Made by a program: the position numbers and the translations under genes. A stretch of 43,036 nt of DNA. Source: Microcaldota archaeon. Its GTDB lineage: Archaea > Micrarchaeota > Micrarchaeia > Micrarchaeales > Micrarchaeaceae. The DNA lies in NCBI GenBank assembly GCA_021787495.1, contig JAJYLX010000007.1:1-43036 (forward strand). Direction: 5' to 3'. The notes under the pieces are model-generated. The model searched no databases, was not told the DNA's origin, and saw only the letters and a program-made list of their open reading frames with translations. Positions within the stretch are counted from its first letter, which is position 1. Every line of letters begins with the position of its first letter. Positions 1-43,036 of this stretch are shown piece by piece.

Positions 1-42
1 AGGAAAATCTATGAGAAGGCGTTTATCTGTTCCTTGACTGCA

Positions 43-100
43 TTGAAGGGTGCAATTCATCTCCGCCCTGAAGGGCGGTCAGGTTTCTTGCACCCTTCAA
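43..100. repeat. Nested inverted repeat, possible IS200/IS605-type end
   Basis: A perfect 13-bp inverted repeat (TTGAAGGGTGCAA at 43-55, TTGCACCCTTCAA at 88-100) encloses a second perfect 7-bp hairpin (CCGCCCT at 63-69, AGGGCGG at 72-78). The segment from 53 to 90, with an 'ATTCATCTCCGCCCTGAAGG' core, resembles the subterminal hairpin at the right end of IS200/IS605 elements, which also forms part of the TnpB guide RNA scaffold. No tnpB or tnpA coding sequence is visible here, so it would be a remnant or the edge of an element lying left of the window. It could instead be a structured RNA or terminator for the leftward transcript described at 198-211. Confidence 0.45.
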
Positions 101-101
101 A

Positions 102-173
102 CTACCCAGGCCCTAAAACCCTGTCATAGAGGCGGTTGGCCAGCCTTTGCCAATAGTCGATGTCGTTTGTCAT
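102..173 (-). CDS. Possible leaderless small ORF, 23 aa
   Basis: A 23-codon ORF starts with ATG at 173 and ends with TAG at 102-104; the peptide begins MTNDIDYWQRLANRLYDRV. Its start lies about 30 bp downstream of a strong leftward TATA-like element (198-211), the spacing expected for a leaderless archaeal mRNA. The nested hairpin at 43-100 follows directly. The composition is compatible with a short amphipathic helix, but no family is recognised. The promoter may instead drive a non-coding RNA. Confidence 0.3.
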   Translation of the reverse strand: MTNDIDYWQRLANRLYDRVLGPG

Positions 174-197
174 CGACGTGACATTGTGCCATAGATG

Positions 198-211
198 GAT
201 ATTTATATCTT
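198..211 (-). promoter_or_regulatory. TATA-like box for a leftward transcript
   Basis: Read on the minus strand the sequence is AGATATAAATATCC, a good archaeal TATA box. It is enclosed by a GTGCCA/TGGCAC inverted repeat (186-191 and 213-218). The start would fall near 175, just before the possible small ORF at 173. It lies downstream of tRNA-Asn, so it does not serve that gene. Confidence 0.45.
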
Positions 212-240
212 GTGGCACGGGGGTCGTGCTTGAAGGTCAT

Positions 241-312
241 CGCCCGAGGCAGGAATCGGACCTGCAACCTAGTGGTTAACAGCCACTCGCTCTACCATTG
301 AGCTACTCGGGC
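241..312 (-). tRNA. tRNA-Asn (GTT)
   Basis: The minus strand folds as a 72-nt cloverleaf: acceptor GCCCGAG/CTCGGGC, D arm GCTC/GAGC, anticodon stem AGTGG/CCACT with loop CTGTTAA (anticodon GTT), T stem GCAGG/CCTGC, discriminator G. No CCA is encoded. The T loop reads TCCGATT, so the nearly invariant T at position 55 is C. The 5' end overlaps the last 10 nt of the upstream same-strand gene (stop codon at 303-305), so both are probably on one transcript. Confidence 0.93.
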
Positions 313-959
313 CTGAAGAACTTGAACGGGCTTTTGAGGTTGATGACCGGTATGTACATGTCGGTGTTCGTGCGCGCGACGCCCTGTTCCGCTGTAACTG
401 AATCCTGCGCGTAATTGTACCTGAAGAAGCCGAAGCGCTTGCCTTCCGGCATCTCCGAGTACACGAACGCCTGCAGGTCGTGATCGGCCTGCACGAGCGA
501 TCCGACTATACGCTTACCTTTGCCCATGAACGAATATATGACTTGCGTAGCCTCCTCTTCCATGGTCTTGTACACCTGCTCCCTGACCAGGTCGGTGTGG
601 TCCTTCACCCTTATGGAGACCACGCTCGATTTTGACGTCGACACGAGGAACGGGCTCTTCGTGAGCTCGACCACGTGCACCTTCTGGCTCTGCAGGTCCA
701 GGTCCTTCGCGGAATCGTGGAACCTGAGCGTCTCCTGCTCGTACCTGGAGTAGCTGCCGTACCTCCCTGACGCATCGGAATGCGCATAGAAGACGACGAC
801 ATCCTTGCCGGCGTGCTCGGCGGCGAGGAAGAGCCGGTACCCCGTACCCTCCTTGACGGCATACATGGCCGCATTCTCGACCCTGCACGCCAGCCTGGCA
901 AGGTCCATGACGGACTCTGCCTCGACCATCTGGGCCTTTATGCCCCTAGCTGCGGCCAT
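303..959 (-). CDS. Conserved-looking hypothetical protein, 218 aa
   Basis: I do not recognise this family. The predicted protein is soluble, with no signal peptide or membrane segment, mixed alpha/beta in composition and without Cys motifs. It starts MAAARGIKAQMVEAESVMD and ends KSPFKFFRPE. Strand-alternating stretches (for example VVVFYAHSD, KVHVVELTKSPFLV, RFGFFRYNYAQ) suggest a beta-sheet-rich fold. Its stop codon lies inside the tRNA-Asn gene, so translation and tRNA 5' processing of a shared transcript could interfere. A short 13-nt gap separates its start from the end of the secreted protein gene at 973-1800 on the same strand, so the three units may form one operon. Confidence 0.7.
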   Translation of the reverse strand: MAAARGIKAQMVEAESVMDLARLACRVENAAMYAVKEGTGYRLFLAAEHAGKDVVVFYAHSDASGRYGSYSRYEQETLRFHDSAKDLDLQSQKVHVVELTKSPFLVSTSKSSVVSIRVKDHTDLVREQVYKTMEEEATQVIYSFMGKGKRIVGSLVQADHDLQAFVYSEMPEGKRFGFFRYNYAQDSVTAEQGVARTNTDMYIPVINLKSPFKFFRPE

Positions 960-972
960 CTTGACACCTTGG

Positions 973-1800
973 TCACACGTATGATAGGAGCAGTCTTATC
1001 AGGTACATGACCGCGTACGCTGGCTCGTAGATTATCGGGAACGCCACGCTGCCGGAGCCGATCGCGCTGTAGTCGTTCGGCACTGACGCCTTGACCAGCA
1101 GATTGATGTTGGACTCCTTGTGGACGAGCGAGCTTGCCACCGAGCTGACGTACATGCGCGCATTGTACAGGCCCGGCTCATCCTCGTAGACAGGATAGGA
1201 GAACGACCTTACGGTGTTGTGGAGCGCTATGACCTCGGTACTGGTGTTCCATGCGGGCAATCCGAGCGCCGTTAAATAGAATGGGGCATCCGAAACCCCG
1301 GTGTTGTTTATAGTGACCTCTATATTGGTTGGCTGGCCCGGACCGGTCGATATGTTGGTCGGGGAGACGCTGAGCGAGAAGACGTTCGGCGTGACATTGA
1401 CGTAGGCCGTAAACTCGATTGTGCCCAGCTTAGAGTAGTTGCCGAAGTTCTCGGCAGTGATCGTGAACCTGTAGGTTCCGTTGGTCGCATTAGCATACGG
1501 GGTTACCTTGACGGACAGGTACTTGGAGTAGAGCGATGAGTTAGACACCACCCAGCTTCCGGGCAGCCCTGTAGCATACATCTGGTTCCAGCCGCGCTGT
1601 ATGATAGTGCCGCTTGCGTTCGCCGTCGCGGACACGGCGGTTATGTAGAAAGGCTGGCCCGGACCGACCTTGCCTAGATAGATGGTGCCGTTGTTGTAGA
1701 GCGTCGCGTTGTATGGTTCGACTATGCTTATGTATGGTGCGGCGCCCGCCATGGCGACCATCGAGATCAGAATAACCGGAACGAAGTAAGCGAACTTCAT
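973..1800 (-). CDS. Secreted beta-sandwich surface protein with C-terminal hydrophobic tail
   Basis: The N-terminus is a classical signal peptide (MKFAYFVPVILISMVAMAGA, cleavage expected around residue 20). The body of about 220 residues is rich in Asn, Thr, Val and Gly with many N-x-S/T sequons, as is usual for archaeal glycosylated surface proteins. Residues about 136-235 (VTPNVFSLSVSPTNISTGPG...) look like an Ig-like/CARDB or NPCBM-associated NEW3-type sandwich. The last ~20 residues (AYAVMYLIRLLLSYV) are hydrophobic and could anchor the protein. A TATA-like element (TATATGCTTAAAT, minus strand, about 1832-1846) lies upstream of the ATG. Exact function is unknown. Confidence 0.75.
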   Translation of the reverse strand: MKFAYFVPVILISMVAMAGAAPYISIVEPYNATLYNNGTIYLGKVGPGQPFYITAVSATANASGTIIQRGWNQMYATGLPGSWVVSNSSLYSKYLSVKVTPYANATNGTYRFTITAENFGNYSKLGTIEFTAYVNVTPNVFSLSVSPTNISTGPGQPTNIEVTINNTGVSDAPFYLTALGLPAWNTSTEVIALHNTVRSFSYPVYEDEPGLYNARMYVSSVASSLVHKESNINLLVKASVPNDYSAIGSGSVAFPIIYEPAYAVMYLIRLLLSYV

Positions 1801-1882
1801 GGCATCCCTGCTCTAATCTCACATGCAAGGAATTTAAGCATATACTTCTTGCGGTGCGGCAGGCGGTGGGAAAGCTTAATAA

Positions 1883-1907
1883 GTTTAAAGGCGACTTACC
1901 GGTAAGT
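1883..1907 (+). promoter_or_regulatory. TATA box plus 14-bp palindrome before the response regulator gene
   Basis: A TATA-like GTTTAAAG lies at 1883-1890, centred 28 bp before the ATG at 1914, which implies a very short or absent leader. A perfect 14-bp palindrome, ACTTACCGGTAAGT, sits at 1894-1907, between the TATA box and the start codon, over the expected transcription start. That is the position of a repressor operator; the downstream protein has an N-terminal winged helix, so autoregulation is a reasonable inference. Confidence 0.5.
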
Positions 1908-1913
1908 GATCCC

Positions 1914-3104
1914 ATGGACCGCAACGATTCGATTTCTGACGAGTTGCTTATGCTCATAAACGACAGGCAGCAGATAACGTTCAACGAACTGTCAGACATA
2001 TACTTCAGCAGGGGGATTGCCAAGGACCGCCTGGAAAAGGCGCTTAGGGACCTTGAGGGCAGGGACGTGATAGCCTCGAGGAGCAACGGTGGCATCCTTA
2101 CCTACTATGTGCTAGAGAGCAACCCGTTCAAGCGCGTGTTGATCGTCGAGGATGACAAGAACATTAACAGGCTTATGGCTCTCTCGATAGGCGACGAGTT
2201 CGAGATAGACCAGGTGTATGACGGCGGTGAGGCCATGACGGCGGTGAGGCAGGACCGCCCGGACCTAATCATACTCGACCTGATGCTGCCGCACAAGGAT
2301 GGCCTCGACATCTGCCAGACAATAAAGGCCGATCCCAGGCTGAAGGAGACCGTCGTCATAATAGTCAGCGCTATGGACACGACCAGCGCGAGATTCAAGG
2401 GCATAAAGTTCGGCGCGGACTACTACATAAAGAAGCCGTTCGACCCGAAGGAGCTTAGGGCGCTCGTCACCATATTCCTGAAGAAGAAAGGCAAGAGGTT
2501 CGACCCACTGATAGACCTGCCCGACGAGGAGAGGCTATCGAAGGAATTTGAGCGTTCCATAAAGGAGGGTAGCTCCTACACGATCGGCGCGCTGAAGATC
2601 ATCAATCTGGGGTACTACGCGAGCAAGTTCGGCGAGGTCACCGGCATCGTGATACTCAGGTTGGTCTCACAGATATTACAGGACTCTATCAAGAGGCGAG
2701 GGAAGGACCTGTTCGTCGGGTTCCTGAACAGCGATGAGTTCGTGGTTGCGGGTAGCAAGGAGGCTGTTGACGCGGGCATCGAGGAAGTAAAGAAGGAGTT
2801 CTCCGCTGTGCTGCCCTTCATAATGCAGGACCTCGGGTACAAGCCGATCGCCGAGACAGAAGGGATGTCGGATTCGGAGGAGATGCCAAAGCCGTCCATC
2901 GAGTTCATAGAGTCTGATAAGAGCGATAGGATAGCGAGGAGGGAGGAGGTGCTCCGCGACAGGGGAGGCAGAGCAGACAACATAGGCTCCTACACCTATG
3001 AGGAGCTGCAGCGGATGCTCGGCAGCGGCTCACTCAACGTGATAATAAGCAGGGACGCCAACGGCGTCAAGCTCAGGGTGGGAAAGGGCCCTCTCGGTGG
3101 ATGA
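1914..3104 (+). CDS. Response regulator: winged helix - REC - degenerate GGDEF
   Basis: A 396-aa protein with three parts. Residues about 6-68 form a winged-helix-like DNA-binding segment. Residues about 74-190 are a CheY-like receiver with acidic pair D80/D81, phospho-acceptor D122 (LILDLMLP), S152 and K174 (KKPF). Residues about 200-320 resemble a GGDEF domain in which the signature reads NSDEF (272-276); losing both glycines argues against diguanylate cyclase activity. The C-terminal ~75 residues are charged and low complexity. The ATG at 1914 is chosen because the TATA box leaves no room for an upstream start. The prepilin-like gene follows after 3 nt and the histidine kinase is convergent just beyond, so phosphorelay between them is likely but inferred. 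Confidence 0.85.
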   Translation: MDRNDSISDELLMLINDRQQITFNELSDIYFSRGIAKDRLEKALRDLEGRDVIASRSNGGILTYYVLESNPFKRVLIVEDDKNINRLMALSIGDEFEIDQVYDGGEAMTAVRQDRPDLIILDLMLPHKDGLDICQTIKADPRLKETVVIIVSAMDTTSARFKGIKFGADYYIKKPFDPKELRALVTIFLKKKGKRFDPLIDLPDEERLSKEFERSIKEGSSYTIGALKIINLGYYASKFGEVTGIVILRLVSQILQDSIKRRGKDLFVGFLNSDEFVVAGSKEAVDAGIEEVKKEFSAVLPFIMQDLGYKPIAETEGMSDSEEMPKPSIEFIESDKSDRIARREEVLRDRGGRADNIGSYTYEELQRMLGSGSLNVIISRDANGVKLRVGKGPLGG

Positions 3105-3107
3105 GAT

Positions 3108-3659
3108 ATGGCAGCGCACCGCGGCGGAACGGGGCAATCGGCAGTCGACTTCCTGGTGTCATACGGGTTCGCTATAATCATCATATCAGTTGCGGTTTAT
3201 GTGGCCTTGCAGCTTTCGATATTCCAGCCACAGCTCGTTCCATCGTACTGCGACGCGGCCGGAGGTTTCACCTGCAAGGCCTTCCTGCTGTCGACGAACG
3301 GCACGCTCTACGCCACTCTTGTGCAGGCGACAGGATCTGTGCTCAACATAACTGGCGCTGCCTGCTCCAGCGAGGTGAACAGCACGGGCGATGGGCCGGC
3401 ATTCGGAAACATCGGCGTGCGCAAGTATGCGTCATACACGCAGGGATACCCTGACAACTCGCTCATCAATGGCCTGGTGATGTACACCGACACGGCCGCG
3501 ATGGTTAAGATGAACTGCTTTACAGGCAGCGGGCTCGCCGGGAGCGTGGCCGGCACGACTTTCACCGGCTACGTCTGGCTCAACTACACCAGCTCCGGAC
3601 TCCCCTCAGGCATGCACAGCGTCGAGAGCGTGATGCACTTCACCGCGAAGTACTCATGA
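3108..3659 (+). CDS. Prepilin-like (class III signal) secreted protein
   Basis: A 183-aa protein whose N-terminus reads GTGQSAVDFLVSYGFAIIII. This matches the archaeal class III (type IV pilin-like) signal pattern Q-x-x-x-[ED]-F followed by one hydrophobic helix (about residues 11-36), with Asp in place of the usual Glu. The exterior part has N-glycosylation sequons and four Cys that could form disulfides (SYCDAAGGFTCK, AACSS, MNCFT). It begins 3 nt after the response regulator stop, so it is probably co-transcribed with it. Its 3' end overlaps the convergent histidine kinase gene by 6 bp. It may be a pilus subunit or pilin-like membrane protein. Confidence 0.75.
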   Translation: MAAHRGGTGQSAVDFLVSYGFAIIIISVAVYVALQLSIFQPQLVPSYCDAAGGFTCKAFLLSTNGTLYATLVQATGSVLNITGAACSSEVNSTGDGPAFGNIGVRKYASYTQGYPDNSLINGLVMYTDTAAMVKMNCFTGSGLAGSVAGTTFTGYVWLNYTSSGLPSGMHSVESVMHFTAKYS

Positions 3660-5861
3660 CTGCTGCCTCTGCTTCTGTTTCTTGACAGGTAGCACGAACC
3701 AGAACCTGCTTCCGGAACCGGGCTTCGACTCGAACCCTATCTTGCCGCCGTGCTGCTCCACTATCGAGCGCGTTATCGCGAGCCCCAGACCGGTACCCTG
3801 CTGCTCCTGCCTTGTCAGCTCCTTGTTGGGCGCCTGGTAGAACTTCTTGAACAGCCTCTTCTTGTCTTCATCAGCTATACCTATTCCCGTGTCGATGACG
3901 TCGCATTCGACCTTGTTTTTGGTCCTCATCAGCATGTTGACCTTTATCCCGCCCGAGTTGGTAAACTTTATCGCGTTGCCCACTAGGTTGACAAACACCT
4001 GCACGAGCTTGTTCTGGTCCGCCTGTATGACCGGCACGTCATAGCTGACATTCCACGAGAACTCGAGGCCCTTCTGCCTGGCGGACTCCTGTAGCGACCT
4101 TATCGCCGGGTTCGTATAGAGCGCCCTCAGGTCCACATCCCTGAACTCGAGCTTCGCCTTCCTGGCCTCGAGCTTCGCGGCGTCGAGCACCTGCTGTATT
4201 ATGAGCACGAGCCTGTTGGCCTCCTCTATTATCGTGCTCACGTGGTCCTTCTGCGCCTGGGAGAGCTCGCCGGCCTGGCCTTCATAGAGCAGGGACGAGA
4301 ACCCCTTTATGTTCGTGAGGGGTGTCTTGAGCTCGTGGGTTATGTCGTATATGAACTCGGACTTCTGCGTGCTGACGGCATCGCTCCTCTTCGTCTCGGC
4401 CTGCGCCTTCTTCAGCTCGGCCTCCAAGTCCGACAGTTTTCTGCGGGTCTCCAGCTCCTTTATTATGACAAGGTAGCCTTCCTTGTCGCGCGAGCCGCGG
4501 AGCAGCCTGACGGCCTGCACGCATGGTACTAGGCCGGTGTCCTTTTTTATCAGGTGCACGTAGGAATTGTCTACCTTCGTGCCGTTGCTCACGTACGCGA
4601 TGTCGGCATCGAATTTCTTTGGGTCGTCATACAGCGAGCGCGCCTCCCTGCCTATTAGTTCGTCCTTGGCATATCCCAGCATGCCTTCGACAGGAAGGTT
4701 GCACTCCCTTATGTAACCAAGGCGGTCTACCTTGAGCGCTATGTCAGACGTGCTCTCTATGAAGCTGCTTATGTTCTCCTCAGCCTCATGGACGTATGCC
4801 TCCGCCTCCGCGGACACGGCGGTAACCAGATAGCCGAACGGCAGCTTGGAGAACGTGGCCTTGATCGGCATTATGTAGTCCCCAGCCAGCAGGTTGAGCT
4901 GCAGAGACGAGATGATGGTCTTGCCTCCGGATACAGCGTTTATTGCATTCTGCGCGTCCGTCTCCTTCAGGAAGTCCATGAACTTCCTCCCGTAGAGCAT
5001 CGCGTTCGAGTATTTCATGGCCTTCTCGAAGTTCTGGCTGGCGCTTATTATGGTGAAGTCGTTCTTGGTGAAGAGCACATAGAGGTCGCGGCTGTCAGAG
5101 AGCGAGCTCAGCATCGAGTCCATGACGGCCTTGCCAGTCACGTTGACTGCGGAGACATGCAGCATGCCCTCGCTGGCCGGCATGGATGACACCCTGTAGA
5201 TGTTGTGCGAGTCCCCGGTATTGAAGTAGACGTCACGACCTCCCGTGGGGAGCGCATCGTTGAATTCAATTCCGAAGAGCTCGGATATGTTCTGCCGACC
5301 CTGCCCTGTGAGGGAGAACGCCTTCATCGCGGATCTGTTGGACTTGACTATCAAACCCGTCTTCGAAACCAGCATCTGCGGCACCGCACTGTTGAACGCC
5401 GCGTCGAAGTATGAGGCCAGCCTGGCACCCCTGCTGGCCTCGGTCTTGTACAACATGGCGAATCCGAACAGCACAGACACGAGTTGCACGGTGCCCAACA
5501 GGTCGTCGCTGAACTTGTTCTCCTCCTTGGACAGCAGCCTGAGCACCGATGCCACGCGGCCGTTCCCTATTATCGGGATGAGTGCGCAGCTCCTATAGCC
5601 CTTATTCCTGTAGTCGATGAGGGAAGGGAACGCCGAGTACTCGCTAAGTTGGTTATCGACGTATGGTTTTCTGGTGTTTACTGTGTATTCCTCGGCCATA
5701 TCCTTTCTGCTCGCCGAGATGTCTACAAGCTCCGCATCGTCTATCCCGAAGTCCGCCTTTATTGACGACACGAACTGCCTAGATATTGCCACCTCGTCTA
5801 CCGAGCTGGTGAACGCCGGGAGCACCTCTCCCATCACCTTGTTGACCAAGATTTCATTCAC
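3654..5861 (-). CDS. Soluble GAF/PAS sensor histidine kinase
   Basis: A 735-aa cytoplasmic sensor kinase without membrane segments. An N-terminal GAF-like domain (about 1-140) is followed by about three PAS-like domains (about 148-245, 250-350, 365-472), a coiled coil (about 475-500), a HisKA dimerisation domain with phospho-acceptor His509 (YDITHELKTPL), and a HATPase_c domain with N box (QVFVNLVGNAIKF, about 621-633), G1 (DTGIGIAD, 657-664) and G2 (GTGLGLA, 689-695). A GTG at 5861 is preferred because a minus-strand TATA-like element lies near 5903-5915; TTG at 5864 or ATG at 5834 are alternatives. It converges on the response regulator/pilin pair, its most likely partner. The soluble sensor suggests an internal signal such as redox or ligand state. 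Confidence 0.9.
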   Translation of the reverse strand: MNEILVNKVMGEVLPAFTSSVDEVAISRQFVSSIKADFGIDDAELVDISASRKDMAEEYTVNTRKPYVDNQLSEYSAFPSLIDYRNKGYRSCALIPIIGNGRVASVLRLLSKEENKFSDDLLGTVQLVSVLFGFAMLYKTEASRGARLASYFDAAFNSAVPQMLVSKTGLIVKSNRSAMKAFSLTGQGRQNISELFGIEFNDALPTGGRDVYFNTGDSHNIYRVSSMPASEGMLHVSAVNVTGKAVMDSMLSSLSDSRDLYVLFTKNDFTIISASQNFEKAMKYSNAMLYGRKFMDFLKETDAQNAINAVSGGKTIISSLQLNLLAGDYIMPIKATFSKLPFGYLVTAVSAEAEAYVHEAEENISSFIESTSDIALKVDRLGYIRECNLPVEGMLGYAKDELIGREARSLYDDPKKFDADIAYVSNGTKVDNSYVHLIKKDTGLVPCVQAVRLLRGSRDKEGYLVIIKELETRRKLSDLEAELKKAQAETKRSDAVSTQKSEFIYDITHELKTPLTNIKGFSSLLYEGQAGELSQAQKDHVSTIIEEANRLVLIIQQVLDAAKLEARKAKLEFRDVDLRALYTNPAIRSLQESARQKGLEFSWNVSYDVPVIQADQNKLVQVFVNLVGNAIKFTNSGGIKVNMLMRTKNKVECDVIDTGIGIADEDKKRLFKKFYQAPNKELTRQEQQGTGLGLAITRSIVEQHGGKIGFESKPGSGSRFWFVLPVKKQKQRQQS

Positions 5862-5987
5862 CAAGCAATCACGTGCCACAGTGGGCCATATCGTTATGGC
5901 AAGTAAACTATTTATTCGGCATTCGCGGTGCCGTGTTTCACCGCCCGCATACAAAAGATATTTATTCTCGTTTTTTGTTATGGATTT

Positions 5988-6986
5988 GTGACAAACATAC
6001 TACGACGCGGCAATGGGCGCAGAACGCGCTCCTTGCAGTCTGCGATGGAGTACCTGCTCACCTATGGGTGGGCGATACTGATAATAGCTTTGGTAATCGG
6101 CGTTCTCTTTTGGCTGGGCTTGTTTAGCACCTCCGGGATTATAAGGGGCGCGGAGCCCGGCTCGTGCTCGGTCTACAGGCCCGTCGGGCGCGGGGCGAAC
6201 CAGGGTGCCGGGCTCATCGGGACCTGCACCGGAACACCTCCGGAGTACGTGATGTCTTTCCACAACGAGACGCCATACGGACAGATAACCATAAGGGATA
6301 CGCTCGTCAATACTGCCGCCAGGGGTTACAACACGGTGACGTTCTGGATGTACTGGAACAAGAAGATAGGTGGATACAACGGCCCCATACCTTTCGCCTT
6401 CCTGGGCGCGCCGGGAGGGGCGTCTTACACCCTTCTGATAAACTACGGCTGCCTGGGATTCAATACGGCCAGGGGCGACAGCTTTGGGACCGAGGTCGAC
6501 GGCCCAGGCAGGCAGGTGCAGATGGGCAACAACTGGACCTTCGTGGCGGCGGAGTTCTTCAACGGACACTACGGCGAGAACTCGCCAAACAACAATGTCA
6601 GCATATATATCAACGGCGTGAACGGCACGCAGATCAACTACAATTTCAACGGGAACAAGAGTCTGGAGTGGTGCGGCCAGGCTCCGCCACACATCAATGC
6701 GACAGCCAATGATAGCATATACATATCCGGCTGGAATAAGGCAGGGGACAATTTCGTCGGCATGCTATCAAACATCCAGGTCTACAACTCGACGCTTTCA
6801 GCGAATGATATCATGGACCTCTACGATGGCGGCGTCGGCGGCGCGCCCATCGACATCTATCACCTTGCCGGATGGTGGCCGCTGAACGGCAACATCAACG
6901 ACTATAGCGGCAACGGATACGGAGGGAACGTATCTGTAGGGCTCCAGTTCAACAGCAGCTGGCTTGGAACTTACACTTACTCGTGA
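5988..6986 (+). CDS. Prepilin-like protein with LamG/concanavalin-like domain
   Basis: A 332-aa protein with the class III signal LQSAMEYLLTYGWAILIIAL (about residues 16-35), then a ~200-residue LamG/ConA-like lectin domain: YNTVTFWMYWNK near the start, NNWTFVAAEF, NVSIYINGV, DSIYISGWN and the closing MLSNIQVYNSTLSANDIMDLY, followed by a GGWWPLNGN-type segment. It is likely exported by the type IV pilin route and displayed on the surface to bind glycans. A TATA box (GATATTTATT, 5958-5967) puts the transcript start at or near the GTG at 5988, which gives the chosen leaderless start; an upstream ATG at 5928 lies before the TATA. It is divergent from the histidine kinase. Confidence 0.8.
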   Translation: MTNILRRGNGRRTRSLQSAMEYLLTYGWAILIIALVIGVLFWLGLFSTSGIIRGAEPGSCSVYRPVGRGANQGAGLIGTCTGTPPEYVMSFHNETPYGQITIRDTLVNTAARGYNTVTFWMYWNKKIGGYNGPIPFAFLGAPGGASYTLLINYGCLGFNTARGDSFGTEVDGPGRQVQMGNNWTFVAAEFFNGHYGENSPNNNVSIYINGVNGTQINYNFNGNKSLEWCGQAPPHINATANDSIYISGWNKAGDNFVGMLSNIQVYNSTLSANDIMDLYDGGVGGAPIDIYHLAGWWPLNGNINDYSGNGYGGNVSVGLQFNSSWLGTYTYS

Positions 6987-6991
6987 GCGGG

Positions 6992-8155
6992 TTAGCCGAA
7001 CGAGATTACGTCGCCGTCGCGCAGTATGTGGCCTGCCCCGACCCTCTGGTTGCCAAACTTTGCGCTAGGCCCTGTTATGTAGGCATATTTTACCCCCTCG
7101 GCAAACTTCGTGTGTATCCTGCGCGCCACCTCCAGGACGGTAGCCCCCTCCCTCACGACCATCGGCTCCGCCTGCACGGCGCCCTTAGGCTGCAGCAGCA
7201 CAGTCATGATGTGGAGGTTGTCGTATATGCTTCTGGTGAGCAGGCTGATGTTCTTGCCGGTGGTCGCGCTGATTGGTACCACGTCTATCGCATCTCTCCT
7301 GCTGATCTCTGACGCCACCGCGTCATATGATGCGTCTGTGTCTATCTTGTTGAGCGCGACTATCGCGTTAATATAGCATGACCTCCCCGACAGCATTGCT
7401 ATAAGCTCGTCCTCTCCGATGCGCTGCCTTATCCTCACCACGGAGTTGTACCTGTTGAATCCAGAGAATATCATCTCTATCGATTTCTTGCTCAGGCCGG
7501 ATTCATTGATCTCCAGGACAAGGCCCTGATTGTGCGAGTCCTGTATGCTAATGTCCGGCATGGGCCTGTTGATGAATACGTCGAGCCCATTCAGCTCAGC
7601 GAGTATGATGTCGAGCTGGCCGGGTTCCGCTATATCTACGACAAACACTATCAGGTCTGCCATCTTTGCCGCCGCGAGCACTGTCCTACCGCCCCCCGCG
7701 CCTATATGCGCGCCCTCTATTATCCCCGGTAAGTCAAACACCTGTATGCGCGCGTTCCTGTAAGTGAACATACCAGGTATCAGCGATGTTGTCGTGAATG
7801 CATAGGCTGCCGTCTTGGATTGGGTGTTTGCCAGCCTGTTTATCAGGGAGGACTTGCCGGCGCTCGGGAAGCCGACGAGCGCGACTGTGGCATCTCCAGA
7901 CTTCTTGACGAAGAAGCCAGTACCGGCCTTGTGCTTGCCGGCTGCCTCGATGCCCCTTTTGACCTTGGCTATCTTCGCGCGCAGGATCCCGAGGTGCTTG
8001 TTTGTCGCCTTGTTGTAGGATGTGCTAGAATACTCGTCCTGCAGCCTTTTGAGCTCTGTGGACAGGAAATCAGAGGCGCCCGGGAGTGCACGGCCCTTGC
8101 GGCTCCTCAGTTTGACGTCGTCTTCATCACCAGTACGGGCGTCTCGCTCTGACAT
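6992..8155 (-). CDS. DRG-family (Obg-like) GTPase with TGS domain
   Basis: A 387-aa GTPase of the archaeal/eukaryotic DRG family, which associates with translation machinery. A charged helical N-terminus (about 1-85) precedes the G domain: G1 GFPSAGKSS (95-103), G2 region TTTSLIPG (121-128), G3 DLPG (141-144) and G4 NKID (269-272). A TGS domain (about 317-387: KGAVQAEPMVVREGATVLEV...GDVISFG) ends the protein. This order and length are standard for DRG. A Shine-Dalgarno-like AAGGTGAT lies 9-16 nt before the ATG. It converges with the LamG protein gene, 5 nt apart. Confidence 0.95.
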   Translation of the reverse strand: MSERDARTGDEDDVKLRSRKGRALPGASDFLSTELKRLQDEYSSTSYNKATNKHLGILRAKIAKVKRGIEAAGKHKAGTGFFVKKSGDATVALVGFPSAGKSSLINRLANTQSKTAAYAFTTTSLIPGMFTYRNARIQVFDLPGIIEGAHIGAGGGRTVLAAAKMADLIVFVVDIAEPGQLDIILAELNGLDVFINRPMPDISIQDSHNQGLVLEINESGLSKKSIEMIFSGFNRYNSVVRIRQRIGEDELIAMLSGRSCYINAIVALNKIDTDASYDAVASEISRRDAIDVVPISATTGKNISLLTRSIYDNLHIMTVLLQPKGAVQAEPMVVREGATVLEVARRIHTKFAEGVKYAYITGPSAKFGNQRVGAGHILRDGDVISFG

Positions 8156-8246
8156 TTCCGAAAATCACCTTACATGTAGTCAAATAAACAATACCTCTAA
8201 CGTGTTCAATTTTGTATATCACGAATTTTCTTTAGTTACACATACG

Positions 8247-8260
8247 TTTAAATATATTAA
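8247..8260 (+). promoter_or_regulatory. Strong TATA box for the tiny basic peptide gene
   Basis: TTTAAATATATTAA is one of the most AT-rich TATA elements in the window. The expected transcript start is near 8281-8285, giving a leader of about 15-20 nt before the ATG at 8300. The upstream 80 bp are also AT-rich. Confidence 0.6.
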
Positions 8261-8299
8261 TAGTGACGGCAGAAGCGTTACATAACAAAAAGTGACAAA

Positions 8300-8353
8300 A
8301 TGGCAAAGAAGAAAGCGCACAAGAAGGCGACAAAGAAGAGTAGGAAGAGATAA
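8300..8353 (+). CDS. 17-aa hyperbasic peptide (Lys/Arg-rich)
   Basis: An ATG-to-TAA ORF encodes MAKKKAHKKATKKSRKR: 11 of 17 residues are Lys or Arg and there are no acidic residues. It has its own strong TATA box about 45 bp upstream and a hairpin plus T-rich terminator starting at the stop codon, so it is a complete, independent transcription unit between the DRG GTPase and SRP54 genes. The composition resembles lysine-rich tails of chromatin proteins or tiny ribosomal proteins, so nucleic-acid binding is likely, but no family is assigned. The alternative is that the transcript is a small RNA and the ORF is incidental; the regular Lys/Ala/Thr pattern argues for a real peptide. Confidence 0.6.
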   Translation: MAKKKAHKKATKKSRKR

Positions 8354-8412
8354 ACGGTTGTTACCGTTTTGTTTTCTTTTGTTTTTTTGCTTGTCCTTTT
8401 TCTGTTTTTTTG
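8352..8412 (+). terminator. Hairpin plus T-rich terminator
   Basis: A perfect 7-bp stem (AAACGGT 8352-8358, ACCGTTT 8363-8369, loop TGTT) is followed by a tract that is almost entirely T from 8367 to 8412. The stem begins inside the TAA stop of the basic peptide gene. The T-rich tract alone would suffice for archaeal termination; the hairpin makes it bacterial-like. Confidence 0.75.
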
Positions 8413-8424
8413 CAGGTTCAGATG

Positions 8425-9732
8425 TTATTTCATGAATTTTGAGAACTTCTTGATGAACCCACGGTCGTTTTTCAGCATGTTAAACATCTTCTTCATCTTG
8501 TTGAAGTCCGAGAGCAGCTGATGGACGTCCTTTTCAGACGTGCCGCTGCCCCTTGCGACGCGCAGGATCCTGTCCGGGTCGTGCATCAGCCGCTCGTTGC
8601 GCCTCTCCTCTGGGGTCATCGAACCTATTATGACCTTGTACCTTTGCAGCTTGCCCTCGTTCTGCTCCAGCGTGTCCTTCGGTACGTCCGGGGCGCCCAT
8701 CATGCCGAGCATTCCCTTCAGCGAGCCCATCTTGCCCATCGTCTTGAGCTGTGTGTAGAACGTCTCGAAGTTCAGCTCCTCGACCTGCAGGTCCTCCTCC
8801 TTGACGCCGGCATCATGGATCGCCTGCTGCACCGTCTCCACGAGCGACGTTATGTCGGGCATGCCCAGCAGGCGGCCGATGAACTTCCCGGAATCATAAG
8901 GCTCTATGTTGCCGAGGCGCTCCCCCGTGCCGATGTACATTATGCTGGCATGCGCCGTGTTGGCGGCGCTGAGCGCACCCCCGCCCTTCCCGGAACCATC
9001 CATTTTAGTGACTATAACTCCGGAAAGCTTCACAGCGCGGTCGAACTCAAGGGCCTGCTTGCCAGCGACCTGGCCGGTATCGGCGCTTATCACGAGCACC
9101 TTCTCGTCAGGGTCGAACCCTTCTGCAACCGCCTTCAGCTCGGCTATCAGTTCCGAATTGAGGGCATTCCTTCCGCTCGTGTCGCATATGACTACCTTCC
9201 TGTCCTTGTGCGCCCTCAGGGCCTCCCGTACGACCTTTGCCGCGTCCTTCTCGCCCTTTATGCCGAAGAAGGCAACGTTCGCCTGCTTCGCCAGCGTCTC
9301 CAGCTGCTCGTAGGCGGCGGGACGGGTGACGTCGCAACAGATGAGGAGGGCGCTCAGCCCCCTATCTTGGTAGTACTTTGCCAGCTTTGCTGCAGCGGTG
9401 GTCTTTCCTGACCCGTAGAGACCCATGAGCAATATGCGTTTCGGCTTCAGTTCGGGCACGTACGTCTTGCCCATCAGCTCGACAAGGCCGTCGTAGACGA
9501 GATTGGTTATATAGTCTCTCGGGGCCACGCCCTCTGGGGGACGGCTCCTCAGCGCCTTGTCCTCTATCTCCTTCGTGAAGTTGAAAACCAGCTTGACTTC
9601 TACATCCGAGCTGAGCAGCGCCTTCTGGAGATCCTTGTTGAACTCGCGTATCGTCTTGGCATCGATGATCGTGGCCCGCTGCAGCCTTGCCATCGCCTGC
9701 CTTAGACCCTCCCCTAGGTCCATCCTTGTCAC
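8425..9732 (-). CDS. srp54: Signal recognition particle protein SRP54
   Basis: A 435-aa SRP GTPase that binds 7S RNA and signal sequences and delivers ribosomes to the translocon. N domain about 1-90; G domain with G1 GLYGSGKTT (104-112), CDVTRPAA (133-140), G3 DTSGR (184-188) and G4 TKMDG (242-246); Met-rich M domain about 296-435 with the RNA-binding RVARGSGTSEKDV motif (391-403). Length and order match archaeal SRP54. The ATG at 9732 is used; MDLGEGL at 9723 is an alternative. The promoter region is shared with the divergent prefoldin gene. Confidence 0.97.
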   Translation of the reverse strand: MTRMDLGEGLRQAMARLQRATIIDAKTIREFNKDLQKALLSSDVEVKLVFNFTKEIEDKALRSRPPEGVAPRDYITNLVYDGLVELMGKTYVPELKPKRILLMGLYGSGKTTAAAKLAKYYQDRGLSALLICCDVTRPAAYEQLETLAKQANVAFFGIKGEKDAAKVVREALRAHKDRKVVICDTSGRNALNSELIAELKAVAEGFDPDEKVLVISADTGQVAGKQALEFDRAVKLSGVIVTKMDGSGKGGGALSAANTAHASIMYIGTGERLGNIEPYDSGKFIGRLLGMPDITSLVETVQQAIHDAGVKEEDLQVEELNFETFYTQLKTMGKMGSLKGMLGMMGAPDVPKDTLEQNEGKLQRYKVIIGSMTPEERRNERLMHDPDRILRVARGSGTSEKDVHQLLSDFNKMKKMFNMLKNDRGFIKKFSKFMK

Positions 9733-9753
9733 TTGTTTTAGATTAGGGAGAAT

Positions 9754-9767
9754 CCCGTATATAAGGG
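9754..9767. promoter_or_regulatory. Shared, near-symmetric TATA element between srp54 and prefoldin beta
   Basis: CCCGTATATAAGGG carries a self-complementary TATATA core. It is centred about 28 bp before the srp54 ATG (9732) on one side and about 36 bp before the prefoldin ATG (9798) on the other. With only 65 bp between the two start codons, one TATA element may serve both directions; a second AT-rich run (CATATACTCTATA) may help the rightward gene. Confidence 0.45.
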
Positions 9768-9797
9768 TTTGCTGGCATATACTCTATAGGGGTAAGT

Positions 9798-10136
9798 ATG
9801 GACAGGGAGCAGCTTGAGAAACTCGGCAGGGAGTACCAGGAACTGCAGATGCAGCTGCAGTCCCTTGCGCTGCAGAAGATGCAGTTCGGCGAACAGAAGG
9901 AGGAATACACGCAGGCGCGGAAGCACCTGGAATCCGCCTCCGGAAGGATATATGCCGAGGTCGGCGGCCTGATAGTCGAGACCACCAAGGATGGCGCCAT
10001 GAAGGAGCTGTCTGACAAGCTCGAATCGGTGGAGATGAGGCTGGGGATCGTAGGCAAGCAGTACGACGAGGCTGTAAAGAAGGAGCAGTCCATGAGGACG
10101 GCGCTAAATGCAGAGATCGATGGTCAGGACAAATAG
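9798..10136 (+). CDS. pfdB: Prefoldin beta subunit
   Basis: A 112-aa protein with the prefoldin beta pattern: two long amphipathic helices (about 1-40 and 72-108) that form a coiled coil around a short beta hairpin (about 45-65, RIYAEVGGLIVETTKDGA). Prefoldin holds unfolded nascent chains and passes them to the thermosome, which is also encoded in this window. Length is typical. GGGGTAAGT just before the ATG may act as ribosome binding site. The DHH phosphoesterase gene follows after 8 nt, indicating an operon of pfdB, DHH and mre11. Confidence 0.9.
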   Translation: MDREQLEKLGREYQELQMQLQSLALQKMQFGEQKEEYTQARKHLESASGRIYAEVGGLIVETTKDGAMKELSDKLESVEMRLGIVGKQYDEAVKKEQSMRTALNAEIDGQDK

Positions 10137-10144
10137 GCAATGGC

Positions 10145-11125
10145 ATGCCGCTGGTCGACTTTGAGGGCATGGTGTCGGTGATCCGCGAGCTTTCGGCAGC
10201 CAGGGCGATGCTGACCTTCCACTCGATCGGCGACACGGACTCGCTCTCATCGGCCATGGCGCTCTCCGAGCTGTTCGAGGACTCGACGGTCGCCGCGCCT
10301 GACAGGCTGACCGGCAACGCCGCCAGGATACTGCACAAGCTCGGATACGGCCCTGATGCGGTTTCATACGAGTTCGACGACTCGGCGGAGGTCGTAGTAC
10401 TCCTCGACGTCAACAACTTCGAAGGCTGCGGCGGGTTCCGCAAGAGGCTCGAGGGCTTCGGCGGCCGCATACTCGTGATAGACCACCACAGGCCCGTCGA
10501 GGACAAGGAGAATATGCTCATATTGAGCGATGAGTCGTACAACTCCGCAGCGAGCATAGTGTACGAACTGCTCAAGAGGTTCGGCAAGGTGGCTGACGCG
10601 AAGATAGCCAAGCTGATCGCGATGGGCATACTTTCCGATGCTGCGGAGTTCAAGAACGCGACCCCGTTGTCGTTCGAGCAGCTCGGCGAGCTCTTCAAGG
10701 CCGCAAATACGGACTACATAACGCTGACGACCGAGCTCGGGCACATTTCGCCTGCGGGGGAGAGGTTGAAAACCGTTAATGACGTGATGGGGGCGCGGGC
10801 ATTCGTGGATTCCGGACTGCTTTTCATGGAGGGCGAATGCCATGGCTACGCGAACCTCGCCGCCGATTCGGCGATAAAGATAGGCGTGGACGTCGCGCTC
10901 TTCCACACGCTCGGAAGGGAGGTCGCCTTCTCGGCGAGGCTGAGGCCGACGCTCGACAGGAAGTACGGGATACACCTGGGCAAGGTGATGCGCGAGCTCG
11001 CACCCATGATAAACGGCACAGGGGGAGGTCACCCGTGCGCGGCCGGCGCATACGGCTCCGGAGGGGATGTCGAGGGATTCGTGAGGAAGTTCGTGGACTC
11101 CGTAGTCAGGCTTGCCGGAGGGTGA
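10145..11125 (+). CDS. DHH/DHHA1-family phosphoesterase (RecJ/NrnA-like)
   Basis: A 326-aa protein with the DHH core: SIGDTDSLSSAMAL (about 28-41) as motif I, VLLDVNN (about 87-93) as motif II and VIDHHRP (about 112-118) as motif III. The C-terminal DHHA1 domain carries the substrate loop GTGGGHPCAAGAYG (about 290-303). Such proteins hydrolyse phosphodiester bonds in short RNA/DNA or nucleotide messengers using Mn2+. It lies 3' of pfdB and overlaps the ribosome binding site of mre11, so it is in the same transcription unit and a nucleic-acid processing role is plausible. The exact substrate cannot be read from the sequence. Confidence 0.92.
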   Translation: MPLVDFEGMVSVIRELSAARAMLTFHSIGDTDSLSSAMALSELFEDSTVAAPDRLTGNAARILHKLGYGPDAVSYEFDDSAEVVVLLDVNNFEGCGGFRKRLEGFGGRILVIDHHRPVEDKENMLILSDESYNSAASIVYELLKRFGKVADAKIAKLIAMGILSDAAEFKNATPLSFEQLGELFKAANTDYITLTTELGHISPAGERLKTVNDVMGARAFVDSGLLFMEGECHGYANLAADSAIKIGVDVALFHTLGREVAFSARLRPTLDRKYGIHLGKVMRELAPMINGTGGGHPCAAGAYGSGGDVEGFVRKFVDSVVRLAGG

Positions 11126-11129
11126 GATC

Positions 11130-12350
11130 TTGAGGATAGCGATAGTGTCGGACCTGCACATAGGGTATGAGCGCTTCTACGAAGACGCCTACACGCAGGC
11201 GAAAGAGGCGCTCAATGCGGCGAGCGAGCTCGCCGACGCCATCATAATGCCGGGCGATATATTCGACAGGCGGAACCCGCACCCTGACGCGATAGGGCAG
11301 GCAATCAACCTCTTCAGGGAGATAAGCAGGAAGGGCTGGAAGGCAAAGGTCGTGGAGTTCTCTCCTTACACGGACACGCGCAGCTTCACGACCGTCCCTG
11401 TCATAGCGATACCCGGCACACATGAGCGCGTAGCAGAGGGCAAGGAGAATCCCCTTGGTCTGCTCGGGCTCGCAGGGCTGCTCGTGGACGCGAGCGAGTC
11501 GATGGTCACGATAGAGAAGGGCGGTGAACGCGTCTCCGTCTTCGGGCTTGGCGGCCTCTCTGAGGAGAGGGTGAAGCCGACGCTCGCCGAACTCGACCCG
11601 AAACCCGTTCAGGGCAACTTCAACATCTTCATGTTCCATCAGTCGATATACGAGCTGCTCCCGTTCAGCGACGACTTCATACGCTTCGACGACCTTCCGG
11701 AAGGCTTCGACCTGTATGCGGACGGTCACATACACAACAGGATAGTCGGCCAGGTACGCGGCAAGCCCTTCCTCATACCGGGCAGTACGGTACTGACGCA
11801 ACTGAAGGAAGGGGAGCAGGAGCCGAAGGGCTTCTTCATCTATGACACGAAGTCCAACACATACGAGTTCAACGAGATAAGGTCCAGGCCGTTCTCGTTC
11901 GTCAGGATGAGGATGGATGATGCGACCCCGAAAGGGCTGCAGCAGAAATGCGAGGAGGCCATCGTATCTGCGATAAGGTCGAGCAAAGAGAAGCCGATAG
12001 TGAAATTGTTCGTGGAAGGCACAATCGCCGACGGCTTCAAGAGCTTCGACATGAACCTGCGGCCGTTGCAACAGAGGTACTCGCAGGACGCCTACATGGA
12101 GGTGGACATGCGCCTAGCCGACAGGTCGTTGGAGGAAGGGCTGGGCGCGGTGCGCGAGGGCAGGCTCGACGGCGTATCTGTGAAGGACCTGGGCATGGGC
12201 ATCTTCTCCGCCAAGCTGGCGGAATCCGGATTCGACAGGTCGGTAAACGTCGCGGAGCTATTCGACGCGCTCTCCATGCAGAAGAAGGAGAAGGCGCTCA
12301 GCGAGGCTTCTGCGCTTTTTGAGGACTCTGCTCGGAGCTCTGGCGGGTGA
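11130..12350 (+). CDS. mre11: Mre11-like DNA repair nuclease
   Basis: A 406-aa metallophosphoesterase. Metal-binding positions of the Mre11 family are seen at D8 and H10 (VSDLHIG), D43 (GDIFD), H98 (GTHE), H170 (FHQS), H200 and H202 (GHIH). The usual Asn of the GNHD motif is Thr97. Mre11 with Rad50 resects DNA double-strand breaks; no rad50 is in the window. The TTG at 11130 is chosen because it has the strong ribosome binding site GGAGGGTGAG directly upstream and yields an N-terminus typical of the family. The 3' end overlaps the convergent L14e gene by 53 bp. Confidence 0.9.
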   Translation: MRIAIVSDLHIGYERFYEDAYTQAKEALNAASELADAIIMPGDIFDRRNPHPDAIGQAINLFREISRKGWKAKVVEFSPYTDTRSFTTVPVIAIPGTHERVAEGKENPLGLLGLAGLLVDASESMVTIEKGGERVSVFGLGGLSEERVKPTLAELDPKPVQGNFNIFMFHQSIYELLPFSDDFIRFDDLPEGFDLYADGHIHNRIVGQVRGKPFLIPGSTVLTQLKEGEQEPKGFFIYDTKSNTYEFNEIRSRPFSFVRMRMDDATPKGLQQKCEEAIVSAIRSSKEKPIVKLFVEGTIADGFKSFDMNLRPLQQRYSQDAYMEVDMRLADRSLEEGLGAVREGRLDGVSVKDLGMGIFSAKLAESGFDRSVNVAELFDALSMQKKEKALSEASALFEDSARSSGG

Positions 12351-12576
12351 CCTTCGGCTTCACGCCGAGCACCTTGTCTATCGCGGCCTTGTCCTTCACG
12401 TCGACCTTGTCCGCCAGGAACTCGAGATGGCTTGGATTGCACTGGCGCTCCCTGCTCCTCTTCGTGGTAATCACTTTCACGAATCCGTTCCCCATGACGC
12501 CTGTTATCACGGCCTTGCTTCCCGCGTCGCGTCCGTACTTCTTTATGCATACTCTTCCTACTTCCAGCAGTGTCAT
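12298..12576 (-). CDS. rpl14e: Large ribosomal subunit protein L14e
   Basis: A 92-aa protein with the L14e/KOW pattern: VGRVCIKKYGRDAGSKAVIT (about 6-25), the beta strand GFVKVITT, and RERQCNPSHLEFL (about 42-54). L14e is an archaeal/eukaryotic ribosomal protein without a bacterial counterpart. It overlaps the cmk stop codon by 4 nt (ATGA), and the order L34e, cmk, L14e is a conserved archaeal arrangement. The C-terminal tail is antisense to the end of mre11 over 53 bp. It is slightly extended and Lys/Gln-rich at its end. Confidence 0.93.
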   Translation of the reverse strand: MTLLEVGRVCIKKYGRDAGSKAVITGVMGNGFVKVITTKRSRERQCNPSHLEFLADKVDVKDKAAIDKVLGVKPKVTRQSSEQSPQKAQKPR

Positions 12577-13139
12577 TCTATCACTCCTCTCTCCTTAAGC
12601 TTGATCACCGCCTCGCGCGCCACCTCCGATGCCTCCTTCCCGTCGGTCTCTATGACAGCGTCGAACGGCTTCAGGTCGTTGCCGAAGTCTATTCCATACA
12701 GGCCCTTGTAGAGCGCGTAGTTCTTGGCATCGCGGTCGGCGACGATTCCCGCGGCCTTTGCCACGCCGATGTGGTCGCGCATGGCCATGCGCGCGGCCCT
12801 CGTCTCCACGGACGCTGACAGCCAGATCTTGAATCCGGCCTTGGTCAGCCATGGCGCGGTCCAGCTCGTGACTATCACATCGCCCTTCTCGACCACGGCG
12901 CAGAGCTTCCGGTCGGCCTCCTTGTCGAAGCCGGGGTTGCCGTCCCTCTCGGCGAGGAAGCGCATCCCGTCAGGGGTGTCCCACCAGTCCTCCCCGATAG
13001 GGTTGTAGCCGCGGTCCGCGGCCATTTCCCTCAGGATGTCGGAGCCGGCGAGCGACGGCACCCCGAGCCTGCCCGCGAGGAGCGTCGCGAGGCTCGTCTT
13101 GCCGGACGCGGGTTTGCCGGATATAACGATGGCCTGCAT
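12573..13139 (-). CDS. cmk: Cytidylate kinase, archaeal type
   Basis: A 188-aa P-loop kinase phosphorylating CMP/dCMP. It opens with the Walker A motif ISGKPASGKTSLA (6-18), followed by the substrate segment GSDILREMA (about 37-45) and a lid region with RAARMAMRD (about 93-101). The length matches the short archaeal CMK family. It sits between L34e and L14e genes as in many archaea, 10 nt from the former and overlapping the latter by 4 nt, consistent with translational coupling. Confidence 0.93.
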   Translation of the reverse strand: MQAIVISGKPASGKTSLATLLAGRLGVPSLAGSDILREMAADRGYNPIGEDWWDTPDGMRFLAERDGNPGFDKEADRKLCAVVEKGDVIVTSWTAPWLTKAGFKIWLSASVETRAARMAMRDHIGVAKAAGIVADRDAKNYALYKGLYGIDFGNDLKPFDAVIETDGKEASEVAREAVIKLKERGVIE

Positions 13140-13149
13140 CGCCGCACCA

Positions 13150-13470
13150 TCAGTGCGAGACGAGCTGCAGCACGTAGCCCCTCTGGCGTATGCCTATGTC
13201 GTTGAGCTTGAGGTCGCCGCGCTCGACGCGGCTGCCCAGCGTGACTATCTCGGCGGTGCAGCTGGCGCAGAGCACGCCACCGAAGAGGCGGCTGTTGGTG
13301 CGCCTGCTCCTACCCCCTTTCCTGCTCAGGCTTATGCCGTTGAGCTCGGCGCTGCAGAGCGCGCAGTGCGGCATCTGTTTCTTGCCGCGCCTGTAGTGCT
13401 CTACGTTGCCGGTCCTGGTTACCCTGTTCACCCTCTTGAAGCTGCTTGACCTGTGGCGCGGTTGCGGCAA
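13150..13470 (-). CDS. rpl34e: Large ribosomal subunit protein L34e
   Basis: A 106-aa basic protein. RSSSFKRVNRVTRTGN near the N-terminus and the paired Cys motifs CALC (about 36-39) and CASC (about 68-71), a probable zinc site, identify L34e, an archaeal/eukaryotic ribosomal protein. The TTG at 13470 is chosen as start: it gives the conserved MPQPRHRSSSF beginning and has GAGGGGTG 7-14 nt upstream; reading further upstream gives a non-conserved extension. It is followed closely by cmk. Confidence 0.92.
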   Translation of the reverse strand: MPQPRHRSSSFKRVNRVTRTGNVEHYRRGKKQMPHCALCSAELNGISLSRKGGRSRRTNSRLFGGVLCASCTAEIVTLGSRVERGDLKLNDIGIRQRGYVLQLVSH

Positions 13471-13519
13471 GATTAACACCCCTCTTTGATAAGCATTGTC
13501 TATTTGTTGCGCAAGGTAG

Positions 13520-14011
13520 TTATGCCTTTTCCTGGAGCTGCGAGAGCTCGAGCTCCTCCTGCTTGCCCTTCTTCCTGTCATAGATCATTATCGCTATGGA
13601 GGAAACGATGCCAAGCATGAATACTATCATGAAGAAGAAGTTCTGCAGGGTCAGCCCGCTGAAGATGAAGTCCACAGTGCTAGTCGAGGCGCCGAGCCCG
13701 CTTATTATGTAGGGCAGCAGCGCATAGTAGAACACGAGGAAGAGCGGCAGCACGACGAACATCGGCTTCATCTGGCCCTTCATGCTCTCCGAGAGCAGCG
13801 GCATGACCTCCTTCTGCTTGGCCATTATCGCCTCGCGGCTCGCGCCGCCCTTCGCCATCTCGTTCAGCGCCTTGGTGTTCTCCTTCACCTTGCGCTGTAT
13901 CTCCCTCATCTTTTTGGGGTTCGAGAGCTTCCTCTGCAGGAAGAGCGCCGAGAAGGTGTACGCCACGGCTATCGCCACTATGACACCGAGCGCCACCGTG
14001 CTTGCCAACAT
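13520..14011 (-). CDS. DUF106/EMC3-YidC-like membrane insertase
   Basis: A 163-aa integral membrane protein with the archaeal Ylp1/DUF106 architecture: TM1 at about 5-25, a charged coiled-coil segment (about 28-80, NPKKMREIQRKVKENTKAL), TM2 at about 83-103, TM3 at about 122-144 and a basic/acidic tail. This family belongs to the Oxa1 superfamily and promotes insertion of membrane proteins. In many archaea it lies between adk and rpl34e, exactly the order seen here; secY, often upstream of adk, is replaced by the thermosome gene. It starts 3 nt after the adk stop. Confidence 0.9.
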   Translation of the reverse strand: MLASTVALGVIVAIAVAYTFSALFLQRKLSNPKKMREIQRKVKENTKALNEMAKGGASREAIMAKQKEVMPLLSESMKGQMKPMFVVLPLFLVFYYALLPYIISGLGASTSTVDFIFSGLTLQNFFFMIVFMLGIVSSIAIMIYDRKKGKQEELELSQLQEKA

Positions 14012-14014
14012 TAT

Positions 14015-14596
14015 TCAATCACCGTTGCTGCTGAACGATTCCCTCAGAGCGCTGGAAAGCTCCCGCACCGCCTGCCCCATCCGCCCGTCAGCATTGTTTA
14101 TTACGTAGAGCGGGACGTTGAGGTGGGTCGACAAGTATCCGAGTATGGAGAGGTCGATCGTGCGCTGGATGTCAAGGCTTGACGTAGACTGCGGCTCGCG
14201 TGAGCGCGAGCCCCTATCCTTCCTCCTGCGCGCCACTATCGATTCCGACGGGGCGTTTATGTAGACCAGCGTCCGTATATTCAGGCCGTTTATGAATGCG
14301 TGCGGCAGCGCGGGCCCAAGCCTCTGTCCCTTCTCTATCGTCACATGGGTGTCGAGGACTATGTTGCCCGGTATCTTCGAGAACTTCGCATACGCGAGCT
14401 TCTGGAGCCTGAACAGCTCTCTTGGGGGGAGCTTCTTGAGCCCGTCGCGGCCGCCCTTCAGGCCCAGGCCCTTGCCGACCGCCATCATTATGTCCCCGAT
14501 GTTCACGGTCCTGAAGCCCTTGCCGGCCTTCGAGAGCAGGGTGGTCTTCCCTGCCCCTGAGAGCCCTGTGAGTATCGCTATCCTCGCCTTCGGCAT
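14015..14596 (-). CDS. adkA: Adenylate kinase, archaeal type
   Basis: A 193-aa kinase interconverting ATP, AMP and ADP. The Walker A is LTGLSGAGKTTLL (9-21), with VNIGDIMMAV (about 31-40) as the nucleotide-binding segment, NIVLDTHVTIEKG (about 78-90) and a lid arginine run RRRKDRGSRSR (about 123-133). It matches the short archaeal AdkA family rather than the bacterial Adk with its zinc lid. It lies 5 nt from the thermosome stop and 3 nt from the DUF106 start, so these are likely one operon. Confidence 0.93.
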   Translation of the reverse strand: MPKARIAILTGLSGAGKTTLLSKAGKGFRTVNIGDIMMAVGKGLGLKGGRDGLKKLPPRELFRLQKLAYAKFSKIPGNIVLDTHVTIEKGQRLGPALPHAFINGLNIRTLVYINAPSESIVARRRKDRGSRSREPQSTSSLDIQRTIDLSILGYLSTHLNVPLYVINNADGRMGQAVRELSSALRESFSSNGD

Positions 14597-14601
14597 CCGA
14601 A

Positions 14602-16251
14602 TCAGTCTGCCTCCCCTCCTGGCATGCCACCAGGAGCTCCCCCGGCCGGCCCCTTGCCCTTCGAGCTAATCATGTCGTCTATGCGCAGGATTATCTCGGC
14701 TGCCTCACTGGCGCTGTATATCGCCTGCTCCTTTATCCTGAGCGGCTCATACACGCCGAGCTTGTTCATGTCGCCTATCGCGTTCCTGAAAATGTCAACG
14801 CCATAGACTGTGCCGTCCTTGCTCCTGTGCCTGTTCCTGAGCTGCACGAGGGTGTCAATCGCGTCCATTCCCGCCGACTCGGAGAGCACCTTCGGGATTA
14901 TCTCGAGGGCGTCGGCGAACTTCTGTATCGCGAGCTGCTCTCTCCCGCCTATCGTGTTGGCGTAGCTCCTCAGCTTGTCGGCCAGGTCCACTTCGGTGGC
15001 GCCTCCCCCGAGCACGAACTTGCCGTCCTCGATGACGCTCGAAACCGCGCCTATGACGTCTGTCATGGAGCGCTCCGCCTCGTCGACGACCTGCTGCGTG
15101 CCGCCGCGTATGAATATGGTCACGCTCTTCGGGTTCTTGCAGTCCTCGACGAACGTCATCTGCTCGCCGGATATCTTGCGCTCCTCGACCAGCCCCGCGT
15201 ACCCGAGGTCCTTCTCGCTCAGGTCGTCCAGGCTAGTCACTATGCGTGCGCCCGTGGCCTTCGAGAGCTTCTCCATGTCGCTCTTCTTGACGCGCCTCAC
15301 GGCCAGTATGCCCGACTTCGCGAGGAAGTGCTGCGCGACGTCGTCGATGCCCTTCTGCGTGAAGATGGCCGTGGCCTTGGCCCTCGATATCTTCTCGACC
15401 ATATCCTTGAGCATGCGCTCCTCCTGCTGCAGGAACGCCTGCATCTGGTCGGGCGAGGTTATCTCTATCTTGGCGTCGACTTCGGTCTTCTCTATCTCGA
15501 GGGCAAGGTCGAGAAGGGCGATCTTCGCACTCTTGATTGACTTCGGCATGCCGGGGTGCGCAATCTCCTTGTCGATGAGCACGCCGCTTATGAACGTGGT
15601 GTCGCCGACCGTGCCGCCGGCCTTCTTCTCGACCTTTATCAGGTCGCGGTCTATGTAAGCGTTCCCCCTGGCATCCTTGTCCATGACCTGCTCGACCGAC
15701 TTTATGACTATCTTTGATAGCGCTGCCTTGGTGTCGTCGCTGCCCACGTTCTTCGAGCCCATCGAGACCATCGCTATCTTCTGCAGTATCGAGCTGTCGC
15801 TCGATTCTACCTTCTTCGACGTCTCGTGCAGCACCTCGGACGCCTTCTCCGCCGCTATCTTGTACCCCTTTATTATCGTGGACGGGTGGACACCCTGCTC
15901 AAGCAGCTCTCCGGCCCCCCTCAGGAGCTCGCCGGCGAGGATTACCACCGTGGTCGTGCCGTCCCCAGCCTCCTTGTCCTGCGTCTTCGCTATGTCCACC
16001 ATTATCTTCGCGACTGGGTGCTCGACGTTCATCTCCTCTAGGATCGTCGCACCGTCGTTCGTTATCGTTATGTCGCCGAGGTCGCTGACGAGCATCTTGT
16101 CCATGCCCTTTGGCCCGAGGGCCGATTTGACCGCGTTCGCGACCGCGATTCCGACCGCGATGTTGGTTCTCTGGGCGTCCCTTCCCAAAAGCCTTGTTGC
16201 CCCTTCTGGCAAATAAAGTACCTGTTGTCCGCCAAGCTGATTTTCTGGCAT
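14602..16251 (-). CDS. thsA: Thermosome subunit (group II chaperonin)
   Basis: A 549-aa archaeal chaperonin that folds proteins in an ATP-driven double ring. ATP-site motifs are ALGPKGMDKM (about 44-53), NDGATIL (about 65-71) and GDGTTTVV (about 97-104); the C-terminus has the Gly/Met-rich tail GGAPGGMPGGEAD. Length is typical. Upstream TATA-like elements lie at 16309-16327 and 16356-16371 (minus strand), and AAAAAAGGTGAAACA precedes the ATG as ribosome binding site. Its neighbour-in-function prefoldin beta is also in the window. Confidence 0.97.
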   Translation of the reverse strand: MPENQLGGQQVLYLPEGATRLLGRDAQRTNIAVGIAVANAVKSALGPKGMDKMLVSDLGDITITNDGATILEEMNVEHPVAKIMVDIAKTQDKEAGDGTTTVVILAGELLRGAGELLEQGVHPSTIIKGYKIAAEKASEVLHETSKKVESSDSSILQKIAMVSMGSKNVGSDDTKAALSKIVIKSVEQVMDKDARGNAYIDRDLIKVEKKAGGTVGDTTFISGVLIDKEIAHPGMPKSIKSAKIALLDLALEIEKTEVDAKIEITSPDQMQAFLQQEERMLKDMVEKISRAKATAIFTQKGIDDVAQHFLAKSGILAVRRVKKSDMEKLSKATGARIVTSLDDLSEKDLGYAGLVEERKISGEQMTFVEDCKNPKSVTIFIRGGTQQVVDEAERSMTDVIGAVSSVIEDGKFVLGGGATEVDLADKLRSYANTIGGREQLAIQKFADALEIIPKVLSESAGMDAIDTLVQLRNRHRSKDGTVYGVDIFRNAIGDMNKLGVYEPLRIKEQAIYSASEAAEIILRIDDMISSKGKGPAGGAPGGMPGGEAD

Positions 16252-16400
16252 TGTTTCACCTTTTTTGAATATTATGCTCGCTTTGCCCCAAATGACCGGT
16301 ACAAAAAGCTGTATATCTATATGCTCTCGGTAGTACGCTTTCTATAGGGCATAGAAAATATATAAATATAGCTGTCGCAGCCCGGTTCGCCCCAGCACCG

Positions 16401-17189
16401 CTATTTTGGCAGTTTCCCGGCTATGTCATCGAATACCTTTGCCATTTCGGCCAGCTCCAGCACGGGAACCTTCCCGGAATCGGAGAGGTCAGCCATCCTC
16501 CTGTCCGCCGGCACCCTGCCCATTATCTCGGCGCCAAGCGCCTTCGAGACCTCCTCCGTGCTGGGTGAGGGCCCCCCTTGGGACATGTTCTCCACCACGC
16601 CGAAGACATGCGCGCTGAGCCTTTTCGCCATCAGACCCGCTCTCATGGAGTTCACGCCCGCTATCCTCTGCGGCGTCGTGACGATTATGAACCCGTCGAG
16701 GTTGGCGACCTGCATTACCGTCAGAGGGGAATCGCTAGTGCCCGGCGGCAGGTCTACAATTAGGTAGTCAAGCTCCCCCCAGTCCGTGCTGCCAAGGAAG
16801 TCATACAGCATCTTTGCTATTAGGGGGCCCCTCCAGATGATTGGGCTCTTCGCGTCGTCGACCAGCATGGCGGTGGAAGCGACCTTTACGCCGTCCTTCT
16901 CGAGCGGCTTCAGCGGGAGGGTCTCGCTCTGCATCCTGCCTTCCAAGCCGAGGAACATCGGCAGGTTGGGGCAGTCTATGTCAGCGTCCAGCAGGCCGAC
17001 CCTGTAGCCATTCCTCTGCAGGGCGAAGGCGAGGTTTACCGCTACGGTCGTCTTCCCTACGCCGCCCTTTGCGCTATAGACCCCTATCTTGTTCCTTATT
17101 TTTGAGAGCTTCTCCCTTATCGCGGCCTGGTGCCTCAACACGCCCCCGAATGAGGGATGCGCCTGGGCCTCTGGATTTCCCCTTTCCAT
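16401..17189 (-). CDS. Mrp/ApbC-type P-loop ATPase
   Basis: A 262-aa ATPase of the Mrp/NBP35 branch of the MinD family, proteins that carry and transfer Fe-S clusters. It has the deviant Walker A YSAKGGVGKTT (about 38-48), DADIDCPNLP (about 68-77), and the signature DLPPGTSD (about 148-155). The C-terminal CxxC that binds the bridging cluster in typical Mrp is absent: the segment after VVENMS reads QGGPSPSTEEV. It may work differently or need a partner. It lies 24 nt downstream of the flippase-like gene on the same strand. Confidence 0.88.
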   Translation of the reverse strand: MERGNPEAQAHPSFGGVLRHQAAIREKLSKIRNKIGVYSAKGGVGKTTVAVNLAFALQRNGYRVGLLDADIDCPNLPMFLGLEGRMQSETLPLKPLEKDGVKVASTAMLVDDAKSPIIWRGPLIAKMLYDFLGSTDWGELDYLIVDLPPGTSDSPLTVMQVANLDGFIIVTTPQRIAGVNSMRAGLMAKRLSAHVFGVVENMSQGGPSPSTEEVSKALGAEIMGRVPADRRMADLSDSGKVPVLELAEMAKVFDDIAGKLPK

Positions 17190-17213
17190 GGTAGCACTTC
17201 CGCATGCGCGCCT

Positions 17214-18290
17214 TTATTTTGTTGCACCGCCGGGTTTTACCTTCTTGCCATGCCTGCGCGGCTCCCAGAACCTGAACGTGTAGAACAGGAAGGCCGTTCC
17301 GAGCAGGACGCCGAACCATATCGTCGCTATGCGCGTGAGTATCGTGGCGGCGGCTGCAGCAGCCGTGGATATCCCGAACGTGGAGACGAGCAGCGCGAGC
17401 ATCGTCACGTCCGTCGTGCCTATCGTGCCCGGCACGAGCGAGAGTATCCCGACCACGGTCGAGACCACGAAGACGAGCAGTGCCGGCAGTATCGTGGCCT
17501 TTATCCCGAGGCCGAGCAGCACCAGGTAGAGCGAAACGCTGTTTAGGAACGCTGACGGAAGGCTGAACAGCATCGACACGAGGTAGACCCTGTGGTTGTT
17601 CAGCTTGGTCTGCGCGGCGAAGTACTCCTCCCCGTACGTCGCGAGCAGCTCGCTGAACCTGCCGCGCAGCACGTGCCGCTTTATGGCGTTGAACAGCCAC
17701 GGGCTGAGTATGAACAAGAACGGGAAGAGCAGAAGGACGTCGACGAGAAGTATTATCGGCAGGTAGTTTATGAACAGGAGCCCCATTATCAGGCTGAGGG
17801 CTATGAACCCGAGGTAATCAGTGAAGATGTCGACGCTGACTATCGGCAGCACGCCCATGAACTTCTTCTTGGAGGCCCTCTTTAGCGTGTACGCGGCGAC
17901 GACCCTGCCGACCCTGCCCGGCGTCAGTTCCATAGAGTAGAGCGACATGTATGCGGAGAAGTTCGTGCTGACGGGTATGTCTATGCCGAGCGTCTTCAGA
18001 TAGTAGCGCCACTTGAAGAAGCTGATGAGATACCCGCCGAATACGGCAGCCATCGCCGCCAGGACATATAGCGGATCGACGGATGCGACCATCGCGGCGA
18101 CGGCGCTTATTCCGCCGCTGGAGAAGATCGCTATGCCTACGAACACCGCTATGCTTATCGAGAGCATTATGGCTATGAACGTCCTGGCGGTGCGTATCAG
18201 CCGGAAGTACCTTTTCCTATCCAGCTTCTTCTGGTGCTGTATAAGCTCCCAGAACGAGCCTCTTGACTTCATGCCATGCACCTGCCGCAC
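17214..18290 (-). CDS. LPG-synthase-TM/AglD-like membrane protein (UPF0104)
   Basis: A protein of up to 358 aa with about eight transmembrane segments, starting around residues 38, 67, 155, 175, 225, 248 and 290. It contains the family pattern YMSLYSMELTPGRVGRVVAAY (as residues about 118-137) and LSLVPGTIGTTDVTMLALL (about 277-295) of PF03706, found in lysylphosphatidylglycerol synthase membrane domains and in archaeal AglD-type glycosylation proteins. With the downstream Mrp and the upstream UDP-galactopyranose mutase and GT2 genes, a role in lipid-linked glycan transport or decoration is likely. The GTG at 18290 has GGAGG upstream; ATG at 18272 is an alternative. Confidence 0.85.
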   Translation of the reverse strand: MRQVHGMKSRGSFWELIQHQKKLDRKRYFRLIRTARTFIAIMLSISIAVFVGIAIFSSGGISAVAAMVASVDPLYVLAAMAAVFGGYLISFFKWRYYLKTLGIDIPVSTNFSAYMSLYSMELTPGRVGRVVAAYTLKRASKKKFMGVLPIVSVDIFTDYLGFIALSLIMGLLFINYLPIILLVDVLLLFPFLFILSPWLFNAIKRHVLRGRFSELLATYGEEYFAAQTKLNNHRVYLVSMLFSLPSAFLNSVSLYLVLLGLGIKATILPALLVFVVSTVVGILSLVPGTIGTTDVTMLALLVSTFGISTAAAAAATILTRIATIWFGVLLGTAFLFYTFRFWEPRRHGKKVKPGGATK

Positions 18291-18325
18291 ATGCCCGATC
18301 GCCTCCTATAAGTCGCACCATAGGT

Positions 18326-19435
18326 TTATACCTGTTGCTCGAGCTCGCCGAGCAGCTTTCTCGAGAGCTTCAGCGCGGACGCCACGGCTTGGTCCATATT
18401 ATAGTACTTGAACTCTGCGAGGCGGCCGACAAACGAGGCGTCCGCCAGCGCGTCGGCCTCCTCCCTGTACCTCTCATAGAGGGCCTTGTCCTGCCCGGTC
18501 ATCATCGGATAGTACGGCTCCCCGTCGCCTGTGGGATACTCGTTCTGCACGGTGGTCTTCGCATGCTTCTGGCCTGTGAGGTACTTGAACTCCGTAGACT
18601 TTGTGTAGCCGACTTCCGCGCTCGGGTAGTTCACGACGCCCGCTGGCTGGTGCACCTCCTCGTCGTACGTCCTGGACTCGAACCTTATCGACCTGTAGCC
18701 CAGGCGGCCGTACTTGTAGTCGAAGAAGTAGTCTATCGGGCCGGTGTAGACGACGTGCCCGTAGCGCTCGCGGCCGGCCACGTCCTTGTAGTCCGTATTG
18801 AGGCGCAGGGTTATGTTCCCGCTTGAGAGCATCCTTGCCACCATGCGCGCGTAGCCGTCGCGCGGCATCACCTGGTGCGTGTCTCCGAAGTACCTGTCGT
18901 CTTCGTCCAGCCGCACGGGTATGCGCAGCGTCACCTCCGGGCTCAGGACGCTCGGGTCCACCCCCCATTGCTTCCTGGTATAGTGCTTGAACATCTTCTC
19001 GTAGAGGTCCGGGCCGACCTTCGAAAGCACCACATCCTCGGCGCTCCTGATCTCAAGCCCATTGACCCTCACGCGCTCCAGGTAGCCCGCCACGTCCGAC
19101 TCGCTCTTGAGGTCGAGGCCGTACAGCCTGTTTATCGTGGTCCGGTTTATTGGGACCGGGACGTAATCGCCGCCTACGCGCGAGAGCACCCGGTGCTCGT
19201 AGCCGCGCCATTCCGTGAACCTGGATAGGTAGTCGAAGACCTCCTTCGAGTTCGTGTGGAAGACGTGCGCCCCGTACCTGTGCACCAGTATGCCGTGTTC
19301 GTCGTACTCATCGTAGGCGTTGCCGCCTATGTGGCTCCTCTTCTCGACGAGAAGGACCTTCCTGCCGCGGCTGGCGAGCCTCTCGGCCACGGTGGAGCCG
19401 GACAGCCCCGCTCCGACCACTAGGAAATCGTACTC
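18326..19435 (-). CDS. glf: UDP-galactopyranose mutase
   Basis: A 369-aa flavoprotein that converts UDP-galactopyranose to UDP-galactofuranose. The FAD-binding Rossmann start is DFLVVGAGLSGSTVAERL (4-21), followed by VEKRSHIGGNAYDEY (about 31-45) and RYGAHVFHTN (about 54-63), all typical of GLF. KHYTRKQWG (about 173-181) and the C-terminal DQALASALKLSRKLL-like helix also fit. The ATG at 19435 is chosen; a TATA box (CATATATAAATATC, about 19470-19483, minus strand) makes the upstream TTG unlikely. Neighbouring genes for a GT2 transferase and a flippase-like protein suggest a galactofuranose-containing surface glycan. Confidence 0.94.
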   Translation of the reverse strand, partial: EYDFLVVGAGLSGSTVAERLASRGRKVLLVEKRSHIGGNAYDEYDEHGILVHRYGAHVFHTNSKEVFDYLSRFTEWRGYEHRVLSRVGGDYVPVPINRTTINRLYGLDLKSESDVAGYLERVRVNGLEIRSAEDVVLSKVGPDLYEKMFKHYTRKQWGVDPSVLSPEVTLRIPVRLDEDDRYFGDTHQVMPRDGYARMVARMLSSGNITLRLNTDYKDVAGRERYGHVVYTGPIDYFFDYKYGRLGYRSIRFESRTYDEEVHQPAGVVNYPSAEVGYTKSTEFKYLTGQKHAKTTVQNEYPTGDGEPYYPMMTGQDKALYERYREEADALADASFVGRLAEFKYYNMDQAVASALKLSRKLLGELEQQV

Positions 19436-19481
19436 CATTAAAACAAGCCTTTCTAATCTCTTTTTCAATAGATATTTATAT

Positions 19482-19553
19482 ATGAAGATTCTGTTTGTAA
19501 CAGGCTGCTTTGCCCTAAGTGGAGGATCTGCATGGGTGATGGCTCACCGATGA
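19482..19553 (+). pseudogene. Possible relic of a glycosyltransferase N-terminus, 23 codons
   Basis: An ATG at 19482 opens 23 codons reading MKILFVTGCFALSGGSAWVM... before TGA. This resembles the first strand and glycine-rich loop of GT4-type transferases (MKILFV...GG). It overlaps the start of the GT2 gene in another frame. It may be the remains of a glycosyltransferase displaced by the GT2 gene, or a chance reading frame. Confidence 0.2.
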
Positions 19554-20272
19554 TAAGCGTAATAGTGCCGGCGCACAACGAGGAATTGTGCATAGGGGAG
19601 ACGCTCAGGCGCATACGCGGGCAGGGCTTCAGGGACTATGAGCTTGTGGTGGTGAACAACGCCAGCACCGACAGGACCGGGGAGATAGCCGGCAGGTATG
19701 CGAGGGTCATCAACGAGCCGACGAAGGGCCTCAGCAGGGCCAGGAACACGGGCGCGAGGAACGCGCGCGGCGAGGTCCTCTTCTTCATGGACGCGGACAC
19801 CTACCTCTATGACGGCACGCTCGGTGCGATAGGAAGGGTGTTCGGCGACGGGAGCGTGGCCGTGGCCAGCGGCCCGATCAGGCCGATAGAGAGGCTCGGC
19901 GCGGCTAAGAGGCTGACATTCGCGGCCTCGTTCAACTGGATGCTCCACATGTCGGTGTTCGTGCGCAGACCGTATTTCGCGGGCAACAACCTCGCCATAA
20001 GGAGGAGTGCGTTCGAGGGCGCTGGGGGCTTCAACGAGTCCATGAGGACCTGCGAGGACGGGGACATGACGAAGCGCGCGAGCGGGTTCGGCAAGGCGGT
20101 GTACGACAGCGGCATAATGGTCAGGACCAGCGCGCGCAGGATAATTGACTGGGGCGCCGGCAGGTACATCAGGTTCGGCGTGGGCCTCATGTTCAGCTAC
20201 TTCGTCCTGGGGAGGGCCAAGGCGACATACGGCGAGGTGCGCGGGCCGGCTGAGGGGAACCCCCGACCATAG
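19532..20272 (+). CDS. Family 2 glycosyltransferase
   Basis: A 246-aa GT-A fold transferase: MISVIVPAHNEE (about 7-18), VVVNNASTDRTGEIA (about 44-58), GLSRARNTGARNARG (about 70-84), the DxD-type FFMDADT (about 88-94), the acceptor segment AGNNLAIRRSAFEGAGGFNE, and CEDGDMTKR (about 174-182) with the probable catalytic acid. Only weak hydrophobicity near the C-terminus (GVGLMFSYFVLGR) suggests membrane association. A good ribosome binding site, GGAGG, lies 6 nt before the ATG at 19532; ATG at 19550 is an alternative. It is divergent from glf and probably uses nucleotide sugars in the same surface glycan route. Confidence 0.9.
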   Translation: MGDGSPMISVIVPAHNEELCIGETLRRIRGQGFRDYELVVVNNASTDRTGEIAGRYARVINEPTKGLSRARNTGARNARGEVLFFMDADTYLYDGTLGAIGRVFGDGSVAVASGPIRPIERLGAAKRLTFAASFNWMLHMSVFVRRPYFAGNNLAIRRSAFEGAGGFNESMRTCEDGDMTKRASGFGKAVYDSGIMVRTSARRIIDWGAGRYIRFGVGLMFSYFVLGRAKATYGEVRGPAEGNPRP

Positions 20273-20318
20273 TCCTTTTTATATTTAATGGTTCAGAATA
20301 CTCTAAAAGGTGCTTTTT

Positions 20319-20669
20319 GTGAAAATAAGCGAGCTTAAAGCTGGCGCCAGCAATGTCAGCGTACAGGCAAAGGTTGTAAAGAAGGAGGATCCCAGGGAGG
20401 TCGTGACCAAATTCGGGAAGAGACTGAGCGTCGCGAACATCACGCTTGAGGATGACTCTGGGCAGATACCGATGTCCCTGTGGGGCAACGACATAGGGAA
20501 GGTAAGCCTGGGCGACACTATAGAAGTCAGCAACGCATACGTGAGCGAATTCAGGGGAGCACCGCAGCTTTCGACCGGCAGGTTCGGCAAGATAGAGGTC
20601 ATCGAGAAGGGCGAGGGGGGCAGCTCCGAGGAATCGGAGGACGGGTTCTCTGGAGACATAGAAGAGTGA
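20319..20669 (+). CDS. OB-fold single-stranded nucleic acid-binding protein (SSB/RPA-like)
   Basis: A 116-aa protein with one OB fold (about 1-95: VKISELKAGASNVSVQAKVV, LSVANITLEDDSGQIPMSLWG, LGDTIEVSNAYVSEFRG, QLSTGRFGKIEVI) and an acidic, Ser/Gly-rich tail (EGGSSEESEDGFSGDIEE). This arrangement resembles crenarchaeal-type SSB and archaeal RPA-like proteins, whose acidic tails bind partner proteins. The GTG at 20319 is chosen: a TATA box (TTTTTATATTTAA, about 20276-20288) and GGTG at 20309-20312 fit it. Function in replication or repair is inferred from the fold. Confidence 0.85.
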   Translation: MKISELKAGASNVSVQAKVVKKEDPREVVTKFGKRLSVANITLEDDSGQIPMSLWGNDIGKVSLGDTIEVSNAYVSEFRGAPQLSTGRFGKIEVIEKGEGGSSEESEDGFSGDIEE

Positions 20670-20681
20670 TTCCGGTTTGAC

Positions 20682-20703
20682 AATGCCGGCAACGCCCGGC
20701 ATT
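20682..20703. terminator. Hairpin between convergent genes
   Basis: A perfect 8-bp stem, AATGCCGG (20682-20689) with CCGGCATT (20696-20703), lies 13 nt after the stop of the OB-fold gene. It is between two convergent genes and could terminate or stabilise either transcript. No T tract follows, so function is uncertain. Confidence 0.35.
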
Positions 20704-20762
20704 ACCCATGTTCTTCACCCCGTAGCGCCGGCTCCTTTGGCTGTTCGTTCCTTGGCGCGGGG

Positions 20763-21557
20763 TCACTGCGTCTTCTGTATTATCTGGACGTACGGCAGCG
20801 AGCATACCGGCGCGGTGTTGTTTATCTCCCTGCATATCTCTGCGGTGTAGATGTTTGCCTCTCCGATTATGGCCTGGCTTATCGGGGAGTCCTGCTGCTC
20901 TATCTGTGACATTATCTGTCCCCAGGTCATGCCATTTATCAGTGTCGGCAGGAAGGCCGATCCCAAGGCGACCGAAGCGTTCCCGAAATCGGCGAACGGC
21001 ACGCTTCCGTGCGGGTCGTTCTGCTGCAGTATCACCTGCTCGCCTGGTGTCATGTTCTGCAGCGGCGGATAGTTGTTGGTCGTCGCATTGAGCTTGTTCG
21101 TGGTCAGCTCCACCGGCCTGAAGTAGATGTAGCTGCTGGAGTAAGGTGCGTTGTAGAAAGTGAACGTAGGCGTGCTGGGGGCGTAATCGGTCGCGGATGA
21201 GGTCATATAGCGCAGCGTGGAGAAGTTTCCGAACCGCATCAGTGCGAGCGCCATGCCCCACCTGAACGACGCGCAGTACGGGCAGTACTCCGCGCCTATG
21301 TAGAGCACCTCCGGTTTGCCGTTGTATTCCAACGGCGTCGAGTTTGCCGCAGGTGTGATGACCTTCACCACGGCGGTCGCCGTCGCGGCAAGGGTCTGGT
21401 TGTTCGCTATCGCATACAGCCTCGACATAGTCGTCGAGTTGACGGCCACGTTGTCGTAGTCGACAAGGGACTGCGCGGGCTGCGGGCTGTTCAGCAGGAA
21501 GACGGCTATCCCGGCTACTATCGCGATTGCCGCGACTGCATATATGAGCCTGTTCAT
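20763..21557 (-). CDS. Secreted/anchored DUF929 thioredoxin-like protein (CPYC)
   Basis: A 264-aa protein with an N-terminal hydrophobic helix (about 4-22) that serves as signal anchor, so the rest is outside the cell. It matches the archaeal DUF929 family: [21 protein letters not shown] (within about 78-99) holds a thioredoxin-type CPYC, and [20 protein letters not shown] is the second family segment. Two more Cys (about 240 and 249) lie near the end. A role in thiol-disulfide exchange of surface proteins is likely, and several Cys-bearing surface proteins are encoded nearby. A TATA box (ATTTATATTCG, about 21587-21597) and GTGAGGGT precede the ATG. Confidence 0.88.
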
Positions 21558-21625
21558 ACCCTCACGCTAGCGTTGCTCAAAGAACGAATATAAATGTTGG
21601 TCACGCAATACTGATTGCCGATTAC

Positions 21626-21766
21626 GGGGTTGTAGCGTAACCTGGCAGCGCAGCAGGCTCCAGATGTTCAGAAAAATGTTATGAGCCGTTGGCGATGATT
21701 TGGATCTGGAATTCAGATTCGATATGAAGTAACCTGCTGATCCGGGTTCGAATCCCGGCAACCCCA
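21626..21766 (+). tRNA. tRNA-Trp (CCA) with 68-nt intron
   Basis: Exons 21626-21663 and 21732-21766 fold to a cloverleaf: acceptor GGGGTTG/CAACCCC, D arm GCGT/GCGC, anticodon stem GCAGG/CCTGC with loop CTCCAGA (anticodon CCA at 21660-21662), T stem CCGGG/CCCGG with loop TTCGAAT, discriminator A. The intron (21664-21731) follows position 37, the canonical archaeal site; its exact edges rest on exon conservation, because the bulge-helix-bulge I can draw is imperfect. The intron has an internal hairpin (ATCTG/CAGAT). Confidence 0.9.
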
Positions 21767-21936
21767 ACCAACGTAAAGTTAGGATTTGGTACAGACCTTC
21801 GCAATCTGGCTCCTGGGCCCGCTTTCCTTGCGGACGAAAAGCGTGTTTGCCATTATTGCAATGCCGCTTACAACCTTTATAACGATATGTGCCGTTTATA
21901 CGCACTATTTTATTGCTTTGTTGGCCAGATCCATGC

Positions 21937-22098
21937 ATGGAAACCGATGGATACGTCTGTAGGATATGCGGCCTCCATTACAAAAGCAAGGAACTATCAG
22001 AGAAGTGCTATCTGTGGTGTTCAAAGCATGACAGCTGCGATTTAGAGGTGGCAAGGCAGTCGATAGAAGCCACCCGTCGCAGAGCCGATAAGAACTGA
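21937..22098 (+). CDS. Small zinc-finger-like protein, 53 aa
   Basis: The protein starts METDGYVCRICGLHYKSKEL and continues with a second Cys cluster, KCYLWCSKHDSC. The CxxC ... C-x3-C-x5-C pattern suggests a zinc site. Similar short proteins, with the shape YxCxxCGLxYxxKxxAxxCxxWCxxxxSC, are widespread in archaea and some bacteria, with no known function. A TATA-like ACCTTTATAACG lies about 60 bp upstream and a second TTTATACG about 45 bp upstream. The end is charged and helical (RQSIEATRRRADKN). Confidence 0.7.
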   Translation: METDGYVCRICGLHYKSKELSEKCYLWCSKHDSCDLEVARQSIEATRRRADKN

Positions 22099-22178
22099 TA
22101 ATGAGATTTTTAGCTTACTGCCTTTCTTCCTCGTGGTACTGGAGAAGGACTTCTAATGGACGTCGGGAGGTAGAGCCA

Positions 22179-23036
22179 TCACCCTTGGAATACGGACCTC
22201 AGCAGCAGGGGGGCGTGGCCCGCCTCGCGCAGCCTCCTTACCGCGTAGTCCGCCCATTCCTCGCCGAACGGCATGTAGATGTTTACATCCTCGCCCGCAT
22301 CTGAAAGCTCCTTGGCGAGGCGCGGCCTTATCCCGTTCAGCATGCCGAACTGCAGTCTCTTGCCGCTCCTCCTTTCCAGCCTGATGGCGGCGGAGGTCAG
22401 GTAATCGTCGTGCGTGGCCACCATGACGGCTCCGCGGTGCCCCACGCAGCACTCCATCATCGCAACGTAGTTTCTCCTGACGGCGTTCCTGCCCCCGTAG
22501 GCTAAGTTCTCAGGCTCGGTGTAGGCGCCCTTGACGATCCTCACGCTGCCGCCCATCCCCATCACCCTTTCCGCATCCTTGAGACTTCTCCTCAGCTTAG
22601 CCTGTAGGCAGACGCCGACGTTCCTGTGCCGCCCCAGGACCGCAAGGTACGCCCTTATCGTGGCGTCCACGCACCTGTATTCCTCCATGTCAACCCACAC
22701 GAAGTATCCGAGCCTTCCAGCCGCGGAGGCGACCTTGGCGCAGTTGCGAACCAGCTCCGCCTCGCCCTCCAGCAGACCGAGCTGCGTGGGCTTCACAGAT
22801 ATGCTGCCAATTACGCGCGCGCTTTTCATTTCGGGAAGGAGTGACAGGTACCTGCCCACGCTCTTCTCCACGTCGCGTTCCTTTCCATAGGCCTCTCCCA
22901 GGTAGTTGAGTATTGCCCCTTCCCCGATTACATTCGCCTCCTTGGCGCGGAGTATTGCCTCGCCGGCAGTCCTTCCGGCTATCCATTTCCTCGCGAATGC
23001 GAACCCTATCCCGTCTAGCGCCACCATCGCATCCAC
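22179..23036 (-). CDS. Proline dehydrogenase
   Basis: A 285-aa protein with the FAD-dependent proline dehydrogenase barrel: GEGAILNYLGEAYG (about 38-51), SVKPTQLGL (about 81-89), VDMEEYRCVDATI (about 113-125), the signature VRIVKGAYTEP (about 166-176), VATHDDYLTSAA (about 205-216) and the C-terminal YMPFGEEWADYAVRRLREA, with the Arg pair that binds the substrate carboxylate. It oxidises L-proline to pyrroline-5-carboxylate and passes electrons to quinone or another acceptor. No P5C dehydrogenase is nearby. A GTG at 23036 is used; ATG at 23027 is also possible. Confidence 0.9.
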   Translation of the reverse strand: MDAMVALDGIGFAFARKWIAGRTAGEAILRAKEANVIGEGAILNYLGEAYGKERDVEKSVGRYLSLLPEMKSARVIGSISVKPTQLGLLEGEAELVRNCAKVASAAGRLGYFVWVDMEEYRCVDATIRAYLAVLGRHRNVGVCLQAKLRRSLKDAERVMGMGGSVRIVKGAYTEPENLAYGGRNAVRRNYVAMMECCVGHRGAVMVATHDDYLTSAAIRLERRSGKRLQFGMLNGIRPRLAKELSDAGEDVNIYMPFGEEWADYAVRRLREAGHAPLLLRSVFQG

Positions 23037-23117
23037 GCACGTGCCATTACTTTACTTACCCATAATGGATAGCAGCGAATATTAAGACGACTGACAAAGC
23101 AGTGTAGCGGTGGCACA

Positions 23118-23582
23118 ATGGATTCGAAGACCATGGTCACGGTCATTGCTGTTGTCGTGATCGCAGCCGTTGCTGCCGTGGCGCTCGGCATGCACCCAAC
23201 CCCGTCTGCCAGCCAGGGAAGCCAGGCCGTGACTACGGCCGGACAGGGCTCCAATTCGGCGACGGCGAGCGACCAGACAAAGGTCCTCTTCGCGAACACG
23301 CAGTACGCACCATACTCATATCAGGTTTATCCGGGGCCGCTCTCGCAACAGGCGCAGGCAGCCCTTTCCGGCTTCAGCATGAAGAACACGACACTGCAGA
23401 ACTCATCCGTAATAGTGACACTGACGGTTGTGGGCAGTGGGCAGCAGCAAACGGTAGTGCTGCAACCTGGATACAAGCTATACATCGTCGAGGCGACTTT
23501 CGGGGATGACTCCTTCCGCTCTGACTACTCGCTCGGCGACGACGGATTTGTAGTTGTGGACCCGAACGGCTATGTCGCATGA
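23118..23582 (+). CDS. Signal-anchored extracellular protein, paralogue of 30563-31072
   Basis: A 154-aa protein with an N-terminal membrane helix (about 6-24), a Ser/Thr/Gln/Gly linker (to about 50) and a small extracellular beta domain. It shares a clear pattern with the protein at 30563-31072: LFANTQYAPYSY near the domain start, GY/KLYIVEA in the middle and SLGDDGFVVVDPNGY at the end. A TATA-like GAATATTAAGACG (about 23077-23089) lies 30-40 bp before the ATG. The family is not recognised. Confidence 0.7.
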   Translation: MDSKTMVTVIAVVVIAAVAAVALGMHPTPSASQGSQAVTTAGQGSNSATASDQTKVLFANTQYAPYSYQVYPGPLSQQAQAALSGFSMKNTTLQNSSVIVTLTVVGSGQQQTVVLQPGYKLYIVEATFGDDSFRSDYSLGDDGFVVVDPNGYVA

Positions 23583-23709
23583 TGGTCGACCGTGGTACGA
23601 CAGGTGCAAGTGGAACCTAACATACAATACGACGTAAAAGCCGAATCGAAACCGAATCTTTTCCAAATCTATTTTAAAATGCTCGTTCATAAGCCTAGCT
23701 AGTGTGTGG

Positions 23710-25443
23710 ATGAGTAAGACATGGAGCACCAAGCGCAGGATCCTCAGTCTTGTTTCAAGCGGGGCCAAGACCCCGCTTGAGATAAGCAGGACGCTGAACC
23801 TCGCGCCTTCCACGATCAGCGAGCATATCGAGGGCCTCGAAAGGATAGGGGCGATAAGGCGCATCGAGAACCCGTATGTGAGGAAGTGGAAGTATTACGA
23901 GAAGAACCCGAACTTCGACATGAGCAGCATAAGCGGTGCAAGGCGCATCGGCCCAGTGCCCGGACTCGCGGCCGGCCTCGCCGCAGTTGCTGCGATGGCG
24001 TTTATCATCGCGCTTGCGCTGGCATCCAGCGCAGCGCCCGCAGGGAAGCTCATCACCTTCCGGCTGACAGACCCGCCGGTAGTTCCGAACGGGACGACCC
24101 ATCTCAACATAACATACTCCTCTATGGCGGCACTTGTGACTAACTCCACTGGCTCCGCGTGGGTCTATAGTGCTGGAAGCGGCACAATAGACCTGATGTC
24201 ACTGATAAACACGTCGCAGGTCATAGGCACGGACGTATTGCGAGCGAACGACGTGATAAGCGCTGTCAGGTTCAACATCACATCCGCGGAGATGGCGGTA
24301 AACGGCGTGGTGGACCCAGTCACGGTGCCTGATAGGACGCTTACGGTGAACGTGACTGGGAATGGCACAGTAACATCCAACTCGAGCGTGCTGATAGACA
24401 TGAGCCCAACGGTGGTCAGCATATTCACTAGCAATTCAACTGTGTTCGTGCTCGTCCCGTCCGCAAAGGCGGTGTTCGTCGGCAATGCCGACGTGCCGCA
24501 AGGCATAGGGATCAAGTCGGCAGTTGGAGCGCATGAGAGGAACAGCCTGGCGGATGCTGCACCGGACATAAGCATAGGCTCCGAATCACTCAGCGTGTCC
24601 GGGAACGGCACCAGGCTCGCGCTGACAATCAAGAACGACGGCAACCAGAGCGTGGTGCTCGGGCATGTCACGCTCGTCGGGTCGACCTCTGTGTTCGTGT
24701 CCGTGAACGCCAGCGTGAACGTGACAGTTAACATGAGCGGCGCGGTAGGGGGCATCGCGCACTGGTTCGGCCTGTCGGCCCCGTTGGCTATGGGGGCAGC
24801 TGCGCCCGACAACAGCCCAGACATCGTCTCCAACACCCCGGGCACGCACGGCCATGATGGCGGCAGCGGCCCAGTCAACGACAGCGCAACCGGCAACATA
24901 GGGTCGGAAATTGGTGGTGTGGACGGGGACATTGCGAGCGGCGGCATAGCGAACGTCAGCGTGGACGTACCTGCAGGCGCGGCGGCAGTCACCCGCAGCT
25001 CAGGACAGGCCCAGGACACCTCTGGTGGAGATGGCATCGAACGCGTAGATGAGGGAGGGGGCCTGCAGCTGGTGATTCACAGGGGTGTGGAGAGCCGTGC
25101 AAACTCGTCATCGCAGCCGCGCGCAAATGCCACGGGTGGGACGCAGGACGCCGAGGAAGTCAGGAGCATCGTGAGCGTGGGCAGGGAGATAACGTCGTTC
25201 AGGACCCTGAACTTCGTCGTCTCTGGCAGTGGCGGCCTCGAGCTGCCAGCCGTGACGGGAGGCATGGGGGGCGATGCCGGGTACGCGCTGCCCGCAGGGG
25301 GCAGCATAACTCTAACGTTCGACGGCAGGATAGAGTACGCCAATGGCAACATTCTCATAGTGCCGAAGCCGGGCGATACCTATAGGGTCGTCGTGAGCGG
25401 GGAGGACGGCGCATATGCGGCCGCGAATGTCATCGCAGCGTGA
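23710..25443 (+). CDS. Transmembrane regulator: wHTH - TM - DUF4382-like exterior domain
   Basis: A 577-aa protein. Residues about 5-65 form an ArsR/MarR-like winged helix (RRILSLVSSGAKTPLEISRT, NLAPSTISEHIEGLERIGAI). One membrane helix follows at about 83-107. Residues about 112-205 match the DUF4382 pattern (ITFRLTDPP, NITYSSMAAL, GTIDLMSLINTS, LRANDVISAVRFNITSAEMAVNG), here placed outside the membrane. The remaining ~370 residues are Gly/Ser/Asn-rich beta repeats with many glycosylation sequons. The topology joins an internal DNA-binding domain with an external sensor or surface domain, a one-step regulator. The ATG at 23710 is preferred over GTG at 23704; TATA about 23668-23680. Confidence 0.8.
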   Translation: MSKTWSTKRRILSLVSSGAKTPLEISRTLNLAPSTISEHIEGLERIGAIRRIENPYVRKWKYYEKNPNFDMSSISGARRIGPVPGLAAGLAAVAAMAFIIALALASSAAPAGKLITFRLTDPPVVPNGTTHLNITYSSMAALVTNSTGSAWVYSAGSGTIDLMSLINTSQVIGTDVLRANDVISAVRFNITSAEMAVNGVVDPVTVPDRTLTVNVTGNGTVTSNSSVLIDMSPTVVSIFTSNSTVFVLVPSAKAVFVGNADVPQGIGIKSAVGAHERNSLADAAPDISIGSESLSVSGNGTRLALTIKNDGNQSVVLGHVTLVGSTSVFVSVNASVNVTVNMSGAVGGIAHWFGLSAPLAMGAAAPDNSPDIVSNTPGTHGHDGGSGPVNDSATGNIGSEIGGVDGDIASGGIANVSVDVPAGAAAVTRSSGQAQDTSGGDGIERVDEGGGLQLVIHRGVESRANSSSQPRANATGGTQDAEEVRSIVSVGREITSFRTLNFVVSGSGGLELPAVTGGMGGDAGYALPAGGSITLTFDGRIEYANGNILIVPKPGDTYRVVVSGEDGAYAAANVIAA

Positions 25444-25501
25444 CCGCGCGACCGAAGCCGCTGTGCCAAGCATGCGGCCGCCCCGGACATGCCCCTTTCG
25501 G

Positions 25502-26779
25502 TCACAGCGATAGGAACGCCCAATATACGATTGCGTTGATGACCGTGAGTAGGGCGCCGACCTTCGCGAAGTCGACGAACGAGACCGTCTGGTGGTACCT
25601 CCTCTCCGCGCTCTGTATTATTATCACGTTGCTCGCCGCGCCAAGTATGAGGAGGTTCCCGGCTATCGTGCTCCCCGCCGCAAGCGCGAGCGCGGCGGTA
25701 AGCGGCACCTGCGTGAACGAGAGCATCTTCAGGTAGAGGAGCACCATCGGCACGTTCGACACGAACTGGCTGCCGATTATGCTGACGGCGAATATCGTGG
25801 GAACCGACCCGACATTCAATGCCATGCCGCTTATCATGCCCTGCAGGTAGCCCGATTCCCACACGCTTCCCACGAGCACGAAGAGGGATATGAAGAAGAT
25901 TATCGTGGTCCAGTCCACGTTCCTCACCATCGAGAGCCTCTTGTCGCTGAACAGCAGTATCGGGAGCGCAGCCGCCATTGCTATCCAGGCAAGGTTGAGG
26001 TCGAACGCATGGAGCGACACGCCTATGATATCGAGCGCAATCAGGGAAAGCAGCACGGCCAGCGATGCCTTGCAGAGCTTCGCCAGGCCCGCGTCCTTCA
26101 CACGGGCAACGCCGTTGGGGACGCGCCTGGCGGAGAAATCCTTCCTGAAGAAGAGCTTAAGGACCAGGTAGGCGACGAGCAGGTTTATCACGGTAGGCAC
26201 TATCAGCCATCCGAAGAATTGCGGGAACGGGTTGCTGACAAGGCCGCTCGAGGCGATCAGCAGGTTCTGGGGATTGCCTATCGGGCTGGCGACGCTGCCT
26301 ATCGTGACGGCGAACGCCAGCGCCAGCAGCATCAGCTTGGGGTTGATGCGCTCCTTGAGCGCGAAGTACATCACGACCGGTGTGCCTATGACGGCCAGGG
26401 TGTCATTGAGCAGGAACATGGATGCAACCCCGGCCGAGAGGAGCACGAGCAGCACGAGCGCGTCCACCGATTTGGCGCGCCTGAACAGCCTGTGCGCAAC
26501 GTACTGGAGATAGCCGCTCTCGGTGAGCGCGGCACCCACGATAAATATGCCTATCAAGAAGAATATGACAGTCATGTCAATGTACGAAGCCGCTGCCGCG
26601 AGACCTATCTGCCCTGTGAGCAGCACGGCAATCGCACCGGCGAGCACGATCTGCCAGATTTGGAGCCGGATGTTGCCTATCCTCCTGACGGCTATGAGAA
26701 CGAAGACAGCTAGCAGCACTATGACCGGGAGAGGGGGGAGGGTCAGCGGAATGGTTCCACCGCCCCTGATTCTCTGCAA
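25502..26779 (-). CDS. ArsB/NhaD-SLC13 superfamily anion transporter
   Basis: A 425-aa permease with about 10-12 membrane segments. Family signatures are the paired hairpin motifs NDTLAVIGTPVVMYF (about 124-138) and SPIGNPQNLL (about 165-174), and in the second half SNVPMVLLYL and AAGSTIAGNLLILGAASN. Members export arsenite, exchange Na+/H+, or take up dicarboxylates and sulfate; the substrate cannot be read here. It follows ispG on the same strand after 35 nt. A TATA-like GGATAAATACG (about 26788-26798) lies so close to the TTG at 26779 that the true start may be a little further in (for example GTG at 26719). Confidence 0.88.
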   Translation of the reverse strand: MQRIRGGGTIPLTLPPLPVIVLLAVFVLIAVRRIGNIRLQIWQIVLAGAIAVLLTGQIGLAAAASYIDMTVIFFLIGIFIVGAALTESGYLQYVAHRLFRRAKSVDALVLLVLLSAGVASMFLLNDTLAVIGTPVVMYFALKERINPKLMLLALAFAVTIGSVASPIGNPQNLLIASSGLVSNPFPQFFGWLIVPTVINLLVAYLVLKLFFRKDFSARRVPNGVARVKDAGLAKLCKASLAVLLSLIALDIIGVSLHAFDLNLAWIAMAAALPILLFSDKRLSMVRNVDWTTIIFFISLFVLVGSVWESGYLQGMISGMALNVGSVPTIFAVSIIGSQFVSNVPMVLLYLKMLSFTQVPLTAALALAAGSTIAGNLLILGAASNVIIIQSAERRYHQTVSFVDFAKVGALLTVINAIVYWAFLSL

Positions 26780-26814
26780 ACGTATTTATCCTGCATTCGG
26801 TCGGGCGTGGTGGA

Positions 26815-28089
26815 TTATCTCGGCCGCATCTTCTGCGCCTGGGCGGAGTAATGGGTCCTGACGTAGTCCTCCAGGTGCCTCTTGAACTCTTCTGTCGCAG
26901 TGTCGGCCTTGACTGACGCGACCTGCTTCCCGTCCGCGTAGATGAGGCAGGACGGGTTCTCGCCGCTGCCTGGGAGTGAGATGCCAATGTTGGCGCGCCT
27001 GCTCTCGCCCGGGCCGTTGACGACACACCCCATGACCGCGACCTTCATCCCTTCGACGCCGGCGTATCCCGACCTCTTCCATTCCGGCATCCTCTCCTGC
27101 AGGTAGTCTGTGAGCTCCTGGGCCATCTCCTGGAAGACCGTGGAGGTGGTGCGCCCGCAGCCAGGGCAGCTCGATACGAGCGGCGAGAAGTGGCGTATGT
27201 CCAGAGACTGCAGTATCTGCCTAGCGACCGTGACCTCCTCTGTCCTGCTCGATCCGGGCACGGGGGTGAGCGACACGCGTATCGTGTCGCCTATGCCCGC
27301 GGCCATCAGCAGCGAGAGGGCGGCGCTCGAGGCGGCTATCCCCTTGCTCCCTATGCCGGCCTCCGTCAGCCCCAGGTGCAGCGGCTGCTCTATCCTCCCG
27401 GCGAGCATCTGGTACGCCCTGACCATCTGCGGCACCTCCGATATCTTGGTGCTCACTATGATGTGGTCCGGCTCGGTCCCGTATTCTATCGCCTTGTTGA
27501 CCGACTGCACGGCGCTCTCCACGACCGCGTCAACCGTTACGTCCTCCGCACTCCTCGGATTTGCGCTTTTCGTGTTCCTGTCCATTAAGGTGGCCAGCAC
27601 GGCCGGGTCGAGCGACCCCCAGTTGACGCCTATCCTGACGGGCTTGTCGTGGTCGTTCGCGACATTGAGCATCGCGCGGAAGTTCTCGTCGTGCTTCTCG
27701 CCGAACCCTACGTTTCCGGGATTGATCCTGTACTTGTCGAGCGCGTCCGCGCACTCAGGCACCTCCGTGAGCAGCTGGTGCCCGTTGTAGTGGAAGTCCC
27801 CTATGAGCGGTATGTCGTAGCCGAGGTCGTCTATCGCCTTCCTTATGGCCTTGACGGCCCTCGCCATGCGAAGGTCCTGCACGGTGAACCTGACGAGCTC
27901 CGACCCCGCCTTGTAGAGGTCTACTATCTGCGCCACTGTGGCGGCGACGTCGCCGGTGTCCGTGTTCGTCATGCTCTGCACCGCGACCGGGTGCTCCGAC
28001 CCTATGCGCATGTTGCGCACCCTGACCTGCAGGGACCTCCTGCGCGGCGCCCAGTCGGACGTCTCTCTGCCCATCGCTATTATTGCCAT
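26815..28089 (-). CDS. ispG: IspG/GcpE, HMBPP synthase (MEP pathway)
   Basis: A 424-aa enzyme making 4-hydroxy-3-methylbut-2-enyl diphosphate from MEcPP, the sixth step of the MEP pathway. The N-terminal TIM barrel contains VAVQSMTNTDTGD (about 35-47), ELVRFTV, IGDFHYNG and INPGNVG (about 122-128). The C-terminal [4Fe-4S] domain has the three ligands C308 and C311 (SCPGCGRT) and C355 (MGCVVNGPGE), with E362 as fourth ligand. Length is that of the bacterial two-domain form. It starts 4 nt after the ispH stop with ribosome binding site AAAGGTGAGAGG, so the two are translationally linked. All catalytic residues are intact. It needs a ferredoxin or flavodoxin donor, not seen here. Confidence 0.97.
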   Translation of the reverse strand: MAIIAMGRETSDWAPRRRSLQVRVRNMRIGSEHPVAVQSMTNTDTGDVAATVAQIVDLYKAGSELVRFTVQDLRMARAVKAIRKAIDDLGYDIPLIGDFHYNGHQLLTEVPECADALDKYRINPGNVGFGEKHDENFRAMLNVANDHDKPVRIGVNWGSLDPAVLATLMDRNTKSANPRSAEDVTVDAVVESAVQSVNKAIEYGTEPDHIIVSTKISEVPQMVRAYQMLAGRIEQPLHLGLTEAGIGSKGIAASSAALSLLMAAGIGDTIRVSLTPVPGSSRTEEVTVARQILQSLDIRHFSPLVSSCPGCGRTTSTVFQEMAQELTDYLQERMPEWKRSGYAGVEGMKVAVMGCVVNGPGESRRANIGISLPGSGENPSCLIYADGKQVASVKADTATEEFKRHLEDYVRTHYSAQAQKMRPR

Positions 28090-28093
28090 CCTC

Positions 28094-29041
28094 TCACCTT
28101 TTCATGTTCCTAGAAATCTCATGCAGCTCGTGCGGCATCGTGAACCTCATGTCCTCTTTTACCAGCTCCATGTTTGAGAGCTGCGCGCCGTCGCGCATGA
28201 AATGCCTGGCAACGTCCTGGACGACAGATTCCGGCGCAGAGGCGCCCGCGGATATGCCGACGGCCCTCTTTCCCTCAAGCCACGAAGGCATTATGTCCGC
28301 CACCGTGTCTATCAGGTGCGCCTCGACGCCCAGCGACCTGGCAGTGTCGACCAGCCGGTTCGAGTTCGAGGAGTTCTTGCTGCCGACCACCAGTATCAGG
28401 TCGCACTCCTTCGCCGCGGAACTTATCGCTGCCTGCCTGTTGGTGGTCGCATAGCAGATGTCCGATGATGGGGGCGCGCTTATCCTGGGGAACCTACCCT
28501 TGAGCGCCTTTATCGCCTCGGAGCACTCGCTCACCGACATGGTGGTCTGCGTCAGGTAGACGAGTTTCTCGGGGTCCTTGACCGAGAGGTTCGGAACCTC
28601 CTCGGCCGTCTCTATGATCTGGGTTATGTCGGGGCGTATGCCCATGACGCCCACGGCCTCCGGGTGGCCCCTGTGACCGATGTAGATTATCTCCATTCCC
28701 TGCCTGGCGAACCTTCCAACCTCGATGTGAATCTTGGTCACGAGTGGGCAAGTCGCGTCTATCGTCGTCAGTTTCCTGGCCTTTGCCTCCTCCCTGACTG
28801 ATGGGGCTATGCCGTGCGCCGAGAAGATGCAGACGCTGCCTCCGGGCACCTCGGACAGCTCCTCGACGAAGACCGCCCCCTTGGCGCGCAGGGCGTCCAC
28901 GACGACCTTGTTGTGCACTATCTCGTGCTTGACGTACACCGGAGAGCCGAACGCCTTGAGCGCCTCCTCGACCGTAGCTATGGCTCTCTCCACCCCTGCA
29001 CAGAACCCGCGCGGGCTTATCAGTATGACCTTGTCTGCCAT
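28094..29041 (-). CDS. ispH: IspH/LytB, HMBPP reductase (MEP pathway)
   Basis: A 315-aa Fe-S enzyme that converts HMBPP to IPP and DMAPP, the last MEP step. Cluster ligands are C14 (PRGFCAGV), C98 (DATCPLVTKIH) and C196 (DICYATTNRQ). Substrate residues are H43 (EIVHNK), H76 (SAHGIAP), H126 with E128 (GHRGHPEA), T166/T167 (TQTTMS) and the C-terminal GSKNSSNSNRL. Everything needed for catalysis is present and the length is standard. GAGGGGT precedes the ATG, and a TATA box lies 37-52 bp upstream. ispG follows in the same operon. IspG and IspH are oxygen-sensitive, suggesting a low-oxygen niche or protected clusters. Confidence 0.97.
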   Translation of the reverse strand: MADKVILISPRGFCAGVERAIATVEEALKAFGSPVYVKHEIVHNKVVVDALRAKGAVFVEELSEVPGGSVCIFSAHGIAPSVREEAKARKLTTIDATCPLVTKIHIEVGRFARQGMEIIYIGHRGHPEAVGVMGIRPDITQIIETAEEVPNLSVKDPEKLVYLTQTTMSVSECSEAIKALKGRFPRISAPPSSDICYATTNRQAAISSAAKECDLILVVGSKNSSNSNRLVDTARSLGVEAHLIDTVADIMPSWLEGKRAVGISAGASAPESVVQDVARHFMRDGAQLSNMELVKEDMRFTMPHELHEISRNMKR

Positions 29042-29077
29042 CAGTTACCCCTCAATCCGATCAAATATGGCTGCTGG

Positions 29078-29093
29078 CAGTATATATAAATAG
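29078..29093 (-). promoter_or_regulatory. TATA box of the ispH-ispG operon
   Basis: Minus-strand sequence CTATTTATATATACTG, centred about 45 bp before the ispH ATG; the expected start is near 29059, leaving a leader of about 18 nt that contains the GAGGGGT ribosome binding site. It shows that ispH-ispG has an archaeal-type promoter separate from dxr. Confidence 0.6.
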
Positions 29094-29144
29094 CGTGCCG
29101 GTTCGTCAGTAGTCGTATTGTAAGGAATCTGCTGGTTGTGGAGA

Positions 29145-30416
29145 TTACCTAGACCTGCCCTTGGCGAACCTCGCCTCGTAGTCCTTCGCCACCTCGAGGG
29201 CCCTGCCTCTCGACTCTGAATCGGCCCTCAGTATCTGCTTCAGGTCCGGGGCCTGTATCGGCACGTGCTCCTTAACAACGGCCTCTGTTATCTCGGCCAT
29301 GTCAGTGAACCTTATCTTGCGGCGCATGAATAGGTCGCAGACGGTCTCGTCCGCCCCGTTGAGCGCGGTGGGCGCGGTTCCTCCCGCCTTGCCGGCCTCG
29401 TACGCTATCCTGAGGCTCGGGAACCTGCCATAGTCGGGCTCCTCGAAGGAGAACCTGTTATCCTTAAAGAGGGAGAAGGCGCCTATCCCGAGGTCGTACC
29501 TGCGCGGGAACGTGAGCGCGTACGAGATTGGGTAGCGCATGTCGTGCGGCCCCTGCTGGACCTTCTGTATGCCGTCGGTCGTCTCTATCCCGGAGTGCAC
29601 TATGCTCTGCGGATGCACGACAATCTCTATGTCGTCGAGCGGCATGTTGAATATGGAGGCTATCTCTATACGCTCCATGCCCTTGTTCATCAGCGTGGCC
29701 GACCTTATGGTGATCAGGTCGCCCATCTTCCAGTTCGGGTGGTTGAGCGCGGCCTCTGGCGTAACGTCCTTCATCTGTTCGTAGGTCAGCCTGTTGCCCT
29801 CCTTGTTGAACGGGCCGCCGGAGCACGTCAGTATCATCTTCCTTACATTGTGCCTGGCGCCCCTCTGGAGCTTCCATACCGCGCTGTGCGCCTCGGGATC
29901 CGCGCCGACGAAGACGTCGCCCTCAATCGACTGCCATATGGCGCTGGGCTCGCTGTCTATCGGCAGCACCTCCACCCCGCTCCTCCTAGCCGCGGCCCAT
30001 ATCAGGTTGCCGGCCGTGAGGAATGCCTCCTTGTTCGCCACCGCCACCGTGTTCTTCGCATTGATTGCCTCGAGTGTGGGGGCCAGGCCCGCGAAGCCAG
30101 AGGTCGCCACCACCACGTAGCCGCCGTGCATATGGCCGCATATCCTCACGCCCTCCTCTTCGCCCGACATTATGATCGTATCTGTCCTCCTGGCAACGGC
30201 GTCCCTCACTTTCTCAGCCGAACCCTCATTGACTACGACCGCGTACTCCGGCTTGAACTTGAGAATCTGCTCGGCCATCAGGCCGGCGTTGTTGTTGCAG
30301 ATGAGCGCGAAGACGTGGAAGTCTTTCTTGCCGCGCAGCTTCTCGACCACGTCTAGCGTCTGCGTGCCTATCGAGCCCGTGCTGCCATGCACTATGAGGT
30401 CTATCTGTTTTGGCAT
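29145..30416 (-). CDS. dxr: DXP reductoisomerase IspC/Dxr (MEP pathway), divergent
   Basis: A 423-aa enzyme forming MEP from 1-deoxy-D-xylulose 5-phosphate. NADPH-binding VHGSTGSIGTQTLDVV (9-24) and VAVANKEAFLTAG (124-136) are clear. Metal and substrate residues are D154, S155 and E156 (PIDSEPSA), S199 (CSGGPF), H226 and W229 (NHPNWKMG), S239, N244, K245 and E248 (RSATLMNKGMERIE) and H268 (VVHPQS). Three conserved positions differ: His after the DSE motif is P157, Ala before SGG is C198, and Asp of DSAT is R238. It is about 25 residues longer than E. coli Dxr. The ATG at 30416 is chosen as a leaderless start 25 bp after its TATA. The reaction is supported by all metal ligands being intact. 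Confidence 0.93.
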   Translation of the reverse strand: MPKQIDLIVHGSTGSIGTQTLDVVEKLRGKKDFHVFALICNNNAGLMAEQILKFKPEYAVVVNEGSAEKVRDAVARRTDTIIMSGEEEGVRICGHMHGGYVVVATSGFAGLAPTLEAINAKNTVAVANKEAFLTAGNLIWAAARRSGVEVLPIDSEPSAIWQSIEGDVFVGADPEAHSAVWKLQRGARHNVRKMILTCSGGPFNKEGNRLTYEQMKDVTPEAALNHPNWKMGDLITIRSATLMNKGMERIEIASIFNMPLDDIEIVVHPQSIVHSGIETTDGIQKVQQGPHDMRYPISYALTFPRRYDLGIGAFSLFKDNRFSFEEPDYGRFPSLRIAYEAGKAGGTAPTALNGADETVCDLFMRRKIRFTDMAEITEAVVKEHVPIQAPDLKQILRADSESRGRALEVAKDYEARFAKGRSR

Positions 30417-30434
30417 AATCGTGTTCTTCCGCAT

Positions 30435-30447
30435 GTAATTAATATGC
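30435..30447 (-). promoter_or_regulatory. TATA box of dxr
   Basis: Minus-strand GCATATTAATTAC is centred 25 bp before the ATG at 30416, the spacing for a leaderless transcript. The region 30416-30563 also holds the oppositely directed promoter of the 30563 gene (GGTTTAAATTAATGG at 30517-30531). Confidence 0.55.
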
Positions 30448-30562
30448 CTTGCGGGCGGGTTCGTCAAACATGGGAGCGCCTGCGGCTTTATAGCGGTAAA
30501 GCAAAGCGGCGGTATGGGTTTAAATTAATGGAATGCTGGAGTATGGCGTAGGGGATGGGCAG

Positions 30563-31072
30563 ATGAACAAGAACGTACCATACGCGATAGCGGCCGTAGC
30601 CATAATAGCAGTGGCGGCGGCAGTGGCGGGCGCCTATTACATGGGCGGCTACGGGGGCGCGGCGACAACCACCATAGCCGGCAGCATGCTCAGCACGGTG
30701 CAGGGAGGCCAGACGACGCAGTACACAACGGCCCCCGCAACCGTGCAGAACGCGACGCTGTTCAACACGACCCAGTACTACCCGTATTCGTACCTGATAT
30801 CGGGCGGCGCCAACCTCTCCGCATCGCCGGCCACATCAGACTTCACGCTCTCCTCGGCGAACGGCACGGGCGGGAACGTGACTTACACGATCAGCTTCAA
30901 GGGCACCAGCTCTGCTTACAACATCACGATGGGGAAGGGAGACAGCTTATATTACATAGACATGGCGCCCGCGGATGACGGGCCGGCGGACCACTCGACT
31001 GGCGACGACGGCTATGCCGTCGTCGATCCCACCGGCCATATGATAAGCCTGAAGTATCCGATCAACGGATGA
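30563..31072 (+). CDS. Signal-anchored extracellular protein, paralogue of 23118-23582
   Basis: A 169-aa protein with an N-terminal membrane helix (about 5-26), a Thr/Gly/Gln-rich linker (to about 60) and an extracellular beta domain. The domain repeats the pattern of the 23118 protein: ATLFNTTQYYPYSY, a central SLYYIDMAP, and STGDDGYAVVDPTGH near the end, with the acidic DDGPADHS run between. The start at 30563 is chosen because the TATA box (30517-30531) implies transcription from about 30545; the ATG at 30533 would lie before it. The RnfD-like gene begins 10 nt after its stop, so the two are one operon and may form one membrane unit. Confidence 0.72.
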   Translation: MNKNVPYAIAAVAIIAVAAAVAGAYYMGGYGGAATTTIAGSMLSTVQGGQTTQYTTAPATVQNATLFNTTQYYPYSYLISGGANLSASPATSDFTLSSANGTGGNVTYTISFKGTSSAYNITMGKGDSLYYIDMAPADDGPADHSTGDDGYAVVDPTGHMISLKYPING

Positions 31073-31082
31073 GTCGAACCGG

Positions 31083-31850
31083 ATGAACTTGCTAGGTCGC
31101 ACCGTAAGGATGCATCTGCTAGCCACGGCGTTGCTCGCCATCCTCGATGCGGCGTCCTCCGCGCTGCTCAGGCAGCCGCCCTACGCCGCGATGGTCGCCG
31201 TGGCGGTTTGCATGGCGTCCGAGGCAGCGCTTTACCGCGCCTTCAAGGGCAGGGCAAGGGTCACTTACTCCTCCGCGATAACCGGCCTAATCATAGGATC
31301 GGTGTCGCCGATCGCGGCGCCGCTGCTTCCGGTCGCCGTCGCGGCGCTGGTTGCGATAGCCTCAAAGTTCGCCATAAGCGTGAAGAGCAGGAACGTGTTC
31401 AACCCCGCCGCGCTCGGCATGCTCATAGGCCTCGGCGCGTTCGGCATCGGCGACGAGTGGTGGGCCGCGGGCAGCCTGACGCTGTACGGTTTCGCGGTGC
31501 CGCTCTCGATCATGCTGGTGTTGGTCGCCTATGAGGCGAGGAGGCTGACGGCTGCCCTGTCATTCATAGCAGTTTCCATAGCGGCGGCCGTGCTCCTGGG
31601 GGGCTATCTCTCCGCACCGGGGCTGCTGGCCGTGGCGCTCAGCGCCAACTACTTCTTTGATCTACTGATGCTGACGGAGCCGAAGACTTCCCCGAACGGC
31701 AGAAGGGCGCAAGTAACATACGGGGCAGGGGTCGCCGCGATGGTCGCACTGCTCTCGCTTGGCGGCATCGCATACACCTATTTCATAGCGCTGCTGGCGG
31801 GGAACGGGCTCTACGCGCTCTACAGGGTTAGGGGCGGCAGGCTGCTATGA
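31083..31850 (+). CDS. RnfD/NqrB-family membrane protein
   Basis: A 255-aa protein with about 8-9 membrane segments of the NQR2/RnfD/RnfE family (PF03116). Signatures are SVKSRNVFNPAALGMLIGL (about 97-115) and DLLMLTEPKTSPNGRRAQ (about 194-211). It is shorter than true RnfD and I see no S/D-G-A-T flavin attachment motif, so covalent FMN is doubtful. No other Rnf/Nqr subunits are present. Similar stand-alone RnfD-like proteins occur in archaea, where their role in membrane electron transfer or transport is unknown. It is coupled to the 30563 gene. Confidence 0.82.
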   Translation: MNLLGRTVRMHLLATALLAILDAASSALLRQPPYAAMVAVAVCMASEAALYRAFKGRARVTYSSAITGLIIGSVSPIAAPLLPVAVAALVAIASKFAISVKSRNVFNPAALGMLIGLGAFGIGDEWWAAGSLTLYGFAVPLSIMLVLVAYEARRLTAALSFIAVSIAAAVLLGGYLSAPGLLAVALSANYFFDLLMLTEPKTSPNGRRAQVTYGAGVAAMVALLSLGGIAYTYFIALLAGNGLYALYRVRGGRLL

Positions 31851-31856
31851 CCGCCG

Positions 31857-32279
31857 TCACGAGCGCGGTCCGGCCTCACGCTCCATGTGCTCCCTCTCGA
31901 GCTTCTTGTTCAGGTAGTCTACGAACTCCTCGGCCTTGCGACGCGGCACCCCGTCTATGACGCCTTCTTCCCTCGAGTCCGCGGTCCCTAGGGTGTGCGA
32001 GGCTATCCCCTCCACCCTGACGACTATGGATGACGACATTATCCCGCGCTCCACTTTGACGCTGGTTATGTGGTCGTAATCTATGACCTCGAAGTTCGTC
32101 CTGAGCCCCATCGTCTCCCTGTCTATTATTATGAGGCGGTGGTTGGTGCCCACGAATGAGGTTGGGGTGAGCAGCGACCCGCCGGGCCTGAACCTTCCCT
32201 GCCTTATGGTCATCTCTACCCTCTCCTCGGCCCAGAGAAGGCCCTTGCACGCTGACGCGTCCTCGTGGGAGACAGGCAT
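31857..32279 (-). CDS. PH-domain protein (bPH-like)
   Basis: A 140-aa soluble protein with a bacterial-type PH-domain pattern: GLLWAEERVEMTIRQGRF (about 13-30), SFVGTNHRLIIIDR (about 41-54), FEVIDYDHITSVKVERGI (about 63-80), SSSIVVRVEG, and a final helix KAEEFVDYLNKKLEREH (about 115-131). Such proteins are often membrane-surface adaptors of unknown role. A TATA box (GCGTTTAAATACG, about 32305-32317, minus strand) sits about 30 bp before the ATG, so the mRNA is probably leaderless. Confidence 0.75.
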   Translation of the reverse strand: MPVSHEDASACKGLLWAEERVEMTIRQGRFRPGGSLLTPTSFVGTNHRLIIIDRETMGLRTNFEVIDYDHITSVKVERGIMSSSIVVRVEGIASHTLGTADSREEGVIDGVPRRKAEEFVDYLNKKLEREHMEREAGPRS

Positions 32280-32412
32280 GGAATCAGGTGGTATTCGCCG
32301 CTGACGTATTTAAACGCTTATGGGGGCTTGAGTCAGGTAATGGGAAGGTCGATGCACCGCGTGGTGGCACCACGCTATTAAACCGTTGCAGAGATTCCGT
32401 TGCGGTGTATTA

Positions 32413-32820
32413 ATGTCGGTGCTGGACGAGTTCAAAGACTTCATTGTGAAGGGGAATGTGGTCGACCTCGCGGTCGCCGTGGTCATAGGCGTCGCGTTCA
32501 ATGCAGTCGTGACGGCACTTGTCAGCGACATAATAACGCCGCTGATAGGCATACCTGGCAAGCTCGATTTCTCTGCATACACGGCCACGGTAAACGGCAG
32601 CGTGTTCATGATAGGTTCGTTCGTCAACGCGGTGATAAGCTTCGTCACGATCGCGCTCGTGGTCTTCTTCTTGATGGTGAAACCTGTGCAGAAGATGAAG
32701 AAGCTCTCCGAGAGGAAGGAGGCGGCCGCAGTGGCGCCGGCCACGAAGACCTGCCCCTACTGCCTGTCCACCATACCCGCTGGGGCTAAGCGCTGCGCCT
32801 TCTGCACTTCGCAGCTGTGA
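32413..32820 (+). CDS. mscL: MscL mechanosensitive channel with C-terminal zinc ribbon
   Basis: A 135-aa protein. The first ~100 residues match MscL: DEFKDFIVKGNVVDLAVAVV (5-24), the TM1 pore helix, the periplasmic loop KLDFSAYTATVNGSV, and TM2 (about 72-94). It opens on membrane tension and releases solutes in hypo-osmotic shock. The C-terminus is a zinc ribbon (CPYCLSTIPAGAKRCAFC, about 114-131) in place of the usual helical bundle; this arrangement is known in some MscL proteins. TATA GCTATTAAACC about 35-45 bp upstream. The Nudix gene start overlaps its stop by one base. Confidence 0.92.
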   Translation: MSVLDEFKDFIVKGNVVDLAVAVVIGVAFNAVVTALVSDIITPLIGIPGKLDFSAYTATVNGSVFMIGSFVNAVISFVTIALVVFFLMVKPVQKMKKLSERKEAAAVAPATKTCPYCLSTIPAGAKRCAFCTSQL

Positions 32821-33386
32821 TGGTTATGGGAGCACCGTTTTTGCCGAAGCGCGCTAGACGCGCCTTCAGGGGGGTGCTGTTCGATGTCTACCAGTGGAGG
32901 CAGCGGATGTTCGACGGCTCATATGAGACCTTCGAGAGGGTCGTGCGGGTCCCGTCGGTGCAGATAATCGCGGAGAGGGGCGGCAAGGTGCTGCTCCTGA
33001 GGGAGAGGCAGCCCGGCCAGAAGGGCGAGCGGATGAGCATGCCCGGGGGGCAGGCCATGCCCGGAGAGAGTCCCCTCGCCACTGCGAAGAGGGAGCTGCT
33101 GGAGGAGGCCGGACTCGCCGCCGACAGGTGGGTGCTGCTGAAATCCTATACTGGCATGCACAAGGTGATATGGCACACGTATCTCTTCGCCGCCGTGGGG
33201 TGCAGGAGGTCCGGGAGGCCGCGCCCGGACTCTGGGGAGAGGATAAGGCAGCAGTGGGTGCCGCTCGACAGGCTCATAGACCTTTACACTGGCAGGGACA
33301 ACCTGCTCGTCGACCTCCTCAAGGTCAGGTACGATGCGCGCAGGAGGAGGGAGTTCCTCGGGAAGATCGGGCTACCGGGGCTATAG
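32820..33386 (+). CDS. Nudix hydrolase
   Basis: A 188-aa protein carrying a complete Nudix box (G-x5-E-x7-REUXEEXGU), seen as GGQAMPGESPLATAKRELLE and the following EAGL (about 77-100). Nudix enzymes hydrolyse nucleoside diphosphates linked to another group, with Mg2+ bound by the REXXEE glutamates. Substrate is not determinable. The ~30-residue N-terminal extension is basic and aromatic. The ATG at 32820 overlaps the mscL stop (TGATG), giving translational coupling; GTG at 32817 and ATG at 32826 are alternatives. Confidence 0.9.
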   Translation: MVMGAPFLPKRARRAFRGVLFDVYQWRQRMFDGSYETFERVVRVPSVQIIAERGGKVLLLRERQPGQKGERMSMPGGQAMPGESPLATAKRELLEEAGLAADRWVLLKSYTGMHKVIWHTYLFAAVGCRRSGRPRPDSGERIRQQWVPLDRLIDLYTGRDNLLVDLLKVRYDARRRREFLGKIGLPGL

Positions 33387-33422
33387 GCAGGTATTTTTAA
33401 TCCTCGCTCAGAAAGGTGAGGC

Positions 33423-34274
33423 ATGACAATCCTGCAGATCATATACTCGGTAGTTCTCGGGCTGGTGCAGGGGATATCTGAATGGCTGCCCATAAGCAGC
33501 AAGACCCAGATACTGGCGGCCTCGAACCTGCTGCTCGGCCTCGACTACCAGCAGGCGTACACCTTCGGCCTGTTCATGGAGATAGGCACCGTGCTCGCCG
33601 CGATCATCTACTTCAGGCGCGAGGTCTGGGCGCTGGTCAGCGTGGTCCTCGGCTCCAAGGACCGCATGAGGAGGAGGTTCTTCCTCTACGTCCTGGTCGC
33701 CACCGTGATAACCGGGCTGATAGGCGTGCCGCTCTACCTCGTGGCCGACTCTGTGACCGGTGTAACGATAGGCATACCCATGCTGGTCATAGGGCTCGTG
33801 CTGATCGGGGATGCGCTCTTCATAAGGCATGCCAGGAAGAAGCGCGGCAAGGAGGGGTATGCGCCGAAGAAGTTCGCGGACATGAAGTTCAGGGACTACT
33901 TGATAATAGGCGTGATGCAGGGCATAGCCGCCCTGCCTGGGGTCAGCAGGTCCGGCATAACCACGAGCACGATGCTCGTCATGGATGTCGAGGCGGACGA
34001 GGCCTTCCGGCTCTCGTTCGTAATAGGCATATTCGCAACGGCTGCCGCGTTCGGCGTGACGGTCATCTTCTCGCACTCCAACGTGACCGCGGCGCTGGCA
34101 GGCATAGGGATGGTGGGGCTGCTGGTCGCCATCGCGACCGCGACGGTCGTCAGCCTGTTCCTGATCGACTTCCTGATCAAGATAGCCAGGAAGTCGAGCA
34201 TAGTCTACCTGACTGCCGGGCTCGGGATAATAGCGATAGGCAGCGGGCTGCTTTACCTGCTGCTCGCCGCCTAG
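33423..34274 (+). CDS. uppP: Undecaprenyl/polyprenyl-diphosphatase UppP (BacA)
   Basis: A 283-aa membrane phosphatase with about eight helices. The active-site motifs are GLVQGISEWLPISSKTQ (13-29) with the catalytic Glu and Ser, and the second segment GVMQGIAALPGVSRSGITT (about 164-182) with PGxSRSG. It hydrolyses polyprenyl diphosphate to the monophosphate so that the lipid carrier can be reused for glycan assembly. In an archaeon this probably serves dolichol-type carriers, in line with the glycan genes at 17.2-20.3 kb. TATA GTATTTTTAATCC (about 33391-33403) and AAAGGTGAGGC precede the ATG. Confidence 0.93.
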   Translation: MTILQIIYSVVLGLVQGISEWLPISSKTQILAASNLLLGLDYQQAYTFGLFMEIGTVLAAIIYFRREVWALVSVVLGSKDRMRRRFFLYVLVATVITGLIGVPLYLVADSVTGVTIGIPMLVIGLVLIGDALFIRHARKKRGKEGYAPKKFADMKFRDYLIIGVMQGIAALPGVSRSGITTSTMLVMDVEADEAFRLSFVIGIFATAAAFGVTVIFSHSNVTAALAGIGMVGLLVAIATATVVSLFLIDFLIKIARKSSIVYLTAGLGIIAIGSGLLYLLLAA

Positions 34275-34365
34275 CCGCGGTGTGCCAGTGGGGGCGACTG
34301 ATTGTAGCTTGGCATGGCCAAGGCGCAGGGCGTCCGCCCGTTCCTCCCTGGCGCATCGTGTGCGC

Positions 34366-34689
34366 TCACGAGTACTTCTTGGCGTATTCCCCGATTATCG
34401 GCAGGTACACGTCATCTCCGTTGTAAGCCTTGGCGCCCGCTATTATGCCGATTATCCATAGGACGAATGCGATCGGGCCTCCCACGAAAGGTATGAACCC
34501 GAGCACGGTTATGACTATGCCGAGGAACACGGCCTGCAGCGCGTTGAACCTGAGGCGCTTATCGCTGGGCTTCGCTATTATGAAGACCACTATGCCAGTC
34601 AGCCAAGCGAGCACGTATGCGACCACGAACAGTGGGTTCTGCTCGCCCTTCTTCGCACCCTTGCCCGCGTTCTTTGTAGTAGTTGCCAT
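34366..34689 (-). CDS. DUF4870/Tic20-like small membrane protein
   Basis: A 107-aa protein with a Lys-rich N-terminus (MATTTKNAGKGAKKGEQN) and three membrane segments (about 20-38, 50-70, 72-88). LAWLTGIVVFIIAKPSDKRL and RFNALQAVFLGIV are typical of the DUF4870 family, whose function is unknown. The ATG at 34689 is preferred because a TATA box (GCTTATAAACG, about 34715-34725) implies a leaderless start there. Confidence 0.82.
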   Translation of the reverse strand: MATTTKNAGKGAKKGEQNPLFVVAYVLAWLTGIVVFIIAKPSDKRLRFNALQAVFLGIVITVLGFIPFVGGPIAFVLWIIGIIAGAKAYNGDDVYLPIIGEYAKKYS

Positions 34690-34797
34690 AGAACCATATA
34701 CCATTGCCTAACCAGCGTTTATAAGCATTGCGCAGCGACCGGGCCGCGGACTTACACGCGGCATCGGGATGGCTGCGCTGCCGGTTGTGCTCCAGAG

Positions 34798-34872
34798 CGG
34801 GCCTGGCGGGATTTGAACCCGCAACCGCCTGGTCCGAAGCCAGGCGCGCTATCCAAGTTGCGCCACAGGCCC
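34798..34872 (-). tRNA. tRNA-Arg (TCG)
   Basis: The minus strand folds to a 75-nt cloverleaf: acceptor GGGCCTG/CAGGCCC, D arm GCGC/GCGC, anticodon stem CCTGG/CCAGG with loop CTTCGGA (anticodon TCG), T stem GCGGG/CCCGC with loop TTCAAAT, discriminator G. No CCA is encoded and no intron is present. Confidence 0.95.
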
Positions 34873-34923
34873 AACACTAATGCTATCGGTGGATAGTGAT
34901 AAAAAGGGATTGCGGACTTGGCG

Positions 34924-35634
34924 TCACTCCGCGCCAAAGCCCGCGAAGCCCGTGAGTCGCGACTGCTTTATGTTCGCAGCGGTCTTCCAGTACTTCCTCA
35001 GGTACTGGTCCAGTTCAGCGTTCCTGTGGTTCGCCTTTATCGCGTCTATCGTGGTAGAATCTGAGGGATAGCCAGACCCGAGGTCGATGTCGAGCAGCCT
35101 GCTCAGCCTCTCCATTTCGTGGTCGCGGTGTATCTTCGCGATTATGCTTGCGGCAGACACCACCGGGTACTTCGCGTCCGCCTTGTGCTCCGCTATTATG
35201 CGGATCGCCTTGCCAGTGTCCTTCTTCTTGGCCTTTATTCCCGGTATGAAAGTCGGGGAGTATGACAGCGCGTTTATCCTGACGCCGAACTTCTCCGCCA
35301 CGACGTCCGGCGAGTCTATGTAGAATGTGCTCACACCCTCCATCTCGTCGAGCAGCATGGCGAAATGCTTGGCCTCAAGCGTGTTTATGGAGACGCGGTT
35401 CCTCATCGCCTCATTTATCTCGCTTGCCGATACGGCGCTGAACCTGACGTCCTCGGCGAGGTCCATTATCGAGCCGTAGAGCTGCTCCCTCCTCTTGGGT
35501 GGGAGCATCTTGGAGTCTCTGACGCCGAGCTCGGGAAGCCTGTGCATCAGGCTCTTCTTCACGGAAACGACAGCGACAACGAGCGGGCCGACGAACGCCC
35601 CCCTTCCGGCCTCGTCGCCGCCGCAGATTATCAT
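34924..35634 (-). CDS. rnhB: Ribonuclease HII
   Basis: A 236-aa enzyme that cuts RNA in RNA/DNA hybrids. GGDEAGRGAFVGPLVVA (5-21) holds the first catalytic acids; RDSKMLPPKRRE (about 39-50), FYIDSPDV (about 103-110) and SAASIIAKIHRDHEME (about 159-174) give the other conserved residues. Length is typical of archaeal RNase HII. It begins 17 nt after the PRC-barrel gene on the same strand, so these two are probably co-transcribed. Confidence 0.96.
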   Translation of the reverse strand: MIICGGDEAGRGAFVGPLVVAVVSVKKSLMHRLPELGVRDSKMLPPKRREQLYGSIMDLAEDVRFSAVSASEINEAMRNRVSINTLEAKHFAMLLDEMEGVSTFYIDSPDVVAEKFGVRINALSYSPTFIPGIKAKKKDTGKAIRIIAEHKADAKYPVVSAASIIAKIHRDHEMERLSRLLDIDLGSGYPSDSTTIDAIKANHRNAELDQYLRKYWKTAANIKQSRLTGFAGFGAE

Positions 35635-35651
35635 TCAAAACACTGTGGGGC

Positions 35652-35903
35652 TCACATGTTCTTCGTGTCAATCATTATGTAGTCAGCGACGGCCGTCACG
35701 GCCGAGTATGGTACCTTCAGCTCCCCGCCATCGCCGACGAGCTTCTTCGCAAGGCTGCTGTCGGCGCTCGGCTCCACGATAACCGCGTTTATGCGGCCGG
35801 TGACCTGACTTATCTCGACATTGACCAGCCTTCCGAGATCGAATCCGCTGGTGCTCACAACTTTTTTCCCCATAAGGTCCCTGGCTATGATGAACTTCAC
35901 CAT
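35652..35903 (-). CDS. PRC-barrel domain protein
   Basis: An 83-aa protein made of one PRC barrel: FIIARDLMGKKVVSTSGFDL (4-23), GRLVNVEISQVTGRINAVIV (24-43), and the closing VPYSAVTAVADYIMID. Stand-alone PRC-barrel proteins are common in archaea and may act in RNA processing or cell division; the role here is not known. The ATG at 35903 has GGTGAGAAA directly upstream. Its promoter region is shared with the divergent wHTH gene. Confidence 0.88.
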   Translation of the reverse strand: MVKFIIARDLMGKKVVSTSGFDLGRLVNVEISQVTGRINAVIVEPSADSSLAKKLVGDGGELKVPYSAVTAVADYIMIDTKNM

Positions 35904-35982
35904 TTTCTCACCGTTTAGGCACAATATGATTGCAAACATAGGTTAATTAATATATTCTCTGTCCTCTATGTATCGGATTAGT

Positions 35983-36339
35983 ATGCCGAAAAGCATATTG
36001 CTCATGGACAAGCAGGCCCGAATGCTTGTCGCGCTGAAGGACCAGATGCAGAGCTGGTACATATCCAGTCTCGCGAAGGCCACGGGCACGACGTACGTCC
36101 ACGCCTGCAACTTCCTCCTGGAGTGCGAGCGGCTCGGCATAGTGCGGAGCGAGAAGCATGGGAAGATAAAGACGATAAGGCTGACGGAGAAGGGCGCACA
36201 GATAGCCGAGCTTGTCTCCGGCATCTATTCCTCGATAAGGCAGGAGCCCGCGAAGCCAGAGGCCGCGAAGGAACAGGCGCCGCAGGCTAAGGCCAAGCCC
36301 GAAGAGAAGGAAAAGGATAAAGAAAAGGAGAAGAAGTGA
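35983..36339 (+). CDS. Winged-helix DNA-binding protein with Lys/Glu tail
   Basis: A 118-aa protein. Residues about 5-75 are a MarR-like winged helix (ARMLVALKDQMQSWYISSLA, KATGTTYVHACNFLLECERL, RLTEKGAQIAELV). The final ~35 residues are charged low complexity (KPEAAKEQAPQAKAKPEEKE...). It is probably a transcription regulator. TATA TTAATTAATATATT (about 35943-35956) fits a near-leaderless ATG at 35983; ATG at 35968 is too close. Confidence 0.8.
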   Translation: MPKSILLMDKQARMLVALKDQMQSWYISSLAKATGTTYVHACNFLLECERLGIVRSEKHGKIKTIRLTEKGAQIAELVSGIYSSIRQEPAKPEAAKEQAPQAKAKPEEKEKDKEKEKK

Positions 36340-36363
36340 TGGCTTCAATCTCGCTTCAAGGGC

Positions 36364-36594
36364 TCATCGGCGCTTTCTATCACTGACGGGCTCCAGTTCC
36401 TCCGGCAGGTAGAGGTACTTCAATTCAGGGCGCTTGTCGAGGCGCACATCCGCAAGGACCTTGAAACCGACAATGCGCCCGGTCATCCCCTTCGTCAGCT
36501 TGACCAAGAACTTAGGGTCTTTTGCCGACATGTGCGGCGTGGAGCCGTGGAGTACCCTCTTGATAACGACCCTTTGGTTCTTTTTCAAGGTCAT
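36364..36594 (-). CDS. Small basic hypothetical protein, 76 aa
   Basis: A short basic protein, MTLKKNQRVVIKRVLHGST at its start and LKYLYLPEELEPVSDRKRR at its end. The alternating hydrophobic pattern (QRVVIKRV, GRIVGFKVLADVRL, LKYLYLP) suggests a small SH3-like or KOW-like barrel. No family is assigned. GGTGG lies just before the ATG. It is close behind the 36617 gene on the same strand, likely an operon. Confidence 0.6.
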   Translation of the reverse strand: MTLKKNQRVVIKRVLHGSTPHMSAKDPKFLVKLTKGMTGRIVGFKVLADVRLDKRPELKYLYLPEELEPVSDRKRR

Positions 36595-36616
36595 TCCAAC
36601 CACCACGATGGCCTGA

Positions 36617-37030
36617 CTAAGCGACCTGCAGCGGGACGTGCTTCATTATGGCGTTCATCACGTGCCCGTAGTCCCTGTAGTGCGCTATCGCCGTCACGGT
36701 GAGCGTGTACTCGCCCTTGTCGGCGCCTGCGCTGTTGCATACATTGAACGAGAACCCCTTCTCAGACTGCGGCGTCATCTCGCCTATCCTGGTTTCGCGC
36801 GCCCTGTTCATCGCCATCTCGTCGAACCCTATCTTGTTCGGAAGCTCCACCACGAGCGATGTGAGCAGCACCTCGTTGGTCACATTCTTGAGCCTGACGT
36901 ACATCGTCAGCGAGCTTTTCCTTCCCGAATAGAGCCTGTACGGCGTGAATTCCGTCGACAGAACATATGGCACTCTCTTCGTAAGGTCTTTGCTAACATC
37001 CCGTTTCCCGAAGATGTCAAGGAGAGCCAC
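36617..37030 (-). CDS. Hypothetical beta-sandwich protein, 137 aa
   Basis: A soluble protein beginning MALLDIFGKRDVSKDLTKRV. Middle residues (SSLTMYVRLKNVTNEVLLTS, VELPNKIGFDEMAMN) and the later GEYTLTVTAIAHYRDYGHVM resemble an Ig-like/CARDB sandwich of the kind seen in many small archaeal proteins without a signal peptide. The GTG at 37030 is chosen because the TATA palindrome at 37058-37073 leaves no room for the ATG at 37048. Function unknown. Confidence 0.65.
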   Translation of the reverse strand: MALLDIFGKRDVSKDLTKRVPYVLSTEFTPYRLYSGRKSSLTMYVRLKNVTNEVLLTSLVVELPNKIGFDEMAMNRARETRIGEMTPQSEKGFSFNVCNSAGADKGEYTLTVTAIAHYRDYGHVMNAIMKHVPLQVA

Positions 37031-37057
37031 GCAAACACTATGTGACATCTCTGCAAC

Positions 37058-37073
37058 AAAGATATATATCTTT
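37058..37073. promoter_or_regulatory. Perfect 16-bp palindromic TATA element, divergent
   Basis: AAAGATATATATCTTT is its own reverse complement and lies between divergent genes: 35 bp from the GTG at 37030 on the minus side and about 72 bp from the ATG at 37137 on the plus side. A symmetric TATA could direct transcription both ways. Confidence 0.5.
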
Positions 37074-37136
37074 AACATGCAATAGGGTTTAGCGGAGAAC
37101 TCGGTCGGGGCTGGTTGGGGTCCCGGCGGTCATGCA

Positions 37137-37571
37137 ATGCCCATAAAGCACAATCTGACCAGATACGACATGTTGAAAGACCAGGTGCACAGGCTGGCGT
37201 CCAAGAATGAGCAGCTTTACACGTCAAGCGACAGGGCGCTCAAGGATATGGCGACAATAGTGGCAGCCTTCTCGTCCGGCCAGTCATGGAGGACGCACAG
37301 CGAGGTCTTCCTGCGCGGCACATCCGACCTCTCGTCCCAGGAGATAAGGGAGGAGTACGCCGCGGCGGCTGCGCAGAAATGGAAGACTGTGTCGTCGTTC
37401 GACATAGGCGAGGTTGTGGAGAAGGGTGTCTCGGACGACAGGTTCAGGCGCTGGCTGTACTACAATGTGCCCAGGGCGAAACACGAGGCGTACTGCATCG
37501 CATGGAATGAGTTGAACAAGAAGGTCGAACGCGATGGGGGTATCGAGGAGCTCGTCTCGGGGGCGAAGTGA
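37137..37571 (+). CDS. Hypothetical all-alpha protein, 144 aa
   Basis: A soluble, helical, charged protein (DMLKDQVHRLASKNEQLYTSS, EIREEYAAAAAQKWKTV, DRFRRWLYYNVPRAKHEAY as short stretches). No membrane segment, metal motif or known family is seen. It is 91 nt upstream of nrdJ, which has its own TATA, so they are probably separate units. It is divergent from the 36617 gene across the palindromic TATA element. Confidence 0.6.
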   Translation: MPIKHNLTRYDMLKDQVHRLASKNEQLYTSSDRALKDMATIVAAFSSGQSWRTHSEVFLRGTSDLSSQEIREEYAAAAAQKWKTVSSFDIGEVVEKGVSDDRFRRWLYYNVPRAKHEAYCIAWNELNKKVERDGGIEELVSGAK

Positions 37572-37662
37572 GCAGGAAGCACCACTTCAGTATATGCAGA
37601 TACACACGCGGAATCAGAACCGCTTATAAAGCTTATTTTGCTTTGCTTAAAGGGGTGCGGCG

Positions 37663-39942
37663 ATGGCGACCAGATTTGTTATCAAGCGGAATGGTACAAA
37701 GGCGGAGTTCGACGGTAAAAAGATTGCAAGCGCGGTCGCGCGCGCGTTCCGCGACGTTTATGCTTCGAAGGTTGACGAAGCCATAATAAAATCCGCAGAG
37801 GAGGTGGCGAAGCGCGTCACTGCAAAGGCTAACGAAGCGGGCAAAGATGAGATTAGCGTCGAGGAGCTCCAGAACATAACAGAGAGCACGCTCATGGAGT
37901 TCGACCCGAAGGTCGCGAAGGCCTACATATTATACAGGAACAAGCGCGCCGAGATACGCGCCTTCAAGGCATCGCTGGGGGTGCAGGACGACGAGTTGAA
38001 GATGCCGATAAACTCCCTTACTGTCCTGGCCGCCAGGTATCTCAAAAAGGATGAAAACAACAAGGTTATAGAGACCCCGAAGCTGCTCTTCCAAAGGGTT
38101 GCCACGGCGATAGCGGAGCCAGAGCGAAACTATGGCAAGAACGACGCGGAGGTAAAGGCCATAACCGAGGAGTTTTACAACGCGATGACGCGCTTCGAGT
38201 TCATGCCGAACTCGCCGACCCTTATGAACGCGGGCATGCCTGAGGGGTCGCTAAGCGCCTGCTTCGTGCTGCCCGTCGGGGATTCCATCGAGGAGATCTT
38301 CGACGCCCTGAAGTACACGGCCATGATACACAAGTTCGGGGGCGGTACTGGATTCGCCTTTTCGAGGCTCAGGCCGTCGAATGACATAGTGAGGGGTAGC
38401 AGCGGCGTGTCCTCTGGGCCGATCTCGTTCATGAGGATATTCGACGCCACTACAGAACAGATAAAGCAGGGGGGTAAGAGGAGGGGCGCGAACATGGGCA
38501 TACTCAGGATAGACCACCCAGACATCCTGAACTTCATAATGGCGAAGGACACAGAGGGTACGCTCAGGAACTTCAACATATCGGTCGCGGTCACGGACAC
38601 CTTCATGAAAGCACTCTCGAACGACAGCGAATACGAATTGATAAATCCGCGCAACAAGCGCGCCGTGGGCAAGCTCAATGCAAGGGCCGTATGGAACCTG
38701 ATCATAACCATGGCATGGAAGACGGGGGATCCCGGCTTGGTCTTCATAGACAGGATGAACTCAACGTTCTCGAATCCTGTACCCAACAGGGGACCGATAG
38801 AGTCGACGAACCCGTGCGGCGAACAACCGCTCTACCCGTATGACTCATGCAACCTCGGATCCATAAACCTCGCAAACATGGTCAAGAGAGAGGACGACCA
38901 CTACGAAGTTGACTGGGAAAAGCTCGATAGGACGGTGCGCACGGGCGTGAGGTTCCTCGATAACGTTATAGACGCGAATAAGTTCCCGGTCAGACAGATA
39001 TCTGAAATAACGAGGATGATAAGGAGGATAGGTCTCGGCGTAATGGGATGGGCCGATATGCTCATCAAGCTCGGCATAGTCTACAACAGCAACGAGGCGC
39101 TCGTGCTCGCTGAGAGGGTCATGGGGTTCATAAGCGAGAAGTCCAGGGAAATGAGCGAGGAACTCGCTGGCGAGAGGGGCCCGTTCCCGGATTTCGAGAA
39201 CAGCATCTGGTACAAGCTTGGATACAAGCCGCTCAGGAACTCGACGACGACGACAATAGCGCCCACGGGCACAATAAGCATCATAACGGGCGGTGCATCG
39301 CAGGGCATCGAACCCCTCTTCTCGGTCGCGTACATGAGGAACGTCAAGGAGAGCCTCGGCTCCAATCTCATAGAGGTCGACAATGAATTCGAGCAGCACG
39401 CCCTGGAGGACGGCTTCTATTCTGAGGAGCTGATGAAGAAGATAGCGGGAATGATTTCCATACAGGACGTGGACGAGATACCGGAGGGCATAAGGAGACT
39501 TTTCGTCACGGCGTTCGACATATCTCCGGAGTGGCACGTCAAGATGCAGGCCGCATTCCAGAAGTACACGGACAACGCAGTCTCGAAGACAATAAACTTC
39601 CCGAACTACGCGACGCCGCAGGACATAGAGAACGCCTACACACTGGCCTACAAGCTCGGGTGCAAGGGCATAACCGTCTACCGCGACGGAAGCAAGAGCG
39701 TGCAGGTGCTGCAGGCGATAGATCAGGGGGCGAGCAGTGAGAAGCAGCGCGGCCTCCACGAGTCGAAGCAGGAGCATGCGAAGAAACAGGAGGCAATCAG
39801 GATGGCCTCTGTGAAGGACAGCGCGACCACCTATGTGCTCGCGCCCGCCAAGCAGAAATCCTGCCCGTCGTGCGGCAACACCATGATAGCCGCGGAAGGC
39901 TGCTTTACCTGCCCGAAATGCGGCTTCAGCGAATGCAGTTGA
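37663..39942 (+). CDS. nrdJ: Adenosylcobalamin-dependent ribonucleotide reductase (class II)
   Basis: A 759-aa enzyme that reduces ribonucleotides to deoxyribonucleotides using B12. An N-terminal ATP-cone (about 3-95, KRNGTKAEFDGKKIASAVAR) gives allosteric control. The barrel contains FMPNSPTLMNAG (about 178-189), KFGGGTGFAFSRLRP (about 225-239), the catalytic loop TNPCGEQPL (about 381-389) with Cys and Glu, and PTGTISIITG. The C-terminus is a zinc ribbon (CPSCG...CPKCG) ending FSECS, which carries the reducible Cys. TATA CTTATAAAGC (about 37622-37631) and AAAGGGGTG precede the ATG. The apt remnant follows 4 nt after the stop. Confidence 0.96.
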   Translation: MATRFVIKRNGTKAEFDGKKIASAVARAFRDVYASKVDEAIIKSAEEVAKRVTAKANEAGKDEISVEELQNITESTLMEFDPKVAKAYILYRNKRAEIRAFKASLGVQDDELKMPINSLTVLAARYLKKDENNKVIETPKLLFQRVATAIAEPERNYGKNDAEVKAITEEFYNAMTRFEFMPNSPTLMNAGMPEGSLSACFVLPVGDSIEEIFDALKYTAMIHKFGGGTGFAFSRLRPSNDIVRGSSGVSSGPISFMRIFDATTEQIKQGGKRRGANMGILRIDHPDILNFIMAKDTEGTLRNFNISVAVTDTFMKALSNDSEYELINPRNKRAVGKLNARAVWNLIITMAWKTGDPGLVFIDRMNSTFSNPVPNRGPIESTNPCGEQPLYPYDSCNLGSINLANMVKREDDHYEVDWEKLDRTVRTGVRFLDNVIDANKFPVRQISEITRMIRRIGLGVMGWADMLIKLGIVYNSNEALVLAERVMGFISEKSREMSEELAGERGPFPDFENSIWYKLGYKPLRNSTTTTIAPTGTISIITGGASQGIEPLFSVAYMRNVKESLGSNLIEVDNEFEQHALEDGFYSEELMKKIAGMISIQDVDEIPEGIRRLFVTAFDISPEWHVKMQAAFQKYTDNAVSKTINFPNYATPQDIENAYTLAYKLGCKGITVYRDGSKSVQVLQAIDQGASSEKQRGLHESKQEHAKKQEAIRMASVKDSATTYVLAPAKQKSCPSCGNTMIAAEGCFTCPKCGFSECS

Positions 39943-39946
39943 TCTC

Positions 39947-40148
39947 TTGGATGTAGAGGCGCTCATCAAGTCGGAGATAAGGGACGTGAGGGATTACCCG
40001 AGGCGGAACGTGCTCTTTAGGGATGTGACCCCTTGCCGAAAAGGCAGGCGGCAATGTGTTGGCCTTGGCCTTCGTCGTGGAACTGGCTGACCTAAAGGGG
40101 CGAGATAAGCTTAGCGGTACCGAAACCATATCGCTCGCAAGGTACTGA
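39947..40148 (+). pseudogene. apt: Adenine phosphoribosyltransferase pseudogene with large internal deletion
   Basis: Frame 39947-40033 reads LDVEALIKSEIRDVRDYPRR then NVLFRDVTP, the conserved N-terminus of Apt. From about 40029, in another frame, it reads AEKAGGNVLALAFVVELADL then KGRDKLSGTETISLARY and TGA at 40146, the conserved C-terminus. The ~100 residues between, including the PRPP-binding loop, are missing, and the two parts join out of frame. The intact ends and the missing middle point to a recent deletion or an assembly fault. It follows nrdJ by 4 nt, the spacing of a former operon partner. No functional enzyme can be made. Confidence 0.7.
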
Positions 40149-40151
40149 CGC

Positions 40152-41042
40152 TCACATGAATATGAACGGGGAGAGCAGGTAAATGAGAAGCGCGAGACCC
40201 ATCGCGAGAAGGCTGAGGTTCCTCGTCCTCGCGAAGACCGCTCTCCTATTGGACTTCCTAACGGCTATGTAAGAAGCGCTTACGTAGACCAGGAGGGAAT
40301 CGACGGCCAGTATGCCTGCGAGGTAGAATAGGTTGTGCAGGAACGGCTCGGCGAAGAAGAAGAGCCACACGCTCAGTACTATGGCTATAACGTAAAAGAG
40401 CGCCGCGAGGTAAGATGCCGCCCTCACACCTATGTATGTTGGTATGCTGCGTACGTTCCTGACCATTTTATCGCCCTCGAAATCGCGTATAGTACCGTGC
40501 ACCTCGCGCGCGAACCCGCTCGCGAGGACCGTGGCGCTCAGCAGTATTATTGTGGGGCTTATGCTTCCAGACACTGCCATGGCGCCGAACAGGAACGGGA
40601 TTGCCATTGCCGCGGCTATATATGCGTTGCCTACCGCCAGCAGCTCCTTGAGCCGGTAGCTGTATAGCATCGCCATGCCGGCGAATATCGCCGCGATGAG
40701 GAGCGCGTACAGGTTTATGAAGGCGCTGGCCGCTACGCCTATCGCGAACGACGCGATTGATATCGACATCGCGGAGCGCATCGACAGCGCGCCCGAGACC
40801 AGCGGGCGGCCGCGCGTCCCGTTCGCCCTGTCCACACCCACATCAAAGTAGTCATTTATCGCGAAGGACCCCATGCTTATGAATATCGGAGCGATGAAGC
40901 TCGGCAGCAGGATTGCAAATCCTGGGAGCGTACCTCTGGAGAGTATCTCGCTCGCAAGCACCGCTACGACCAGCATCGCACTGTGCTCTATCCTTGTGAG
41001 CTTGAGGAAGGCGACCGGCTTCGACTGCCCTTTTGGACGCAT
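40152..41042 (-). CDS. UbiA prenyltransferase, probable DGGGP synthase (archaeal ether lipid)
   Basis: A 296-aa membrane enzyme with about eight to nine helices. The first prenyl-diphosphate motif is NDYFDVGVDRANGTRGRPL (about 63-81) and the second is REVHGTIRDFEGDK (about 179-192). The length, N-terminal short LKLTRIEHS and these motifs fit digeranylgeranylglyceryl-phosphate synthase, which adds the second C20 chain to glycerol-1-phosphate lipids; other UbiA activities cannot be excluded. TATA CCATTTAAAATCC (about 41070-41082, minus strand) makes the ATG at 41042 near leaderless. It uses prenyl diphosphates that the MEP genes in this window would help make. Confidence 0.87.
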   Translation of the reverse strand: MRPKGQSKPVAFLKLTRIEHSAMLVVAVLASEILSRGTLPGFAILLPSFIAPIFISMGSFAINDYFDVGVDRANGTRGRPLVSGALSMRSAMSISIASFAIGVAASAFINLYALLIAAIFAGMAMLYSYRLKELLAVGNAYIAAAMAIPFLFGAMAVSGSISPTIILLSATVLASGFAREVHGTIRDFEGDKMVRNVRSIPTYIGVRAASYLAALFYVIAIVLSVWLFFFAEPFLHNLFYLAGILAVDSLLVYVSASYIAVRKSNRRAVFARTRNLSLLAMGLALLIYLLSPFIFM

Positions 41043-41163
41043 CAAAATCGCATGTATATGCCTATGCAGGATTTTAAATGGTAGGGATATCGTGGTTGGG
41101 CCGATTAGAATCGTCCAGTCTTATATTGCTTGCTATAGAATGGTAAAACGGCATGGTGCCGGA

Positions 41164-41952
41164 ATGGTAGGCAAAATGCGTCTCAGAAAATCACAGTCAG
41201 CTATAGAGTTCCTGTCCGCGTACGCGTGGGCGTTCATAATAGTCAGTATGTTCGTTGCGGTCGTGGCAATACTCTCGTTCTCCTCCAGCCCTGCCTCTAA
41301 TATACCGACCACGTGCTACATACAGCCGCTCATGCCGTGCATCGAGGCGGTCATGACGAACTATCCGCCGGCGGGCATGCGTTACATAGTCGAGTTTACT
41401 AACAAGCTGCGCACCGCCATATATTTCGCGGAAAACGCGCTGAACGCCACGACCAACGGGGTGGGGATGGAAGGCGCGCGGAACTGGACCGGCAACTGCA
41501 CGCCGCAGCTGCTTCCCGGTGGGGGCAGTGCGATATGCTCGGCGGTCATAACTGGCGGGCTGATACCCAGCGCGGGCAGCTCTGTCAGCGTCAGTTTCGC
41601 GCTGCAGTACGAGATATGCAGGGGCACGCAGCAGTCATCGTGTAGCAATTCGGTGTACAAGACCACGGGATTCTCGCAGGAGGTTGTAGGACAGAACCTG
41701 CAGCTCTATAGCATAACCCTCCACACCAGCACAGGCACGGGCTACATTGCGTTCGACGGCGTCGCACATGCCAGCAATACGATCATAGTGACTACAGAAG
41801 GGGAACACTTCGCTGCCGCCATATATCCAGTCGGGTACGTGTTCGACTCATGGTCTGGGAGCGGCGTGACCGTATCGCCCACGTACAACAGGAGTAGCAC
41901 GGTGACTGTGAATTCCAATGGGTCGCTGCTGGCGACCTTCAGCCCTACATAA
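41164..41952 (+). CDS. Prepilin-like surface protein with C-terminal InlB-like repeat
   Basis: A 262-aa protein with the class III signal SQSAIEFLSAYAWAFIIVSM (about 10-29), a membrane helix and an exterior beta domain. It includes paired Cys segments (TTCYIQPLMPCIEA, NCTPQLL, EICRGTQQSSCSN), FTNKLRTAIYF, LYSITLHTSTGTGYIAFDG, and a closing segment HFAAAIYPVGYVFDSW-SGSG with NGSLLATF like divergent InlB repeats. A TATA-like CTTATATTGC (about 41119-41128) favours starts at 41164 or 41176 over ATG at 41140. It is a tandem paralogue of the next gene. Confidence 0.8.
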   Translation: MVGKMRLRKSQSAIEFLSAYAWAFIIVSMFVAVVAILSFSSSPASNIPTTCYIQPLMPCIEAVMTNYPPAGMRYIVEFTNKLRTAIYFAENALNATTNGVGMEGARNWTGNCTPQLLPGGGSAICSAVITGGLIPSAGSSVSVSFALQYEICRGTQQSSCSNSVYKTTGFSQEVVGQNLQLYSITLHTSTGTGYIAFDGVAHASNTIIVTTEGEHFAAAIYPVGYVFDSWSGSGVTVSPTYNRSSTVTVNSNGSLLATFSPT

Positions 41953-42027
41953 ACGACATAAACCATCCTATCGTCCGGAGGCCACATAAATCTTATAATA
42001 ATCTTTGCTGTGTTTCCTAGAGAAGGC

Positions 42028-43036
42028 ATGTCCGGCATTTGGCCCGACCCTGGTAGTAGGATGGAGAAATCACAGTCGGCGCTCGAGTTCCTGTCCGCGT
42101 ACGCGTGGGCATTCCTTATAATAGGGGTGTTCGTGACTGCGATAGTGCTGATATTCTTCTCCAGCTCCCCCTCATCGTATCTGCCGTCATCGTGCTTCAT
42201 ACAGCCCCTCATTCCATGCTCTGCCTCTGCGCTGTCAAGCTACCAGTCCGGGACTGCGAGGTTCATACTGGAGTTCAGCAACAAGCTCGGCACGGCAATT
42301 TACTTTGGGGGGAACGCAATAAACGTCAGCATCAGCGGGGGCGGCTTCAGCGGATCAACCTCGTGGGCGGGCAACTGCACGCCGCAGCTGCTTCCTGACG
42401 GCGGCCAGGCGATATGCATCGTAGGCCTTGGCAGTGCCGAGCCACTGGCCGGCAGTACATCGACCGGCTACTTCTCCCTTACTTACAAGCTGTGTAAGGG
42501 CAATTCCGCGAGCTCGTGTGGTAATTCACTGTACAAGACCACTGGATTCTCGCAGCAGACTACAGGCCAGAACCTGAGGCTCTATAATATTACGCTGCAC
42601 ACGAGCACCGGAACAGGCTACATCGCGGTCGACGGCACGGTGCATGCGGATGGCACCACACTCGTGGTAATTGGAAACACACATACCATTTACGCTGAAT
42701 CGCCGTACTCCTACGGGTTCTCGTCGTGGACCTCGACTGGTGGTGTGGCAGTGCTGAGATCGACCATGATAAACACAACGATAACGCTGACCGCGAATGG
42801 CACTCTTACCGCAGAGTTCCAGACTACAACCATTACAAGCACGACGTCCACTTCAACTACCTCGACGACGAGCACCACCACCACGACCAGCACCAGCACG
42901 ACAATAGCTTATAACTACGTCAACGTAACCATAATGAACGGCAACGGCGCTTCAGCGGCGCCGTTCCAGCAGATGGTCTCCTTCAACCCGTCGTCCTACA
43001 CCAGCAACGAGGCGAGCAACCTGGGCAACATAAGGT
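42028..43036 (+). CDS. Prepilin-like surface protein, partial (runs off right edge)
   Basis: At least 336 aa, incomplete at the 3' end. The N-terminus MEKSQSALEFLSAYAWAFLI (from 42061) gives the class III signal. The exterior domain repeats the phrases of the preceding gene (SCFIQPLIPC, FSNKLGTAIYF, NCTPQLLP, GQNLRLYNITLHTSTGTGY). A Thr/Ser linker (about 42823-42906) then leads to VNVTIMNGNGASAAPFQQMV and SNEASNLGNIR, the beginning of a DUF2341-like beta domain. ATG at 42028 (in frame, MSGIWPDPGSR before MEK) fits the TATA CTTATAATAATC at about 41991-42002; ATG at 42061 is an alternative. Confidence 0.82.
   Translation, partial: MSGIWPDPGSRMEKSQSALEFLSAYAWAFLIIGVFVTAIVLIFFSSSPSSYLPSSCFIQPLIPCSASALSSYQSGTARFILEFSNKLGTAIYFGGNAINVSISGGGFSGSTSWAGNCTPQLLPDGGQAICIVGLGSAEPLAGSTSTGYFSLTYKLCKGNSASSCGNSLYKTTGFSQQTTGQNLRLYNITLHTSTGTGYIAVDGTVHADGTTLVVIGNTHTIYAESPYSYGFSSWTSTGGVAVLRSTMINTTITLTANGTLTAEFQTTTITSTTSTSTTSTTSTTTTTSTSTTIAYNYVNVTIMNGNGASAAPFQQMVSFNPSSYTSNEASNLGNIR

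Follow-up and report, generated by a model that had tools for sequence, protein, structure and literature searches.

A bacterial-type MEP pathway lacking Dxs in the archaeal order Micrarchaeales, with a divergent YjbQ pair as candidate source of DXP

Three genes of the MEP pathway were found to lie consecutively on the reverse strand of a 43,036-nucleotide stretch of DNA (the window) from a Micrarchaeales genome (designated G000). These are ispG, encoding an HMBPP synthase of the long bacterial type (positions 26815-28089; NCBIfam match, E 1e-128), ispH, encoding HMBPP reductase (28094-29041; E 1e-127), and dxr (29145-30434, or to 30416 with the MPKQ start; E 7e-108). An earlier interpretation made from the sequence alone (the sequence-only reading) had described the three genes as intact and consecutive on one strand, and the NCBIfam matches agree, as all three are full length; the 4-nt gap which it placed between ispH and ispG is likewise borne out by the coordinates (28090-28093) and is consistent with a single transcript. 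Of the archaeal markers that it saw in the flanks, genes for thermosome, SRP54, L34e and a UbiA-family prenyltransferase (40152-41042, reverse strand) are present, the last of which may use the product of the isoprenoid route.

The three proteins are of bacterial type, as would be expected had the cluster arisen by chimeric assembly or bacterial contamination. This explanation was ruled out by synteny on both sides of the cluster. In G080, a genome of the same genus, ispG-ispH-dxr is followed by homologues of the genes at 31.9-41 kb of the window, while in G092, also of the same genus, homologues of the genes at 10-21.6 kb run into ispG-ispH-dxr, and the join is therefore not chimeric. In addition, the GC content of the cluster (0.61) is near that of the window (0.58), and the IspG proteins of Micrarchaeales form a clade of their own.

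The Dxr protein retains D150, E152, S186, H209, W212, S222, N227, K228, E231 and H257 (E. coli numbering). The proposal that its metal ligands are intact therefore holds for D150, E152 and E231, while elsewhere in the protein two substitutions relative to the E. coli enzyme were observed (H153 to P and D221 to R). The AlphaFold model (pLDDT 87) matches solved DXRs, and the features of a class I DXR were all found, these being a GSTGSIG NADPH motif, the three metal ligands, a phosphate site (S186/S222/N227/K228) and the DXR fold. The single clade formed by IspG of the order adjoins the bacterial long-type IspG in the tree, and identity across most of this clade is 77-91%.

The ispD, ispE and ispF genes were found elsewhere in G000, and all six enzymes (Dxr, IspD, IspE, IspF, IspG and IspH) are encoded in 7 Micrarchaeales genomes, G000 included. 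Together with the position of IspG in the tree, this upholds the claim that an archaeal lineage carries bacterial-type MEP genes. Within the order, dxr was detected in 17 of 164 genomes (147 were negative); four of the positive genomes (G007, G031, G080 and G249) had no detectable ispD, ispE or ispF, though Dxr, IspG and IspH are kept. The MEP genes had further been proposed to act in place of or beside the mevalonate pathway, and the answer differs between genomes. In G000 they stand beside HMGR, MVK, PMK-like and MDD genes, with no HMG-CoA synthase found, which leaves the mevalonate pathway incomplete there, while HMGR is missing from nearly all other dxr-positive relatives and from 6 of the 7 genomes having all six MEP enzymes.

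It had also been proposed that the lineage uses the MEP route; a full pathway was not supported because dxs is absent from G000 and from the order as a whole. No recognisable dxs was found in any of the 164 Micrarchaeales genomes, including dxr-positive genomes of 90-97% completeness. The top match to PF13292 in these genomes scored 51 bits, compared to 346-404 bits for the genuine Dxs proteins of 7 dxr-positive genomes from other families, all 7 of which carry dxs. The weak matches in Micrarchaeales were to PDH E1-alpha or split-transketolase-like proteins, which occur in dxr-positive and dxr-negative genomes alike, and a split transketolase was rejected as a Dxs substitute for this reason. 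G000 is 86% complete, and a dxs gene might have been overlooked there through assembly gaps or extreme divergence; however, the absence extends to the more complete dxr-positive genomes, and tblastn of G000 with Dxs from E. coli and relatives returned PDH E1 genes only, making an overlooked dxs highly improbable. A DXS-less MEP pathway is thus almost certainly real in Micrarchaeales, and the absence of dxs across the order appears to be new.

A divergent pair of UPF0047/YjbQ proteins (YjbQa and YjbQb), or a fusion of the two (YjbQ2), was present in 14 of the 17 dxr-positive genomes, in all 7 genomes encoding the six enzymes, and in none of the 147 dxr-negative genomes. A single apparent exception among the latter (G251) was rejected, as its YjbQ proved to be of the canonical form, truncated and located at the end of a contig. 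The co-occurrence with dxr has a Fisher P of ~1e-17 with kinship ignored and a within-genus conditional P of ~1e-4, but the statistic is inflated by shared ancestry and by linkage, since yjbQ and MEP genes are neighbours in several genera and a missing contig removes both. The remaining three dxr-positive genomes have canonical YjbQ only (G013 and G291) or no YjbQ (G212), and the divergent pair was not found in the dxs-positive clusters of G070, G246, G005 and G078.

Gene order points in the same direction as occurrence. The run dxr-yjbQa-yjbQb-ispH-ispG was observed in G034, G226 and G050, and yjbQa-yjbQb-ispH-ispG in G007; the pair adjoins ispG in G249 and G115, while the fused gene adjoins ispG in G083, G172 and G191 and ispEF in G000 and G092. 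The fused gene of G000 is very divergent, lies on a different contig from dxr and has no divergent 6-phosphogluconate-dehydrogenase (6PGDH)-like neighbour. The association of the pair with Micrarchaeales MEP clusters, in several arrangements, appears to be new.

All YjbQ forms scanned exceed the PF01894 (UPF0047) cut-off, while the a-type proteins score under that of NCBIfam TIGR00149, and the divergent forms make up a clade separate from canonical YjbQ. The a-type proteins keep GxWQ but not the histidine residues; conversely, the b-type proteins and the C-terminal half of the fusion keep the histidines of the YxH...SH type but not WQ. The full canonical set (HT[ST], YxH, SH and GxWQ) is therefore not found in one chain; its motifs are divided, some residing in YjbQa and others in YjbQb, or likewise across the two halves of YjbQ2. 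Such a division is as would be expected of a heteromer, and appears to be new. The structure model of the G000 fusion (pLDDT 44) was too poor for fold comparison. These proteins share sequence family and core motifs with other UPF0047/YjbQ members, among them homologues solved by structural genomics, for example SSO2532 (1vph); they differ in being two complementary divergent paralogues, or a fusion, each without part of the canonical motifs and linked to MEP genes.

The favoured interpretation, which is put forward tentatively, is that Micrarchaeales acquired a bacterial-type MEP pathway without Dxs and that the candidate YjbQ pair most likely supplies DXP. YjbQa and YjbQb would assemble as a heteromer, with both contributing residues to complete the active site, and judging from gene order and occurrence this enzyme probably functions in or with the MEP pathway. 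That it makes DXP, possibly from a pentose phosphate and aided by the adjoining 6PGDH-like protein, is a more cautious proposal, the chemistry being inferred; the resulting DXP would be converted to IPP and DMAPP via Dxr, IspD, IspE, IspF, IspG and IspH. YjbQ has no known function, and overexpressing it rescues a pdxB mutant of E. coli via the DXP-dependent B6 route (PMC7954711). More speculatively still, the heteromer or fusion could be a new, thiamine-diphosphate-independent replacement for Dxs, possibly with that substrate and partner.

DXP might instead come from a promiscuous or altered housekeeping enzyme, the YjbQ pair having some other role in the pathway, which is considered unlikely though by no means negligible. 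Such a role could lie, for example, at a later intermediate, in the Fe-S steps or in thiamine metabolism. Mutations in aceE or ribB rescue E. coli dxs mutants, but the wild-type AceE and RibB enzymes yield insufficient DXP in that host (PMC3424233). G000 encodes a PDH complex (E1 at C8:156448-158486), and its E1-beta is similar to Dxs over the C-terminal half of the latter (tblastn E 6e-18); however, E1-alpha-type matches are spread across the order regardless of dxr, unlike the YjbQ pair, and PDH E1 was for this reason retained only as a rival. Two aldo-keto reductases similar to YajO are also present in G000. RibB was rejected as a DXP source, as the E. coli query matched G000 only marginally, over 55 residues inside a protein unlike RibB. 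The YjbQ pair is kept in the four genomes without ispDEF, which means that its link to the pathway goes beyond the entry step. Those same partial sets would also fit a decaying or non-isoprenogenic remnant, with the host supplying intermediates or lipids and no DXP made inside the cell, as would the missing HMG-CoA synthase of G000 and the severe voids in central metabolism of Mia14, a member of the same family (PMC5498576). Against such decay, which is judged rather improbable, stand the largely intact active site of Dxr, the high identity of IspG within most of its clade, operons maintained across genera, and the retention of all six enzymes in 7 genomes, most of them without HMGR.

The presence of MEP genes in DPANN, including Micrarchaeales, is already published (PMC12892359; PMC8204110), so the headline of the sequence-only reading is not new. 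The 2025 study (PMC12892359) covers the same phylum and order, reports horizontal acquisition in Norongarragalinales, Zaosheniarchaeales and Micrarchaeales, and terms the pathway complete, whereas Dxs was absent from the whole order here; its available text makes no mention of YjbQ. That study assigned genes by comparison to KEGG and arCOG, accepting matches up to E 1e-5, a threshold which the match of PDH E1-beta to Dxs passes, so an over-call of Dxs may have occurred. Woesearchaeota (PMC8204110, PMC8421398) resemble the present case in being DPANN with clustered bacterial MEP genes and, in some, UbiA nearby. They are a different lineage, however, and subgroup J reportedly gained dxs and has an ispD/F fusion; the available text of these studies describes no YjbQ pair. 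Among 4,400 bacterial species surveyed in 2023, 181 lack Dxs alone while having all other MEP enzymes, and the source of DXP is unexplained in 172 of these (PMC10663253). The archaeal case differs in having a specific linked candidate family. No RuBisCO-like or cupin genes of the MTA-isoprenoid shunt (cited in PMC10663253) were seen in the neighbourhoods of the MEP clusters.

The gap in DXP supply seen in those bacterial species is now observed across an entire archaeal order, where one orphan gene family tracks the pathway by both order and occurrence, and yjbQa, yjbQb and the 6PGDH-like partner make up a short list of candidates. If the proposed role is true, an archaeal pathway reported as complete would be non-canonical, terpenoid engineering would gain a new entry point, and a first physiological role would be provided for a protein of UPF0047, a widespread orphan family.

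Full-length ispG (26815-28089), ispH (28094-29041) and dxr (29145-30434) were found together and intact on the minus strand of the window, with a gap of 4 nt between ispH and ispG; the observation on which the sequence-only reading was built is thus confirmed, and the archaeal markers it placed in the flanks were verified for thermosome, SRP54, L34e and UbiA. Dxr shares 39% identity with E. coli Dxr over 396 aligned positions, and in this alignment the metal ligands, phosphate-site residues and NADPH motif are all retained, with substitutions of H153 to P and D221 to R (E. coli numbering). An AlphaFold model of the protein (mean pLDDT 87) was similar to solved DXR structures. Both substitutions, together with an insertion of ~20 residues, mark a Dxr clade comprising the window and the related genomes G080, G092, G034, G083, G121, G172, G191, G212 and G226; the remaining relatives have canonical residues at 153 and 221, except G115 and G201, which carry H153 to P alone. 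Divergent from dxr are two plus-strand genes (30533-31850), one for a secreted or membrane-anchored protein of no known family and the other for a small NQR2/RnfD-like membrane protein. Elsewhere in the window, Rfam identified a tRNA of 141 nt (21626-21766, plus strand) which was missed by ARAGORN and probably contains an intron.

A chimeric join to a bacterial contig was looked for by synteny in G080 and G092, separately assembled genomes of the same genus as the source genome (G000), both of which carry the cluster. Homologues of the genes at 31.9-41 kb of the window follow the cluster in G080, and homologues of those at 10-21.6 kb precede it in G092; as each genome covers one flank, both joins were confirmed and a chimera was ruled out.

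The search was extended to the rest of G000 (852,337 bases in 10 contigs, 86% complete, the window being contig C3), where ispD (156167-156871), ispE (42169-42987) and ispF (42992-43522) were all located on contig C1. A mevalonate operon of classical type (HMGR-MVK-MDD-PMK-like; C1:34185-39093, loci L071/L072) lies 3 kb from ispEF; no mevalonate genes were found at the syntenic site in G092. HMG-CoA synthase was not found in G000, and is also absent from several further HMGR-positive members of its family. Seventeen genomes of the order Micrarchaeales have dxr; just two of these carry HMGR, G000 and G212 (a contig-end fragment in the latter), so that the MEP pathway stands alone in nearly all of the 17. 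The proposal that MEP is used in place of or beside mevalonate therefore divides: it lies beside the synthase-less mevalonate operon in G000, and alone in nearly all the others.

No Dxs was detected in any of the 164 genomes of the order using PF13292 (top match 51 bits), while genuine Dxs scored 346-404 bits in 7/7 dxr+ genomes from other families of the class. The weak matches within the order show no association with dxr and resemble PDH E1-alpha and N-halves of split transketolase; when G000 was searched by tblastn with Dxs proteins from E. coli and from relatives, only PDH E1 genes were matched. All six other enzymes of the pathway are encoded in 7 genomes (G000, G092, G034, G083, G172, G191 and G226). 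In contrast, a 2025 study (PMC12892359) describes the Micrarchaeales pathway as complete and takes dxs not to be a recent acquisition. Over-calling of dxs may explain this disagreement: the match of PDH E1-beta to Dxs has an E value of 6e-18, which passes the cutoff of 1e-5 given there.

Mapping of neighbouring genes in relatives revealed a recurrent UPF0047/YjbQ pair (yjbQa and yjbQb, or their fusion YjbQ2) near MEP genes, in several arrangements across five or six genera. A single-strand run of dxr, yjbQa, yjbQb, ispH and ispG is present in G034, G226 and G050, and the same order from yjbQa onwards in G007; the pair adjoins ispG in G249 and G115, as does the fusion in G083, G172 and G191. 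The fusion adjoins ispEF in G092 and G000, and is on another contig in G080 and G121. The dxs-containing clusters of G070, G246, G005 and G078 contain no YjbQ. A decayed YjbQ fragment (L253:2414-2563), having lost WQ as in the b-type, was seen upstream of dxr in the dxs+ genome G201.

A PF01894 search covered a sample of 295 genomes, with genome handles identical to those of the dxr search. Canonical YjbQ is frequent in the phylum, and the divergent pair or fusion was distinguished from it on the basis of score, motif and gene order. The divergent form was present in 14/17 dxr+ and 0/147 dxr- genomes of the order (Fisher p ~1e-17, inflated by kinship). Within mixed genera the counts for dxr+ and dxr- genomes were 3/3 and 0/6 (g33), 4/4 and 0/2 (g37), 1/1 and 0/3 (g13) and 1/1 and 0/1 (g21), giving a conditional p ~1e-4 on which physical linkage still acts, because loss of one contig can take both genes. 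The dxr+ exceptions were G013 and G291 (canonical YjbQ only) and G212. One candidate dxr- carrier, G251, was rejected as a canonical copy cut at a contig end; there (L310, contig C4) the fragment is followed by what appears by eye to be a RuBisCO large-chain start.

Canonical YjbQ (E. coli YjbQ, canonical archaeal copies and SSO2532) carries HT[ST], YxH, SH and GxWQ within one chain. YjbQa retains GxWQ and lacks the His residues, while the YxH/SH His residues are retained and WQ is missing in YjbQb and in the fusion's C-half, the first His position of YjbQb being Cys (Ser in G115). The N-half of the fusion is YjbQa-like, weakly so in G000. Each of the groups a, b and fusion-C forms a clade, and the three are jointly apart from canonical YjbQ. 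From this division of motifs we infer that YjbQa and YjbQb would form a heteromer, with each partner supplying part of one site. AlphaFold gave no usable model for the fused protein of G000.

In G083, G172, G191, G121, G080 and G092 the fusion is adjacent or nearly so to a 6-phosphogluconate-dehydrogenase-like paralogue (L133:7856-9241, L141:7301-8221, L143:10885-11829, L269:7837-8802, L307:10186-11193 and L308:7926-8834), which has AGG for SGG (FGG in G092) and Phe for the catalytic Glu where the motif is readable (G083, G172, G191 and G092). Ordinary 6PGDH sequences lie near pathway or YjbQ genes in G007, G249 and G013, and the sole 6PGDH found in G000 is an ordinary copy (C8:87129). A link of this association to ribulose-5-phosphate is speculative, and attractive because RibB mutants yield DXP in E. 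coli (PMC3424233).

In a tree of 103 sequences, the long-type IspG of the order formed one fully supported clade, placed beside the long type of bacteria (Pseudomonadota, Acidobacteriota and Gemmatimonadota), which fits the suggested bacterial origin for IspG; a short type, distinct from this one, occurs in G013 and in several other families. The tree would fit a gain of MEP early in the order and many subsequent losses. Replacement of Dxs by the pair does not account for G007 (97% complete), G031, G080 and G249, three of which are 92-97% complete: Dxr, the YjbQ pair, IspG and IspH are kept, ispD, ispE and ispF are undetectable, and a pair replacing only Dxs would leave IPP out of reach. Either these three enzymes are replaced too, or the pathway is decaying or host-shared, or the pair has its role at some other point of the route.

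YjbQ is on record as a protein of unknown function (PMC7954711); weak thiamine-phosphate synthase activity is cited for it (Morett 2008, as given in PMC4731195). That archaea may carry MEP, the headline of the sequence-only reading, is already published; what is new here is an order without Dxs and a divergent YjbQ pair tied to the Dxs-less state. A bacterial survey (PMC10663253) called for precisely such an alternative to Dxs.
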